From contig NZ_FOTS01000034.1 of assembly GCF_900114615.1 (NCBI RefSeq), positions 1 through 56,051 of the forward strand: 56,051 nucleotides of DNA, in the 5' to 3' direction. The stretch's first letter is position 1. The number at the start of each line of letters is the position of its first letter. Position numbers and translations under genes: made by a program. Of this stretch, positions 1 to 56,051 are shown piece by piece. This DNA comes from Pelosinus propionicus DSM 13327 (lineage in GTDB: Bacteria; Bacillota; Negativicutes; DSM-13327). A model generated the notes under the pieces. That model searched no databases and was not told the DNA's origin. It worked only from the letters and a program-made list of their open reading frames with translations.

Positions 1-239
1 CTACCAGATAGATAATCCATCACGACTGTTTCTTTCAACTCCCAAGAATAGGATAGGTTTTTCGAGGTTTCCTGTAGCCCTTCTGGTCCTAAAGACTGAT
101 ACCTTGCTAACCATCGCCTAATGCTTGTATTAGCTACCTTTAATTGCTTTGACAGATCGTTCATGGAGTATTCATTCCGTAGGTACTTTTCAACTGCATC
201 AATGCGTTCTTCATATGAAACCGTAAATTTGCTTCCCAT
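1..239 (-). CDS. Partial transposase, N-terminal HTH part (IS3/IS150-like)
   Basis: The reading frame starts at ATG (239, complement) and runs off the window after 79 codons. The translation begins MGSKFTVSYEERIDAVEKYL and contains a helix-turn-helix segment (NDLSKQLKVANTSIRRWLARY, with LGPEGL after it), typical of the OrfA-like N-terminus of IS3-family and related transposases. The catalytic DDE domain lies outside the window. The start is supported by an AAGGAAGGAG ribosome binding site a few bases upstream, which is itself buried in a hairpin (245-308). Family assignment is from the HTH pattern only. Confidence 0.75.
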   Translation of the reverse strand, partial: MGSKFTVSYEERIDAVEKYLRNEYSMNDLSKQLKVANTSIRRWLARYQSLGPEGLQETSKNLSYSWELKETVVMDYLSG

Positions 240-244
240 AAAAA

Positions 245-308
245 ATATGCTCCTTCCTTGCAATAGACAGTTTTATTATTTCAACTGTCTATTACAAGGG
301 GAGCATAT
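245..308. repeat. Hairpin at the insertion-sequence end, masking the transposase RBS
   Basis: Arms 245-270 and 285-308 are nearly fully complementary: ATATGCTCC and AATAGACAG on one side, CTGTCTATT and GGAGCATAT on the other, with a 14-nt AT-rich loop. Read in the transposase direction, the right arm contains the AAGGAAGGAG ribosome binding site. The inner part (TGTAATAGACAGT) may be the IS terminal inverted repeat. No target-site duplication can be verified because the other end is outside the window. Confidence 0.6.
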
Positions 309-445
309 CAGATAAAAAGGGCGGTGATGGTTCTTTTAACTTATAATAAGTTTGAGCGGACAAGTATGTTGTTGTTTATCGGGCTGTGTTTCGGTTTTCA
401 ATGCGTCAAGTGCCTTCGATTGAGAGAATATGCAGGTTTTAAGAT

Positions 446-470
446 TAACTTCCACAAGCTGTGGAAGTTA
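446..470. promoter_or_regulatory. Perfect 11-bp dyad upstream of the PRD regulator
   Basis: TAACTTCCACA, AGC, TGTGGAAGTTA forms a perfect inverted repeat. It lies 30 bp before a TATAAT box (500-505) and 64 bp before the regulator start. There is no T-run, so it is more like a protein-binding site than a terminator. No clear -35 was found. Which protein binds is unknown; self-regulation by the PRD protein is one possibility. Confidence 0.45.
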
Positions 471-533
471 AATGTCTAGGTGGGGTCATAAGGTGCTGTT
501 ATAATGAATTTGTAGCAAGCGAGGTGTAAGGTA

Positions 534-2480
534 TTGGAGATTCAAAACAAAAGGATTTTAAAAATACTGGAACTGTTTGATATTGAAAAAAAAGTACTTA
601 ATAGTGCAAGTATGGCTGCTTTAATTGGTGTAAGTTCAAGGACGATTCGCAATGATATCAAAGAATGTAATGCTATGATTCAGAAACATGGTGCACAAAT
701 TCAGGCAGAAACTGGTGTCGGGTATATGCTGAAGATTTATGATGAAAATCGTTATGAGGCATTTAAGGACGCTCAGAGCAATGAAGGCCGGAAAGGCTGG
801 CTGAAGAATCATATCATTCCTTCAGACCACAATGATAGAATTTCCTTTATTATTGCTGAGCTTCTGCTAAACTCCTTACATGAAAGAGTCGTTACAGAGT
901 CCGAACTTGCCGATGAACTTTTTATTAGTCTTTCGACCTTGAAAAAATACATGAAAGATATAAAGAAAAGTTTATTTCGCTTCGGCGTTGAGATTGTCGC
1001 GGATCGAATGAATGGAATCTGTATAAAAGGGGATGAGGCACAAATCCGTTATTGTATTTCAGAATATATTTTCAATAGCAATGATTTAGTAGATTTGGCG
1101 CAGAATGAATTTTACCGGAAGCTTTTCTCACTTGAAGAAATTGAAAAAGTAAAGCAAATCATCCTGAAAGTGATCTTAAAATACAACATTCATTTAACGG
1201 ATATTGCTTTTAAAAATTTATTAGTACATATCATTATTACTCTGAAAAGAGCGGATGGAAAGAATACGACAGAATATAGCAAAGACCAAATGCTGATTTT
1301 AGAAGAATCGATCGATTTTTCTGTAGCTCAGGAAATTATCGATATTATCTTAAATCAACTTAATATTGACATTACAAATGAAGTGTATTATTTAACGCAG
1401 CATTTTATTTCCAGCAAGAAATTAATAGGAAGCGGCGAAAATACTCAGGCTCAATTGGAGTACCGGACACTGATTGAAAGTATTTTATCAAAAATCCAAA
1501 TGGATATTGGAATTGATTTGTCTGTTGATGAAGAATTGATTTCTGGGCTTATGATTCATTTAGGAGCAGCCGTCAATCGATTAAAATTTAATATGAACAT
1601 TCGTAATGAAATTTTGGCTCCTATTAAAAAAAATTATCCTTTAGCATTTGAAATGGCGGTTATCGCCAGCAAAGTATTGACGAATCAGGAAAAGCTGCGA
1701 ACCAATGAAAATGAAATGGGGTTTCTTGCCATTCACTTTGGTGCAGCATTAGAGCGGCGAAAATGCAGTGCCAAAACGGCACTGACGGCCATCATTGCAT
1801 GTGGAACAGGTCTTTCCACTGCCATGTTTGTAAAAAGCAAACTGCAAAGAAAGTTTGGCAGGCAGCTGCAAATTTTGAAGGTAAGTCCGCTTTATGAGAT
1901 TACAGAAGAAACGATACAAAGTGTTGATTTTGTCTTTACAACTGTACCGATTAGAGGAATTCATTCTGAGAAGATTATTCAGGTAGAGTCAATTTTGACC
2001 GAAGAGGATTTGGGAAAAATCGAGATGATCATTCATGGAAATGAAGTAGAATCCCAAGAGCATTTTTTTAGAGAAGACTTGTTTTTTTCGGGGTTAAAGG
2101 CAAATTCCAAAATGGATGTTCTAGAGAAAATGACGGATCTGATGCTGAAAAAAGGATACATCGATCAAGCAGGAAAAAAATCGGTATTTTCCAGAGAACT
2201 GATGGCGTCAACGGAATTAGGAAGCTTAATTGCTATTCCCCATGCTTTAGAAAATCATAGCAAGGAGGCGGCCATTGCTGTAGCTGTTTTAGAAAAGCCC
2301 ATTCTCTGGGATAAGGAGAAAGTACAGGTTGTATTTTTGTTAAGTATTCCAAAAAGCAAATGTCGGGTGTGGGAACCCGTTTTTGAAAGATTATATCGGT
2401 ATTTTATTAGTGATTTTGGCGTGAATACATTGATCAAAAATGCCAAATTTGAAGTGTTGATAGAAAAACTAGGAGAATAG
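534..2480 (+). CDS. PRD-domain transcription regulator with EIIB and EIIA modules (BglG/MtlR type)
   Basis: This 648-residue protein has N-terminal helix-turn-helix segments (about 1-60 and 80-140), two PTS regulation domains (about 195-300 and 305-405, with His in LVHII, LMIHLG and LAIHFG), an EIIB(Gat)-like domain with Cys423 in IACGTGLS, and an EIIA type 2 domain with His570 in IPHALE. Such proteins activate the adjacent PTS operon, and phosphorylation of the PRD, EIIB and EIIA sites reports substrate transport. The start is TTG, chosen because GAGGTG lies 8 bases upstream. It is followed by the PTS genes on the same strand with short gaps, so it is almost certainly their regulator. Confidence 0.9.
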   Translation: MEIQNKRILKILELFDIEKKVLNSASMAALIGVSSRTIRNDIKECNAMIQKHGAQIQAETGVGYMLKIYDENRYEAFKDAQSNEGRKGWLKNHIIPSDHNDRISFIIAELLLNSLHERVVTESELADELFISLSTLKKYMKDIKKSLFRFGVEIVADRMNGICIKGDEAQIRYCISEYIFNSNDLVDLAQNEFYRKLFSLEEIEKVKQIILKVILKYNIHLTDIAFKNLLVHIIITLKRADGKNTTEYSKDQMLILEESIDFSVAQEIIDIILNQLNIDITNEVYYLTQHFISSKKLIGSGENTQAQLEYRTLIESILSKIQMDIGIDLSVDEELISGLMIHLGAAVNRLKFNMNIRNEILAPIKKNYPLAFEMAVIASKVLTNQEKLRTNENEMGFLAIHFGAALERRKCSAKTALTAIIACGTGLSTAMFVKSKLQRKFGRQLQILKVSPLYEITEETIQSVDFVFTTVPIRGIHSEKIIQVESILTEEDLGKIEMIIHGNEVESQEHFFREDLFFSGLKANSKMDVLEKMTDLMLKKGYIDQAGKKSVFSRELMASTELGSLIAIPHALENHSKEAAIAVAVLEKPILWDKEKVQVVFLLSIPKSKCRVWEPVFERLYRYFISDFGVNTLIKNAKFEVLIEKLGE

Positions 2481-2502
2481 TAGGAAAAGGGGCTAGGGTA
2501 GG

Positions 2503-2946
2503 ATGTTAAAGGACTTGACCAGTGAGAAGCTGATTCGCCTGAACATTGATGCGAAAGATTGGGAAGACGCAATCCGCCAAGCAGCAGATGCCTTGCTGCA
2601 GAATGGAAAGATAAAGTCATCGTATATTGATGCAATCATAAAAACGGCTAAAGAGGGCGGGCCTTATTTCGTTCTTACGAAACATGTTGCTTTACCTCAT
2701 GCTCGGCCAGAGGCCGGGGCAATTGAAAGTGCTATCGGTATTGCAACATTAAAAAAGCCGATTGTATTTGGAAATAAAGAAAATGATCCAGTAAAATATT
2801 TATTTTGTTTGAGTGCTCAGGATAGTGAGAGTCACATCAATGCTTTAGCAGATTTGACAGGACTGTTGGAAAGTAAAAATTTTTACAAGTTCTTGGATCA
2901 AGCGAAAGATGCGTCTGAGGTAATGCAATATATTGAAAATATATAG
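2503..2946 (+). CDS. PTS EIIA component, mannitol/ascorbate type
   Basis: 147 residues, the normal size for a free-standing EIIA type 2 (UlaC/SgaA-like) protein. The phosphoryl-accepting His66 sits in the motif ALPHARPE. It would take phosphate from HPr and pass it to the EIIB protein encoded 17 bp downstream. It lies 22 bp behind the regulator, most likely in one transcript with it. The substrate cannot be told from this subunit. Confidence 0.88.
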   Translation: MLKDLTSEKLIRLNIDAKDWEDAIRQAADALLQNGKIKSSYIDAIIKTAKEGGPYFVLTKHVALPHARPEAGAIESAIGIATLKKPIVFGNKENDPVKYLFCLSAQDSESHINALADLTGLLESKNFYKFLDQAKDASEVMQYIENI

Positions 2947-2963
2947 AAAAGGGGTATAGAAAA

Positions 2964-3251
2964 ATGGAATTTAAAGGATTAGTTGCTTGTCGTGCAGGTG
3001 TAGGATCAAGTTTGATGCTAAATATCAAACTTAAACAGGTGATTAGCGAAAATAAGCTTCCCATCAAGGTTGAACATGGTTCGTTAGATTCAGTTGCAGG
3101 TTTTACTGGAGCTTTAATTATTACGTTGAGCGATGTTGCTAAAGAATTGGAATCCAAAAAGTTGCCGCAGAAAATTATTGGCATCGACAACATTATGAAC
3201 AAGGGGGAAATTCTGACGAAATTAAATGCTTTTCTTGCTGAAGCCAAGTAA
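2964..3251 (+). CDS. PTS EIIB component, ascorbate/galactitol type
   Basis: 95 residues with the phosphocysteine loop CRAGVGSS near the N-terminus (Cys9), as in UlaB/GatB-like EIIB proteins. It passes phosphate from EIIA to the incoming substrate at the EIIC channel. The start ATG is preceded by AAAGGGG. It is separated from the EIIC gene by about 400 bp, which is unusual for an otherwise tight PTS operon. Confidence 0.88.
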   Translation: MEFKGLVACRAGVGSSLMLNIKLKQVISENKLPIKVEHGSLDSVAGFTGALIITLSDVAKELESKKLPQKIIGIDNIMNKGEILTKLNAFLAEAK

Positions 3252-3649
3252 AACAAGATGCGACAGATGACAATTGTAGATAGGCTGCTCCTATGTTAAA
3301 ACGGATTAAAATCGTAACGCGTGATGTCAGTCTGACATAGGAGTGATGCTTTTAAACATCATGAAAGCATGAAAAAACCTCCCGTAATAAAATGATATTG
3401 GGGCCTTACGCCAATATCAAAACAGGAGGCATTTCCAATGTACAGTTTCAGTCTAGCATATGAAAAATAAAAATGCCAGTATTATACAATTGATATTTCA
3501 AAATACAAGAAATTGCTGCTATGTATTCTGCTAAAATCGACAATATCAGAATTTATGGAATATTTTTTTAATAACAATGCACTGATAGATGATAAGCATC
3601 GAAAATAGGAACATGACAAAATATTTCTTACATATAGGAGGCAGAAATT
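3252..3649 (+). other. Long intercistronic region with two hairpins and a mini-ORF
   Basis: The 398-bp gap splits EIIB from EIIC. It holds a hairpin with arms CTCCTATGT (3288-3296) and ACATAGGAG (3335-3343), then a nested structure. In that structure CCTCC (3378-3382) can pair with the Shine-Dalgarno GGAGG (3425-3429) around an inner stem GATATTGG/CCAATATC (3394-3401, 3411-3418). An 11-codon frame (3438-3470, MYSFSLAYEK) follows that Shine-Dalgarno at ideal distance. The rest is AT-rich with no further gene. It could be a regulatory leader or the scar of a lost insertion sequence. Confidence 0.45.
3438..3470 (+). CDS. Possible leader peptide or truncated gene start, 10 aa
   Basis: ATG at 3438 follows CAGGAGG with 8 bases between, one of the best ribosome binding sites in the window, yet the frame stops after ten codons (MYSFSLAYEK). 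The Shine-Dalgarno can be masked by CCTCC 43 bases upstream. It may be a leader peptide, or the beginning of a transposase-like gene whose body is lost. I do not recognise the sequence. Confidence 0.25.
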   Translation: MYSFSLAYEK

Positions 3650-4912
3650 ATGGATTTTATAGTTAGTTTATTGAGTAATCCGGCTGTGCTGCTAGGTTTA
3701 GTTGCTTTTGTTGGATTGCTGGCGCAGAAAAAAACGGGAACAGAAATTATAACTGGGGCATCAAAAACGGCGATCGGTTTTTTGGTATTTGGTATTGGGG
3801 CTGGAACGATGACAGGAGCATTAAAAAATTTTAATACGATGTTCCAATCTGGTTTCCATATTTCGGGAGTTATTACATCTCCGGAAGCTGCTACCGCTTT
3901 AGCGCAGAGCAAATATGGATTTGTAACTTCATCGATTTTAATTGTAGGTTTTATTATGAATCTTGTATTTGCACGTGTTACGAAGTTTAAAAATGTGTTT
4001 TTCACAGGAGGACACAGCTTGTTTTTCGCTTGTGTATTGGGGCTGATTCTAAAATTCCATGGTTTCAATGATGGCATGGCAATTGTTACAGGAGGCACCA
4101 TTTTAGGATTCTTTTCGGCATTTTTGCCACAGCTTTGTCAGCCGTTTATGCGTAAATTGACTGGTAATGATGATCAAGCTATTGGTCATTTCAACATGCT
4201 TGGTTATGCTTTATCAGGTTATATCGGCAAGTTACTTTTTTCAAAGTGGGGTGATAAAACCACAGAAGATATCAGTTTCCCTGCTTGGTTATCTTTCTTC
4301 CGCGATTTTTTGATGGGCTGCGCATTTGTTATGACATTATTGTTCTATGTTTCGGCTTTGGCCGCAGGGGAGGATGCTGTTGCGAAGCTGGCTGGATCGA
4401 CCCATTGGTTGGTATTCCCTCTCTTACAAGCATTTCAGTTTACGGCTGGTATGTCCGTATTAATGACAGGGGTACGTATGTTCTTAGGAGAAATCACGGC
4501 AGCATTTGTTGCTATTTCTGAAAAGTTTATTCCTGGGTCTCGTCCGGCATTGGATGTACCGACTGTATTTCCATATGCACCGACTGCCGTTATCGTTGGA
4601 TTTCTTTGCTCTTATGCAGCAGGCTTATTTGCTATTGTAGTCATGGTTGTTTTTAATTTCTCGGTGATCATTATTCCGGCAGCACATATCCACTTCTTTT
4701 CCGGCGGTACTGCAGGGGTGTTTGGGAATTCCTTCGGCGGCTGGCGAGGCGCTGTGGCAGGTTCCTTTACCGTCGGTTTACTACTAGCGTTTTTACCATG
4801 CGTATTGTATCCGCTCTATGGAGAAATGGGTGTGCTTGGTTCAACGTTCCCAAATGTTGATTATAATATTGTTGGAATGATTCTCAATAGCGTATTACGA
4901 ATTTTTAACTAG
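3650..4912 (+). CDS. PTS EIIC permease, ascorbate (UlaA/SgaT) family
   Basis: A 420-residue hydrophobic protein with about ten membrane segments. Segments such as FTGGHSLFFACVLG and HFFSGGTAGVFGNSFGG are typical of the UlaA/SgaT family of PTS channels. It would import and phosphorylate a carbohydrate together with the EIIA and EIIB proteins encoded upstream. The start has AGGAGGCAG in front. The ascorbate genes ulaD, ulaE and ulaF are absent nearby; an SIS isomerase and a DapA-like aldolase follow instead, so the substrate is probably not ascorbate. Confidence 0.9.
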   Translation: MDFIVSLLSNPAVLLGLVAFVGLLAQKKTGTEIITGASKTAIGFLVFGIGAGTMTGALKNFNTMFQSGFHISGVITSPEAATALAQSKYGFVTSSILIVGFIMNLVFARVTKFKNVFFTGGHSLFFACVLGLILKFHGFNDGMAIVTGGTILGFFSAFLPQLCQPFMRKLTGNDDQAIGHFNMLGYALSGYIGKLLFSKWGDKTTEDISFPAWLSFFRDFLMGCAFVMTLLFYVSALAAGEDAVAKLAGSTHWLVFPLLQAFQFTAGMSVLMTGVRMFLGEITAAFVAISEKFIPGSRPALDVPTVFPYAPTAVIVGFLCSYAAGLFAIVVMVVFNFSVIIIPAAHIHFFSGGTAGVFGNSFGGWRGAVAGSFTVGLLLAFLPCVLYPLYGEMGVLGSTFPNVDYNIVGMILNSVLRIFN

Positions 4913-4986
4913 TATTATGAATCTGCAAATCTGCTTTTGTGTTACTATTGGCACCGCGGCAGGTTGAGCATAGCTAAGGAGAGGGA

Positions 4987-5607
4987 ATGATGAGTGTAAG
5001 CAATAAAGAAGTTCTGCAAAAGTATGTGGGAGCTTTTATGACGGAAGTTGATGATTTTGTTGAACAGCTGGATATCAAGAGCATTGATGCTGCAAAAGAT
5101 TTAATTTTGACGGCAGAAAAAAATAAGAATAGAGTACACGTGACAGGTATTGGAAAACCGGGACATATAGCTGGCTATATTGCATCCTTATTGTCATCTA
5201 CAGGAACGCCAACCTATGAATTACATGGCACAGAAGCAATTCACGGCTCAGCTGGTCAAGTTCTGCCAGGTGATGTTGTGATTGCGATTTCCAATAGCGG
5301 TGAAACGAATGAATTAAAAGCGACTGTAGAAACCCTAAAAAGAAATGGAGCAAAGATTATTTCTGTCAGCGGTAATGCAAATTCTTGGTTAGCAGCCAAA
5401 AGCGATGTGTTTCTTTTTGCCGGAGTACAGGCAGAAGGCGATGTGCTAAATAAACCGCCTCGTGCCTCTATCATGGCAGAAATGATCGTCTTACAGGGGC
5501 TGAGTGTAGTATTGCAGACAGAGAAAGGTCTGACAATAGAACAGTATGTAAAGTGGCACCCAGGCGGATCTCTAGGCAAAGAGATAAACAAGGAACTGAG
5601 CAAGTAG
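4987..5607 (+). CDS. SIS-domain sugar-phosphate isomerase (KpsF/GutQ-like, no CBS pair)
   Basis: 206 residues forming one SIS domain: a nucleotide-fold start (VTGIGKPGHIAGYIAS), the serine-rich phosphate loop AISNSGETNEL and the KpsF-like tail WHPGGSLGKE. Arabinose-5-phosphate isomerases of the KpsF/GutQ family carry two extra CBS domains (about 320 aa), which are missing here. It probably interconverts aldose and ketose forms of the phosphorylated sugar delivered by the PTS. It lies 74 bp behind EIIC and 31 bp before the aldolase gene. Confidence 0.82.
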   Translation: MMSVSNKEVLQKYVGAFMTEVDDFVEQLDIKSIDAAKDLILTAEKNKNRVHVTGIGKPGHIAGYIASLLSSTGTPTYELHGTEAIHGSAGQVLPGDVVIAISNSGETNELKATVETLKRNGAKIISVSGNANSWLAAKSDVFLFAGVQAEGDVLNKPPRASIMAEMIVLQGLSVVLQTEKGLTIEQYVKWHPGGSLGKEINKELSK

Positions 5608-5638
5608 TATCTCGCGTTTAATAAATGGAGGGATTTTA

Positions 5639-6517
5639 ATGGAGGTTAAAGGGATTATTGTGGCAATGGTCACTCCTTTTGATGAAAACCAGAAAATTGA
5701 TTTTCAGGCAACAAAACAATTGGTTAATAAATTAATTTCTGATGGCGCTTATGGGATTTTCATTCTTGGAACAAATGGTGAATTTCACCTGCTAAGCAAT
5801 CAAGAAAAAATAGAGTTTGCTAAATGTGTTATTGATGAAGTGGGGAAAAGAGTTCCCGTTTATGTTGGTACCGGTGGGAATAGCACTGCAAATGTGATTG
5901 CTTTATCTAAAAGCATGGAACAAATTGGTGCTGATGCATTATCGGTTATTACACCGTATTTTTTAGTGCCGTCTCAGGAAGAATTGCTTTATCATTACAA
6001 AGCAGTTGCTGCATCCGTAACGATTCCAATCATTTTGTACAATATTCCTAAAAACACAGGCATTAACATTAGCGTTGAAACGGTTGCCGAATTAGCAAAG
6101 GTTGACAATATTATCGGCATTAAGGATAGCAGCGGCAGCATTGACAATATAGAGGGCTATATAAAGGCGACAAAAGATGAAAATTTTGCTGTGCTTTCTG
6201 GATCAGATTCCTTGATTTTAAAAGCACTTAAAATTGGTGCTAAAGGAGCGGTTGCAGCAACAGCCAATCTTTTGATGAAGAATGATGTTGCGATTTATCA
6301 AAAGTTTATAAATAGCCATTTGGAAGAAGCTGAAAAAGCGCAGCAAAACATTGAAGTACTGCGTAGTGTATTAAAATTGGGGACAGTTCCCTCCGTACTA
6401 AAAAAATCTTTAGTTTTATCCAATATGCCTGTTGGTTTATGCCGTCTTCCGGTTCAAGAACCAAAGGCGGAGACAATACCCAAAATAAAAGAAATGCTGA
6501 CATATTACGGCTTATAA
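5639..6517 (+). CDS. Dihydrodipicolinate synthase/N-acetylneuraminate lyase family aldolase
   Basis: 292 residues, the usual length. Schiff-base Lys162 lies in GIKDSSGS and the catalytic Tyr134 in LYNIPKNTG; the substrate loop is GTNGEF rather than GTTGE. Family members condense or cleave 2-keto acids such as 2-keto-3-deoxy sugar acids. As last gene of the PTS operon it is expected to cleave the sugar-derived keto acid into pyruvate and an aldehyde, not to make lysine. No dehydratase or dehydrogenase is encoded here, so steps are missing or encoded elsewhere. Confidence 0.85.
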   Translation: MEVKGIIVAMVTPFDENQKIDFQATKQLVNKLISDGAYGIFILGTNGEFHLLSNQEKIEFAKCVIDEVGKRVPVYVGTGGNSTANVIALSKSMEQIGADALSVITPYFLVPSQEELLYHYKAVAASVTIPIILYNIPKNTGINISVETVAELAKVDNIIGIKDSSGSIDNIEGYIKATKDENFAVLSGSDSLILKALKIGAKGAVAATANLLMKNDVAIYQKFINSHLEEAEKAQQNIEVLRSVLKLGTVPSVLKKSLVLSNMPVGLCRLPVQEPKAETIPKIKEMLTYYGL

Positions 6518-6543
6518 AATACGCTGAGTATGTTGGAGTGAAC

Positions 6544-6596
6544 AAAAAGATAACAGATGGCATCGAGTTGAATGATGCTAACTGTTATCTTTTTTT
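6544..6596 (+). terminator. Rho-independent terminator after the PTS operon
   Basis: Stem AAAGATAACAG/CTGTTATCTTT with an inner stem GCATC/GATGC, followed by a run of seven T. It closes the operon that ends at 6517. Confidence 0.85.
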
Positions 6597-6616
6597 AATC
6601 AATTTTAAGTCTTTAA

Positions 6617-6645
6617 TTGACAATGATTTTCATTATCCTTATAAT
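6617..6645 (+). promoter_or_regulatory. Promoter with overlapping Fur box
   Basis: TTGACA (6617-6622), a 17-bp spacer and TATAAT (6640-6645) form a consensus sigma-A promoter. The 19-bp stretch 6619-6637 matches the Fur consensus GATAATGATAATCATTATC at 16 positions and covers the -35 element and spacer. It should repress the downstream TonB-C gene when iron is plentiful. Confidence 0.7.
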
Positions 6646-6719
6646 GGTAACGAGGGTTTCGATGGAGTAGGACGATAGTTCTAATCTTTAGATACAAAAA
6701 AGTAAAGAGGTGTATTCGA

Positions 6720-7136
6720 GTGAAAAAACTGCAATTGATTATGGTACTTATGTTATTATTGACAACAGGGATGTCAGTGTCTGCTTTAGCTAAGGAGAAA
6801 CCTCAAATGACTCCTCCCCAGATTATTACGCTGGCGGCAATTTCTTTGCCTCAAGATGTGAAAGAAAAGTTTGCTGAGCAAACCGTGTCTGTAAAGGTAA
6901 AGGCAACGATATCGGTATCTGGATCGATAGATGGTGATGTACAGATTATTACCAGTTCTGGAGATGCTGCTTTTGATGCTGCCGTGATGGAATCGATTCA
7001 GAGGTCGGTATTTACTCCTGCATATAGTGATACTACAGCCGTGTCATCTTCTATTATTCTTCCCTTGCATGTTAAGGTAGAAAAAAGCATACCAGAAGAA
7101 CAGGCAAATGGTGAAGTGCAGTCAGCTGCAGAATAG
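6720..7136 (+). CDS. Secreted TonB C-terminal-domain-like protein
   Basis: 138 residues. A signal peptide (KKLQLIMVLMLLLTTGMSVSALA) is followed by a TonB_C-like domain: about 45-125 with VSVKVKATISVSGSIDGDV and DAAVMESIQRSVFTPA. It lacks the N-terminal membrane anchor plus proline-rich linker of a true TonB and is probably exported to the periplasm. GTG start with AAAGAGG nine bases upstream. The Fur-box promoter upstream points to a role in iron supply. It stands alone between two terminators. Confidence 0.75.
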   Translation: MKKLQLIMVLMLLLTTGMSVSALAKEKPQMTPPQIITLAAISLPQDVKEKFAEQTVSVKVKATISVSGSIDGDVQIITSSGDAAFDAAVMESIQRSVFTPAYSDTTAVSSSIILPLHVKVEKSIPEEQANGEVQSAAE

Positions 7137-7176
7137 GTCATTTATCCTTATAATATATAATTGATAAAAATAATAG

Positions 7177-7234
7177 AAAATGGAATGAAACTGCTTACAT
7201 CGTAGATCTGTTGTAAGACGTTTCATTCCATTTT
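7177..7234. terminator. Bidirectional terminator between convergent genes
   Basis: Perfect outer stem AAAATGGAATGAAAC/GTTTCATTCCATTTT with inner stem CTTACA/TGTAAG. The arms end in A-run and T-run, so it can stop transcription from both sides (TonB-C gene and SulP gene). Confidence 0.85.
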
Positions 7235-7236
7235 CA

Positions 7237-8949
7237 TTATTTTTTATCGAGCACGCATTCATTTCCATTTAATTTTTGACAGGTGCTGCAATGAGTTTTA
7301 TTAATATGTTCAAGTGCATAGGCAATTGCATGATTGGTGTGAGGAAAGAAATGGTCTTGTCCAACCTGAGCATAAAGACCTGTTTTTTTCATTTTTTTCT
7401 CCGGCTGTTCATTTAAACCCGACATTAAGACGGTGATGCCTTTTTTTTGGATATTTTCTACGATCATGCGTAAATGGTTTTCACCCGTAATGTCCATAAT
7501 GGGGACTCGACTCATGCGCAGTATAATAATTTTAGGGTCATAATGAATTGTACTCATAATGCTTTCCGAAAACATTTGGGCAGCACCAAAAAATAAAGGA
7601 CCTTCGATACTAAAAATGCTGATTTGGGAACAATCATAGGTATGAAGTGCATTTTGGTCTGCGATATCAATTAAATGGTTCTCGTGATCGGGTACAACTT
7701 GTGTTACGACCATGATTTCACTCATTCGTTTCACGAATAGCATCATAGTAAGCAATAAACCGATTTCCACAGCTACCGTTAAGTTTGCAAATACGGTCAG
7801 GAAGAAGGTAATCAGTAAAACTCCGGTGCTTAAGGATTTGACCTTTGCAATGCTAATAAAGGCTTGATGCTGACTCATATTATAAGAAACAACCATTAAA
7901 ACAGGAGCCATGCTTGCTAATGGAATAAGTCCTGCATAGGGTGCAAGAGCGAGCATGGTAAGGAGTACAAAGACGGCGGAAATTACAACAGAGTATCGTG
8001 TTGCCGCGCCAGATTTAATATTGGTTGCTGTACGGGCAATGGCACCTGTGGCTGGGATTCCGCCAAATAAGGGAATCACCATATTGGCGAGTCCTTGTCC
8101 TAGTAATTCGCGATTACTGTTATGATGTGTGCCAGTCAGACCATCGGCTACAACAGCAGATAATAAGGATTCAATGGCACCTAATATGGCTATTGTAAGA
8201 GCTGGCTGAAGCAGCAGTTGTATTTTATCTAGTGTAATGTCAGGAAATTGCATATGAGGTAAACCGCTAGGTATCCCGCCAAAAGCAGAAGCGATAGTAA
8301 TTACATCGTTTGGAAAGAATAGAGTTGCGATTATTGTTGATAGGATGAGTCCAACTAGAGAACCAGGTACTTTTGGTAAAAAACGAGGTGTTGTGAGAAT
8401 TACTGCTAAGCAAATGAATGCTGTTAATGTACTATAAAGATTTATTGTATCAAAATGGGTCATGATTTCCTGCATGTTAAGTAAAAAGCTTTCATGTCGC
8501 TCAAGTCCGGTTAAGCCAAAGAAGTTGGAAATTTGACCGGCAAAAATGTTGACAGCAATACCGGCAGTAAAACCGATGGTAACAGAGCGAGGAATGAATT
8601 TAATGAGAGATCCCATATCTAAAAGTCCCATGATAACAAGAATAATTCCGGATAAGAATCCTGCTATCAAAAGGTTATCAAATCCATAGGTGAGTACAAT
8701 GGAGAGTAAGATAGGGATGAAAGCACCCGTAGGGCCAGCAACTTGATATCGGCTTCCACCAAATAAAGCGACTAGGCAAGCTGCAATAATTGTGGTATAA
8801 ATACCATTCTCAGGATTGGCACCAGAAGCAATTGCAAAAGCCATTGCTAAAGGGAGAGAAATTACACCTACCGTCAGCCCTGCTAATAAATCTTTCTTAA
8901 AAAATCTAGTTAAATAACGCTTGAGTGGAACTCTAATAGCACGTGTCAT
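7237..8949 (-). CDS. SulP-family anion permease with STAS domain
   Basis: 570 residues. Ten or more membrane segments come first (about 20-410, with GVISLPLAMAFAIASG and the signature loop GGIPATGAIARTATN). A cytoplasmic STAS domain follows (about 435-545), as in SulP/SLC26 transporters of sulfate, bicarbonate or other anions. The tail ends in a small cysteine cluster (HCSTCQKLNGNEC), unusual for the family and possibly redox- or metal-sensitive. Start ATG with AAAGGGG upstream. A divergent ArsR-type gene and two dyads in the shared promoter region suggest local control. The substrate is not determinable. Confidence 0.88.
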   Translation of the reverse strand: MTRAIRVPLKRYLTRFFKKDLLAGLTVGVISLPLAMAFAIASGANPENGIYTTIIAACLVALFGGSRYQVAGPTGAFIPILLSIVLTYGFDNLLIAGFLSGIILVIMGLLDMGSLIKFIPRSVTIGFTAGIAVNIFAGQISNFFGLTGLERHESFLLNMQEIMTHFDTINLYSTLTAFICLAVILTTPRFLPKVPGSLVGLILSTIIATLFFPNDVITIASAFGGIPSGLPHMQFPDITLDKIQLLLQPALTIAILGAIESLLSAVVADGLTGTHHNSNRELLGQGLANMVIPLFGGIPATGAIARTATNIKSGAATRYSVVISAVFVLLTMLALAPYAGLIPLASMAPVLMVVSYNMSQHQAFISIAKVKSLSTGVLLITFFLTVFANLTVAVEIGLLLTMMLFVKRMSEIMVVTQVVPDHENHLIDIADQNALHTYDCSQISIFSIEGPLFFGAAQMFSESIMSTIHYDPKIIILRMSRVPIMDITGENHLRMIVENIQKKGITVLMSGLNEQPEKKMKKTGLYAQVGQDHFFPHTNHAIAYALEHINKTHCSTCQKLNGNECVLDKK

Positions 8950-9036
8950 GTAAATCCCCTTTCAGTCCGAAAACAATATGTTCATTATTATACACCTCTA
9001 TATAGGAAATGTGAAACATTATTATGTTGAAATATA

Positions 9037-9082
9037 GATAACTATATAGTATCATATATTCAATAAATGCTATATAGTTATC
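9037..9082. promoter_or_regulatory. Paired ArsR-type operator between sulP and arsR-like gene
   Basis: GATAACTATATAG (9037-9049) and its exact inverse CTATATAGTTATC (9070-9082) flank 20 bp. Each half contains the self-complementary core CTATATAG. Location in the divergent promoter region and AT-rich symmetry fit ArsR/SmtB-type operators. Confidence 0.55.
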
Positions 9083-9155
9083 TTTGAGTTATTAATCAAT
9101 AGGTTATTATTATGAAATGTGGACAGAAGAGGTTCTGGTCTAAAAGGAGCAACGT

Positions 9156-9491
9156 ATGAATAGAGAAATTCAAGAGTTTAAGGCTGAATTTTTTAAAGCC
9201 TTATCTCATCCATTGCGAATTAATATTTTAGAGATACTGAGTGATGGTGATAAGAATGTCAATGAGCTGCAGTCTCTGTGTGGTGTTGGGGGAGCTGTTA
9301 TTTCCCAGCAATTAGCGATTCTTCGAAATAAAAACATTGTTAAAACTCGCAAAGACGGGACACGAGTATCGTATTCACTGCAAGATCCTATGATTCGAGA
9401 ACTGTTGGTGATAGCGCGCCAAATTTTTAATAATCATTTGGTTAATACGATTAGCAAGTTTGATCGCTTTCAGATGGAGTCAAAGTCTTAA
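9156..9491 (+). CDS. ArsR/SmtB-family regulator
   Basis: 111 residues with the winged-helix core of ArsR proteins: FKALSHPLRINILEILSDG, then a recognition helix around GGAVISQQLAILRNKNIV and a wing with RKDGTRVSYSL. The family's classical ELCVCD metal motif is replaced by QSLCGVG, leaving one cysteine, so the signal may be redox or sulfur chemistry rather than a metal. Start ATG with AAAGGAG. It is divergent from the SulP permease and probably controls it and itself through the dyads at 9037-9082. Confidence 0.85.
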   Translation: MNREIQEFKAEFFKALSHPLRINILEILSDGDKNVNELQSLCGVGGAVISQQLAILRNKNIVKTRKDGTRVSYSLQDPMIRELLVIARQIFNNHLVNTISKFDRFQMESKS

Positions 9492-9552
9492 TAGAAAAAT
9501 TAATTCGTTATAAACATTATGTTGATGTATAATAATGTAAGACGGCAAGAAG

Positions 9553-9584
9553 AATCCTGCAAAGTAGTTTAACTTTGCAGGATT
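9553..9584. terminator. Hairpin of the TCCTGCAAAG family after the arsR-like gene
   Basis: AATCCTGCAAAGT and ACTTTGCAGGATT pair perfectly over a 6-nt loop. There is no clear T-run, so termination efficiency is uncertain. The arms belong to a hairpin family repeated in this window. Confidence 0.5.
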
Positions 9585-9663
9585 GAATATTTCACAGTAA
9601 AAAAGAACGGTATCGTTTTCTTGATTTCATGTACGATATTGCGTTGTCTAAAAGGGGTTATTC

Positions 9664-10839
9664 ATGTCTAGTTTATTTCATATTTTTAAGAATAGGCAAT
9701 TTCAAAGTATAGCAATTTCTCATTTCAATACAATCCTTGGTACTTCTTTACTTGTTCCTGTATTACCTGTTTTTTTACACAATAGCGGATTAAGTGAGAC
9801 GCAAATCGGGATTATTATGGGTGCTACGGCAATGAGTGCTCTTATTATAAGGCCGTGGATCGGCTTTCAGGTGGATACTAGAGGAAGTCGACCGGTGATT
9901 TTGCTTGGACAATTCGTACTTATTTTATCAACGATTGGATATTGGTGGGCGAACAGTTTTTTAGGATTTTTTGTGTTGCGATTTCTTTACGGTATTGGAC
10001 AGGCATTTTATGGTACAGGCGCAGTCACTTTTGCCAGCAGTATCGGATCTGGAGAAAGTAATTCCAACTCGATTGCCATGTATACGTTAACTACCATGTG
10101 TGGTCTTGGTCTTAGTATGAGCATGGCTCAAGTAGCTTTTGATAATGTTGGTTTCAATGTTCTTGTTGGCATTAGTGTTATTTTAATTGGAATTGCTTTT
10201 AATGTGATGAAGTGGCGTACTCAGCCAATTCAGTTATCTGTGAGAAATGTTGATCGAGTACCATTTATGGATGTACTAAAATCGAATGTTGTTTTTGCAT
10301 CGACTCTTTCTCAATTTGCAACAAGTTTTGCTTTTAGTGCAGCCCTAACCTTCATTCCACTTGCTGCGATTGATAAAGGGGTTAATTTCTACTCTCTTTT
10401 CTTTATTGCTTTTGCCATTTCAGTGGTCTTTTCCCGAGTTTTTGTGCAAAAAATTAGTCATATTTTAGGACTAGTAAAAGCAACAATATACGCGAGCATC
10501 ACGATGCTGCTGGGGATTGTACTGCTAATGATTACAATTTCACCTATGATACTGGTGCTTTCAGGTTTTTTATTTGGACTGGGATTTGGTGTGGTTTATC
10601 CTACCTTAGTTTTACTTTTAGTAGAGCGAATTCAGCAAACCAATCGAGGAACCGCTCTAGGAATTATGATTGCAGCCGGTGATATTGGAACGGCTCTTTC
10701 TGCTGCTATATTAGGCGGTGTAGCTGAACATCTGGGATATTTCGTCTTATTTTCAACGACAGCATTACTAGTGGCGATATGTACCTATTCTTTTTATTCC
10801 ATATTGGTTAAAAGTGATGCTAAAAGTAGTGATAATTGA
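9664..10839 (+). CDS. Major facilitator superfamily transporter (drug:H+ antiporter type)
   Basis: 391 residues with about twelve predicted membrane segments. The MFS motif region between segments 2 and 3 reads RPWIGFQVDTRGSRPVILLG, close to the GxLaDrxGrkxxl signature. Likely a proton-driven exporter of small molecules. Start ATG has AAAGGGG upstream. It stands alone; neighbours give no substrate hint. Confidence 0.85.
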   Translation: MSSLFHIFKNRQFQSIAISHFNTILGTSLLVPVLPVFLHNSGLSETQIGIIMGATAMSALIIRPWIGFQVDTRGSRPVILLGQFVLILSTIGYWWANSFLGFFVLRFLYGIGQAFYGTGAVTFASSIGSGESNSNSIAMYTLTTMCGLGLSMSMAQVAFDNVGFNVLVGISVILIGIAFNVMKWRTQPIQLSVRNVDRVPFMDVLKSNVVFASTLSQFATSFAFSAALTFIPLAAIDKGVNFYSLFFIAFAISVVFSRVFVQKISHILGLVKATIYASITMLLGIVLLMITISPMILVLSGFLFGLGFGVVYPTLVLLLVERIQQTNRGTALGIMIAAGDIGTALSAAILGGVAEHLGYFVLFSTTALLVAICTYSFYSILVKSDAKSSDN

Positions 10840-10932
10840 TGATAATGTAGTATCGAATGAATCCTTAATTAAAAATACATAAAGCTTTCATACTACGGGA
10901 AAATTAGAATAAGTGCGAGGAGGTGTAATGTG

Positions 10933-11310
10933 ATGAATTTATTAAAATTTGGTGCGAAGATGTTTAGTAAGAACTCTTTTTGGTTATTGTTAGCTGGTGG
11001 TGCTGCTTTGGCGTTATTGTCAGATCGCCGTCATCTACGGTCTAGTGCAGTAAAGGTGACGAAAAAGGCTTTAATTGCCAAGGACGAAGTGAGAAATGCA
11101 GCAGCAAAAGTGAGTGCTAAAGCTTCTGATTTCATAGAAGAAGCACGTCAAAAGAGAGGTACTTCTTCTTGTCGCGGCGGCGCGACAAGAGAAAAAGGGC
11201 ATCGGATAGCCGTTGCTACGACAGCCAAGATATTGACATTCAAAGAGGCGGCACAAGCGGAATTTAAAAGTATTGTAGATGAGGCGAAAAGACGTCGTGC
11301 CATTCGCTAA
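10933..11310 (+). CDS. Small membrane-anchored helical protein of the ATPase cluster
   Basis: 125 residues. One hydrophobic segment near the N-terminus (FWLLLAGGAALALLS) is followed by a basic, alanine-rich amphipathic helix (HLRSSAVKVTKKALIAKDEV, then AAAKVSAKASDFIEEARQKR) and a second charged helix at the C-terminus. This resembles YtxH-like or DUF5132-like proteins. The same order, membrane segment then R-x-x-LR-x-x-AVK helix, occurs in the protein encoded at 13407-14039. I chose ATG 10933, seven bases behind GAGGAGGTG; GTG 10930 is the alternative. Function unknown; placement suggests a structural membrane role in the ATPase cluster. Confidence 0.7.
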   Translation: MNLLKFGAKMFSKNSFWLLLAGGAALALLSDRRHLRSSAVKVTKKALIAKDEVRNAAAKVSAKASDFIEEARQKRGTSSCRGGATREKGHRIAVATTAKILTFKEAAQAEFKSIVDEAKRRRAIR

Positions 11311-11360
11311 AAGTGGATATTATATGTTTTAGAGCGCATAATAACGCAGCTGCAGAAGTA

Positions 11361-11407
11361 CAGAAAAGGCTGAGAGAATTTTATTGAATTACTCTCAGCT
11401 TTTTCTG
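11361..11407. terminator. Bidirectional terminator between convergent genes
   Basis: CAGAAAAGGCTGAGAG and CTCTCAGCTTTTTCTG pair at 15 of 16 positions over an AT-rich loop. It has a T-run on the plus side and A-run on the other, serving the gene ending at 11310 and the one ending at 11421. Confidence 0.8.
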
Positions 11408-11420
11408 TTTCTGCGCTTTT

Positions 11421-12980
11421 TTATTGTGTTTTTATACTACTAGCGGTTGAAAATGCTTTCTTATCGAACAATGAGCAATTTGAATTCATAACGATTGCCA
11501 GCGTACCGATATTCAGCAGTAATCCTGCAGTTATTGGCGTAATGAAGGAAGTGGCAGCTAGCGCCACACCGGCTATATTGAAGGCCGCAGCAAAGGATAT
11601 GTTTTGGCGGATAACCTTATTCATATACCTGCTAAGATAGATGGCTTCAGCTACTTTTCGAGGATCATCATTAGCAATGACGATATCAGCAGTGTCAATT
11701 GCCTGCGCTGTTCCTTTTCTGCCCATCGCTATGGCAACATCGCTGGCAGCAAAAGCGCGAGAGTCATTTGTCCCGTCTCCGATCATAACAATCTTCTTTC
11801 CTAGGGATTGCAAATCGTTAATTGTTTTTACTATATCGTCAGGGGGCATAGCATGCCGGTTAGCACTACGATCACCCTTTATCACACGAACATCCTTGAT
11901 ACCTAAAGAATGCAGCTGGTCTATTCCTGTATAGCATTCATGTTCAAATAACACGGTATCAGCATCTCCTAGGTGTTCTAAAGCTCCAATCTGCTTTATA
12001 TAAATTCCTCTCTCGGCTGCTTGTCTGACAGCAGAATGTCTTGCTGCTTCTTTGGATAAGGAAATCGCAGCGGGGCACCCGGCAAGTAATATCGCGAGGC
12101 TTCGCATAAAGTTCCTAGTAAGAAGAAAGCTAATTCCTGAAACAGCGAAGGAATACCATATCATTCTTTCAGTCAATAAAGAGGATAAAGATTCTTTTTC
12201 TTTGTAATGCAGCAGTTTTTTTGCTGCAATCTGGTTACAATCAGAAAGCAGCTCATTTTCATGTACGGAGGTGGTGTTTTCTGCTTCTTTCTCTTTTTTT
12301 AGTGCTTGCAATTGCTTTCTCATTAGAAGATTCGAGATGCTTTTATGGGAATTTTCCTGCGCTGTTGTGCCAAGTAAGTAGGTTAATTGGACTAGCCAGA
12401 GCACAGACAACCCTGTAATGCTTTCTCGTATGGTAAGCAGTAGTAAGGTAGGCAGAAACAAAAGAAATTCATAGTTCATATTGTGTTTCTTTGCGGCAGT
12501 TTCAAAATGATTACGTAAGAGGGGGTAGCCGGCCATTAAAGTTGCAAGAGCAGCAAACGTGAAAATTTGTGGGGAAGAAGACCTTAGCGATTTCCCTGAA
12601 AAAAAGCGTTTGGCGATTAGTCCAACTAGAATAATACCGGTTGTTACGGCATAGGTCCCTGGTGATTTGATAAGCTCCGGGGAAAGATTACAACCCATTT
12701 TTACGCTCTTATGGATAGCAGACTTTTCGATTGAATAGCGCTGTTCTATTACTGAAATCAATGACTGAATTTCGGCGAGGCAAATATAAGTTGGATGAAA
12801 ATGAATGAGAGCTCGGCCTGTTAGTGGATTTGCTGTCACGGAATAAATAAATTTTTCTTTTACTAATTTTGTTGTTATATAGTGAGCAAAAGCCGGATTT
12901 TGCAAAAGTGATTTGATGGATATTCGTAATCGTCCTGACAATAAATTGTATTGGTTCGTTGTAAGATTAGCTGCTGTCAA
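11421..12980 (-). CDS. Degenerate P-type ATPase lacking the phosphorylation site
   Basis: About 519 residues, homologous along most of its length to the complete ATPase at 15052-17274, but catalytic parts are gone. Kept: an N-terminal GRLRI domain, several membrane segments, the membrane cysteine (Cys302, GCPAA instead of CPC), the hinge motif GDGTNDS (401-407) and the C-terminal membrane pair (NIGTLAIVMNSN). Lost: the A-domain TGE, the DKTGT motif (FEHEC at 345-349, Glu in place of Asp) and the whole N domain; only 55 residues separate the two P-domain motifs against about 200 in the active enzyme. I chose TTG 12980 because AAAGGAGG lies 10 bases upstream and it matches the partner's N-terminus; GTG 13142 would add 54 residues. 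The frame is intact, so selection for a non-catalytic role is likely. Confidence 0.85.
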   Translation of the reverse strand: MTAANLTTNQYNLLSGRLRISIKSLLQNPAFAHYITTKLVKEKFIYSVTANPLTGRALIHFHPTYICLAEIQSLISVIEQRYSIEKSAIHKSVKMGCNLSPELIKSPGTYAVTTGIILVGLIAKRFFSGKSLRSSSPQIFTFAALATLMAGYPLLRNHFETAAKKHNMNYEFLLFLPTLLLLTIRESITGLSVLWLVQLTYLLGTTAQENSHKSISNLLMRKQLQALKKEKEAENTTSVHENELLSDCNQIAAKKLLHYKEKESLSSLLTERMIWYSFAVSGISFLLTRNFMRSLAILLAGCPAAISLSKEAARHSAVRQAAERGIYIKQIGALEHLGDADTVLFEHECYTGIDQLHSLGIKDVRVIKGDRSANRHAMPPDDIVKTINDLQSLGKKIVMIGDGTNDSRAFAASDVAIAMGRKGTAQAIDTADIVIANDDPRKVAEAIYLSRYMNKVIRQNISFAAAFNIAGVALAATSFITPITAGLLLNIGTLAIVMNSNCSLFDKKAFSTASSIKTQ

Positions 12981-13148
12981 TGAAAAGTATCCTCCTTTGT
13001 GCTTACAATACTCTTTGGAAAACAACCAGGTATAGCCATTAATAGAAAAAGGAAGCTGAGACGCAGACCTCGAGATACGATCTACAGTAATGAAAGCAAC
13101 AACAGCAAGGAATGATTCCCTGCTGCTAATGTAAATCTGCACTGCTGG

Positions 13149-13385
13149 CTAAAAAAGCTTTAAACGCGCCCAGGAGATACCAGCAAGCAGATTGTCTTTT
13201 GATTCTTTACTTCTTTTTTTAATATAACCAAAAAACTGTCCCAAGAATTCTTCCCAAATGCGAATTACCTCTCCCTTTATTTCTGGTGAGTGATGTCTAA
13301 GTTCAATACTCATATCAATTGCTTCATGCAGTTCACGATTTGCATTTGTAATCTTCTGGCGTAACATTTCAATTGTAATAGCCAC
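13149..13385 (-). CDS. Small helical protein of unknown function
   Basis: 78 residues, predicted all-helical, no membrane segment: MAITIEMLRQKITNANRELH at the start and a basic C-terminal stretch (KKRSKESKDNLLAG). GTG start with AGGAGG five bases upstream, a strong site. It is the middle gene of the three-gene minus-strand run 14039-11421, 21 bp behind the upstream gene and a short gap before the degenerate ATPase. I do not recognise a family. Confidence 0.65.
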   Translation of the reverse strand: MAITIEMLRQKITNANRELHEAIDMSIELRHHSPEIKGEVIRIWEEFLGQFFGYIKKRSKESKDNLLAGISWARLKLF

Positions 13386-13406
13386 TTGTTCCTCCTGATA
13401 TATCGA

Positions 13407-14039
13407 TTAGCTAGGATCGGTCTTAGTAGTATCGAATGTTTCTTCACTAGCGTCTTCTAGATTATCATCAACTTCATCAAGTGAGTCTTTAAAACGTTCA
13501 AATTGAGCTTCGCTTACCAAATCTTCAATGTCTTCCCGTACACCGCTGAAAACTCCCTGTGCCTGTTCTGTTAATCCGATTACACCCTGTACCGCTTTTA
13601 CAGCTAAGGGGCGAAGTTTTTCTCTAACACTTGGCATCAAAGCGGCTGCGACGACAATGGCTCCTATCCAAAAGGTTACATTATGTCCAGTACGCATTTT
13701 AACTTCATGATTAAAGCAGCGTTTTCTTCTAGTTAAGCCATTCATTCCCGGGCCTGTTTCTACTAAATCTGTTAGTTCTGCTAATTCCAGCAGTTCCTTA
13801 CGTTCTTTGCGGATCATCTGCAGTAATGCTTTACGTGCATAGGGATCGGTAACTGTGTTTAATTTCTGTTCATATATACGTATGGCGGCTAATTTGGCTT
13901 CAAAAACCTGTTCAAGCCCTAAGGTCGTGTCCTCACAGCAAGTTTCCATAGCCCGCGCACGCAGGAGCTGCCCTCTGCTTTGTTTTACTTTAGATTTTAG
14001 CTCATATTCATTATAGGATCCTGTTTCGATATCGGACAT
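13407..14039 (-). CDS. Membrane protein with ferritin-like helical N-part and amphipathic tail
   Basis: 210 residues. The N-terminal half is helical (EAKLAAIRIYEQKLNTVTD, then ARKALLQMIRKERKELLEL), reminiscent of one helix pair of a ferritin-like domain, but lacking a clear ExxH pair. A single membrane segment (TFWIGAIVVAAALM, about 120-135) is followed by REKLRPLAVKAVQGVIGL and an acidic tail. The segment after the membrane helix resembles the protein at 10933-11310 and DUF5132/YtxH-like proteins. Start ATG with AAAGGTAGGG upstream. First gene of the minus-strand run, divergent from the Fur-box promoter. Confidence 0.65.
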   Translation of the reverse strand: MSDIETGSYNEYELKSKVKQSRGQLLRARAMETCCEDTTLGLEQVFEAKLAAIRIYEQKLNTVTDPYARKALLQMIRKERKELLELAELTDLVETGPGMNGLTRRKRCFNHEVKMRTGHNVTFWIGAIVVAAALMPSVREKLRPLAVKAVQGVIGLTEQAQGVFSGVREDIEDLVSEAQFERFKDSLDEVDDNLEDASEETFDTTKTDPS

Positions 14040-14143
14040 TATAACCCTACCTTTCTAAATTTATACGATGTAATCATTAGTATTGTTCCCATGTTTATCC
14101 ATGTTGTATACGTCTTTTTGATGAGATTTTTTGTAAGATCATA

Positions 14144-14202
14144 TTGACGGTGCATAATTTTCTATAGTATAATCAATAATAGTGATAATGATAATTGCTA
14201 TC
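14144..14202 (+). promoter_or_regulatory. Promoter and Fur box of the ATPase cluster
   Basis: TTGACG (14144-14149), an 18-bp spacer and TATAAT (14168-14173) form a promoter. Right behind it, GATAATGATAATTGCTATC (14184-14202) matches the 19-bp Fur consensus at 16 positions and would cover the transcription start region. The site also lies in the region shared with the divergent genes, so both directions may be iron-controlled. Confidence 0.75.
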
Positions 14203-14217
14203 ATCAGGAGGCGGATT

Positions 14218-14850
14218 ATGCCTATGTCAATATATATAAAACCAATTGAAGCATTGCAGCTTGAATGTATAAATGATATACGAGGGGAATTCTGTCAAAT
14301 ACGTTCCCAAATTTCTTCTTTAGAAATTCATACGTTAGCGGATTCTTTGTTTTGCCAAAGCTCTCTTGCGTGGCCTGCAATTTTACTGGAACTGCAAAAA
14401 GGAAGAATTTTAGATCGCCTTCTGAATAAGCTGAATGAAAAAGTGAAGGCTCATGGTTTTTCTTATGAGAGAAATTTAGCATTAAGAGGACCTTTTCCTG
14501 CTCTTTCTCTGAAATCCTTGCTGCCTGTAGTTCAAGAACATCGCTCTACATTGCGTGCTACTCGCTGTGTTGAATTCTTGGGCAATAAAGCGTGCAGCTA
14601 TTCTTTGAAATCGGTCACAAAAGGTATATTTCCTTTTCAGGTGGATGTAGCAACATTGGCCATGGAGACATTAGGTTGTTCCAGCAAACAGCAAATGAAA
14701 CAAGCAATGCTTGATCTTTCTGAACGTATCAAAGGACGTATTCTCAACTTTCTCTATGATTGGGAGAAATTAATCATTAAGCAAATTAGTGAACAGCTGA
14801 TAACCATTAAGCAAAATTCCTACTTGTTGCTTACGGAAGCAGCTGTATAA
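14218..14850 (+). CDS. Unknown helical protein, Fur-controlled
   Basis: 210 residues starting MPMSIYIKPIEALQ. Predicted mostly helical, with seven scattered cysteines and no clear membrane segment or signal peptide; no domain recognised. The start ATG 14218 is fixed by AGGAGG six bases upstream; a longer frame from GTG 14182 would start inside the Fur box and is unlikely. It is the first gene behind the Fur-box promoter and precedes the active P-type ATPase, separated from it by an attenuator-like region. Probably an accessory protein of the ATPase system; function unknown. Confidence 0.7.
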   Translation: MPMSIYIKPIEALQLECINDIRGEFCQIRSQISSLEIHTLADSLFCQSSLAWPAILLELQKGRILDRLLNKLNEKVKAHGFSYERNLALRGPFPALSLKSLLPVVQEHRSTLRATRCVEFLGNKACSYSLKSVTKGIFPFQVDVATLAMETLGCSSKQQMKQAMLDLSERIKGRILNFLYDWEKLIIKQISEQLITIKQNSYLLLTEAAV

Positions 14851-14877
14851 TAAAAAGTTGTATTCCATATAATACTT

Positions 14878-14934
14878 TCTAGTGGGTGCTAAACCTGCTA
14901 GACACTCTTAAATCCCAGTGTCTGGGATTTTTTT
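14878..14934 (+). promoter_or_regulatory. Attenuator-like hairpin array before the P-type ATPase
   Basis: Three hairpins compete: TCTAGTGGGT/ACCTGCTAGA (14878-14902), AGACACT/AGTGTCT (14900-14906 with 14917-14923), and a terminator AATCCCAG/CTGGGATT (14911-14929) followed by six T. The middle one shares bases with both others, so its formation would prevent the terminator. That is the geometry of a transcription attenuator; the signal, if any, is unknown. Confidence 0.5.
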
Positions 14935-15051
14935 GCGTTTATTTTTAGAAGGTATAAGATCGTAGAGAATGCAAAGAGGATAGTAAAGCAATGAAAATAC
15001 CAAGTGCGAGTGGCTTAGTTGGAAGTTCGATATCAAAGGGGGAAACGTTGT

Positions 15052-17274
15052 TTGGCTGCAGCATGTCTAAAAATTGTTCACAAAATACCTGGGCGGATTC
15101 GTATCTATTATCCTAGAATAAAACAGAATCCTAAGTTTGCTATACAGCTTGAAGTACTTTTAAGGAAGCAAAAAGGGATTCAGGAATGCAGCGCAAATCC
15201 TAAGTCGGGTAAGATATTGATCCAATATAATAGGGCTATAATTGCTGAAGACATAGTATGGTCCTTCTTGCAGCAGCACACAAAACAGACCTCTGGGCAC
15301 CAGAGTTTCAAACGGCAGAAGGTAAAGCCTTTTGAAGTAGAGGATGTGCCTATTCCAACTCAAATTGCTTTAGTGGCTATTGGCGGTTTAACACTGCTTT
15401 ATCATCTGTTTCGTTATCTGTTTCGCCTAGGGCCTCTTTCTGCCAATTTTTTGAGTCTAACTAGTTTGGCAACACTAATTACCTCTTTTCCCATATTGCG
15501 CAGTGGTATCGAAAATCTATTTTTACGCCGAATTTTAAATAATGAGATTTTGATAGGAACGGCTATTATTCTCTCTGTATTGCTAAAGGAAGGTGCTACG
15601 GGCTTAGTAGTTGTGTGGCTGGTGAATCTTAGTACATTAATCGAAACTCTTACCTTGGATCGATCACGCCGTACCATTCGGAGTATGCTGGAAGGCAGTC
15701 AAAAAGATGCCTGGATTGTTGTGAATGGTCAAGAAGTCATCATCCCTATTTCGCAGCTAAAGCAAGAAGATCTTGTATCCATAAAACTTGGCAGTAAAAT
15801 TCCCGTTGACGGAACTGTTATGAATGGCGAAGCGATAGTCAATCAAGCGGCGTTGACTGGAGAGCCTCTGCCTGTGCATAAGCAAGTTGGTGATAAGGTA
15901 TTAGCAGGTTCCACAATTGAACAGGGGACCCTATATGTTAAAGCTGAGCAAGTGGGGGATCAAACATCCGTTGCCCGTGTGATACATCTTGTAGAGCAAG
16001 CGACTCATTCAAAAGCTCCCATACAAAAGATGGCAGATGCCTATTCGGCACGTCTCATTCCAAGCTCTTTTCTTTTGGCTTTACTGATGTTTCTGCTAAC
16101 AGGAGATATTAGAAGAACCATGACGATTTTGATTGTTGCCTGCCCTTGTGCAGCTGGATTGGCAACGCCTACAGCTCTTAGCGCAGCGATTGGGAATGCT
16201 GCCAGCCGGGGAATTTTAGTAAAGGGTGGTCGATATCTAGAAGAGGCAGGTAAAATAAATTATTTACTATTTGATAAAACGGGTACGCTGACAAAAGGAA
16301 AACCAACTGTTGCGAATGTCATCCCGATTCATAAAGGTTATGATTGCAAATCTATTTTAGCCATAGCTGCTGGGGCAGAAGCGAATGCAAATCATCCACT
16401 GGCGAGTGCAATAAAGGAAGCTGCAAAAGAACAAGGGATTCAATTATCCTGTATTCCTGACAGTGAAATGACAATTGGCCGTGGTGTGAAGGCCACGATT
16501 GATGGAATGATTGTTCACGTTGGCAATTCTTCATATTTAAGCCAGGTGGGTATAAAGATTCCTTCATGCAATCCTTTTACAATGCAGAACAAGAATGAAA
16601 GTGCAACGTTAGTATACATAGCTGGTAACATGGCGCTTATTGGAGTGATTGTAATCGTAGATTCCCTTCGTGCAAATGCAGAGAAAGCAATCCGCAGTAT
16701 TAGAGAAGAAGGGCTTACGAATATTGGAATTATGTCAGGAGATGCAGATACAGGGGTAAAAGAGATTTCCAATCTTTTAAGAGTGGAAAAATTCTGGGCC
16801 AATATGCTCCCGCAGGATAAGTTTAATATCATAAAATCCTTTCAGGAAGAAGGCTATGTAGTCGGGATGGTCGGGGATGGAATTAATGATTCCCCATCTT
16901 TAGCTCTTGCCAATGTTGGCATTGCGATGGGGATCGGCGGGGCAGACGCAGCAATTGAGACCGCTGGTATTGTTTTGCGAGAAGATAATCCAGAGAAAAT
17001 TGTGGAAATCATTCGTCTTGGTAAGAAGTCCTTACAAATCATCAGGCAGAACTTTCTTTTTGCTATTGGGGCGAATATCATAGGATTAGGGCTGGGTTCC
17101 GCGAAATTAATTTCACCATTAATAGCAGCTGTTTTGCACAATGCTAGTACCCTGGCAGTTGTAATGAACTCTACACGACTTCTGTCTTACTCTCCCCAGC
17201 AACCTAGCGAGGAGGCTGTCCCTTGTTCCAGCGATCAGAAAAGGTATGAACTGCTCTATAAGAAAGAATTATAA
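15052..17274 (+). CDS. Heavy-metal P1B-type ATPase with GR-I-R N-terminal domain (P1B-6/FezB-like)
   Basis: About 740 residues. An N-terminal HMA-like domain without CxxC but with PGRIRIYYPRIKQNP leads into membrane segments, the A-domain TGE (269-271), the membrane metal motif CPC (364-366), phosphorylated Asp408 in DKTGTLTKG, His448 of the N-domain HP motif, hinge GDGINDS (608-614) and the last membrane pair. All catalytic parts are present. GR-I-R domains of this kind are, from memory, found on P1B-6 ATPases of ferrosome clusters. TTG 15052 follows AAAGGGGGA; TTG 15019 is an upstream alternative. It probably pumps a transition metal, most likely iron given the Fur box upstream, across the cytoplasmic or an internal membrane. 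Confidence 0.88.
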   Translation: MAAACLKIVHKIPGRIRIYYPRIKQNPKFAIQLEVLLRKQKGIQECSANPKSGKILIQYNRAIIAEDIVWSFLQQHTKQTSGHQSFKRQKVKPFEVEDVPIPTQIALVAIGGLTLLYHLFRYLFRLGPLSANFLSLTSLATLITSFPILRSGIENLFLRRILNNEILIGTAIILSVLLKEGATGLVVVWLVNLSTLIETLTLDRSRRTIRSMLEGSQKDAWIVVNGQEVIIPISQLKQEDLVSIKLGSKIPVDGTVMNGEAIVNQAALTGEPLPVHKQVGDKVLAGSTIEQGTLYVKAEQVGDQTSVARVIHLVEQATHSKAPIQKMADAYSARLIPSSFLLALLMFLLTGDIRRTMTILIVACPCAAGLATPTALSAAIGNAASRGILVKGGRYLEEAGKINYLLFDKTGTLTKGKPTVANVIPIHKGYDCKSILAIAAGAEANANHPLASAIKEAAKEQGIQLSCIPDSEMTIGRGVKATIDGMIVHVGNSSYLSQVGIKIPSCNPFTMQNKNESATLVYIAGNMALIGVIVIVDSLRANAEKAIRSIREEGLTNIGIMSGDADTGVKEISNLLRVEKFWANMLPQDKFNIIKSFQEEGYVVGMVGDGINDSPSLALANVGIAMGIGGADAAIETAGIVLREDNPEKIVEIIRLGKKSLQIIRQNFLFAIGANIIGLGLGSAKLISPLIAAVLHNASTLAVVMNSTRLLSYSPQQPSEEAVPCSSDQKRYELLYKKEL

Positions 17275-17298
17275 AATAAAAAAAGATTTTACAATAGT

Positions 17299-17330
17299 AA
17301 CTCCTGTACGGCTCAGACCATGCAGGAGTT
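17299..17330 (+). terminator. Hairpin after the P-type ATPase gene
   Basis: AACTCCTG and CAGGAGTT flank a 16-nt loop, followed by TATC. Weak T-run. It shares the CTCCTG/CAGGAG arms of the repeated hairpin family. Confidence 0.5.
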
Positions 17331-17372
17331 TATCATTCTAATCGGAAATAGTACATTAAGGTACGAATTAAG

Positions 17373-17810
17373 ATGAAAAGGATCATGATAGCAATGATAA
17401 TTGTAAGTGCTTGTTTAGCAGGTGTCGAATGTAGATATAATGGCTCGGCATGCTCAGTTCCGCAAATTGTAGATATGGTAATACAAGGTAAGGCTATACC
17501 AATCTGTCCAGAAATACTTGCCGGATTGCCAACTCCTCGTCCTCCCGTAGAGCAAATTAAAGGAAAGATCATCTCTTTAAATGGTGATGACCAGACAGAC
17601 CCATATACGGCGGGTGCTCAAATGGGTTTAGAAATCGCAGTAGTTAGCAAGTGCAAAAAAGCGGTATTGAAATCCAAGTCGCCAACTTGCGGCTCAGGGC
17701 GGATCTATGATGGTACATTTTCGGGTACTATAGTCTCCGGTGATGGCATCTTTGCTAAAATGCTTAAAGAAAAAGGCATAGAAGTATGTACAGAAGAAAT
17801 ATACAGCTAG
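17373..17810 (+). CDS. DUF523 family protein
   Basis: 145 residues with the DUF523 hallmarks: IIVSACLAGVECRYNG at the N-terminus, CPEILAGLPTPRPP, and KSKSPTCGSGRIYDGTFSG. Conserved cysteines suggest metal or Fe-S binding, but the biochemical role of the family is not established. The start is uncertain: ATG 17373 has only a weak AAGG site, and ATG 17385 (preceded by AAAAGG) would also fit the usual short N-terminus. It converges with the ferritin-like gene and their stop codons overlap in one CTAG. Confidence 0.85.
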   Translation: MKRIMIAMIIVSACLAGVECRYNGSACSVPQIVDMVIQGKAIPICPEILAGLPTPRPPVEQIKGKIISLNGDDQTDPYTAGAQMGLEIAVVSKCKKAVLKSKSPTCGSGRIYDGTFSGTIVSGDGIFAKMLKEKGIEVCTEEIYS

Positions 17811-18361
17811 TCGGGAAAAGTAGCGCAGAATTCATCTCTGCATGTTTTGAACAATTGGAAATGGTGCTCCTCATCGAGAATTATGCGTTCCAGTAATTCT
17901 TGAATAAAAGGATCATCAATGAGATGCTGGTGCCTTCTGTAATTTTGGATTGCATCCATTTCGTGCTTCATATTTGCCGATAGTTTATCATAAACAGTAT
18001 CGCCGTAGTAGACAAAATCAGCATTCCAAAATCGCATAAATCCATGATCATTGCTATGCATAACTGGATAGTTACCAAGTAAGCAAATGATTTTACCCAA
18101 TAAGGTTAAATGATGCATCTCAACGATGGCGATTTGGTGTGCAAGCGTTGCGATCTTGGTATGGCATTCTTCCATTGTAAGGTAATGATATATGTATTGG
18201 TGAATTGCTGTTAATTCTCCAGAAATACCAGCATAGTCTTCTAATAAGATTGATGCATAGTAAGGGCTTTTACCCGTAACTCTGGGAGTTGGATAAGGGT
18301 CAGGCAAGGAATAAAGTTGTTTTGGGTGTTGTTCATGATTCCTTTGATTTTTCACAGCCAA
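17807..18361 (-). CDS. Ferritin-like diiron protein
   Basis: 184 residues with the four-helix diiron pattern: Glu in ISGELTAIHQY, the pair EMHH in AIVEMHHLTLLG, Glu in KHEMDAIQNY, and DEEHH in IILDEEHHFQLFK. That gives two E and two E-x-x-H sets, as in ferritin-like or manganese-catalase-like proteins. Such proteins bind iron or manganese and act as oxidases, catalases or iron stores. About 45 N-terminal residues precede the fold. Its place next to the Fur-controlled ATPase cluster makes an iron role plausible, though it forms its own transcript. Confidence 0.8.
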   Translation of the reverse strand: MAVKNQRNHEQHPKQLYSLPDPYPTPRVTGKSPYYASILLEDYAGISGELTAIHQYIYHYLTMEECHTKIATLAHQIAIVEMHHLTLLGKIICLLGNYPVMHSNDHGFMRFWNADFVYYGDTVYDKLSANMKHEMDAIQNYRRHQHLIDDPFIQELLERIILDEEHHFQLFKTCRDEFCATFPD

Positions 18362-18440
18362 TCACTCCCTGCATAGTAGTAGATGACTCATTTTATGCAA
18401 AAATAGATGGGAGTAGTCCTTTTAACGGTGCTTTCTTATA

Positions 18441-18477
18441 AAAACTCCTGCAAAGTTGTTTGCTTTGCAGGAGTTTT
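18441..18477. terminator. Perfect 15-bp hairpin of the CTCCTGCAAAG family
   Basis: AAAACTCCTGCAAAG and CTTTGCAGGAGTTTT pair perfectly over TTGTTTG and end in T4 on both strands when read outward. It lies between the divergent starts of 18361 and 18564, so it is not simply behind a gene; it could attenuate the leader of either gene. Confidence 0.7.
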
Positions 18478-18563
18478 GCTTCGTATTGTAAAATAGTATA
18501 AATTGGAAAAAAAGCAGCAATATGGCAAGATATTCGTTTAAAAAACTTTTTTGAGGTGAGGAT

Positions 18564-19531
18564 ATGACTACATTAAATTGGGGAATTTTAGGTCCTGGAG
18601 CAATTGCTTTAGAGTTTGCAAAAGCAATCAAAGAAGTGAATGGCAGTATCTGCGCAGTAGGTGCAAGAAATCTTGAAAAAGCAAAGGCCTTTGCAAGTAT
18701 GTATCATATTGAAAAGGTCTATGGCAATTACGAAGAAATGCTGAGTGATCCTGGAATTGATGTAGTTTACATTGCAACGCCTCATAGTAGCCATTATGAC
18801 TTTATAATGAAGAGCCTTATTAATAATAAGCATGTATTTTGTGAAAAGTCTATTACAGTGAATAGCAAACAATTAAGAGAGATTGTTGCTGCTGCAGAGC
18901 AAAAGAATTTGGTGGTTGCAGAAGCTATGACTGTATATCATATGCCATTATTTAAGAAGCTGCGTCATATTGTTGACTCAGGTAAAATTGGTACACTTAA
19001 GATGATTCAGGTATCTTTTGGAAGTTGCAAAAAATACGATGTTGCCAATCGATTTTTTAGCAAAGAATTGGCAGGGGGCGCACTACTTGATATTGGGACG
19101 TATGCCTTGTCTTTTGCTAGATACTTCCTTTCCAGTCAGCCTTACGAAGTATTGACTACTGCGAAAAAGTTTGAAACAGGTGTAGATGAGCAGTCAGGTA
19201 TTCTGCTTAAAAATTCCAGGACGAAATGGCGGTAATTTCTCTAACGATGAGAGCAAAGATGCCAAAGCGCGGTGTTATAGCAGGAGAACTAGGATTTATT
19301 ATAGTTGATAATTTTCCAAGGGCATCGGAGGCTACAATACATTATCTAGATGGAAAAGTGGAAGTGATAGAAGCTGGTGAAGCAGAGAAAGCATTCGTAT
19401 ATGAAGTAGAGGATATGAATCAATGCATTTTGAACAAAGTGAAAATGGATACCGTAGAATTATCAATGGATGTCATGGAAATTATGGATGAAGTTCGAGC
19501 TCGATGGGGAATACGCTATCCCTTTGAATAA
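18564..19531 (+). pseudogene. Gfo/Idh/MocA-family oxidoreductase, frameshifted
   Basis: The first 217 codons encode a Rossmann-fold start (LNWGILGPGAIALEFAKAI) and the family motif CEKSITVN. The frame then runs into a stop at 19233-19235, while the -1 frame continues from about 19218 with the missing C-terminal part (MAVISLTMRAKMPKRGVIAG to WGIRYPFE, stop 19529-19531). Joined, the protein would be about 322 residues, the normal length. One base appears lost near 19213-19219 (TTCCAGG; TTCCCAGG would restore the frame). No slippery heptamer is present, so programmed frameshifting is unlikely. Either a recent mutation or a sequencing error. Function would be an NAD(P)-dependent dehydrogenase of sugars or dihydrodiols. 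Confidence 0.8.
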
Positions 19532-19559
19532 AGAGAAAGTATTCTCTATTCTATTTCCA

Positions 19560-20000
19560 CTAAGGAACTAATGCTTCTAGTTTGGAAAGTAATTTAACTA
19601 ATATAGCCAAATCGGTTTCTCCCAAGTAGTCTTTAACAGAGGCTTGAGCTTTATCCCAGAGCTGGGATGCATTGTTTACGGTGGCTGTTCCTTTTGAGGT
19701 CATCATCACTTGTCTTGTTCGGGGGTCTTGACCAGGAGTGATCGTTATCAAACCATGATCGACTAATGACTTCATGTTTCGATTTAGTGTTGTTCGATCA
19801 ATACGCATAATGTTAGCCAATTCGCTGATCGTAATCGGCTCGACTTGCTTAAGATGCTTTAATAAGGATAATTGACTAATGGTAAGTCCGCTAGGTTGTA
19901 GAATCTTATCATAAAAATGGGTAACCGCTCTAGAGGCACGCCTAATATTCAAGCAGTTGCAAGGGCTGGGTGTTTTAAAATGTTTATGATTATTTTCCAT
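19560..20000 (-). CDS. MarR-family regulator
   Basis: 146 residues with the MarR winged helix: SQLSLLKHLKQVEPITISEL, the recognition helix IDRTTLNRNMKSLVDHGLI and the wing PGQDPRTRQVMMTSKG. Two N-terminal cysteines (PCNCLNIRRASRAV) could make it a redox or electrophile sensor. Start ATG with AAAGGTGA. Its own promoter and a near-palindrome lie at 20041-20097, suggesting autoregulation. Partner genes are not obvious. Confidence 0.88.
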   Translation of the reverse strand: MENNHKHFKTPSPCNCLNIRRASRAVTHFYDKILQPSGLTISQLSLLKHLKQVEPITISELANIMRIDRTTLNRNMKSLVDHGLITITPGQDPRTRQVMMTSKGTATVNNASQLWDKAQASVKDYLGETDLAILVKLLSKLEALVP

Positions 20001-20040
20001 TAAATGGTCACCTTTCTTGATGAAATATTGAATGGTTATC

Positions 20041-20097
20041 CGTGTGTATATGCACGTATGATGATTTTATTGTAATGGGAATGAAGAAGTATGTCAA
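20041..20097 (-). promoter_or_regulatory. Promoter and possible operator of the marR-like gene
   Basis: On the minus strand TTGACA (20097-20092), a 17-bp spacer and TACAAT (20074-20069) form a promoter. Downstream of it, 20041-20056 (CGTGTGTATATGCACG) is a near-palindrome in MarR-operator style. Confidence 0.55.
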
Positions 20098-20137
20098 CAA
20101 GTAATAAAATGATAAAAAAGATAGAATAAATTTACTC

Positions 20138-20228
20138 TTGACGAGTGAAAATAATTAGTATATATTGGAAAGCAGCTGATCAAAAAAATTGAAGGCAAAA
20201 AGTTCTAACAGAACTTTTTGCCTATTTA
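20138..20228 (+). ncRNA. Possible short RNA: promoter followed at once by terminator
   Basis: TTGACG (20138-20143), 17-bp spacer, TATATT (20161-20166), then a perfect 13-bp hairpin AGGCAAAAAGTTC/GAACTTTTTGCCT (20193-20223) followed by ATTTATTTT. Transcription would give an RNA of about 55 nt with no reading frame. It may be a small RNA or a constitutive attenuator. The rest of 20001-20373 shows only the marR promoter and a Fur-like site. Confidence 0.35.
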
Positions 20229-20334
20229 TTTTATATGCGCTAATGAATGAAGTCTGCAAAGAGGTTGCTTCACTCTGTTCGCAGAAACCAAAGAACAGCA
20301 AAAAAAATGGAAAACTATACCTTTCGGTAGAGGT

Positions 20335-20353
20335 AATCATTCTCAAAATGATT
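20335..20353 (+). promoter_or_regulatory. Fur-like inverted repeat before a 44-aa gene
   Basis: AATCATT, CTCAA, AATGATT is a perfect 7-bp inverted repeat with Fur-like half-sites, 20 bp before a small reading frame. The match to the 19-bp consensus is weaker than at 6619 and 14184. Confidence 0.35.
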
Positions 20354-20373
20354 TATGCTAATATTAGGAAGAA

Positions 20374-20508
20374 ATGGAAAGATACAAATCAAATCTAAAG
20401 GAATTAGGTGAGCAGATGAATATTCATGAATTACATCAAATTAAAAATGTAGCACTCCTTGTTGGAGTTATATATCTTTTAAAGTTCTTAGGAATTGTAG
20501 AAGCATAA
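20374..20508 (+). CDS. Small single-span membrane protein, 44 aa
   Basis: ATG 20374 is preceded by TTAGGAAGAA. The product begins MERYKSNLKELGEQM and ends with one hydrophobic span (NVALLVGVIYLLKFLGIVEA). A second in-frame ATG at 20416 with AGGTGAGC upstream would give a 30-residue version. A strong hairpin terminator follows within 25 bp, and a Fur-like repeat lies before it, so this looks like a compact transcription unit. No family recognised. Confidence 0.5.
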   Translation: MERYKSNLKELGEQMNIHELHQIKNVALLVGVIYLLKFLGIVEA

Positions 20509-20530
20509 AAAAGGATAAAAAAAGATAAAA

Positions 20531-20585
20531 AAAGTGCTACATCAAGAGCTGCTTCACTTAAGAGTAGCTTTTGGTGTAGCACTTT
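20531..20585 (+). terminator. Terminator after the small membrane protein gene
   Basis: AAAGTGCTACA/TGTAGCACTTT with inner pairing AAGAGCT/AGCTTTT. A-run before and T-run after make it potentially bidirectional. Confidence 0.8.
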
Positions 20586-20689
20586 ATCATTCTATCATAG
20601 TATATTTTTTTATCGTCATGCGTATAAAGATAGTAGAGTTAGTCAAATTTTGCCTGCAGTAAGTTTACTTTACTATAAAGGAGCTACTG

Positions 20690-21394
20690 ATGAAAATACG
20701 CAGAGGAATGTTATTTGGGGCTTTCTTTTTTTTTACAGTATTGTTAGCTGGAAAGGTAGAAGACCACTTAATTGATATATCTGATGTGATCTGGAAAGTA
20801 CCTACTTCTCGCAAGGTCGTCGCATTAACATTTGATGATGGGCCTGTTAAGACCACTACTCCAGAAATTTTAAATATATTGAAAGAAAAAAATATAAAAG
20901 CGACTTTCTTTGTAGTGGGAGAACAAGTGAAGCGGTATCCTAATCTTATATCCCAAGAGATCGCAGAAGGTCATGAAGTCGGTAACCATACCTACAGTCA
21001 TCCCACGCTGACGAGCTTACAAGAAGGGATGGTTGAAGAGGAATTAAAAAAGGCAGAAAAAGAAATTTTAGAAGTGGCACCGAAACCGACACTTTTTCGA
21101 CCTCCAGGGGGAATTAGCAATAAGAAAATTATCAAGATTGCAAGAGAGAGTGAATACAGCACTATTCTTTGGTCAATTGATCCGATTGATTGGCGCTCTC
21201 CTTCTCCTCCAGTAGGGGAAATCGTGGATTTCGTGGTTAAAGAGGTTAAGCCTGGAAGCATTATTCTTCTTCATGATGGAAAATATCCATCTACGACGCC
21301 GGAAGCTCTTTGGTTTATTATCGAAAGTCTGGAGTCTCGCGGCTATGAGTTTGTAACAGTTACAGAATTACTTCAATATTATGAAGCAAAATAA
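20690..21394 (+). CDS. Polysaccharide deacetylase (NodB domain), membrane-anchored or secreted
   Basis: 234 residues. An N-terminal hydrophobic segment (GMLFGAFFFFTVLLAG) is followed by a complete NodB domain: TFDDGP with the catalytic and metal-binding Asp pair, metal ligands in HTYSH, RPPGG, the DPIDW segment and LLHDG with the catalytic His. It would deacetylate a cell-wall or exopolysaccharide N-acetyl sugar outside the cytoplasmic membrane. ATG start with AAAGGAG upstream. No operon partner. Confidence 0.9.
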   Translation: MKIRRGMLFGAFFFFTVLLAGKVEDHLIDISDVIWKVPTSRKVVALTFDDGPVKTTTPEILNILKEKNIKATFFVVGEQVKRYPNLISQEIAEGHEVGNHTYSHPTLTSLQEGMVEEELKKAEKEILEVAPKPTLFRPPGGISNKKIIKIARESEYSTILWSIDPIDWRSPSPPVGEIVDFVVKEVKPGSIILLHDGKYPSTTPEALWFIIESLESRGYEFVTVTELLQYYEAK

Positions 21395-21494
21395 TCAGCA
21401 AGTTTTCGCTAAACATGATTTCAATTATTCCTTTTCTCCCTTATAATAGAAATAAAAAATACCTGCAAGTAACTTTAGAGGAGGAATATATAAT

Positions 21495-22247
21495 ATGCGT
21501 ACTGCAATAAGGATCTTTATTGTAATGATATGTATTCTTTCTGGAATTTTTTCAACAGCCTTAGCGAAACAGACTGAGTGGCAAGAGAATGCTTATGACT
21601 TTTCAAAAGTAAAAACAATTCTAATTATGAATACGGAATTTTTTAATGATGGATTTGATAGCAGCGGCAAAAATCAATTTCATAACTATCCTGATGCGCA
21701 AGAAAAGATTGGGAAGATGCTGGCAAGTAGATGGGAAAAGGTAACTGGATTTCATTATGTTACTTTGCCCTATATTATAGAAAAAGTAAAGGCTGATCCT
21801 AATACCCCAATCGATACTGCAATCGGTTCTGATCTGTCGGAAGATTTGATGAAAGCAATACCCAAGTATGCCGATCTCGTACTATTTACGGAGATTCATG
21901 ATTTTGGCTGGTTCTATGAACATTATGATTCCTATTATTCTACGGAAACTGTTATTGATAGAGTGCGATATGGAGGAGTAACAGCAGATGGAAAGGCATA
22001 CTCCGGCTGGATGGAAGTGCCAAGATCCGTTGTTGTACACTATGATGCTGGTTATCGGATTTACGATAGTGCCGATCTGCGATTTCGAATTGTTGATTCT
22101 CGCACTTGGAAAGATGTATGGAAGTATTCTGATAGAAGGGACCGTGCATCCAGTGCTTTTGGAAAAGAATATGATCATTCTGGCCCAGAATCAGTAATGA
22201 AGCGTATTTTAAACGTAGCGTTTGATAAGCTGCCTTTTAAAAAATAA
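21495..22247 (+). CDS. Secreted protein of unknown function
   Basis: 250 residues with a clear signal peptide (IFIVMICILSGIFSTALA). The mature part begins with SKVKTILIMNTEF, contains an acidic, aromatic region (HDFGWFYEHYDSYYSTET) and the repeated theme YRIYDSADLRFRIVDSRT, a pattern like proteins that build a DUF4136-type lipoprotein fold, though no lipobox is present. Start ATG with AGGAGG. It precedes the yjbQ gene by 23 bp and may be cotranscribed. Family not recognised with confidence. Confidence 0.7.
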   Translation: MRTAIRIFIVMICILSGIFSTALAKQTEWQENAYDFSKVKTILIMNTEFFNDGFDSSGKNQFHNYPDAQEKIGKMLASRWEKVTGFHYVTLPYIIEKVKADPNTPIDTAIGSDLSEDLMKAIPKYADLVLFTEIHDFGWFYEHYDSYYSTETVIDRVRYGGVTADGKAYSGWMEVPRSVVVHYDAGYRIYDSADLRFRIVDSRTWKDVWKYSDRRDRASSAFGKEYDHSGPESVMKRILNVAFDKLPFKK

Positions 22248-22270
22248 AGCATGACGATATGGAGGCTAGT

Positions 22271-22657
22271 ATGCTAAAAGAATTTACGATTCATACTCCG
22301 CATGAAGGGTTTATCGATATTACGAGTCAGGTGGCAGATTTAGTGAAACAATATCAAGGCGAGAAGAGTTTGTGTCAAGTCTTTGTCTCTCACACGACAG
22401 CAGGAGTAACAATTAATGAGAATGCTGACCCCGATGTGATAAAGGATATGCTGCTTGCACTCAATCATATGGTACCCGAGCTAGATTATCAACATAGTGA
22501 AGGGAATTCTCGTGCTCATGTGAAGGCGTCTATGATTGGGGCATCCGTCACCATTCCCATACTGAATGGAAGTCTCCATTTAGGCACTTGGCAGGGGATT
22601 TATTTTTGTGAATTTGATGGTACTAGAAGGCGAAAGGTTTGTGTAACGATCTTGTAA
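22271..22657 (+). CDS. YjbQ/UPF0047 family protein
   Basis: 128 residues with the family signature: FVSHTTAGVTINENADPDV, then HMVPELDYQHSEGNSRAHVK and the C-terminal LGTWQGIYFCEFDGTRRRKV. Members are small trimeric proteins reported to have thiamin-phosphate synthase activity in rescue tests; the true role is unclear. ATG 22271 was chosen because GGAGG lies five bases upstream; ATG 22259 overlaps that site. Confidence 0.9.
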   Translation: MLKEFTIHTPHEGFIDITSQVADLVKQYQGEKSLCQVFVSHTTAGVTINENADPDVIKDMLLALNHMVPELDYQHSEGNSRAHVKASMIGASVTIPILNGSLHLGTWQGIYFCEFDGTRRRKVCVTIL

Positions 22658-22691
22658 GATCATGCAATCCTATAAATAAAGGAGATTATTT

Positions 22692-23012
22692 ATGCTAATT
22701 TCTAAAACACCGCCTCCTCCTTACTATGCTGTAATTTTTACATCACAAAGAACAGAAGGAGATAACGGATATCGTGAAACTGCAGATAAGATGGTATGTC
22801 TTGCTGAAAAACAGGCAGGATTTTTAGGTGCTGAAAGTGTAAGAGAAGCAAATGGATTGGGGATTACTATTTCTTATTGGGATTCATTGGAATCCATAAA
22901 AGAGTTTAAAGAACTTGCTGCTCATAAAGAAGCACAAAAAAATGCCAGAGACACATGGTACAGTACCTTTGGGCTGAGAGTTTGTAAGGTTGAAAAAGAA
23001 ATAATAATGTAA
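22692..23012 (+). CDS. Antibiotic-biosynthesis-monooxygenase-fold protein
   Basis: 106 residues with a dimeric alpha/beta-barrel (ABM) pattern: YYAVIFTSQRT, MVCLAEKQAGFLGAESVRE, ITISYWDSLESIKEFK and HKEAQKNARDTWYSTF. Family members include small monooxygenases and heme-degrading enzymes, but many have no known substrate. RBS AAAGGAG. Follows yjbQ by 34 bp and ends before a very strong terminator. Confidence 0.85.
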   Translation: MLISKTPPPPYYAVIFTSQRTEGDNGYRETADKMVCLAEKQAGFLGAESVREANGLGITISYWDSLESIKEFKELAAHKEAQKNARDTWYSTFGLRVCKVEKEIIM

Positions 23013-23023
23013 TATATATTAAA

Positions 23024-23082
23024 AATAAAAGAACGCCTGCCGGAATTCTGCATACGAGAATTCCGGCAGGCGTTCTTTTATT
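23024..23082. terminator. Perfect 26-bp bidirectional terminator
   Basis: Arms 23024-23049 and 23057-23082 are exact inverses over the 7-nt loop GCATACG, with GC-rich core GAACGCCTGCCGGAATTCT and A/T-runs at the ends. It separates two convergent genes. Confidence 0.92.
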
Positions 23083-23088
23083 GATTTC

Positions 23089-24489
23089 TTAGGCGCATTC
23101 AGAGGCTGAAATAACCTTTGAATCAAATAGGTACGTTAATAAGAAGGTTCCGACACAAGCAATCCATTCCAGATAAATTACATGAGGGAAGATGCGAACG
23201 GAAGGAATGGTCTGCCAGAGGATTAGAACTGCTAAGCTTGCCATAATCGTATAAAATGCAGCGTTTCTGCGGCAAAGAGAAGGGGCGAATAAAGTAAACA
23301 GAACAATCACACTAAAGGAAGCTGTTAAGCTAAGGCCAATCATAAGAGTCGTGATAATACCGCTAATCGTCATTGCGAGAATCAGGGTTAAGAGCCCTAA
23401 AATGAGTACGGATGCCTTGGTGACAACTAGAAACGTTTTATCGCTCACATTAGGATTTACAAACTTTTTATAAATGTCCTGGGAAAACAAAGTTGCTGAG
23501 CTGAGCAGCAGGCTACAAGCTGTGGATACGTCAGCAGCCCATAAAGCTGCTAATGTAATCCCTGCTAATACCGGGTTCAATGACATAATGGTCATTGGAA
23601 GGGCCATAGCAGGACTCACATCAGGAAACATGGTTTTTGCTATTATGCCCAGTAGCGCACTGACAAAACCGATTGGAAGCATCATCAAGCCGCCAATCAC
23701 AAATCCACGGCGAGCTGTTTGAACGTCTTTTGCTCCCAACGAAATTTGAATGATACTTTGCAAAGACAAGTTGACAGTTACTAATACGAGTATCCAAGTA
23801 ATAATACCGGTGATGCCTACACCGTCAAAAAAGCTGAGATATGGTACAGTGGCAGGCAGTTGAGTTTCAATGTTTTTAAGACCGCCTGCATGTGTTACGC
23901 TGACAATGGTAGCTAAGATAATACCAATATATTTTAATGATACGTTTAAAAGATTGGAAAGACTGGCTGACCACATACCGCCAGTCATCGTAACACTAAT
24001 AAATACGACGGCACTTGTAAGCATGCCGGTAGTGAGTGTGAAGATTTCAGGCATTAAAGCACAAAGGATACTTCCGCCAGCCAGATATTGAAGTGACATA
24101 ACAACAAGTTGAATGAGAATTTGACAGGAAATACCTGCGATCATCCCTTTTTTATCATAAAATCTGCCTAGAAGTTCAGGTATTGTGGTGATATTCAGCT
24201 GACGATATTTTTGGGCAACCAACATTCCCATTGTGATGGCTCCGAGCCCCCAAGCCGTTGTATACCAGCCTGCAGAGAGACCGACTTTATAGGCTTGTTC
24301 CGCCACACCAATGGTTGATGCTCCGCCAACAGCAAGACCTACAATGGATACAGTAATCAACGGAGTGGTAAGCTGTCTGCCTGCCAGGATGTAATTGCTG
24401 GCATTGCCAGCTGACCTTCTTCTAGCAAAAAAACTAATAATAAAGAGCAGCAGAATGTATATACATACAATTAGAAATGGAATATTCAT
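23089..24489 (-). CDS. Sodium:solute symporter (SSS family)
   Basis: 466 residues with about thirteen membrane segments; NYILAGRQL and GGASTIGVAEQAYKVGLSAG are typical of the SSS family, which uses sodium to import amino acids, sugars or carboxylates. Start ATG with AAGGAGG. A T-box leader with predicted Phe (UUC) specifier upstream strongly suggests that the substrate is an amino acid, perhaps phenylalanine or a related compound. Confidence 0.88.
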   Translation of the reverse strand: MNIPFLIVCIYILLLFIISFFARRRSAGNASNYILAGRQLTTPLITVSIVGLAVGGASTIGVAEQAYKVGLSAGWYTTAWGLGAITMGMLVAQKYRQLNITTIPELLGRFYDKKGMIAGISCQILIQLVVMSLQYLAGGSILCALMPEIFTLTTGMLTSAVVFISVTMTGGMWSASLSNLLNVSLKYIGIILATIVSVTHAGGLKNIETQLPATVPYLSFFDGVGITGIITWILVLVTVNLSLQSIIQISLGAKDVQTARRGFVIGGLMMLPIGFVSALLGIIAKTMFPDVSPAMALPMTIMSLNPVLAGITLAALWAADVSTACSLLLSSATLFSQDIYKKFVNPNVSDKTFLVVTKASVLILGLLTLILAMTISGIITTLMIGLSLTASFSVIVLFTLFAPSLCRRNAAFYTIMASLAVLILWQTIPSVRIFPHVIYLEWIACVGTFLLTYLFDSKVISASECA

Positions 24490-24549
24490 GGGTAAACCTC
24501 CTTAAGGTATAGAGTATTTTTCATCTTTTTTCTTTTATGCCGGCTATAA

Positions 24550-24856
24550 AAGAAAAAACGCCCCTCTAAAAAGAGGGACGATAGTGACCGTGGTACCACC
24601 CAAATTTGATCACAGACAAAATAAAAAGCGATACCGTATAAGGGACGAATCACCGCGGTACCACCCTAGTTTGATCATCAGATCAGCTCTATGCCTGTAA
24701 CGTAGACAATACGGCAAGACCTACTATGTTTTCAGCCTGCAGTTCGGGAAGGAACTTCATTGTGTATTTTCAACTAGTTTACACCAGCCACTAGCTCTCT
24801 GTATGAAAAAGGCACAATTACTTTTTTCCGTCATCACCAATATCACATATGGTATT
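24550..24856 (-). promoter_or_regulatory. T-box riboswitch with duplicated antiterminator
   Basis: The leader of the symporter gene has a Stem I with AGTA (24822-24819), an AGAGAG box, the stem ATTGTG/CACAAT and GAA before the specifier; TTC (24754-24752) is the likely specifier codon (Phe). Two T-box cores follow, GGGTGGTACCGCGG (24666-24653) and GGGTGGTACCACGG (24601-24588), each preceded by GATCAAA and followed by CGTCCCT. The second leads into the terminator CCCTC/GAGGG with T6; the first is followed by CTTTTTATTTT. Uncharged tRNA would allow read-through. Confidence 0.88.
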
Positions 24857-24862
24857 GGTACG

Positions 24863-24892
24863 ATTATAATGGATTTTACATACGTTTGTCAA
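24863..24892 (-). promoter_or_regulatory. Promoter of the T-box leader
   Basis: On the minus strand TTGACA (24892-24887), an 18-bp spacer and TATAAT (24868-24863). The transcript would start near 24856, giving a leader of about 370 nt before the symporter start. The stretch 24893-25067 beyond it holds no gene I can support. Confidence 0.8.
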
Positions 24893-25067
24893 TACCCGAT
24901 GCACTGATGTTTTCATATTTCTTATTTTTTCAGCATTATTCGTAATTTTTATAAATGTAAACTCCTGTAAGGTCTCAAAAATGATATGTCCCTTGTTAAG
25001 CAGACTGAAAAAAAGTTTACTAGTTTTACCGCTAAATCCGAATTCGAGTTAAAGTAAATAATATGAG

Positions 25068-25106
25068 AAACTCCTGCAAAATATATCTTAATTTTGCAGG
25101 AGTTTT
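25068..25106. terminator. Hairpin of the CTCCTGCAAA family before grpB-like gene
   Basis: AAACTCCTGCAAAAT and ATTTTGCAGGAGTTTT pair over 15 bp with an 8-nt loop and T4. It lies upstream of the grpB-like start with no gene in front on the plus strand, so it may act in the leader. Confidence 0.7.
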
Positions 25107-25182
25107 ACTATTAAATGGGAAATATATCCAAAAGAAAGGGATGGTAAAAAATTACAATGGTTATCAACTTGGAGGAGATCAT

Positions 25183-25710
25183 ATGAAAAATGCAGTAAAA
25201 GTTATGGAATGGGATTGGGTACAAGTGTTTGAGAAAGAAAAAAAGAATATACGGATGATCCTTGGTTCTCATGCAGTTGCTATTGAACATGTAGGGAGCA
25301 CAGCTATTCCCCAGAAGGAAGGAAAATCGGTAATATCCATCATGATTGGTGTTGTGCCATTTAGGGGATTTGGCTTTTATCAATCGATGTTTAGTTTAAA
25401 AGACTATAGCTATATACAAATCGATATGAATGATCGATATCTATTTAAAAAATATGAAAATGATGTTTGGACACATAACTTACATATTGTTCCTTTCGAT
25501 GAAGAATTTTATATGCGTGATGGGTTTTTGCTGCGGGATTATTTACGTGATCATCCTGAGGTCGCTTTTGAATATAGCAAAGTTGAAAGGTATATAAATA
25601 TGAGAAATGGCGGCAGCATTGCAAAATTTACTCGTTCTAAAATTGGATTTATAAAAAAGATAATTCATGCTGCCAGAAGAGAAAAAGGATTATCTTTGCA
25701 GCATATTTGA
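25183..25710 (+). CDS. GrpB family protein (UPF0157)
   Basis: 175 residues with the nucleotidyltransferase-like GrpB pattern: WDWVQVFEKEKKNIR, AIEHVGSTAIPQKEGKSVIS, THNLHIVPF and LLRDYLRDHPEVAFEYSKVE. Function of the family is not settled. ATG 25183 has GGAGGAG at ideal distance; an open frame upstream runs through a hairpin and has no ribosome binding site. No operon partner. Confidence 0.88.
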   Translation: MKNAVKVMEWDWVQVFEKEKKNIRMILGSHAVAIEHVGSTAIPQKEGKSVISIMIGVVPFRGFGFYQSMFSLKDYSYIQIDMNDRYLFKKYENDVWTHNLHIVPFDEEFYMRDGFLLRDYLRDHPEVAFEYSKVERYINMRNGGSIAKFTRSKIGFIKKIIHAARREKGLSLQHI

Positions 25711-25871
25711 GTTAGAAACTGAATTCCGATTTTAAAAATTTGTTTATATCATGGTATATAAAATGATACTATAGTACATAAAAGTTCGTACTTGCTATTT
25801 ATTGCAATAGTATATACTATATATGATATCAAATGCATTTTATGAATAGTAGTAAAGTGAGGTATAGATAG

Positions 25872-26861
25872 ATGAGTCATTTATCCGATGAAATAGTTAT
25901 AAGAGGAAGGAAAATAAAGAACAGAATTGTTATGCCTCCGATGATGTGTTTTTCTTTTAAAGGAGACAATGGAGGAATGTATGGTGAGCAATATGTTGAA
26001 CACTACGCAAAAAGAGCAAAAGGCGGCACCGGTTTGATCATTGTACAAGCAACCCCTGTTGCAGGTGCAGCTAAGCAGAGTGGAGTTTGGAGTGACGAAC
26101 AAATGAACCCTCTGAAGAAAATTGCTAAGAGATGCCATGATTATGGTTCTATCGTAATGATGCAGCTTTCTTGTGGCGATGTAGACATTAATGAGTTATC
26201 AGTAGAACAGATTCGCCAGATGCAGAGTGACTGTATTGCAGCTGCTGCAAGAGCAGTACAAGCAGGATTTGATGGTCTTGAATATCATTTTGCCCACGGT
26301 TACACGTTATGCAGATTTTTAGATCCAACTTTCAATAAAAGAAATGATAATTATGGTGGAAGCTTAGAAAATCGAGTGCGCTTTCTAACAGAGATCATAT
26401 CGCAAATTCGTGACGCGGTTGGTGAAGATTCCATTGTTAGCGTTCGCATGGGAGGCAATATTCCGGATTTAGCAGGGGCAATTGATATTGCTAAGGTTTT
26501 TGAAGAACTAGGAATTGATCTCCTTCATGTTTCTTTTGGCATGAAAGAGCCCGAAAATGATATTCCTGCTGATTTTAAATGCAGTACAATTGTATTTAAC
26601 GGCAGCGAGATTAAAAGGCATGTAACAATTCCAGTTATTGCTGTGTCAGAAATTTTTACTGCGGAGCAGGCAAGTTTCTTGTTAGAAAATGACTATGTAG
26701 ATTTCGCGGCAGTGGGGAGAGGGATCTATGCTGATGAAAACTGGGCAAACAAGGTTCTTGCAAAGGAGCCTATCCAGCAGTGCCACAACTGTGGAGGCTC
26801 GTCTAGGAAATGCTTATGGTTTACTGACCACACAAAATGTCCTGCAAAGAAAATTAGCTGA
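25872..26861 (+). CDS. Old-yellow-enzyme family NADH:flavin oxidoreductase
   Basis: 329 residues. An FMN-binding TIM barrel with NRIVMPPMMC at the start, GFDGLEYHFAHGYTLCRFLD and NKRNDNYGGSLENRVRF, as in 2,4-dienoyl-CoA reductase N-domains. The C-terminus adds four cysteines (CHNCGG, RKC, TKCPA) that probably hold an iron-sulfur cluster, but the FAD/NAD domain of dienoyl-CoA reductases is missing. It likely reduces an activated double bond. The next gene, a flavodoxin-fold reductase 33 bp downstream, may supply electrons or flavin. Confidence 0.88.
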   Translation: MSHLSDEIVIRGRKIKNRIVMPPMMCFSFKGDNGGMYGEQYVEHYAKRAKGGTGLIIVQATPVAGAAKQSGVWSDEQMNPLKKIAKRCHDYGSIVMMQLSCGDVDINELSVEQIRQMQSDCIAAAARAVQAGFDGLEYHFAHGYTLCRFLDPTFNKRNDNYGGSLENRVRFLTEIISQIRDAVGEDSIVSVRMGGNIPDLAGAIDIAKVFEELGIDLLHVSFGMKEPENDIPADFKCSTIVFNGSEIKRHVTIPVIAVSEIFTAEQASFLLENDYVDFAAVGRGIYADENWANKVLAKEPIQQCHNCGGSSRKCLWFTDHTKCPAKKIS

Positions 26862-26894
26862 TTGATGTAGATATTCAAAGATAGAGGTATAAGT

Positions 26895-27455
26895 ATGCAA
26901 AAAATTCTTGTTCTTAATGGCAGTCCTCGTAAGCAAGGTTCTACAGCTGCAATGGTAGAAGAAATCAGTAAGGGGGCAAGTGAGCAAGGGGCTGAGATTC
27001 GATCTTATTACCTTAATGGTATGAATATAAAAGGCTGTCAGAGTTGTTACGCCTGTAAAGGAGAAAGCCACCGCTGTATCCTGCAGGATGATATGCAGGA
27101 GTTATATGATGAAATTGATGCTGCCAGCGGCGTTGTTTTTGCTACTCCCGTATATATGTGGCAGATGACGGCACAATTAAAACAGGCGGTTGATCGTTTG
27201 TATCCTTTCTTAAAACCTGATTATTCCAGTTACTTAGCTCCTAGCAAGAAAGTCTTGCTGGCAGTCACACAGGGCAGACCTGACACGTCTATGTTTCATA
27301 ACTATTTTGAACATATGGGGAAGAATCTTTCCTTTCTCGGTTTTGGTAATTACAAAATCCTCATCGCTGGAGGGACACGCAAGTCGGAGGACTTTTATAA
27401 ACAAGCGGAGGTCGTGGCTGAGGCTAGACGAATGGGAGCCTGGCTTGTTGAATAG
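26895..27455 (+). CDS. NADPH-dependent FMN reductase/iron-sulfur flavoprotein
   Basis: 186 residues with a flavodoxin-like fold: LVLNGSPRKQGSTAAMVEEI binds FMN phosphate, and ATPVYMWQMTAQLKQAVDR is the family signature. The cysteine group GCQSCYACK with a later Cys (HRC) is like iron-sulfur flavoproteins. Likely a redox partner of the old-yellow-enzyme reductase upstream, with which it forms a two-gene unit closed by a terminator. Confidence 0.88.
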   Translation: MQKILVLNGSPRKQGSTAAMVEEISKGASEQGAEIRSYYLNGMNIKGCQSCYACKGESHRCILQDDMQELYDEIDAASGVVFATPVYMWQMTAQLKQAVDRLYPFLKPDYSSYLAPSKKVLLAVTQGRPDTSMFHNYFEHMGKNLSFLGFGNYKILIAGGTRKSEDFYKQAEVVAEARRMGAWLVE

Positions 27456-27492
27456 AAGAAACAAGGAATTAAATAAAGTCAGTTAAATTTTG

Positions 27493-27526
27493 ATGGCACC
27501 AGGCGAAATCTACCTGGTGTCATTTT
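27493..27526 (+). terminator. Terminator after the two-gene reductase unit
   Basis: ATGGCACCAGG/CCTGGTGTCAT (one G-T pair) over a 7-nt loop, followed by TTTTAT. Confidence 0.75.
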
Positions 27527-27580
27527 ATGATAAAGTGTTCACCGATCATAAAAATAACGTACTTAACTTATTAAAAAATA

Positions 27581-27610
27581 TTGCCTGGTATTAATACCAG
27601 GTGCTATAAT
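27581..27610 (+). promoter_or_regulatory. fabH promoter with perfect 18-bp palindrome
   Basis: TTGCCT (27581-27586), 18-bp spacer, TATAAT (27605-27610). The exact palindrome CCTGGTATTAATACCAGG (27584-27601) overlaps the -35 element and fills the spacer, an ideal place for a repressor. The sequence loosely recalls fatty-acid regulator operators such as FapR sites, but no regulator can be assigned here. Confidence 0.65.
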
Positions 27611-27675
27611 GGAACGTAGAAACTGTTACTATTAAGAGCGATCTAAATGCTTTAAATAAGAGGAGGGGCTTATGT

Positions 27676-28668
27676 ATGAATAAAAAATGCGTTGGCATTA
27701 TTGGACTAGGATCGTATGTGCCTCAGAAGATCATGACGAATAAGGATCTGGAACAAATAATGGACACTTCTGATCAATGGATTGTTGAACGTACAGGGAT
27801 TCATGAACGGCGCGTTGCAGCAGCGAATGAATCTACGTCAGATTTAGCTACTAAAGCAGCCCGCAAGGCATTAGAAGATGCGAAGCTTTCAGCAGCAGAA
27901 ATAGACTTAATTATTGTAGCAACAGCGTCACCGGATATGACATTTCCCGCAACAGCATGTGTAGTGCAGGATAATATAAAAGCGATAAATGCTGCCGCTT
28001 TTGATATTTCTGCGGTTTGTTCCGGATTTCTATATGCCCTTATAACGGGCAGCCAATTTATAAAAACAGGTATGTATCGTAAAGTGTTAGTAATTGGCGC
28101 AGAAACCCTTTCACGATTTACAGATTGGAGCGATCGTAATACAGGAATGCTATTTGGTGATGGAGCAGGAGCTGCTGTTTTAGGTGAAACACCAGAAGGC
28201 TATGGTATTTTAGGAGTGGATTTGGGAGCAGATGGCGGCGGTGCAGAACTTTTGAAAATACCGGCAGGAGGTTCACGTCACCCTGCAACAAATGAAACGA
28301 TATTGCAGAAACAACATTTCATTCATATGAATGGAAACGAGGTTTTTAAATTTGCTGTCAAGGTAATGGGGGAAACCATTCTCAAGGCATTGAAGAATGC
28401 AAATCTTGCTGCAAGTGACATCACATATCTTGTGCCTCACCAAGCTAATATTCGCATTATTCACTCAGCAGCGAAAAGACTCGGTATGCCAATGGAAAAA
28501 GTAGTAGTAAACATTAATAAGTATGGAAATACTTCTGCAGCTTCAATACCAATCGCTCTTGATGAGGCTGTAAAATCAGGAGCAATTCAGTCGGGTGATA
28601 TTGTTGCGTTAGCAGGATTTGGCGGAGGCTTAACCTGGGCATCCAGCATTATTAAGTGGTGCAAGTAA
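27676..28668 (+). CDS. fabH: 3-oxoacyl-ACP synthase III (FabH)
   Basis: 330 residues, full length. The catalytic triad is complete: Cys115 in ISAVCSGFLYAL, His in VPHQANIRI and Asn in NKYGNTSAASIP. It starts fatty-acid synthesis by condensing acetyl-CoA (or a branched acyl-CoA) with malonyl-ACP. It is not in a fab operon but alone under its own operator, so it may be a second, condition-specific FabH. Start ATG with GAGGAGGGG upstream. Confidence 0.92.
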   Translation: MNKKCVGIIGLGSYVPQKIMTNKDLEQIMDTSDQWIVERTGIHERRVAAANESTSDLATKAARKALEDAKLSAAEIDLIIVATASPDMTFPATACVVQDNIKAINAAAFDISAVCSGFLYALITGSQFIKTGMYRKVLVIGAETLSRFTDWSDRNTGMLFGDGAGAAVLGETPEGYGILGVDLGADGGGAELLKIPAGGSRHPATNETILQKQHFIHMNGNEVFKFAVKVMGETILKALKNANLAASDITYLVPHQANIRIIHSAAKRLGMPMEKVVVNINKYGNTSAASIPIALDEAVKSGAIQSGDIVALAGFGGGLTWASSIIKWCK

Positions 28669-28696
28669 AAATTAGTGATGCATAGTATTTTTCTCA

Positions 28697-29518
28697 TCAC
28701 ATAAATAGTAATAGACTGACAGCCATGACCAGCATCCCTAAGACCAAACCGTAAATGGACAAATGATGCTCACCATATTCTCGGGCAGTAGGTAATAATT
28801 GATCTAATGAAATAAAAACCATGATGCCACCCACCCCTGCAAAAACGATACCAAAAAGGGTATCTGTCATAAAAGGCGCTAAGATCAGATACCCAATAAT
28901 GGCACCAGCAGGTTCTGCTAGTCCGGAGAGAAAAGAGTAATAGAAGGCTTTTTTATGACTGCCTGTTGCGTAGTAAAGAGGAATCGATACTGCAATTCCT
29001 TCTGGAATATTGTGAATGGCTACAGCAATAGCGATGCTTACTCCTAGGGCAGGGTCTTGCAATGAGGCAATGAGTGTTGCAAACCCTTCTGGAAAATTGT
29101 GAATGGCCACAGCTAATGCTGTAAAAATTCCCATACGAAGTAATTTTTTTTCAGCGTTGGGATACGCTGTTTTTTCCGATTCGCTAATTTCTTCAACGCT
29201 GTGCATTTCATGTGGATTTTCATGAGAAGGAATAAGCTTATCAATTGCAGCAATAAATAACATACCTCCGAAAAAGGATACTATAGTAATCCACGAGCCC
29301 ATTTTCTCGCCAAGCCCTAGTATAAGAGAATCCTGCGCTTTTCTAAAGATTTCTATCATGGAGACATAAATCATTACACCTGCTGAAAATCCTAATGCGA
29401 GTGAAAGAAATTTTTTGTTCGTTCGTTTTGTTAAAAATGCTAGTGCGCTTCCAATTCCCGTGCATAATCCTGCAAATAGAGTAAGACCAAAGGCTGTCCA
29501 TAGATTTTCGGATGTCAT
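28697..29518 (-). CDS. ZIP-family metal transporter (ZupT-like)
   Basis: 273 residues with eight membrane segments. The paired metal-binding signatures AVAIHNFPEGFATLI and AVAIHNIPEGIAVSIPLYYA in segments 4 and 5 are those of ZupT-like ZIP transporters, which bring in zinc, iron, manganese or cobalt. A histidine-containing loop (HENPHEMHSVEE) precedes them. Start ATG with AAAGGGGGG. Converges with fabH; no metal-dependent operator recognised upstream. Confidence 0.9.
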   Translation of the reverse strand: MTSENLWTAFGLTLFAGLCTGIGSALAFLTKRTNKKFLSLALGFSAGVMIYVSMIEIFRKAQDSLILGLGEKMGSWITIVSFFGGMLFIAAIDKLIPSHENPHEMHSVEEISESEKTAYPNAEKKLLRMGIFTALAVAIHNFPEGFATLIASLQDPALGVSIAIAVAIHNIPEGIAVSIPLYYATGSHKKAFYYSFLSGLAEPAGAIIGYLILAPFMTDTLFGIVFAGVGGIMVFISLDQLLPTAREYGEHHLSIYGLVLGMLVMAVSLLLFM

Positions 29519-29623
29519 ATAATATCCCCCCTTTTTTGCTCTTATTCTATTTCTCTCGTTTACTTTCCTGCGCTCAGTTGCCTTAAATGACGATACATGT
29601 AATCATATGCACAAAAATAGGAC

Positions 29624-29657
29624 AGACCGTGCAAGAACAGAAAAGCTTGCACGGTCT
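29624..29657 (-). terminator. Terminator behind the 112-aa gene
   Basis: AGACCGTGCAAG and CTTGCACGGTCT pair perfectly over 10 nt; on the minus strand TGTCCTATTTTT follows. Confidence 0.8.
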
Positions 29658-29663
29658 ATTCTA

Positions 29664-30002
29664 TTATCTCTTCCATTCATTAATTTGTTTTTGTAAGTTT
29701 TCAATTTTGTCTTGTAGTTTCTTGACTTCCAGCTCCAATTTTTCAGTAGATTTTTTTTCTTCCTTGTCCTGCTGTTCGCTGATAGCGTCATTCACTAAGG
29801 ATCTTTGGGCGGCAATGACAAACATCACTTGTGCGGTTTCAAATAAGCCATTTGCTAAAAGACTAATTTCGTCGACTGTTAAGGGCTGTGAGAGAGCAAT
29901 TCCTAATAGATAAAAAAGTAAAGTTATTTCTTCTGGAGATAGGTCATAAAATAAGGAATCATCTGGTACCTCTTTATATTTCTCCAATAAATTGCACCCC
30001 AT
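29664..30002 (-). CDS. Hypothetical protein with C-terminal coiled coil
   Basis: 112 residues: a hydrophobic helical middle (EEITLLFYLLGIALSQPL and LLANGLFETAQVMFVIAAQR) and a charged coiled coil at the end (EKLELEVKKLQDKIENLQKQ). No signal peptide or known domain. ATG 30002 has no ribosome binding site; TTG 29987, behind GGGGTG, may be the true start. Single gene with its own terminator. Confidence 0.6.
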   Translation of the reverse strand: MGCNLLEKYKEVPDDSLFYDLSPEEITLLFYLLGIALSQPLTVDEISLLANGLFETAQVMFVIAAQRSLVNDAISEQQDKEEKKSTEKLELEVKKLQDKIENLQKQINEWKR

Positions 30003-30358
30003 TAAATGGGAATTTAGTATCTATATAGCATATGTGTTATAAATTAAGTTAGACCAGCAGCATGAGATAAACGGCCAAATACGATCGCTTAATTTTATAA
30101 CTGGAATGGCATTCGTACTGCAAGTATTAGAAAATGTGGTTTTCTGCAAAAGATGTGGTTATCATTGTTGCTGTATGATGGAGAATATGAGCGAGAAGAA
30201 GATATGCTGAATGATATAAAACGTATAATAAAAACATTTGTGAATCAGACTAACGAAGAGCCGCAGCAGTGATTTTATATAGGCAGTTACTATTTCCTCG
30301 GAAATGAATAAAGTGTTTGATTAAGGCGGCATTCGAAATAGTATGTTTTATTGGGAAG
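30003..30358. other. Gap with no certain gene
   Basis: About 350 bp. A 39-codon frame (30153-30272, MWLSLLLYDGEYEREEDML at its start) lacks a ribosome binding site and could be the remnant of a gene. No hairpins or promoters stand out. Confidence 0.3.
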
Positions 30359-31183
30359 GTGAGAACGATAAATAGACTTCTTTTTGGAATATCGGGTCTT
30401 CCTATTGGTAAGGGGCAAAAATTTAACTATGCGTCAGGGATAACCTATTTGAAAGGGGTTGGTCTGGATGCCATGGAACTACTTTTTGTCAGGTCTGTTA
30501 ATGTATCGGATAAGAACAAAGATGCTATATTAGAAAACAAACTCAAACATGATTTCTATTTATCGGCTCATGGGTCCTATTATATAAATTTAAATGCAAA
30601 TGAGCGGCAGAAACAAGAGGAGTCAATGCAAAGAATCATAAATGCGGCAGAAGCACTAGCCAAAATCCAAGGGCGAAGCCTTATTTTCCATCCAGGATTT
30701 TATTTAAAGGATTCTAAAGAGATGACGTATGAAACGATACGACAAAATTTATCCAAACTTCCATATAAGGGAATTGATTATCGGCTAGAGACTACTGGAA
30801 AAGGGACGCAATTCGGAACACTTGAAGAATTAGTATCGTTGTGTAAAGAAGTCAGTTCTTGCAAATTATGTGTTGATTTCGCTCACATACATGCGAGAAA
30901 CAATGGCATCTTAAAAAAGTATGATGATTTTGCCAAGCTGCTTCAATATATAGCAGATCAATTAGGGCGGGCTGCTTTACATGATCTTCATATTCATATG
31001 GGAGGTATTCAGTACAGTGAAAAAGGTGAGAGAAATCACCTTCCCCTAGAGGAAAGTGATTTCAACTTTACAGCTTGCCTGCAAGCACTAAAAGATTACG
31101 ATGTAAAAGGCTGCGTTATATGTGAAGGGCCAAGAGTTGAATATGATGCTTTATTATTGAAAAAGACATACGAAACATTATAA
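30359..31183 (+). CDS. TIM-barrel protein, AP endonuclease family 2/endonuclease IV-like
   Basis: About 274 residues. Features of the xylose-isomerase-like TIM barrel and Nfo endonucleases: FGISGLPIGKGQKFNYASG, LSAHGSYYINLNA, LIFHPGFYL, LETTGKGTQFGTLEELVSLC, CVDFAHIHARN and DLHIHMGGIQYSEKGERNH, giving His, Glu and Asp metal ligands. It could be a DNA repair endonuclease or a sugar epimerase; the E-T-T-G-K motif favours the endonuclease IV type. The start is uncertain: GTG 30359 is used here, TTG 30317 would lengthen it by 14 residues, and the best ribosome binding site (AAGGTGAG) precedes an ATA codon. Confidence 0.75.
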   Translation: MRTINRLLFGISGLPIGKGQKFNYASGITYLKGVGLDAMELLFVRSVNVSDKNKDAILENKLKHDFYLSAHGSYYINLNANERQKQEESMQRIINAAEALAKIQGRSLIFHPGFYLKDSKEMTYETIRQNLSKLPYKGIDYRLETTGKGTQFGTLEELVSLCKEVSSCKLCVDFAHIHARNNGILKKYDDFAKLLQYIADQLGRAALHDLHIHMGGIQYSEKGERNHLPLEESDFNFTACLQALKDYDVKGCVICEGPRVEYDALLLKKTYETL

Positions 31184-31266
31184 TGGCAAGAGTTACGATA
31201 GCCGACCAGCCTTCAAAATCGAATAATGGTATTTCGGACTTTTTTATTGCTTTTTGGAAACTAAAA

Positions 31267-31287
31267 TACTATAATAGTTTATGAGTA
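31267..31287. promoter_or_regulatory. Operator copy 1 of the TetR/RND system
   Basis: TACTATAATAGTTTATGAGTA, 55 bp before the TetR gene. It matches the copy before the efflux genes (31984-32004) at 19 of 21 positions. Confidence 0.6.
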
Positions 31288-31341
31288 GGGAGATTTGTGG
31301 AAAATTTCTTATAGAAATCAATAAAATAGCAGGTGATCATT

Positions 31342-31923
31342 ATGGATGATATAAAAAATAATATTCTTGATAAGGCAAAAGAACGATTGGATCGTTTTGG
31401 CTTTAAAAAAACGACAATGGACGAAATCAGCAGAGATTGTAAAATTTCTAAAAAAACGATTTATGAACATTTTAAAGATAAAGAAGATCTATTTACTTGT
31501 TTAATAACAAGAGAATGCCATGAAACTGTAGAAATTATATTTTCCCAAGTGTGTGAGATAGCCGATCCATTAGAGCGATTAATTCACCTTATTAGGAATG
31601 CAATATCTTACTTCAATGAAGATATCTTTGTAACCAGGATACTAAAGAATGACGATGCTTTGTTTTCGGCATTTTTAAGCCGAAAATATCATACACTGAT
31701 TGATCAAGAAATTATTTCTCGAATTGCTGAAATTATTAATGAAGGAAAACAACAAGGGATTTTTAGGGAAGTGGATGAAAAGGTGATAGCTTATGCTGGC
31801 ATTAAGCTTTTTCAATCGTTTAGTTATATGCAAACAGGCCAATTTCTTGCAGATCAAGATAAGCAAGGGTACTATACGGATGTATTAATTGATTTTATTG
31901 TTCATGCACTTGTGAAGAAATAA
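31342..31923 (+). CDS. TetR-family regulator of the RND pump
   Basis: 193 residues. The N-terminal DNA-binding domain is typical (ILDKAKERLDRFGFKKTTMD, then ISRDCKISKKTIYEHFKDKE) and the C-terminal ligand domain is variable. ATG 31342 follows AGGTGAT; GTG 31333 is too close to that site. It stands just upstream of the RND genes in the same direction and the two transcripts share an operator sequence, so it very likely represses both itself and the pump. Confidence 0.88.
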   Translation: MDDIKNNILDKAKERLDRFGFKKTTMDEISRDCKISKKTIYEHFKDKEDLFTCLITRECHETVEIIFSQVCEIADPLERLIHLIRNAISYFNEDIFVTRILKNDDALFSAFLSRKYHTLIDQEIISRIAEIINEGKQQGIFREVDEKVIAYAGIKLFQSFSYMQTGQFLADQDKQGYYTDVLIDFIVHALVKK

Positions 31924-31983
31924 GCTGTATATTATTTTATGATTAGGTTCATCGCATTCTATTTTACCCTAAATAAACCGTAA

Positions 31984-32004
31984 TACTAAAATAGTTTATT
32001 AGTA
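31984..32004. promoter_or_regulatory. Operator copy 2 of the TetR/RND system
   Basis: TACTAAAATAGTTTATTAGTA is an inverted repeat (TACTAA, 9 bp, TTAGTA) just upstream of the membrane fusion protein gene and near-identical to 31267-31287. Confidence 0.65.
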
Positions 32005-32024
32005 ACAATTGGGAGGTAATCTAA

Positions 32025-33089
32025 GTGAAAAAAAGTCTTTTAATTATCATTGCAATTTTAAGTACTACATCATTGCTAGTAGCTGGTTGTTCCAAGGCAG
32101 CCACAACGATAGAGGAAATACCGCTGGTTCGCTCTGAGACGGTAAAAATAAACAGTTTAGGAGAAAATGCAAACTATTCTGGTGAAGTTCGCGGCCGTTA
32201 TGAAACTCAGCTTGCTTTCCAAGTCAGTGGGAAGATTATAAAAAGAAATGTTGACCTTGGCAGCAAAGTCATCCCTGGAGATGTACTAATGGAAATTGAT
32301 GCTAAGGATATTCAGCAAAATGTCAATATTTCTTCAGCTCAAGTATCTTCCGCTCAGTCTCAGTTGCAATTGGCTGCAATAAATCTAGAGCGTTATCGTA
32401 CGCTTTTTGAGCAAGGGGCTGTTAGTCGTGCCCAATTGGATCAATATCAAAATAATTATGAGGTTGCTCAGGCAGCTGTTCGACAATCCTCTGCTCAATA
32501 TACTCAAGGCAGCAACCAGTTAGGTTACAGTACACTAGTTGCCGATAGCGAAGGTGTTATTTCCAGTGTCAGTGCGGAAGCAGGGCAAGTCGTAAGCTCT
32601 GGCCAGGCGTTGCTTACACTCGTTAAGGATGGAGAACGAGAAGTTGAAATTAATGTTCCTGAAAATCGGGTAGATGGGTTGCGTAAGGCTGAGCAAATTC
32701 AGGTTACTTTTTGGGCTTTGCCGAATGTGACAGTCCAAGGAAATATTAGAGAAATTTCACCAATTGCCGATAAAGTATCTCGAACCTATAAAGTACGTAT
32801 TAGTTTAGTTAATCCTCCTCCTGGCATCAATTTAGGTATGACAGCCAATGTGATTGTTGCGCAAACTGGCGGTCAGCAGGCCACCTATATTCCTCTTTCG
32901 GCCATTTACCAGACTGGAGATGCCCCGCATGTATGGGTCATTGTTAATGATGTGGTAACCCTGCGTTCTGTAAAAGTAGGTGCTTTCGGCGATAATAAGG
33001 TTCAAGTCCTGGAAGGACTCCAGGATGGAGATAATATTGTTACGGCAGGGGTGCAAAAGCTGCATGAAGGAGAGAAGGTGCGCAAATGA
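32025..33089 (+). CDS. RND efflux periplasmic adaptor (membrane fusion lipoprotein)
   Basis: 354 residues. Lipoprotein signal peptide with lipobox LLVAGC (Cys22), then a split lipoyl domain (YETQLAFQVSGKIIKRNVDL and GVISSVSAEAGQVVSSGQAL), a helical hairpin (about 100-150) and beta-barrel domains. It bridges the inner-membrane pump and an outer-membrane channel. GTG start with GGGAGG. The stop overlaps the pump start by four bases, indicating translational coupling. No TolC-type gene is in the operon. Confidence 0.92.
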   Translation: MKKSLLIIIAILSTTSLLVAGCSKAATTIEEIPLVRSETVKINSLGENANYSGEVRGRYETQLAFQVSGKIIKRNVDLGSKVIPGDVLMEIDAKDIQQNVNISSAQVSSAQSQLQLAAINLERYRTLFEQGAVSRAQLDQYQNNYEVAQAAVRQSSAQYTQGSNQLGYSTLVADSEGVISSVSAEAGQVVSSGQALLTLVKDGEREVEINVPENRVDGLRKAEQIQVTFWALPNVTVQGNIREISPIADKVSRTYKVRISLVNPPPGINLGMTANVIVAQTGGQQATYIPLSAIYQTGDAPHVWVIVNDVVTLRSVKVGAFGDNKVQVLEGLQDGDNIVTAGVQKLHEGEKVRK

Positions 33090-36000
33090 AGAACCTAAAT
33101 TTAACCCAGTGGGCACTGAATCACAAACAATTAGTTTATTTTTTGGTAATGGTGACGTTTATCATGGGGATCTTTTCCTATCAGCAGCTAGGGAGAATGG
33201 AAGATCCTGATTTTGTGATTCGCCAAATGATTGTATCTGTATCTTGGCCTGGAGCCAGTGCTCTTCAAGTAGAAGAACAGGTTACTGACAAAATTGAAAA
33301 AAAATTGCAGGATGTGCCCGGTATTTACTATTTAAGAAGCTATTCACAACCGGGAAAAGCTGTTATTTACGTTACGTTAAAAGATACAGTAAATGAAAAA
33401 GACGTCCGCCCGACTTGGCTGGAAGTGCGCAATATGGTTAACGACATGAAAAGCACACTGCCTCAGGGCATTGTGGGACCTTCTTTTAATGACCGCTTTG
33501 ATGATGTATTCGGCTGCATTTATGCCCTCACTTCTGATGGGTACAGTTATGAAGAAATGCGGGAAAACGCGGAGCAAGTGCGTAGGACTCTGCTTGGAGT
33601 CAAAAATGTTAAAAAGGCAGACTTAATTGGTGTACAAACGGAAAAAATCTATATTGAGATGGAAAATAGCAAATTAGCCCAGCTTGGCGTCGACCCCAAT
33701 TTGATTATTAATGCGGTGAAGACACAAAGTCCTATGGCGGCGTCTGGAATGGTAGAAACGGCAACAGATAATGTGTATTTGCGGGTTAGCGGAATATTTG
33801 AAAATATAGACAATCTTAAAAATCTGCCGATTCGCGCCAATGATCGTACCTTTCGGCTAGAAGATGTAGCAAAGATTCAGCGCAGTTATACTGAGCCGAT
33901 GGAACCAAGGATGTATTATAATGGTCAGCCGGCAATCGGTATTGCCCTTGCGATGGATAAGGGCGGCAATGTACTTACATTAGGAACAGATTTGGATAAA
34001 ACGTTAAAACAAATTAAACAGGAGCTGCCTCTTGGCCTAGAGATACATCAGGTTTCGAATCAACCAGAGGTCGTTAAAGAATCGATTGGCGAATTTACGA
34101 AATCTCTCAAAGAAGCGATCATCATTGTGTTGGTTGTCAGTTTTTTAAGTCTTGGTGTTAGGGCGGGGATTGTTGTAGCTCTATGTATTCCTTTGGTAAT
34201 AGCAGGGATATTTGCATGTATGCAAGTTTTTGGAATTGATCTTCACAAAGTTTCTTTAGGAGCGCTTATCATTGCTCTTGGTCTCTTAGTCGATGATGCC
34301 ATTATTGCAGTAGAGATGATGACGGTAAAGCTAGAGCAAGGCTGGAGTAAATTTGATGCTGCTTGCTATGCCTATACGGCTACTGCATTTCCGATGCTTA
34401 CAGGAACGTTAATCACTTGTGCAGGTTTTATTCCTATTGGATTTTCTAAAGGAGCTGCATCCGAATTTACCAGCAGTATTTTTACGGTAGTAACCATTGC
34501 ACTTTTGATATCATGGTTTGTATCCGTTCTGGTAACACCTTTGCTGGGATATAAGCTCATAAACCTGAAAGGTAAAGAAGAGAAAGCTCATGATCCATAT
34601 GATTCTAGATTTTATCGGTTCTTCCGCAAGATTCTTACTTGGTGCTTGTACCATCGTAAACTAGTACTGGGGATTACTATAGCATGTTTTATTGGCTCTC
34701 TTGGTCTGCTTACACTTATAAAACAAGAATTTTTTCCGCCCTCAGTACGCCCTGAACTGATTGTAGAGATGACGTTACCGGAAGGATCTTCTTTACTTGC
34801 GACTCAGCAGGAAGCCCAAAAACTTGCCGAACAGCTTCAAGATGATCCTAACATTAACAATTACAGTTATTATGTGGGGCAAGGAGCACCGCGTTTTGTA
34901 TTAACTTCTGATCCTAAACTGCCGGCAGCCAACTATGCGCAGTTTGTCATTGTTGCCAAGGATTTAGAAGCACGGGAGGCGTTGAATCGTAAAATTAATA
35001 CGATCTTTGCAGAGGATTTTGCAAATGTGCGAGGACATGTAAAATTCATTCAAACAGGGCCGCCTTCACCTTATCCTGTCATGCTAAGAGTTAGCGGTTA
35101 TGATCATGAAAAGGTGAGAAACATTGCCCAAGAGGTCAGTGATGTGATGCATGCAAATCCAAAGCTGCATAACATTAATTTTGATTGGAATGAAAAAAAT
35201 AAAGTTATGCATTTGTCGGTTGATCAGGATAAGGCAAGGCTGCTAGGGATTAACAGCCAAAGCTTAGCCCTTGACTTGCAGACGCAGTTATCAGGAGCAT
35301 CCATTGCGGAGTTTTACGAGGAGGATAAAACGATCGGTATTGTCTTTCGCATGGATTCGCAAAATCGCAAAGATCTATCTTCCATTAAAGATCTTCCTAT
35401 TCATATTGGCAGTGGTAAATTTGTTCCTCTCGAACAAATTGCCAAAATCAGCTATGATGCAGAAGACGGGATGATTTGGCGGCGCGATCTCAAACCGACA
35501 ATTACCGTTCAAGCCGATGTAAGACCAGAAATAACAGGAAATGATGCAACCAAGAACGTGTATCAAGACCTTGCAGCACTGCGTCAGAGTCTGCCTCCTG
35601 GTTATAGTATTATGATTGGCGGTTCATTAGAGCGCAGTCAAGAATCCATGGAGTTCCTGCTGAAACCTGTTCCAGTAATGATACTCATCATCGTAACGCT
35701 GTTGATGATACAGCTCCAGAAAGTTTCACTTATGATCCTCGCTGTCCTCACAGCACCTTTAGGGATTATTGGAGTCAGCCTTTCTATGCTGCTAACCATG
35801 CGGCCAATGGGATTTGTAGCTGAGCTTGGCATTCTTGCCCTTAGCGGTATGATCATTCGAAACTCGGTTATCTTAATCGATCAGATTGAACAGCATATCA
35901 AGGCGGGTGAAAGCCCTTGGGATGCTATCATAGACTCTGCTATATTGAGATTCCGTCCCATTATGCTTACTGCAGCAGCTGCCATATTAGGTATGGTTCC

Positions 36001-36139
36001 TTTGATTCCCAGCACTTTCTGGGGACCGATGGCAGTAGCAATTGCCGGCGGATTGCTAGGTGCGACCATTTTAACACTATTAGTATTGCCTACTATGTAT
36101 GCTGCCTGGTTTAAAGTAAAGCCGAAATCGAATTCTTAA
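33086..36139 (+). CDS. RND efflux pump inner-membrane transporter (AcrB/MexB superfamily)
   Basis: 1017 residues, the family's length. N-terminal membrane helix (LVYFLVMVTFIMGIFSYQQL), two large periplasmic loops, and the proton-relay motif GLLVDDAIIAVE in membrane helix 4 with its Asp pair; a second half repeats the fold up to LVLPTMYAAWF. It exports drugs, dyes or metabolites with proton influx. RND pumps need an outer membrane, supporting a diderm host. Substrate unknown; control by the upstream TetR protein is likely. Confidence 0.93.
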   Translation: MKNLNLTQWALNHKQLVYFLVMVTFIMGIFSYQQLGRMEDPDFVIRQMIVSVSWPGASALQVEEQVTDKIEKKLQDVPGIYYLRSYSQPGKAVIYVTLKDTVNEKDVRPTWLEVRNMVNDMKSTLPQGIVGPSFNDRFDDVFGCIYALTSDGYSYEEMRENAEQVRRTLLGVKNVKKADLIGVQTEKIYIEMENSKLAQLGVDPNLIINAVKTQSPMAASGMVETATDNVYLRVSGIFENIDNLKNLPIRANDRTFRLEDVAKIQRSYTEPMEPRMYYNGQPAIGIALAMDKGGNVLTLGTDLDKTLKQIKQELPLGLEIHQVSNQPEVVKESIGEFTKSLKEAIIIVLVVSFLSLGVRAGIVVALCIPLVIAGIFACMQVFGIDLHKVSLGALIIALGLLVDDAIIAVEMMTVKLEQGWSKFDAACYAYTATAFPMLTGTLITCAGFIPIGFSKGAASEFTSSIFTVVTIALLISWFVSVLVTPLLGYKLINLKGKEEKAHDPYDSRFYRFFRKILTWCLYHRKLVLGITIACFIGSLGLLTLIKQEFFPPSVRPELIVEMTLPEGSSLLATQQEAQKLAEQLQDDPNINNYSYYVGQGAPRFVLTSDPKLPAANYAQFVIVAKDLEAREALNRKINTIFAEDFANVRGHVKFIQTGPPSPYPVMLRVSGYDHEKVRNIAQEVSDVMHANPKLHNINFDWNEKNKVMHLSVDQDKARLLGINSQSLALDLQTQLSGASIAEFYEEDKTIGIVFRMDSQNRKDLSSIKDLPIHIGSGKFVPLEQIAKISYDAEDGMIWRRDLKPTITVQADVRPEITGNDATKNVYQDLAALRQSLPPGYSIMIGGSLERSQESMEFLLKPVPVMILIIVTLLMIQLQKVSLMILAVLTAPLGIIGVSLSMLLTMRPMGFVAELGILALSGMIIRNSVILIDQIEQHIKAGESPWDAIIDSAILRFRPIMLTAAAAILGMVPLIPSTFWGPMAVAIAGGLLGATILTLLVLPTMYAAWFKVKPKSNS

Positions 36140-36147
36140 AAGAGGGG

Positions 36148-36183
36148 AACTCCTGAAAGGTTAAAGAATCTTTCGGGAGTTTT
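36148..36183 (+). terminator. Terminator after the RND operon
   Basis: AACTCCTGAAAG/CTTTCGGGAGTTTT over 10 nt, then a T-run; a variant of the CTCCTGCAAA hairpin family. Confidence 0.8.
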
Positions 36184-36289
36184 CTGCTTTTATAATAAAA
36201 GAAAAAATGATAATATGGAATGTAGCAGGGTTTTTTGAGTTTCAAATGATCATTATACGGGTAATAATCCTACCTAAGAGGGGGCTAAC

Positions 36290-36661
36290 ATGATACATAG
36301 AAAAAAATATTTGTATTTATTCCTAGCTGCTTTATTTATGTTGAATGCAGTGCTAGGTATGTGCAGCGCTTCCGAAAGAATTAGTTCGGATTTAATAAAG
36401 TTTCAAAGAACAGGATGGAATTTTGATTCTAAAGGGGCGAATATTTTTGTTGGAACATTGAAGAATATTTCTGGTAAAGATGTCGAATTCATTGGGCTAA
36501 GGTGCGGTTTTTATGATGCTAATGGAGTACAGCTTGATCACGGCACTGTCATACTGCGGGATGTTTTAAAGGATGAGTATGCTACCTTTGAATTCTATCC
36601 TTCTGCTCCAGCTGGAACTGTTACAGCAACGATAACAAGTGTGGATGTATATATAAAATAG
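36290..36661 (+). CDS. Secreted protein with FxLYD-like domain
   Basis: 123 residues: signal peptide (YLYLFLAALFMLNAVLGMCSA) and a compact beta-domain (ANIFVGTLKNISGKDVEFIG, GLRCGFYDANGVQLDHGT, FEFYPSAPAGT) with the spacing of FxLYD domains in exported proteins. Start ATG with GAGGGG. Single gene; function unknown. Confidence 0.75.
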   Translation: MIHRKKYLYLFLAALFMLNAVLGMCSASERISSDLIKFQRTGWNFDSKGANIFVGTLKNISGKDVEFIGLRCGFYDANGVQLDHGTVILRDVLKDEYATFEFYPSAPAGTVTATITSVDVYIK

Positions 36662-36686
36662 GAAGTAAGCGTATCCCCAAAAAAAG

Positions 36687-36733
36687 AACAACACCTGCAA
36701 GAACTCAAATGAGAATTTGCAGGTGTTGTTTTT
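36687..36733. terminator. Terminator between convergent genes
   Basis: AACAACACCTGCAA/TTGCAGGTGTTGTT with inner CTC/GAG and T-run; again the CCTGCAA/TTGCAGG theme. Confidence 0.82.
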
Positions 36734-36752
36734 AGTTGTAATTTTCTCGTAA

Positions 36753-37328
36753 TCAGAGATTTTTTAGTTCCGTCGATTCGGTAATAATTTGATTTACGAT
36801 ACCGTACTCGATCGCTTCTTGTGCGCCAAGCCAGTAATTTCTCTGTGTGTCTTTTTCTATTTTTTCCAGAGGCTGGTCAGTTCCATCACTAATTAACTTG
36901 TTGATTCTAGAGCGCATTTTAATAATTTCATCAGCTTCAATCCGAATGTCACTGGCTTGTCCCTGAACTCCTCCCAGAGGCTGATGTATCATATAGCGAG
37001 TATTTGGCAGAGAATAACGATTTTCTTTATCTGCTGCCAGGTAAATCGTGATGCCGGCGCTGGCAACCCAGCCAGTGCCAATTACGATGACACGCGGCTT
37101 AACAAATTTAATCATGTCGTGAATGGTATCGCCAGCCTCAACATGTCCTCCTTGACTGTTGATAAACAACTTAATTGGCTGATCTCCCATTTCCTCTAAG
37201 ATTAATAGTTGTGCCATAACTTTTGCCGCGACAGCTTGTGTAATTTCACCGGAAATAATAATTGATCTGGTTTTTAATATTCTTTCCTGCAGTTTTTCTT
37301 GAGAACTTTCTTTTTCTTGATGTTCCAT
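36753..37328 (-). CDS. clpP: ClpP-type serine protease subunit
   Basis: 191 residues, the normal size. Catalytic Ser in GWVASAGITIY, His in YMIHQPLGG and Asp in DTQRNYWLGAQEAIEYG; GGHVEAGDTIHDMI is the first substrate-binding strand region. It would form a tetradecameric barrel for a Clp ATPase. GWVASAG differs slightly from the common GMAASMG/GQAASAA, and no clpX or tig lies nearby, so it is probably an extra ClpP paralogue. ATG 37328 is preferred (AAAGG nine bases upstream) over ATG 37337. Confidence 0.9.
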   Translation of the reverse strand: MEHQEKESSQEKLQERILKTRSIIISGEITQAVAAKVMAQLLILEEMGDQPIKLFINSQGGHVEAGDTIHDMIKFVKPRVIVIGTGWVASAGITIYLAADKENRYSLPNTRYMIHQPLGGVQGQASDIRIEADEIIKMRSRINKLISDGTDQPLEKIEKDTQRNYWLGAQEAIEYGIVNQIITESTELKNL

Positions 37329-37404
37329 ACATATCATTCCTTTCTTTTGAAGTGGGCTCCACCGTATAAAAAGTGTAGTGGTGTTTTATATCTAATCGTT
37401 TGTA

Positions 37405-38247
37405 TTAAAAATCAAAATTGTCTGGATCCGAACCAACACGCTGGTTTTGATTTAAAGCATCGATTTGTTCCAAATCGTCTTTGGTTAGTTCGAAGTCAAA
37501 CACATTTGAATTTTCAATGATACGATGCTCCTTTATTGATTTGGGAATGGTTACGACACCATTCTGCAAGTCCCAGCGTATGATTACCTGAGCGATTGAC
37601 TTGCCGTATTTGTCAGCAATCTTTTGTAATGTAGGATTATCTAACAGTTTGCCCTGCATTAAGGGAGACCATGCTTCAAACAGGATACCTTGTTCTCTGC
37701 AAAAGGCTCGCAGCTCTTTTTGTATGAGGCGGGGATGAAATTCCACTTGATTGATCATTGGTTTTATGGTAGCACCTTGAAATACATCTTTTAAATGATG
37801 AACATGGAAATTACTCACTCCAATGGCGCGGACCCGCCCATCATGATAGATGCGTTCTAAAGCTCTCCATGTATCTTTATATTTTCCTTTTACTGGCCAG
37901 TGAATCAGATATAAATCCAGATACTCTAAATCAAGTTTTTGTAAGCTTTTTTGATACGCTTCTAAGGTGGTGTCGTATCCTTGATCTGCATTCCAGACTT
38001 TTGAGGTTACAAACAAGTCTTCTCTCACAATACCAGCTTCCAGCAAACCCTCTTTAATACCTTGTCCGACACCTTCCTCATTTTTGTAAATAGCTGCTGT
38101 ATCAATACTTCGATAACCATATTTGATGGCAGTTCTTACAGCGTCAACAACTTCAGAACCTTCTTTTACTTTAAAGACTCCTAAACCAAGCCAAGGAATT
38201 TTTACTCCATTCGCTAAGGTAACTGTGTCTTGCAGATTCTTTGCCAT
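37405..38247 (-). CDS. Aldo/keto reductase (AKR5-type)
   Basis: 280 residues with the aldo-keto reductase core: GYRSIDTAAIYKNEEGVGQG holds the catalytic Asp and Tyr, the catalytic Lys is in LFVTSKVW and His in LYLIHWP; IGVSNFHVHHL and TIPKSIKEHRIIEN bind NADPH. It reduces aldehydes or ketones such as methylglyoxal or 2,5-diketo-gluconate. RBS AGGAGG, spacing 10. Single gene. Confidence 0.93.
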   Translation of the reverse strand: MAKNLQDTVTLANGVKIPWLGLGVFKVKEGSEVVDAVRTAIKYGYRSIDTAAIYKNEEGVGQGIKEGLLEAGIVREDLFVTSKVWNADQGYDTTLEAYQKSLQKLDLEYLDLYLIHWPVKGKYKDTWRALERIYHDGRVRAIGVSNFHVHHLKDVFQGATIKPMINQVEFHPRLIQKELRAFCREQGILFEAWSPLMQGKLLDNPTLQKIADKYGKSIAQVIIRWDLQNGVVTIPKSIKEHRIIENSNVFDFELTKDDLEQIDALNQNQRVGSDPDNFDF

Positions 38248-38426
38248 AATACGATGACCTCCTATTTTTATTAATACATGTTACATATCTACTAAAGAAT
38301 ACCATTTATATGTTGAGTATATAGTCGATTTTGAATTTCCACAAGTAGGCACTTTTAAGTGACACCTATTTATCAAATATAAGGCAGTGAATTTATTTGA
38401 GGCAGCAAAAAGTAGAGAGACTATGC

Positions 38427-38837
38427 TTACAACTTGAGACACATCCAAGTTGCTTCTAGAATTTTCTTTCCTTCGCAGGAAGCAAATCCGGTTTGTTTGA
38501 GTATTTTATCAGTAATCTTAAGATTCTTCACGATCAAGGTAACTGGGACATCGGGTGCAACAAAATCGAAAAAATGAACCGTTTCGATAGATGCTAATCC
38601 CCATAGGGCTTTAGAAAATAGACCCGTGTCATTGACTCCTGCACCTCCGCATTGCACGATCGATTCAATCAGAATGGATTGGGGCACGATTTTTTTGCCA
38701 GGGAAATATTCTTGAAAATATAAAAAGGCCGCATCATAGGTTTTCCTTCCTATGATCTCATCTCGATTTGCAGAAATAATTTCGTCAACAAATAAAAATG
38801 GGTAACGCTGTGGGAGCAATGTTTCAATAGCTTTCAT
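38427..38837 (-). CDS. FabZ-like hotdog protein without the catalytic histidine
   Basis: 136 residues with the FabZ outline: LPQRYPFLFVDEI, QEYFPGKKIVPQSILIES and IESIVQCGGAG. The active enzyme has His in HFPxxPxxPG; here Tyr stands at that place (EYFPGKK), while Glu of the IES segment is kept. It may bind acyl chains without dehydrating them, or act on other thioesters. RBS AGGAGG. It lies just downstream of the terminator of the bioY operon, so it is a separate unit but neighbours acyl-CoA genes. Confidence 0.75.
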   Translation of the reverse strand: MKAIETLLPQRYPFLFVDEIISANRDEIIGRKTYDAAFLYFQEYFPGKKIVPQSILIESIVQCGGAGVNDTGLFSKALWGLASIETVHFFDFVAPDVPVTLIVKNLKITDKILKQTGFASCEGKKILEATWMCLKL

Positions 38838-38894
38838 GCGATAAGCCTCCTAAAAGAATCTGTCTACTCGCTGCTGACAGTCTATTGGGGAATG

Positions 38895-38934
38895 AAAAGG
38901 TCAGATTCTCTAGGGAGAGATTCTGACCTTTTTT
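38895..38934. terminator. Terminator of the bioY operon, overlapping its stop codon
   Basis: AAAAGGTCAGA/TCTGACCTTTT with inner TCTCT/AGAGA; T-runs on both strands. Confidence 0.85.
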
Positions 38935-40255
38935 ATGATATGTAACTGTTTTGATTCTTCACGTTGATTCTATCAATTTTTCCATTCGAATTCAAGGGTA
39001 TTTCATCAAGGAAGATAATTTTTTGAGGGCAATAATGGGGACGCATTTTCTTATGGCAAAAATCTAAAACATCGCCAGATGTGAGAGCAGGCTGATTTTT
39101 TACAATCCATGCACAGACTTTTTGTCCCCGAATTAAATCCTCAATTCCTCCGACAACGGCTTGAGCGATTCCAGGGCATTGGAGCAGAACTGCTTCTACC
39201 TGCTCTGGAATTACCTTGATCCCCCCAGTATTGATGATGCCATTCTTACGACCCAATAAATATAAATAGCCTTTCTCATCTAACCGGCCTAAATCCTCTA
39301 CAGATGCTTTTGGTCGGTAGGCGGGAGCGATGTAGGGACTTTCAATCCAGATGATATCATCTTCAATTGAGATGATTACGTGAGGAAATGCCTGGCCTAC
39401 GGAATCTGGACGTTCTAAAAGATCATTGGCAGTGCAGTAGCTTACATGACCCAGTTCGCTCGCACCATAGTATTCAAAGATTTTAGCTGACGGAAAGAAT
39501 GATAAAAGGGATTTAAGAGTCAAAAGATCCATCTTTGCCCCGCAGGTTACTAGTGAGTGCAGCTTTGGCAGTGGCACTTTAATATGTTTAAGCAAGATTT
39601 TATAATTTGCAGGCACCATAAAAATAGCACTTATACCGCAAGACTCGATTTCTCGCACCCAGGTGCGAGGCATGTGAGTACTGGCAAACATCACAGTGCC
39701 GCCTTCAAATAGAATATGCAGGCAGGCATTCAAGTTTGCAGTATATACAAGGGAACTCACTACATAGAGAGTATCTGCACTTGAAAGCTGAAAAACCATG
39801 CTTTGACTTGGAAAAGCCCTAGTCCAGCTTTGGTGATCTCGCCATATTAACTTAGGAGTTCCAGTACTTCCCGAGCTCAAGGCCCCTAAAAAGAGATCTT
39901 CCGGGTGAATCTCTGGCAGAAATGGAGCAGAGGCGGCTGAAAGCTGAAAGCTTCCATCGATAGAAAGTGTTAACTGGTGATTGCTCATAAGACTTGCACA
40001 TACTTCTTCCGAGGTGGCGGGATCGATGAAAACACAAGTACCTCCTGCTTTGACGATTCCTAAAAAATAACATAGCTGAGAAAGAGGGTCAGCAAGTTTA
40101 AGAAGAACTTTATCCCCTTTTTTTATGTGCATGGCAAGGCGGTGGGCAAGATCATCAACATGTTGTGTAAATTGCCCATAGGTAAGACGCATGTTGTTAT
40201 ATATGAGACAAACTTTATTTTCTGGCTTTTCATATAAACCACTATAAATCAGCAT
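38933..40255 (-). CDS. AMP-forming acyl-CoA ligase (YhfT-like)
   Basis: 440 residues. ATP loop LSSGSTGTPKLIWRD, the motif FEYYGASELGHVSY, the hinge region GRKNGIINTGGIKVIPEQVE and the catalytic Lys in NSNGKIDRI: a complete but short ANL-family ligase. It activates a carboxylic acid to acyl-CoA. It lies three bases behind the thiolase gene in the bioY operon. In Bacillus subtilis a comparable set, yhfU(bioY)-yhfT-yhfS, is (from memory) BirA-controlled, which suggests a role around biotin or its pimeloyl precursor. Confidence 0.88.
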   Translation of the reverse strand: MLIYSGLYEKPENKVCLIYNNMRLTYGQFTQHVDDLAHRLAMHIKKGDKVLLKLADPLSQLCYFLGIVKAGGTCVFIDPATSEEVCASLMSNHQLTLSIDGSFQLSAASAPFLPEIHPEDLFLGALSSGSTGTPKLIWRDHQSWTRAFPSQSMVFQLSSADTLYVVSSLVYTANLNACLHILFEGGTVMFASTHMPRTWVREIESCGISAIFMVPANYKILLKHIKVPLPKLHSLVTCGAKMDLLTLKSLLSFFPSAKIFEYYGASELGHVSYCTANDLLERPDSVGQAFPHVIISIEDDIIWIESPYIAPAYRPKASVEDLGRLDEKGYLYLLGRKNGIINTGGIKVIPEQVEAVLLQCPGIAQAVVGGIEDLIRGQKVCAWIVKNQPALTSGDVLDFCHKKMRPHYCPQKIIFLDEIPLNSNGKIDRINVKNQNSYIS

Positions 40256-40258
40256 TTT

Positions 40259-41413
40259 TTAACACCTTTCAATCAGGGTTGCAATTCCCATGCCTCCTAC
40301 GGCTCCGATCGCAGCAATTCCGTGATGCCCGTTTACTTGCTGCAAGGCTTTTACTAGGTGCAGTAAGATAATTGCTCCAGAGGCCCCATAGGGATGACCA
40401 TAGGCTAAGGCACCTCCCAGCATGTTGGTCTTATCTAGACTGAAATCTAACTGACGGCAGCAGGCCAGGATTTTTACGGCAAACGCTTCATTAATTTCAA
40501 GGGCATCGATATCTTTCATCCGTAAATTGCTTTGGTGCAGAAGTTTTTGAATAGGGGCAATGGGTCCTAAGGGGAAAAGGTTGGGGTCACAGCCACAGCT
40601 TGCGGTACCAGTGATCATTGCTTGTGGTTTTAAATTATATTTTTTTAAGGCATTTGAAGAGGCTAGGAGAATTATGGCGGCTCCATCATGTTTTAAACAG
40701 GTATTTCCCGCTGTGATTTTGCCTTCTGCCTTAAAAACCGGCTGCATTCGCTCTAAGAGTTTCAGACTCATGCGGTTTCTGATACATTCATCAGAATCAA
40801 CGTGTTTTCCTGCTGTTTCGATAGGAACGATGATATCCTTAAATATCTTTTTTTCTTTTGTCATAGAGGCTCTTCTATGGCTTTCAAGAGCTAATGCATC
40901 CATATCTTCACGTGAAATGGACAGAGATTCTGCAAGATATTCTGCTGCATCCCCGATTTCTGGATCACCGACTGCGGGAGTGGAGAAGGGAGCCCTTTCG
41001 TAATACACATGCTCTCCTTGAAAGCGCGGGTCAGCGGGATTGAACTGTCGTCTAGGAGCGAGACTGGTGCTTTCGACGCCTCCTGCGAGTACTAGTTCCG
41101 TTTGGCCCGATTGGATTTGGCTAACGGCCCAATTAATAGCACTTAATCCGGAACCACACTGGGTATCAACAGTAATGGCAGGAATACTATACGGCCAGCT
41201 TGCTGCAAGTACCGAAACCCTGGCAATATTACCGCCTGGACCTACCGCATTTCCCAAGATGACTTGATCAATGTCATTTGGTGATAGTCTGTATTTATGA
41301 ACTATTTCATTTAAGATAATAGATGCGAGTTGCTCAGGCAGCAGATCTTTTAAAAATCCATCCGTTTTTCCTATGGGGGTTCTCAGCCCGCCAATCATAT
41401 ATACTGGATTCAT
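40259..41413 (-). CDS. Thiolase-family protein lacking the second catalytic cysteine (YhfS-like)
   Basis: 384 residues. The acylated Cys is in DTQCGSGLSAINW, NEAFA and GHPYGASGA are intact, but the C-terminal active-site motif, usually C-x-G-G-G-x-G, reads GAVGGMG, so Cys is replaced by Gly. It may catalyse acyl transfer or condensation poorly or need another base. Its ATG overlaps the bioY stop (TGATG), so the two are translationally coupled. Likely acts with the acyl-CoA ligase on an acyl-CoA connected with biotin precursor supply. Confidence 0.88.
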   Translation of the reverse strand: MNPVYMIGGLRTPIGKTDGFLKDLLPEQLASIILNEIVHKYRLSPNDIDQVILGNAVGPGGNIARVSVLAASWPYSIPAITVDTQCGSGLSAINWAVSQIQSGQTELVLAGGVESTSLAPRRQFNPADPRFQGEHVYYERAPFSTPAVGDPEIGDAAEYLAESLSISREDMDALALESHRRASMTKEKKIFKDIIVPIETAGKHVDSDECIRNRMSLKLLERMQPVFKAEGKITAGNTCLKHDGAAIILLASSNALKKYNLKPQAMITGTASCGCDPNLFPLGPIAPIQKLLHQSNLRMKDIDALEINEAFAVKILACCRQLDFSLDKTNMLGGALAYGHPYGASGAIILLHLVKALQQVNGHHGIAAIGAVGGMGIATLIERC

Positions 41414-41961
41414 CAGCGCAACCTGGCTTTTTGGAGTTGCCGATTCACAGCTGTGCCCACAACGGTTGCGATAAAGGCTTTAAATAAATCTCCAGGTATA
41501 TAGGGAAGAGCACCGACTGTGAAAGCCTTTTCCAATCCCATGCCAGTAACAAAACCCAGCCATAGTACTCCGAAAGTATAGACAATAATGATACCACCCA
41601 GTACATTTACGAGAGCTAGACGCCATTTGTTATTGGTTTGACCCTTTAACAGGGCAATCACAATGGCTCCCACTAAGTAGCCAAGGAGATAGCCGCCTCT
41701 TGGACCGGCAATAATACCAATTCCCCCCGTCATTCCTGCAAAGACAGGCACGCCTACGGCACCAAGCAGTAGAAAGGTTAATACGCTGTAAGCGGCTTGT
41801 CTTACTGTTAGTATGCTGCCTGCCAGCATAATGGCCAGCGACTGTCCTGTGATAGGAACAGGACTAATTGGCAGTGGTATGGCGATTAGTCCGAGTACTG
41901 CGATTAAAGCTGCAAAAAGTGCTGAATAAACAAAATCAGTTACGTTATTTCTTCTAGGCAT
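41413..41961 (-). CDS. bioY: Biotin transporter BioY
   Basis: 182 residues with six membrane segments and the BioY core: PLPISPVPITGQSLAIMLAG, then GAVGVPVFAGMTGG and GPRGGYLLGYLVGA. BioY is the biotin-binding S component of ECF transporters; no energising genes are adjacent, so it uses shared ones or works alone. RBS GGAGG. A BirA-type operator overlaps its promoter (42027-42079), so biotin should repress the operon. Confidence 0.95.
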   Translation of the reverse strand: MPRRNNVTDFVYSALFAALIAVLGLIAIPLPISPVPITGQSLAIMLAGSILTVRQAAYSVLTFLLLGAVGVPVFAGMTGGIGIIAGPRGGYLLGYLVGAIVIALLKGQTNNKWRLALVNVLGGIIIVYTFGVLWLGFVTGMGLEKAFTVGALPYIPGDLFKAFIATVVGTAVNRQLQKARLR

Positions 41962-42026
41962 TCTTTTCCTCCATGATCAGCGTAAAAACACGTTTTAGCC
42001 GTTCTAATATTCATAACTTAAGAAAA

Positions 42027-42079
42027 AGTATAAATGAATCAGATCATCTAGTCAACCATGTAAATTAATAAGGTTAACT
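42027..42079 (-). promoter_or_regulatory. bioY promoter with BirA-type operator
   Basis: Minus strand: TTGACT (42055-42050), 17-bp spacer, TATACT (42032-42027). The inverted repeat AGTCAACC (42050-42057), 14 bp, GGTTAACT (42072-42079) matches the BirA pattern GTTAACC-N14/15-GGTTAAC and overlaps the -35 box. It also lies upstream of the divergent aminotransferase gene. Confidence 0.75.
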
Positions 42080-42218
42080 TAAATTTGTTGGATAGGACTA
42101 TATCATTCTTTCAGTTGAAGATGGTATGATTTAGAGGGAATAACTGCTAGCATGGAGAATATTTTAATGAATGAATGTGTACAATATGTGCACATGTTTT
42201 AGATAAGGAGGAATAGCA

Positions 42219-43631
42219 GTGGAAAGACAAATCAGAGAGGTAATGCCCGAGTTTTTAGGACTTAGGGAAGCGATGGAATTATCCCGGGAGGAAAATCGGG
42301 ATAATCATCGGAAATTTATCAATCCAGAGTTAGTCAATCTCATGGGGCTTTTGAATTTTGACAAGTCCTTTGTGAAAGCACAAGGGGTATCGATATGGGA
42401 TAGAGAAGGCTACGAATACTTAGATTTTTTAGGGGGATATGGAGCATTAAATCTGGGGCACAATCATCCTGAAATTAATGCAGCACTCGAAGCAGTGCAG
42501 GGACTTCCTAATCTGCTGCAAGCATCTTTAAACCCCTTAGCAGGAGCATTAGGACGAAATTTAGCTTTATTCACTCCTGGAGAATTGCAGTACTCATTTT
42601 TCTGCAACAGCGGGGCAGAAGCAGTGGAAGGGGCCTTAAAGCTAGCTAGAGCCGCAACTGGACGAATTAAATTTATTTCTTGTGAGAATTCTTTTCATGG
42701 AAAATCCTTCGGGGCTTTGTCGGTAACAGGTCGGGAGAAGTATAGGAAGCCCTTTGAGCCTCTACTGCCAGGTGTAGAGTTTATTCCTTATGGAGATGCC
42801 GAGGCTCTGGAAAACGCATTATGCCACAATGATATAGCGGCTTTTATTGTAGAGCCGATTCAAGGCGAAGCAGGAATTATCGTTCCACCAGAAGGATATT
42901 TGAAAAAAGTTAGGGATATTTGCAATACTTATAATACACTGCTGATTTTGGATGAAATCCAAACTGGGTTTGGACGTACAGGAAGGTTGTTTGCCTGTGA
43001 GGAGGATAACATTGCTCCAGATATTTTATGTCTATCCAAATCATTTGGGGGCGGCTCAACGTCATTAGCTGCTTATACCACAACAGAAGAAATATGGAAA
43101 AAAGCCTATGGCAGCGTAGAAAAAGGAACACTGCATACGTCGACTTTTGGTGGAAATTCTAGGGCGGCAGCAGCCGGAATTGCTACCTTAGAAATTCTGT
43201 ATAGAGATGATGTATCTCGTCAGGCTGCGGAAAAAGGAAAATATCTCATGGGCAAATTGCGGGAGCTGCAGCAGAAATATCCTTTTTTAAAAGAGGTTCG
43301 CGGCAGAGGACTTTTGATTGGGCTAGAATTTGCTCAGCCAGGCAAGGGACTGCTCAATCGATTGACTGGGGGAGCTTTAGAAAAACTAGCCAGTGAATAT
43401 TTAGGCGCTATGGTAGCAGGAGAGCTTTTAAATAAGCATCGGATTATTACGGCTTATACGCTGAATAACCCGAATGTAATACGCTTAGAACCGCCTCTCA
43501 TTGTCTCTTATGAGCAGCTTGATACATTACTGGCAGCATTGGAAGACGTTTTTGCTAATAATAAGAGCTTTGGCGATATGGTGCTAACCAGCAGCAAGAC
43601 GATTTTGGGAGCCTTGATTGGCAGATCGTAA
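42219..43631 (+). CDS. Class III aminotransferase (putrescine/ornithine aminotransferase type)
   Basis: 470 residues, PLP-dependent fold type I. FFCNSGAEAVEGALKLAR binds PLP phosphate, ILDEIQTGFGRTG contains the ring-binding Asp, and the Schiff-base Lys is in LCLSKSFGGG. The long N-terminus (about 50 residues before INPELVNLM) is like putrescine:2-oxoglutarate aminotransferases. Start: codon behind AAGGAGG. It diverges from bioY across the BirA-type site, so a role as a diamino-acid or BioA-like transaminase cannot be excluded. Confidence 0.88.
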   Translation: MERQIREVMPEFLGLREAMELSREENRDNHRKFINPELVNLMGLLNFDKSFVKAQGVSIWDREGYEYLDFLGGYGALNLGHNHPEINAALEAVQGLPNLLQASLNPLAGALGRNLALFTPGELQYSFFCNSGAEAVEGALKLARAATGRIKFISCENSFHGKSFGALSVTGREKYRKPFEPLLPGVEFIPYGDAEALENALCHNDIAAFIVEPIQGEAGIIVPPEGYLKKVRDICNTYNTLLILDEIQTGFGRTGRLFACEEDNIAPDILCLSKSFGGGSTSLAAYTTTEEIWKKAYGSVEKGTLHTSTFGGNSRAAAAGIATLEILYRDDVSRQAAEKGKYLMGKLRELQQKYPFLKEVRGRGLLIGLEFAQPGKGLLNRLTGGALEKLASEYLGAMVAGELLNKHRIITAYTLNNPNVIRLEPPLIVSYEQLDTLLAALEDVFANNKSFGDMVLTSSKTILGALIGRS

Positions 43632-43681
43632 GTATTATTAAACCTGGAGTACTCACGAGTCATTTACGTTAATAAGCTACT

Positions 43682-43727
43682 AAAAAAGATACTACTTGTT
43701 CATTATGAGCAAGCAGTATCTTTTTTT
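43682..43727. terminator. Bidirectional terminator
   Basis: AAAAAAGATACTACTTG/CAAGCAGTATCTTTTTTT with one mismatch; between convergent aminotransferase and lacI-like genes. Confidence 0.88.
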
Positions 43728-43794
43728 AGTATTAGCCGAAATAAATCGTATGTCTAGGAAATTTAAGTAGTTTAAAAAGCAGGAGTAGTTATCT

Positions 43795-44808
43795 CTAACT
43801 GCATGAATCTCGTATTATTAATTTAGACTCATAATTGACATGAAATGATGTATCTGTTCTATGTTCCAATACGTTGATTATAAGCCGAAGACATTCAGCC
43901 GCCATTTTTTCAAGAGGTATCTCTACGACAGTAAGAGGTGGTGTACTGTATTGACTAGCTTCGGGACTTCCAAGACCTACAGCTATAATTTGAGAGTCTT
44001 CAGGTATTTTTATATTTTTTTTATTAAAAACATGCAGCAGACCTTGCGCAAGAGAATCTGAATCACAAAAAATAGCTTTAGGAAGATGTTTACGCTTTAA
44101 AAAAATTTCAGCAGCCAAAACACCACCTTGAATAGAGCCTTCAGTATTTATAACATTTTCATCCGAGAATTGAATACTATGTTTTATACATGTATCAATG
44201 AATCCCTGACTTCTTAGCGTCATTGCCAGGTAGGGAGCTTTAAAATGCACCAGTCCGATGTTATCTTTAATACCCTTGTTTATCAATAACATAGCTGCTT
44301 TTCTACCGACCTCAAAATTGTCTATGGTAACAGTATTGTATTGCTCTGAATAACGATTATAAAGCACAGTTGGTATTTTCGGCAAATTATTATTTAAATA
44401 TTCCATGTCTGATATAGATGTATTTGCAATAATTGCAGCATTAAAAGTGTGATCGCTTTGAAGTCCTTTTTCCAAAAATAAAGAGCCACTTCTATAGGGG
44501 CAGATCACAATGTTAATGGGGTATTGATAGTTTGAAATTTCAGATTGGAATCCAGATATCAGTCTCGCTAAATAGTTAGTACGAAAGTCAGATGCCCAGT
44601 ACAAGGCTATTGTATACTCCTTAGCGTTAGGGCTTCTAAGCTTTTTAGCAGAAACACTTGGTCTATAGTTAAGTGCCTTAATTGCCTCCATGATCTTGTC
44701 TTGCGTCTCAACCGATATTTTTCGATCTTTGGCTTTTCCGTTTAATATGATTGAAACCGTGGAGACCGACACTCCGGAGAGGGCTGCAACGTCTTTAATC
44801 GTAGCCAT
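43795..44808 (-). CDS. LacI-family regulator of the nifJ-ptb-buk operon
   Basis: 337 residues. The N-terminal HTH is standard (TIKDVAALSGVSVSTVSIIL), the hinge helix is in the YRPSVSAKKLR region, and a periplasmic-binding-like sensor domain follows with conserved parts such as AIFCDSDSLAQGLL. Two perfect palindromes of LacI-family type with a central CG lie at the promoter of the divergent operon (45109-45162). The effector is probably the operon's substrate or an intermediate. RBS AAAGAGG. Confidence 0.9.
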   Translation of the reverse strand: MATIKDVAALSGVSVSTVSIILNGKAKDRKISVETQDKIMEAIKALNYRPSVSAKKLRSPNAKEYTIALYWASDFRTNYLARLISGFQSEISNYQYPINIVICPYRSGSLFLEKGLQSDHTFNAAIIANTSISDMEYLNNNLPKIPTVLYNRYSEQYNTVTIDNFEVGRKAAMLLINKGIKDNIGLVHFKAPYLAMTLRSQGFIDTCIKHSIQFSDENVINTEGSIQGGVLAAEIFLKRKHLPKAIFCDSDSLAQGLLHVFNKKNIKIPEDSQIIAVGLGSPEASQYSTPPLTVVEIPLEKMAAECLRLIINVLEHRTDTSFHVNYESKLIIRDSCS

Positions 44809-45108
44809 TTTAAATTACCTCTTTCTTTATAAAACTATTATATATTCTCTATTCTGCAAGATGTTAAACATTCAAGAGCGTAATACCTCTCTATAACATA
44901 AATTATATAATTATTCGTGATTTATTTTAATATTTCCTTTGATAAATCGATGTGCTGAATAAATGGAAACTAAGATCATAGAGTGATATATGATAGCACT
45001 CTATGATAAGCTCCTTATACTTATTTCTTCTATAGGAGTATGTAATGAGACTTCCAATGTGAGATCGATAAAAACATGCCTTTATAAAGTAGAATATTTA
45101 GAAAATGG
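44809..45108. other. Divergent region with an extra 11-bp dyad
   Basis: ATCATAGAGTG (44975-44985) and CACTCTATGAT (44997-45007) form a perfect inverted repeat; it could be another operator or a leader hairpin. A weaker hairpin CTCCT/AGGAG lies at 45011-45038. No gene seen. Confidence 0.4.
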
Positions 45109-45162
45109 TTGACAGTATATCGATATACTTATATACTGGTGTCGTTAGTATATCGATATACT
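45109..45162 (+). promoter_or_regulatory. Strong promoter with two identical 16-bp LacI-type operators
   Basis: TTGACA (45109-45114), 17-bp spacer, TATACT (45132-45137). AGTATATCGATATACT, a perfect palindrome with central CG, occurs at 45114-45129 (in the spacer) and again at 45147-45162. Centres are 33 bp apart, about three helical turns, on one face of the DNA. Repression by the divergent LacI-type protein is expected. Confidence 0.85.
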
Positions 45163-45197
45163 TAATGGATTATGATTAGGTGAAAGGGGTAAGTTTT

Positions 45198-48100
45198 ATG
45201 GGGAAAGTAATGAAAACAATGGATGGTAATGAAGCAGCAGCGTATATTTCTTATGCGTTCACTGAAGTAGCAACCATTTATCCAATCACGCCGTCATCTC
45301 CAATGGCAGAACATGTAGATTTATGGTCGGCAAAAGGTAAGAAGAATTTATTTGGTCAAACAGTAAGATTGGTAGAAATGCAATCGGAAGCAGGGGCAAT
45401 TGGTGCTATGCACGGTTCATTAGAAGCAGGAACGTTGACAACTTCTTACACCGCATCCCAAGGTCTGCTTTTAATGATACCAACCATGTATAGATTGTCG
45501 GGACAATTGAAGCCGGGCGTACTTCATGTAACGGCACGTACAGTAGGAACGCATGCTTTTTCCATTTTTGGTGATCATTCTGATGTGATGGCTTGCAGAC
45601 AAACGGGCTTTGCTATGTTATCTACAGGCAGTGTTCAAGAAGTTATGGATTTATCAGGTATTGCCCATCTTGCATCGATTGAGAGCAGTGTTCCTTTTAT
45701 GCATTTCTTTGACGGATTTAGAACATCTCATGAAATTCAAAAAGTAGAATGTATTGATTATAAAGACTTGAACGGTATGTTAAATGAAGAAGCTCTGGAA
45801 GAATTCCGTAAAAATTCCTTGAATCCAGAAAGACCTGTGATGAGAAGCGGTGTAGAAAATCCAGATATTTTCTTTCAGGCAAGAGAAGCGTCCAATCCTT
45901 ATTATGATAAACTACCTGGTATTGTAGAAAATTACATGAATAAAATTAATGAGCTGACAGGCAGAAATTATAAATTATTTAATTATTATGGTGCAGAAGA
46001 TGCCGAATATGTAATTGTTGCTATGGGTTCTGTTAGTGGAGCCGTTCAAGAAACGGTTGATACGTTAAATAAACAGGGACAAAAAACAGGGTATCTGCAA
46101 GTTCATCTGTATAGACCATTTTCCTTAGAGCATTTCTTAAAAGATTTGCCAAGTACAGTAAAGAGAGTGACTGTATTGGATAGAACCAAGGAGCCGGGAG
46201 CACTGGGCGAGCCGTTGTATCTTGATGTTTGTTCGGCATTTATTGATAAGGCTTCAAGACCACAAATTTTTGCAGGACGCTATGGGCTATCTTCAAAAGA
46301 TGTTACCCCAGCTCAAATTATCGCTGTTTATAACAATATGACAAAAGATGAGCCGAAAAATCATTTTACAGTAGGTATTCAGGATGATCTTACATACTTA
46401 TCGTTAGCAGTAGGAGAAGAAATCGATCTTGCCGCAGAAGGAACCATTAGCTGTAAGTTCTGGGGACTTGGTTCAGATGGTACTGTTGGTGCCAATAAAA
46501 ACTCGATTAAAATCATTGGTGATCATACAGATAAGTATGTTCAGGCTTATTTTGAGTATGATACAAAAAAATCAGGAGGTGTTACAAAATCACATTTGCG
46601 CTTTGGTAATACACCCATTCGGTCTAGCTACTATGTAAAAACTGCAGATTTTGTAGCCTGTCATAATCCTTCTTATATTGATAAATACGACATCGTAAGT
46701 GATATCAAGAAGAATGGTATCTTCCTATTAAATTGTAGCTGGAAGGGCAAGGACTTAGAAGAAAACCTGCCAGCAAGTTTAAAGAGAGCTTTGGCAAAAA
46801 AGAATATTCAGTTTTACATTATTGATGCAACCCATATTGCAAAAGAAATTGGTTTAGGGAATCGTACCAATACGATATTACAAGCCGCTTTCTTTAAATT
46901 AGCAAATGTTATTCCTGTGCCTCAGGCTATTGAATATATGAAGGCAGCAATCCTAAAGTCCTATGGTCAAAAAGGCGATAAAGTGATTCATATGAATTAT
47001 GCTGCTGTTGATCAAGGCGTAATTGGTGCAGAAAAAGTTGAAGTTCCTGCATCTTGGCTTGATACCGTAGATACAGTTGTAACTGCAAATGAGAACCTGC
47101 CTGATTTTGTTAAGAATATCATGATTCCGATCAATGCCCAAAAGGGGGATGATATTCCTGTTAGTGCATTTGCTGCAATGGCAGATGGTACATTCCCCTT
47201 AGGGACATCTGCGTATGATAAGCGAGGGATTGCTGTAGATGTACCAGAGTGGATTGCCGAAAATTGCATTCAATGTAATCAGTGTTCCTATGTATGTCCG
47301 CATGCGGCTATCAGACCTTTCTTAGTTACTGAAGAAGAAGCAGAAGCAGCACCCCAGGGATATAAGTATAAAAAGGCCAATGGCGGACCTAACTTTGCAA
47401 AATATAACTATAGAATGCAAGTGGATGTATTAGATTGTTATGGCTGTGGAAGTTGCGTACAAGTTTGTCCTGCAAAAGAAAAAGCACTTATGATGAGACC
47501 GTTGGAAAGTCAAAAAGCAGAAATTGAAAACTGGAATTATTCGTTAAGACTTTCTCACAAAGAAAATCCGTTAGATAAGTTTAGTGTAAAGGGAAGTCAA
47601 TTTGAACAGCCGCTTCTTGAGTTTTCCGGTGCATGTGCCGGTTGCGGCGAAACACCCTATATGAAACTGATGACACAGCTTTATGGAGATCGAATGTATG
47701 TGGCAAATGCAACTGGCTGTACACAAGCCTGGGGTGCAGCTGCACCATGTTTCCCGTATACCGTCAATAAAGATGGGCATGGTCCTGCATGGTCAAACTC
47801 TTTATTTGAAAACAATGCAGAATTTAGTTTAGGGATGTGCCTAGCAGTTCAACAGCAAAGACAAAGACTTGCTATGAAGTTAGAAGAGTTGTCAATGCTT
47901 ACGAAGAATGAGGCACTCAAAGCAGCAATTAGTAAATGGCTGGAGCATATTGACGAGGGTAGCGTAAGTAAAGTCGTAAGTGATTCATTGGTGAAAGCTT
48001 TGGAGTCAGCAGATCTTAGTGACGAAGAATTAGCCTTAAAAGAATATGTATTAAACAACAAAGAACATCTTGTAAAAAAATCCCTGTGGATGTATGGGGG

Positions 48101-48728
48101 CGATGGCTGGGCTTATGATATTGGCTACGGCGGCTTAGATCATGTTCTGGCATCTGGAGAAGACGTTAATATTCTAGTGGTTGATACGGAAGTATATTCT
48201 AATACTGGCGGACAATCCTCAAAGGCTACTCCAATTGGTGCGGTAGCGCAATTTGCTTCATCAGGGAAAAAGATTCAGAAAAAGGATCTTGGAATGCTGG
48301 CTATGACTTATGGTTACGTCTATGTGGCACAGGTAGCAATGGGGGCTAATCAATCACAATTAGTCAAAGCATTGCAAGAAGCGGAACAATTCAAAGGACC
48401 GTCTCTTGTTATTGCCTACGCGCCATGTATTAGCCATGGTTTGACGAAGGGAATGGGGTGTGCCCAACTAGAATCAAAAAATGCTGTTGAATCTGGTTAT
48501 TGGCATTTATACCGATATAACCCTGTACTTAAAAAAGAAGGCAAAAATCCATTTATACTGGATTCAAAAGAGCCAAAAGCAAGCTTTAGAGATTTCTTGA
48601 TGGGAGAAGTACGATATTCATCCTTAGTGAGAAGTTTTCCTTTAGAAGCGGAAGAATTATTTACAGCCGCTGAAAAAGCTGCGAAAGAAAAATACGAAGT
48701 TTATAAAGAATTGGCAGCAAAGAAATAA
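45198..48728 (+). CDS. nifJ: Pyruvate:ferredoxin (flavodoxin) oxidoreductase
   Basis: 1176 residues, the single-chain form. N-terminal thiamin-binding part (MDGNEAAAYISYAFTEVATI, YPITPSSPMAEH), two [4Fe-4S] motifs (CIQCNQCSYVCP near 690 and CYGCGSCVQVCP near 747), a C-terminal thiamin domain with GACAGCGETPYMKL and GDGWAYDIGYGG, and VYSNTGGQSSKATP. It oxidises pyruvate and CoA to acetyl-CoA, CO2 and reduced ferredoxin. ATG 45198 is behind AAAGGGG; GTG 45180 is upstream of that site. First gene of the LacI-controlled operon, so probably an inducible copy. Confidence 0.96.
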   Translation: MGKVMKTMDGNEAAAYISYAFTEVATIYPITPSSPMAEHVDLWSAKGKKNLFGQTVRLVEMQSEAGAIGAMHGSLEAGTLTTSYTASQGLLLMIPTMYRLSGQLKPGVLHVTARTVGTHAFSIFGDHSDVMACRQTGFAMLSTGSVQEVMDLSGIAHLASIESSVPFMHFFDGFRTSHEIQKVECIDYKDLNGMLNEEALEEFRKNSLNPERPVMRSGVENPDIFFQAREASNPYYDKLPGIVENYMNKINELTGRNYKLFNYYGAEDAEYVIVAMGSVSGAVQETVDTLNKQGQKTGYLQVHLYRPFSLEHFLKDLPSTVKRVTVLDRTKEPGALGEPLYLDVCSAFIDKASRPQIFAGRYGLSSKDVTPAQIIAVYNNMTKDEPKNHFTVGIQDDLTYLSLAVGEEIDLAAEGTISCKFWGLGSDGTVGANKNSIKIIGDHTDKYVQAYFEYDTKKSGGVTKSHLRFGNTPIRSSYYVKTADFVACHNPSYIDKYDIVSDIKKNGIFLLNCSWKGKDLEENLPASLKRALAKKNIQFYIIDATHIAKEIGLGNRTNTILQAAFFKLANVIPVPQAIEYMKAAILKSYGQKGDKVIHMNYAAVDQGVIGAEKVEVPASWLDTVDTVVTANENLPDFVKNIMIPINAQKGDDIPVSAFAAMADGTFPLGTSAYDKRGIAVDVPEWIAENCIQCNQCSYVCPHAAIRPFLVTEEEAEAAPQGYKYKKANGGPNFAKYNYRMQVDVLDCYGCGSCVQVCPAKEKALMMRPLESQKAEIENWNYSLRLSHKENPLDKFSVKGSQFEQPLLEFSGACAGCGETPYMKLMTQLYGDRMYVANATGCTQAWGAAAPCFPYTVNKDGHGPAWSNSLFENNAEFSLGMCLAVQQQRQRLAMKLEELSMLTKNEALKAAISKWLEHIDEGSVSKVVSDSLVKALESADLSDEELALKEYVLNNKEHLVKKSLWMYGGDGWAYDIGYGGLDHVLASGEDVNILVVDTEVYSNTGGQSSKATPIGAVAQFASSGKKIQKKDLGMLAMTYGYVYVAQVAMGANQSQLVKALQEAEQFKGPSLVIAYAPCISHGLTKGMGCAQLESKNAVESGYWHLYRYNPVLKKEGKNPFILDSKEPKASFRDFLMGEVRYSSLVRSFPLEAEELFTAAEKAAKEKYEVYKELAAKK

Positions 48729-48734
48729 ATAAGC

Positions 48735-48766
48735 TATGAGGATGTAGAAACCTACATCCTCATAGA
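48735..48766 (+). promoter_or_regulatory. Intercistronic hairpin between nifJ and ptb
   Basis: CTATGAGGATGTAG, loop AAAC, CTACATCCTCATAG: a perfect 14-bp stem without T-run. More likely an mRNA processing or stability element than a terminator. Confidence 0.6.
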
Positions 48767-48792
48767 AATAAAGAATAGTATGAGGTAACTCA

Positions 48793-49719
48793 ATGATAAA
48801 AAATTTTGAAGAAATTATCAAAGCAGCAAAGCTAAAGGGACCGAAAACGATTGCAGTAGCAGTAGCTCAAGACCTGGAAGTACTGCTTGCAGTAAAAAAT
48901 GCAAAAGAATTAGGAATTGCTAATGCTATATTAGTTGGAAATGAAGCAGAAATTAGGCAAATAGCTCAAGATAATCATATCGACCTGAATGGTTTTACCA
49001 TTATAGGACAAAAGGATAATATTGAAGCATGCCGAACGGCAGTGCAGCTTGTTTCAAGAGGTGACGCTCAGGTTCTGATGAAAGGGTTGGTTGATACAGC
49101 TATTATTCTTAAGTCTGTACTTGATAAAGAAATTGGTCTTAGAACTGATAATGTACTTTCGCATGTTGCTGTAGCCGATATAGATGGCTATGACCGATTA
49201 TTTTATATTACAGATGCAGCAATGAATATTGCACCAGACCTGAATACAAAAAAACAAATTGTTGAAAATTCGGTTCAAGTTGCCAATGCGTTAGGTAATG
49301 AAAATCCTAAGGTAGCATGCATTTGTGCTGTTGAGAAAGTAAATTCTAAAATGCAAGCTACTGCTGATGCGGCAGAATTGGTAAGAATGAATAAAACTGA
49401 TGAGTTAAAGGGCTGTGTGGTTGGAGGTCCTCTGGCATTGGATAATGCAATATCAATTGAGGCTTCCAGACATAAAGGGATTACAAATCCCGTGGCAGGA
49501 CATGCTGATATCTTGCTCATGCCCTTTATTGAAGCGGGTAATATGCTTTATAAATCCATTGTTTTTTTTGCCAGAGGTAATTTGGCAGGGATTATTGTAG
49601 GTGCAAAAGCCCCTATTGTCTTAACCTCCAGAGCTGACTCGGATATTGCAAAACTAAATTCGATTGCCATCGGCATTTTAATGGCAAGTCGCTATGAGGA
49701 GAAATGCCATGAAAAATAA
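48793..49719 (+). CDS. ptb: Phosphate butyryltransferase
   Basis: 308 residues; GDAQVLMKGLVDTAIILKSV, FYITDAAMNIAPDLNTKKQI and ILLMPFIEAGNMLYKSIVFF are family hallmarks. It exchanges CoA of butyryl-CoA (or isobutyryl-, propionyl- or valeryl-CoA) for phosphate. The stop codon overlaps the butyrate kinase start region by 11 bases. In this operon it would turn an acyl-CoA from the substrate pathway into an acyl phosphate for ATP synthesis. Confidence 0.93.
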   Translation: MIKNFEEIIKAAKLKGPKTIAVAVAQDLEVLLAVKNAKELGIANAILVGNEAEIRQIAQDNHIDLNGFTIIGQKDNIEACRTAVQLVSRGDAQVLMKGLVDTAIILKSVLDKEIGLRTDNVLSHVAVADIDGYDRLFYITDAAMNIAPDLNTKKQIVENSVQVANALGNENPKVACICAVEKVNSKMQATADAAELVRMNKTDELKGCVVGGPLALDNAISIEASRHKGITNPVAGHADILLMPFIEAGNMLYKSIVFFARGNLAGIIVGAKAPIVLTSRADSDIAKLNSIAIGILMASRYEEKCHEK

Positions 49720-50785
49720 GTTTAGAGTGCTAGCTATTAACCCTGGATCAACATCTACTAAAATTGCAGTTTATGACAACGAAGAACTTCTTTTTGAGCA
49801 GGTAGTGCGATATTCCAATGAAGAACTTGCACCATTTTCGAGTGTAATTGAGCAATATGAATTTAGAAAAAACGGAATTCTTCAAATGTTGCACGAAAGA
49901 GATGTATCCATCGAGAGTCTTGATGCTGTAGTAGGGCGCGGTGGACTTTTAAAGCCTATTGCAGGCGGTACCTATGCAGTTAATGATGCCATGCTGACAG
50001 CTTTGCGCCTGGCAGAACGAGGTGAGCATGCATCCAATTTAGGTGGTGTTATTGCCAAGGAAATTGCAAACAAACAGAATATTCCTTCCTACATAGTAGA
50101 TCCTGTTGTTGTTGATGAACTTGCTGATATCGCAAGAATCTCTGGTTTGCCTGGCTATGATCGATTAAGCACATTCCATGCTTTAAATCAAAAAGCGGTT
50201 GCAAGGAAAATTTCAAAAGAAATAGGTAAATCCTATGAAGCAGCAAATTTAATTATTGCACACATGGGTGGGGGGATTACTGTCGGAGTGCATCAAGGCG
50301 GACAAGTTATTGACGTGAATGATGGTTTGTATGGTGAAGGGCCTTTTTCTCCCGAAAGGACAGGGGGGTTACCAACAGGACATATGCTTGCCCTTTGTTT
50401 TTCCGGGAAATATACCCTTAGTGAGGTTAAGAAAATCATTGCTGGTAAGGGTGGATTAGTAGCATATCTGGGGACAAATGATGGCAGAGAAGTTGGAAAA
50501 ATGGTGGAAGCTGGCGATGCGAAAGCAAAACTGGTATATGAAGCAATGGCATACCAGATTGCAAAAGAAATAGCGGCTGATGCTGCGGTTTTATGCGGTA
50601 GAGTCGATGCTATTGTCTTAACTGGCGGACTGGCGTATGACAAAATGCTTGTAAAAATGATTTCTGAACGCGTACGATTTATTGCTGAAGTCAAAATAGT
50701 TCCAGGAGAACACGAAATGATTGCTCTTACAGAGGGGGCACTGCGAGTCCTAAGAGGGGAAGAACAAGCCAAAGAATATAAGTAA
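49709..50785 (+). CDS. buk: Butyrate kinase
   Basis: 358 residues of the acetokinase superfamily: VLAINPGSTSTKIAVYDNEE, HMGGGITVGVHQGG and IVLTGGLAYDK. It makes ATP and a carboxylate from acyl phosphate. ATG 49709 follows GAGGAGAAATGCC and overlaps ptb, showing tight coupling. With ptb it is the energy-conserving end of the pathway. Confidence 0.93.
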   Translation: MKNKFRVLAINPGSTSTKIAVYDNEELLFEQVVRYSNEELAPFSSVIEQYEFRKNGILQMLHERDVSIESLDAVVGRGGLLKPIAGGTYAVNDAMLTALRLAERGEHASNLGGVIAKEIANKQNIPSYIVDPVVVDELADIARISGLPGYDRLSTFHALNQKAVARKISKEIGKSYEAANLIIAHMGGGITVGVHQGGQVIDVNDGLYGEGPFSPERTGGLPTGHMLALCFSGKYTLSEVKKIIAGKGGLVAYLGTNDGREVGKMVEAGDAKAKLVYEAMAYQIAKEIAADAAVLCGRVDAIVLTGGLAYDKMLVKMISERVRFIAEVKIVPGEHEMIALTEGALRVLRGEEQAKEYK

Positions 50786-50846
50786 AATTGTACGTTATAG
50801 TAGAATGTGCCATATTGGTGAAATACTTGTGGTAGAGGTGAAACAA

Positions 50847-52028
50847 ATGGTAATAGGTAAAGAAATATTAGCTCGGGCAGCTAATGCAATGAACGTGAAA
50901 AGTAAGGAAACCATTCAAGTCGCAATTGATTATTGCATTATTAATGATGCTGTATCAAATTTGAGTATTGACTACCTTTGTGATGAGGATAGTATTTTTG
51001 ATAAAAACAAAGTAGCAGTGATTATTGATCATGATACTCCCAGTGGATCAGAAGCCGTCTCTATCATACAAAGAAAGCTGATTAACTTTGCAAAGAAATA
51101 TGACACTATCTATCATGAGGGTGAAGGCGTTGGCTATCAATTGATGCTCGACCACTATGTGAAAGATGGACAAATTATCGCGGGCTGTGGTGAACATATT
51201 TCTGTTTTGGGTGCTGTAGGGGCTATCGCTTTTAAAGTTAGTCCGAGGAGATTAGCAGAAGTAGTAAAAAGCGGAATATTGGAAATGAAAGTTCCAGAAT
51301 TTATAAAAATTGAATTTTCCGGAAATTTGTCTCCAGGTGTGTATGCAAAAGATCTTATCTTACATGTTATTAAAGATGTAGGAACAACAAAATTAGCTGG
51401 AAAAATACTTGAGTTTACAGGAGAGGCTTTACAAGCGCTTACGCTTAATGACAGAATTACCATTTGCAATTTGGCAGGAAAAACAAATGCGGCCAGTGCA
51501 GTTGTAAATCTTAGTGAGTCTTCTAACGGTGATGAATATGGAGCAACTTATCAATATGATTTAGGCTTGGTTAAACCGTCTATTGCGACCCCGGGAAGCT
51601 ATGATAATATTCTTGAAGTTGATCAAGTAGGGAATATTAAGGTAAACGAAGTATTTATAGGCGGTTGCTCAGGAGGACGAATTGAAGATTTGCGGCTTGC
51701 AGCAAAAATAATTAAGGGGCGCAAGGTGTCAAAAGGTATCCGCTTGATGGTGGCACCAATAACAAGCAGTGTTTATGTTCAAGCACTTAGAGAAGGACTA
51801 ATTACTGAATTTATCGATGCTGGTGCTGTTATCATGAACCAAGGCTGCAGTGTATGCTGGGGAAAATCCCAAGGAATTATTGATGCTGATGAAGTTCTGG
51901 TTTCAGCTGGATCCTTTAATTGCATGGGATGTGCGGGAGCAAAAAATGCAAAAATATATATTTCATCAGCGGTAACAGCAGCAGAAAGCTCCATTACAGG
52001 CATAATTTCTCAGGCCAGAATCAGATAA
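50847..52028 (+). CDS. Aconitase-superfamily large subunit, divergent (LeuC-like copy 1)
   Basis: 393 residues. The three iron-sulfur cysteines are kept (GGCSGGRIEDL and NQGCSVCWG), as is DH in IIDHDTPSGS. But the D-S-H motif of aconitases is altered to GCGEHISVLGAVGA, and the usual SCTNGR reads GCSGGR. So it is clearly different from the second copy at 52552 and may act on another substrate or serve as a partner subunit. ATG 50847 was chosen for AGAGGTG upstream; ATG 50805 has none. It is separated by 15 bp from the small subunit gene. Confidence 0.85.
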   Translation: MVIGKEILARAANAMNVKSKETIQVAIDYCIINDAVSNLSIDYLCDEDSIFDKNKVAVIIDHDTPSGSEAVSIIQRKLINFAKKYDTIYHEGEGVGYQLMLDHYVKDGQIIAGCGEHISVLGAVGAIAFKVSPRRLAEVVKSGILEMKVPEFIKIEFSGNLSPGVYAKDLILHVIKDVGTTKLAGKILEFTGEALQALTLNDRITICNLAGKTNAASAVVNLSESSNGDEYGATYQYDLGLVKPSIATPGSYDNILEVDQVGNIKVNEVFIGGCSGGRIEDLRLAAKIIKGRKVSKGIRLMVAPITSSVYVQALREGLITEFIDAGAVIMNQGCSVCWGKSQGIIDADEVLVSAGSFNCMGCAGAKNAKIYISSAVTAAESSITGIISQARIR

Positions 52029-52043
52029 AAAGGAGGTGGAAGT

Positions 52044-52541
52044 ATGCAACGAAATTTTGAAGGTAAAATATGGAAGTTTGGAAATGATATTGATACAGAT
52101 ATTATCATACCGACCCAACATCTTTCCTTACCGACTATGGAAGAAATGAAAAAATATACTTTTGAACCTTTAAGGCCTGAGTTAGCAGATTTAATTGCGC
52201 CTGGTGACATCATTGTAGCAGGTAAAAATTTCGGCTGTGGCTCTTCGAGGGAACAAGCGCCGGAAGTACTGTGCGCCCTCAAAATAAAGTGTATTATTGC
52301 AAAATCTTTTGCAAGAATCTTTTTTAGAAATGCAATCAATAATGGACTGCTTTTAATTGAGAGTGCAGATTTGGCGGATCATTGTGAAGAAGGCGATATG
52401 GTGATGGTAGACATTAATAATAAGTTGATTTGTAATGGGAAAGAATTTGCAATTCCTGCAATGCCCGAAAATTTATTCACGATTATTGAAGATGGCGGTT
52501 TAGTTAAAAGTATGAAAAAAAGAAATCAAATCCTAGTGTAG
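52044..52541 (+). CDS. Aconitase-superfamily small (swivel) subunit, LeuD-like
   Basis: 165 residues with the swivel-domain signatures FGNDIDTDIIIPTQHL and FGCGSSREQAPEVL, whose Ser and Arg bind the substrate, and FARIFFRNAINNGLL. Needed to complete one or both large subunits encoded on either side. RBS AAAGGAGGTG. Ten bases before the second large subunit gene. Confidence 0.93.
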   Translation: MQRNFEGKIWKFGNDIDTDIIIPTQHLSLPTMEEMKKYTFEPLRPELADLIAPGDIIVAGKNFGCGSSREQAPEVLCALKIKCIIAKSFARIFFRNAINNGLLLIESADLADHCEEGDMVMVDINNKLICNGKEFAIPAMPENLFTIIEDGGLVKSMKKRNQILV

Positions 52542-52551
52542 GAGGTGTGAT

Positions 52552-53808
52552 ATGGGATATACATTAGCAGAAAAAATTCTTATGCGTAATGCAAAAATAA
52601 AATCTTGTAGACCAGGAGATATTGTAATAACTAAGCCCGATATGGTTATGTTTCACGATATTTATACACCATTTGTTTATGATAAATTTAAGGAAATGGG
52701 CTTTACTAGGGTATGGGACAAAAGTAAGATTGCGATTATGTTAGACCATTTATTGCCTACCTGCTTAAAGGATGATCCGAGGCATTTGAGGTATGGTTAC
52801 AAATTTGCTGAAGAATTTGATATTGACAACTTCCACGCAGCAGAAGGAATTAGCCACCAGTTAATTCCTGAACTACGGTATGCGAAACCGGGAAATGTTG
52901 TGTATGTGACAGATTCTCATACCACAACCTACGGTGCCGTTAGCTGTTTTTCAACGGGAATTGGCTATACTGAAATGGCATCTATTCTAGGTACTGGGGA
53001 ATTATGGGCTAGAATTCCTAGCGCCATCAAAATTCAAATTGATGGAACACTGCCGCAAGGCGTTTATGCAAAGGACATTATTTTACGGATTTTAGGTGAT
53101 CTCAAAGCCGATGGGGGAACTTATAAATCTTTGGAGTTTTGCGGGACAACTGTTGATGAGCTTAGTATCGATTCTAGACTTACGATTTCCAATATGGCTG
53201 TTGAATGTGGTGCTAAAGCCGGATTATTTGCAGTTGATCAAAAAACGGCAGAATACAGTGGTGTAAATTATGAAGATGTAAAATGGATTTGCTTTGATGA
53301 AGATGCAGAATATGAGAGCATAATGCATTATACGGCGGAAGATTTTGTTCCTTATATCGCTTGTCCTCCTTATGTTGACAATGTACATCCTATTACAGAG
53401 GTGCAGGATGTAGAGGTACATGAAGTATTTATCGGCTCCTGCACGAATGGCAGACTGGAAGATTTAGCGATAGCTGCTAACATCCTGAAGGACAAAAAAG
53501 TCAGTAAATTTGTAAAGTTTATTGTAACACCTGCTTCAATAAAAATCTTTAAAGATGCAATAGACGCGGGCTATATTGAAATCTTAGTAAAAGCCGGAGC
53601 AATGGTGACGCATCCCTATTGTTCGTTATGTCAAGGGAGAAGCAGCGGGCTTATGGCTGAAAACGAAGTTCTGTTAGGAACGAATAATCGAAATTTCTTA
53701 GGCCGTATGGGGAGTGCTAAGGCTAAAACGTATTTAAGTTCACCTGCGGTAGCAGCAGCTTCTGCCATCACAGGGAAAATCACCGATCCGAGAGTTTTTA
53801 AATTTTAA
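52552..53808 (+). CDS. Aconitase-superfamily large subunit, canonical (LeuC-like copy 2)
   Basis: 418 residues with all motifs of the isopropylmalate dehydratase/homoaconitase group: MLDHLLPTC, VTDSHTTTYGAVSCF, IGSCTNGRLEDL and HPYCSLCQGRS. It binds a [4Fe-4S] cluster and moves or adds water on a hydroxy-di- or tricarboxylate. Leucine biosynthesis genes leuA and leuB are absent and the operon is catabolic, so isopropylmalate is an unlikely substrate; citramalate, dimethylmalate, citraconate or a tricarboxylate are options. RBS AGGAGGTG. Confidence 0.9.
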   Translation: MGYTLAEKILMRNAKIKSCRPGDIVITKPDMVMFHDIYTPFVYDKFKEMGFTRVWDKSKIAIMLDHLLPTCLKDDPRHLRYGYKFAEEFDIDNFHAAEGISHQLIPELRYAKPGNVVYVTDSHTTTYGAVSCFSTGIGYTEMASILGTGELWARIPSAIKIQIDGTLPQGVYAKDIILRILGDLKADGGTYKSLEFCGTTVDELSIDSRLTISNMAVECGAKAGLFAVDQKTAEYSGVNYEDVKWICFDEDAEYESIMHYTAEDFVPYIACPPYVDNVHPITEVQDVEVHEVFIGSCTNGRLEDLAIAANILKDKKVSKFVKFIVTPASIKIFKDAIDAGYIEILVKAGAMVTHPYCSLCQGRSSGLMAENEVLLGTNNRNFLGRMGSAKAKTYLSSPAVAAASAITGKITDPRVFKF

Positions 53809-53830
53809 AGAAGTGAGAGGGGAAAATAAA

Positions 53831-54784
53831 ATGAAATTTTTATTCAGAAAAGTACCGGCGGCCATCATGATTATACCAATGTTTGTTTCCGTAATCATTA
53901 ACACGTTGTTCCCAAATTTAGTGAATATGGGAAGTCTTACGACGGCTCTTTTTTCGAAGTCAGCTGTAGTTCCGTTAACAGGAGCCATTCTATTTTTTGC
54001 AGGTACACAATTAAAAATAAAAGAAGCTCCAGCAGCTATTAAACGTGGTGGGGTGTTGCTGGCTGCAAAATTTGCAGCAGGATATATAGGAGTTATGGTA
54101 ATAACGGGCATATTCGGGCATGGAGGATTATTCGGAATTTCAACGCTAGCAATGTTTGCAGCGATTTTGAGTTCTAATGGTGCAATCTATCTTGCAATCA
54201 CTGGTGAATATGGAGATCAGGCTGATTTAGGAGCATACAGTATGCTTTCGATTAAAGATGGTCCTTTTTTAACCTTATTAGCATTAGGGGCTTCAGGCGC
54301 TTCTAGTATCCCGGTTCATCAATTACTTGCAGCTGTATTTCCTATGATAGTTGGTATTATTTTAGGGAATTTATACGAAGAAGTGCAAAAATATTTTAAA
54401 GCCGGAGCACATGCACTGATTCCTCTGATTGGCTTCTCAATCGGTGCTTCATTAGACGTTAAACTGATGTTTCAGGCAGGAGCTAGCGGGATTTTATTAG
54501 GATGTATCGTTATGATGATTAGTGGGTTAATATTAATTTCTGTAGATAAACTTGTCTTGAGACGGCCAGGGTACGCAGGGGCAGCTTTGTCATGTACTGC
54601 AGGCAGCGCAGTAGCAACCCCGGCTATTGTAGCGGGAGTAGTTCCTAGCTTGCAAGGTGAAGCAGTAATTGCATCTGTGCAAATTGCAGCAGCTGTTATT
54701 GTTACAGCAATTTTATGCCCTATGTTAACTGCATGGACGATTCGAAAATGGGGAGCTCCCAAATGTGACGCTATAGGTCAATAA
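53831..54784 (+). CDS. 2-keto-3-deoxygluconate permease family transporter (KdgT-like)
   Basis: 317 residues, about ten membrane segments, KdgT family: KVPAAIMIIPMFVSVIINTL at the start, FAAILSSNGAIYLAITGEYG and LIPLIGFSIGASLD. KdgT imports 2-keto-3-deoxygluconate with protons; homologues in operons like this one may carry other organic acids. ATG 53831, behind AGAGGGG. The gene follows the second LeuC-like gene by 22 bp and probably brings in the substrate of this operon. Confidence 0.88.
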   Translation: MKFLFRKVPAAIMIIPMFVSVIINTLFPNLVNMGSLTTALFSKSAVVPLTGAILFFAGTQLKIKEAPAAIKRGGVLLAAKFAAGYIGVMVITGIFGHGGLFGISTLAMFAAILSSNGAIYLAITGEYGDQADLGAYSMLSIKDGPFLTLLALGASGASSIPVHQLLAAVFPMIVGIILGNLYEEVQKYFKAGAHALIPLIGFSIGASLDVKLMFQAGASGILLGCIVMMISGLILISVDKLVLRRPGYAGAALSCTAGSAVATPAIVAGVVPSLQGEAVIASVQIAAAVIVTAILCPMLTAWTIRKWGAPKCDAIGQ

Positions 54785-55048
54785 GAGTGATGCATTATAG
54801 TAGCGAAAATACTTAGCACAATAGTAGTTAGAAATATGGATTTAAGTTCATGTTGATAGTACATTAAAATGAAATTTTTATTGTCTTACTGGTCTGGTTA
54901 GATGAAGACATTACCAGTGAAACAATGAGCTTTTAAGTTTAACCAACAAGGCTTTTGGAAAGATCCAGGGGCAGGTCATTCAGCGGTTTATCATTAAAAT
55001 ATGCTGCGTTTATATCGAGTTATATTTCATCCCAGAATGGAGGTTTCT
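54785..55048. other. Gap before the RraA-like gene, with gene-remnant-like frame
   Basis: TTACTGGT (54886-54893) and ACCAGTGA (54913-54920) form a short imperfect dyad with 19 bp between. A 22-codon open stretch ending at 54991 (GFWKDPGAGHSAVYH) has no start and looks like the tail of a lost protein. No terminator found, so the next gene may still be in the operon. Confidence 0.3.
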
Positions 55049-55693
55049 ATGGAGCTTAAGACTCATGCAATGCCATTACTATTATCATCTGAGATGATAG
55101 AGGAATTCAGTCAACTTAGTACTACCTTGATCAGTGATGCCATGGCAGGTACTGGTGTTATGGATTATAAAATCAAGTCAATTAAGCCTGGTGTTAAATT
55201 GGCAGGAACAGCTTTTACGGTAGACACAAAGGAGGGAAGCGCATTAGCAGTGATAGCTGCTGTTGCGCTTGCCCAGCAGGGGCACATCCTAGTTATAAGC
55301 GGTAAGGGCGAAGCTAGTAATGCAGTTATTGGAGATATGCTAGTGAAAACAGCTTTAAAGAGTGGCATCTCAGGTATTGTAGTGGATGGCTTAGTACGAG
55401 ATGTTAGTGTGTTGCGTGACATGGACATGCCGTTGTTTGCGATAGGTGCAGTACCGTCAGCAGCAAAGAAAAACGGTCATGGTGAATTAAATAGTCCTAT
55501 AGTATGTGGTGGTATTTCTGTCAAACCGGGTGATTTGATTGTGGGCGATGACGATGGAGTGGTAGTAGTACCTTCTCATGCAATGTATGATGTTTTATTG
55601 GCAGCAAAGGCTAAGCTTGCTTCTGAAGAGCAGCGAATCCAAGATATTGATAATGGTCTTTTAGTGCCTGAATGGTTGAAGAAGCTGCTATAA
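55049..55693 (+). CDS. RraA-like protein (HMG/CHA aldolase or oxaloacetate decarboxylase family)
   Basis: 214 residues with the RraA-like fold: TTLISDAMAGTGVMD, AVIGDMLVKTALKSGISGIV, VVDGLVRDVSVLRDMDMPLF and PGDLIVGDDDGVVVVP. The G-x-x-L and R-D residues that bind metal and pyruvate enolate in 4-hydroxy-4-methyl-2-oxoglutarate aldolases are present (GDMLVKTA, LVRD). It could release pyruvate from a hydroxylated keto acid, or decarboxylate oxaloacetate, feeding the pyruvate oxidoreductase of the operon. ATG 55049 follows GGAGG with five bases between. Confidence 0.88.
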   Translation: MELKTHAMPLLLSSEMIEEFSQLSTTLISDAMAGTGVMDYKIKSIKPGVKLAGTAFTVDTKEGSALAVIAAVALAQQGHILVISGKGEASNAVIGDMLVKTALKSGISGIVVDGLVRDVSVLRDMDMPLFAIGAVPSAAKKNGHGELNSPIVCGGISVKPGDLIVGDDDGVVVVPSHAMYDVLLAAKAKLASEEQRIQDIDNGLLVPEWLKKLL

Positions 55694-55748
55694 AGACTAA
55701 TACTGAAAAGTAGTTGACGTTATTTTTAATGCGAAGTAAAGGAAAAGG

Positions 55749-55792
55749 GAGCTGTCTCAAAATAGGTTTTTAAAACCTATTTGAGATAGCTC
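55749..55792. repeat. Hairpin at the end of the right-hand insertion sequence
   Basis: GAGCTGTCTCAAAATAGG and CCTATTTGAGATAGCTC pair with few mismatches around TTTTTAAAA. GCTGTCTCAAA at an IS edge is typical of IS1182-like elements; it can also act as terminator for the RraA-like gene. Confidence 0.6.
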
Positions 55793-55914
55793 TTTCTTTG
55801 TATCCCTAACCGAATAGGGTATTTTCTCTTTTTTGCGAATTAAGTGGAGTAAAGTAGGCATAGCAAAGCTAGAGGAGCATTATGCCCCTCATAAATTGCT
55901 GTGCCTGCAACCTT

Positions 55915-56051
55915 TTAGGCGGTCTTTTTTTCGTGTAGCATTTTTCCGCACCGTTGTTGCTGTATTTTGTTATGTAGTTTATTTAAGTTATAGCCCATCG
56001 CCAAGAACAAGAATTCAGTCCTAACGCTTTGCTTGCCACGCAGCAAGAATC
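55915..56051 (-). CDS. Partial transposase, C-terminal end (IS1182-like)
   Basis: The complement reads FLLRGKQSVRTEFLFLAMGY, then NLNKLHNKIQQQ and KMLHEKKTA, ending at TAA (55917-55915). Segments like V-x-x-E-x-x-L-x-x-A-x-x-Y-N-L-N-K-L are typical of the C-terminus of IS1182-family transposases. At least 45 codons are inside the window; the rest lies beyond the right edge. Between it and the hairpin (55793-55914) is the IS non-coding end. Confidence 0.75.
   Translation of the reverse strand, partial: FLLRGKQSVRTEFLFLAMGYNLNKLHNKIQQQRCGKMLHEKKTA

Follow-up and report, generated by a model that had tools for sequence, protein, structure and literature searches.

A degenerate P1B6-like ATPase half retained as a stand-alone gene beside an intact metal pump in Pelosinus propionicus

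The window analysed here, a 56,051-nt stretch of Pelosinus propionicus DSM 13327 (contig NZ_FOTS01000034.1, positions 1 to 56,051), encodes a relative of P1B-type ATPases on its minus strand at 11421-12980 (coding 11424-12980; 519 amino acids). The frame was confirmed to be open, and its TTG start at 12980, with a Shine-Dalgarno sequence (AAAGGAGG) 10 nt ahead, is kept in four Pelosinus orthologues, in agreement with the intact frame, good start and good ribosome binding site of a preliminary description made from the DNA letters alone. The gene stands last in an operon, after the genes for c2 and for an unannotated 78-amino-acid protein, and is divergent from an intact P1B6-like metal pump (15052-17274, plus strand). 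c2 (13407-14039, minus strand) is a helical membrane protein with a PacL-like C-terminal part and weak matches to DUF5132 and DUF2383; its modelled fold (pLDDT 57) was unusable. The 78-amino-acid protein (13149-13385, minus strand) has a GTG start and an AGGAGG sequence, ends in KDNLLAGISWARLKLF and matches no model in Pfam or NCBIfam. Between its gene and the pseudo-ATPase gene lies a hairpin (13100-13128, minus strand) that is nearly invariant in five genomes, has no clear T run and is a possible attenuator or processing site. An Rfam search of the locus for structured RNA returned just sub-threshold, implausible matches, and a search for tandem repeats returned none. Convergent with the pseudo-ATPase gene is c1 (10930-11310, plus strand), which encodes a PacL-like, probably DUF1490-related small membrane protein.

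The neighbouring pump carries an HMA_2 domain, TGE, CPC, DKTGT and GDGIND motifs and a His-Asn (HN) pair in TM6, and thus has all the hallmarks of the P1B6 type (HN in TM6, CPC and the catalytic motifs). Its partner, the 208-amino-acid protein c5, is encoded at 14224-14850 (plus strand), and a Fur-box-like operator lies at the c5-pump promoter (14184-14202, plus strand; 16/19 positions, 3 mismatches). This operator recurs in four related loci with 1-3 mismatches, and 0.01 such matches are expected by chance per window. The start of the c2 operon is divergent from the Fur-box region both in the window and in G306, a genome of another family. The operator overlaps an apparent c5 N terminus, MIMIIAIIRRR, a stretch that is probably operator rather than coding sequence. 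A second Fur-box-like site, with 2 mismatches, occurs at 6619-6637, ahead of the gene at 6720-7136.

The pseudo-ATPase retains the P1B membrane helices and a P-domain core, as judged by its AlphaFold2 (AF2) model and by P1B heavy-metal ATPase models (TIGR01525), which match the membrane part and a C-terminal P-domain remnant. Its N-terminal HMA_2-like domain (amino acids 10-88; 12717-12953, minus strand) is of the PGR-x-R type, reads SGRLRI here, is folded in the model and scores 29.5 bits against Pfam PF19991, slightly under the cutoff of 30. The single-chain model has a pLDDT of 81 and is closest among solved structures to the P1B pumps CopA and ZntA (Z ~23); with CopA (4bbj), ZntA (4umv) and 7qbz it shares the membrane fold and P-domain core over 310-359 residues (rmsd 3.8-4.3), but unlike these it has no actuator loop, N domain or phosphorylatable Asp, and its metal site is degenerate. 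The motif changes of the preliminary description are all present on the minus strand: FEHEC in place of DKTGT (amino acids 345-349; 11934-11948), a deletion junction without the catalytic Asp; GCPA (301-304; 12069-12080), a degenerate TM4 metal site that lacks the second Cys of the pump's CPC; and a retained P-domain hinge motif, GDGTNDS (401-407; 11760-11780). The excision of the N domain also held: its two P-domain motifs are 55 residues apart versus 200 in the pump, and 18 N-domain residues align versus 147. The reported absence of TGE is correct but understates the loss, as the whole actuator loop has been replaced by a linker of ~40 residues (223-262; 12195-12314, minus strand); in the alignment, 25 residues stand where the pump has 72. 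The TM6 His-Asn pair of the pump is Leu-Asn. From these sequence features, the protein is predicted to be incapable of phosphorylation or metal pumping.

Full-length orthologues with 76-80% identity and identical gene order occur in 4 of 7 other Pelosinus genomes. Across the resulting five genomes, one of which is P. fermentans JBW45, the missing parts are identical and every copy adjoins the same HMA_2 ('GR-I-R') ATPase gene, so the losses are shared by orthologues in the setting where the preliminary description proposed to look for them. Among the five sequences, ω (dN/dS) is 0.27 (95% interval 0.22-0.33), far below 1, so the reading frame is not one in decay. The values for comparison are 0.12 for the pump, 0.05 for c2, 0.19 for c1, 0.04-0.08 for the 78-amino-acid protein and 0.10 for an MFS gene; the pseudo-ATPase thus evolves at twice the ω of the pump, indicating relaxed constraint. 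Membrane segments have the lowest values (0.13-0.26: 0.18 for helices 107-222, 0.26 for 263-330 and 0.13 for the last helices), followed by HMA_2 (0.28) and the P-domain remnant (0.29), and the linker at the actuator site evolves fastest (0.54). Purifying selection on this gene is weaker but real.

An alternative is that the gene is a relic in slow decay, dispensable since the loss of a former C-terminal half (described below), its frame surviving through a recent loss or residual constraint. The doubled ω, and the value of 0.43 between the closest pair of orthologues, would suit such a relic, as would the absence of both the N-half and c2 from the 89%-complete assembly G002 and the continuing loss of parts from related genes. 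An example of the latter is a second N-half copy in locus L104 (S2; 2542-4065), which has lost its first membrane helices, carries DESSI for DKTGT and is itself likely a true relic. Set against this are the upper bound of 0.33 on ω, the conserved start and Shine-Dalgarno sequence, and the finding of no frameshift or premature stop in the five Pelosinus copies or the G306 copy. Neutral simulation gave a mean of ~45 premature stops over the five tips, and 0 of 2,000 runs were stop-free. Slow decay is accordingly an unlikely explanation, and a non-transport role, as the preliminary description had proposed, is well supported by the orthologues and their ω. Selenocysteine insertion or readthrough at an internal TGA of the orthologues was also considered and rejected, since the TGA is a normal stop ~503 codons in.

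One non-structural role would be that of a metal sensor or buffer, in which HMA_2 and the remaining Cys and His residues bind metal and pass information on metal status to the pump or to expression under Fur control. Retention of the HMA_2 fold and the position of the module, divergent from a Fur-boxed promoter, are consistent with it, but the HMA_2 domain has no CxxC metal motif, its sequence being of the PGRLRI type; C349 is unconserved (Ser in one orthologue) and the protein has no sensor output domain. We regard this role as rather improbable. The fourth position of GDGxNDS also varies among the orthologues.

The origin of the gene is apparent from the same slot in other genomes. In two other Pelosinus genomes and several other families of the class, the gene that separates c2 from the convergent c1 encodes a protein 1350-1790 residues long, and the order across families is c2, the 78-amino-acid gene, either the tandem pump or the pseudo-ATPase, and c1. 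The tandem protein (roughly 1,700 residues) consists of an N-terminal P1B6-like half with HMA_2 and a C-terminal half that is a complete PMR1/SERCA-type Ca2+-ATPase with DKTGT, GDGxND and AIPEG. The pseudo-ATPase aligns end to end with the N-half. In a tree built from the 490 columns of the shared core, one clade (97/87) nested among the tandem proteins unites the Pelosinus genes, five in number, with that of G306; its nearest relatives are the tandem N-halves of G316 and G323 (94/89, 100/99), and changes between the fused and stand-alone states are required at least three times. The G316 locus (pump, c5, c2, tandem protein, c1) is the locus of the window with the tandem protein intact, and G306 has a stand-alone module with the pump, in the order of the window plus one inserted TerC-family gene, and a pseudo-ATPase relative that has lost even more parts than the Pelosinus gene. 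The pseudo-ATPase is therefore what survives of a tandem P1B/Ca2+-ATPase, namely its P1B6-like N-terminal half. The preliminary description, which called it a homologue of the active pump, overlooked that, far from being a stripped copy of its neighbour, it is a tandem N-half of a kind that has degenerated recurrently across the family. Direct duplication of the neighbouring pump was rejected because the pump is the outgroup on the core tree and because of identity on the core (30% versus 48%). Descent from the fused protein of the other Pelosinus genomes (L041/L042) was rejected because the core tree groups the gene with F_L108 and F_L112.

Only the degenerate half is retained in the stand-alone Pelosinus genomes and in one other family. 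The C-terminal halves form a clade of their own, and no member of it was found in the stand-alone Pelosinus genomes. Relocation of the Ca2+ half as a split gene was examined with the two separate Ca2+-type pumps encoded elsewhere in the genome of the window, C58 and C104, which fall outside the C-half clade; the Ca2+ half was thus lost, not moved. Either pump might still substitute for the lost half as a partner in trans, in place of the P1B6 pump. The half was ancestrally tethered to a Ca2+-type pump, and G310 and G312 have adjacent genes for both, which speaks for such a partner. Their position outside the C-half clade, their distance from the locus and the equal presence of C58 in G005 and G006, which have an intact tandem protein, speak against it and make it quite improbable.

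Degeneration of the N-half extends across the family. All 25 aligned N-halves of the class lack the second CPC Cys as well as the His of the HN pair in TM6, and just one of the 25 has a perfect TGE. DKTGT and the actuator loop have each undergone about six independent changes on the tree. Likewise, in three of the tandem proteins found in other classes of Bacillota, the N-half has lost DKTGT, CPC and GDGxND and the C-half is intact. None of 24 invariant columns over 23 sequences falls in TGE, DKTGT or GDGxND; HMA_2 and the membrane framework persist throughout. A metal site altered in all members, repeated loss of catalytic parts and a retained framework form the pattern of a non-catalytic subunit. 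As the framework is the best-conserved part, a passive membrane function without ATP, as a metal-permeable channel or facilitator, could also be imagined, but the missing Cys and His, taken to be metal-coordinating, are absent from every aligned N-half of the class, and we consider this function very improbable. G310 and G312 encode the pseudo half separately, in a gene whose end shares 13 nt with the start of an HMA_2-Ca2+-ATPase gene, an arrangement to be expected if the two subunits are co-translated. Three loci contain HMA_2 fused directly to a Ca2+-type ATPase of ~1,040 amino acids (L104, 5889-9005; L105, 10558-13677; L106, 15806-18928); in L104 and L105, a separate pseudo-ATPase gene lies ahead of the fusion gene and overlaps it.

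Of the proteins encoded around the pseudo-ATPase, c1 and c2 are PacL-like. DUF1490 is the PacL scaffold family of mycobacterial platforms, which include the CtpC-PacL1 effluxosome (PMC9374683, PMC13043812). Similar to those systems, the pump next to the pseudo-ATPase carries HMA_2, CPC and HN, and c1 is probably DUF1490-like; in contrast to them, the module occurs in other organisms and has a Fur box ahead of the pump. DUF1490 matches were found in 9 of 12 c1 family members (best E = 1.9e-5), and the c1 of the window scores 16.4 bits, below the cutoff of 28.4. Actinobacterial pumps encoded immediately behind DUF1490 genes are among the good plasmid matches obtained with the N-half of a tandem relative. 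Among 380 genomes of the class, whose relatedness inflates nominal significance, the N-half occurs in 26, c2 in 26 and both in 25; c5 occurs in 8, all of which have the N-half. The 78-amino-acid protein, under strong selection, is present in its slot in most tandem-ATPase loci. G608 has c1-, c2- and 78-amino-acid-like genes around a P1B6 pump without a tandem protein, so these genes need not serve the pseudo-ATPase and are probably pump accessories. Few lineages show linkage to the P1B6 pump; no such pump is encoded near most tandem proteins.

The identity of the pseudo-ATPase is well supported, and its likely partner and role may be proposed from this context. By a modest degree, the reading we favour is that it serves a PacL-organised pump module as a non-catalytic membrane subunit. 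The Ca2+ half, actuator loop, phosphorylation site and N domain were deleted in this lineage, and purifying selection has maintained the HMA_2 domain along with the membrane framework and the compact P-domain remnant. Together with the PacL-like c1 and c2 and the 78-amino-acid protein, the pseudo-ATPase may make up a membrane platform whose effect on the active P1B6 pump, encoded divergently alongside, would be to stabilise, cluster or tune it. In relatives, an equivalent subunit would either be fused, and so tethered, to a Ca2+-type pump of its own or, where split, be co-translated with that pump. A broader proposal, which we hold tentatively and at somewhat less than an even chance, is that fused, split and stand-alone forms represent a recurrently evolved class of pseudo-ATPases, tandem N-halves that repeatedly lost the metal site, phosphorylation site, actuator and N domain and that serve an active P-type pump in PacL-organised platforms as its obligatory, non-catalytic subunits. 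Metal pumps of this class might thus have helper subunits derived from dead copies of themselves. A precedent for subunit composition is KdpFABC, where a P-type ATPase works with dedicated non-catalytic membrane subunits; those of Kdp are unrelated to P-type ATPases, whereas the accessory subunit proposed here would itself be a P-type ATPase relative.

Kinases and proteases commonly include pseudoenzymes, but none was found described among P-type ATPases in the open literature searched. The tandem family is already known but uncharacterised. FUPA24 (TC 3.A.3.24), which includes CtpH and CtpI of Mycobacterium tuberculosis, comprises double-length proteins with their catalytic motifs in a C-terminal Ca2+-type half, and no explanation for the large N-terminal segment of CtpH and CtpI was found in the literature searched (PMC3573892, PMC10654040). 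The fused relatives described here share the length and layout published for CtpH and CtpI, with the double length and the active Ca2+ half. The pseudo-ATPase, at 519 amino acids, corresponds to the N-terminal half only, with the Ca2+ half lost, and is tied to the tandem N-halves of the class by the tree and by synteny. The family also offers a possible answer regarding the CtpH/CtpI-type N-terminal segment, which in these relatives is a degenerate P1B6 pump, and its stand-alone and split forms allow the pseudo half to be deleted or expressed with the catalytic half untouched. No mention of an inactive ATPase subunit was found in the 2026 paper on P1B6/PacL systems, and titles and abstracts of literature on Pelosinus P-type ATPases contained nothing on the pseudo-ATPase gene. 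The literature searched was not found to report the N-half as a P1B6 pseudo-ATPase in recurrent degeneration, or its stand-alone form beside a working pump.

We note that an oxidoreductase gene in the window, at 18564-19531, is represented by two overlapping frames (223 and 101 amino acids); its four Pelosinus orthologues are single frames of 322 amino acids, which points to a frameshift or an assembly error.
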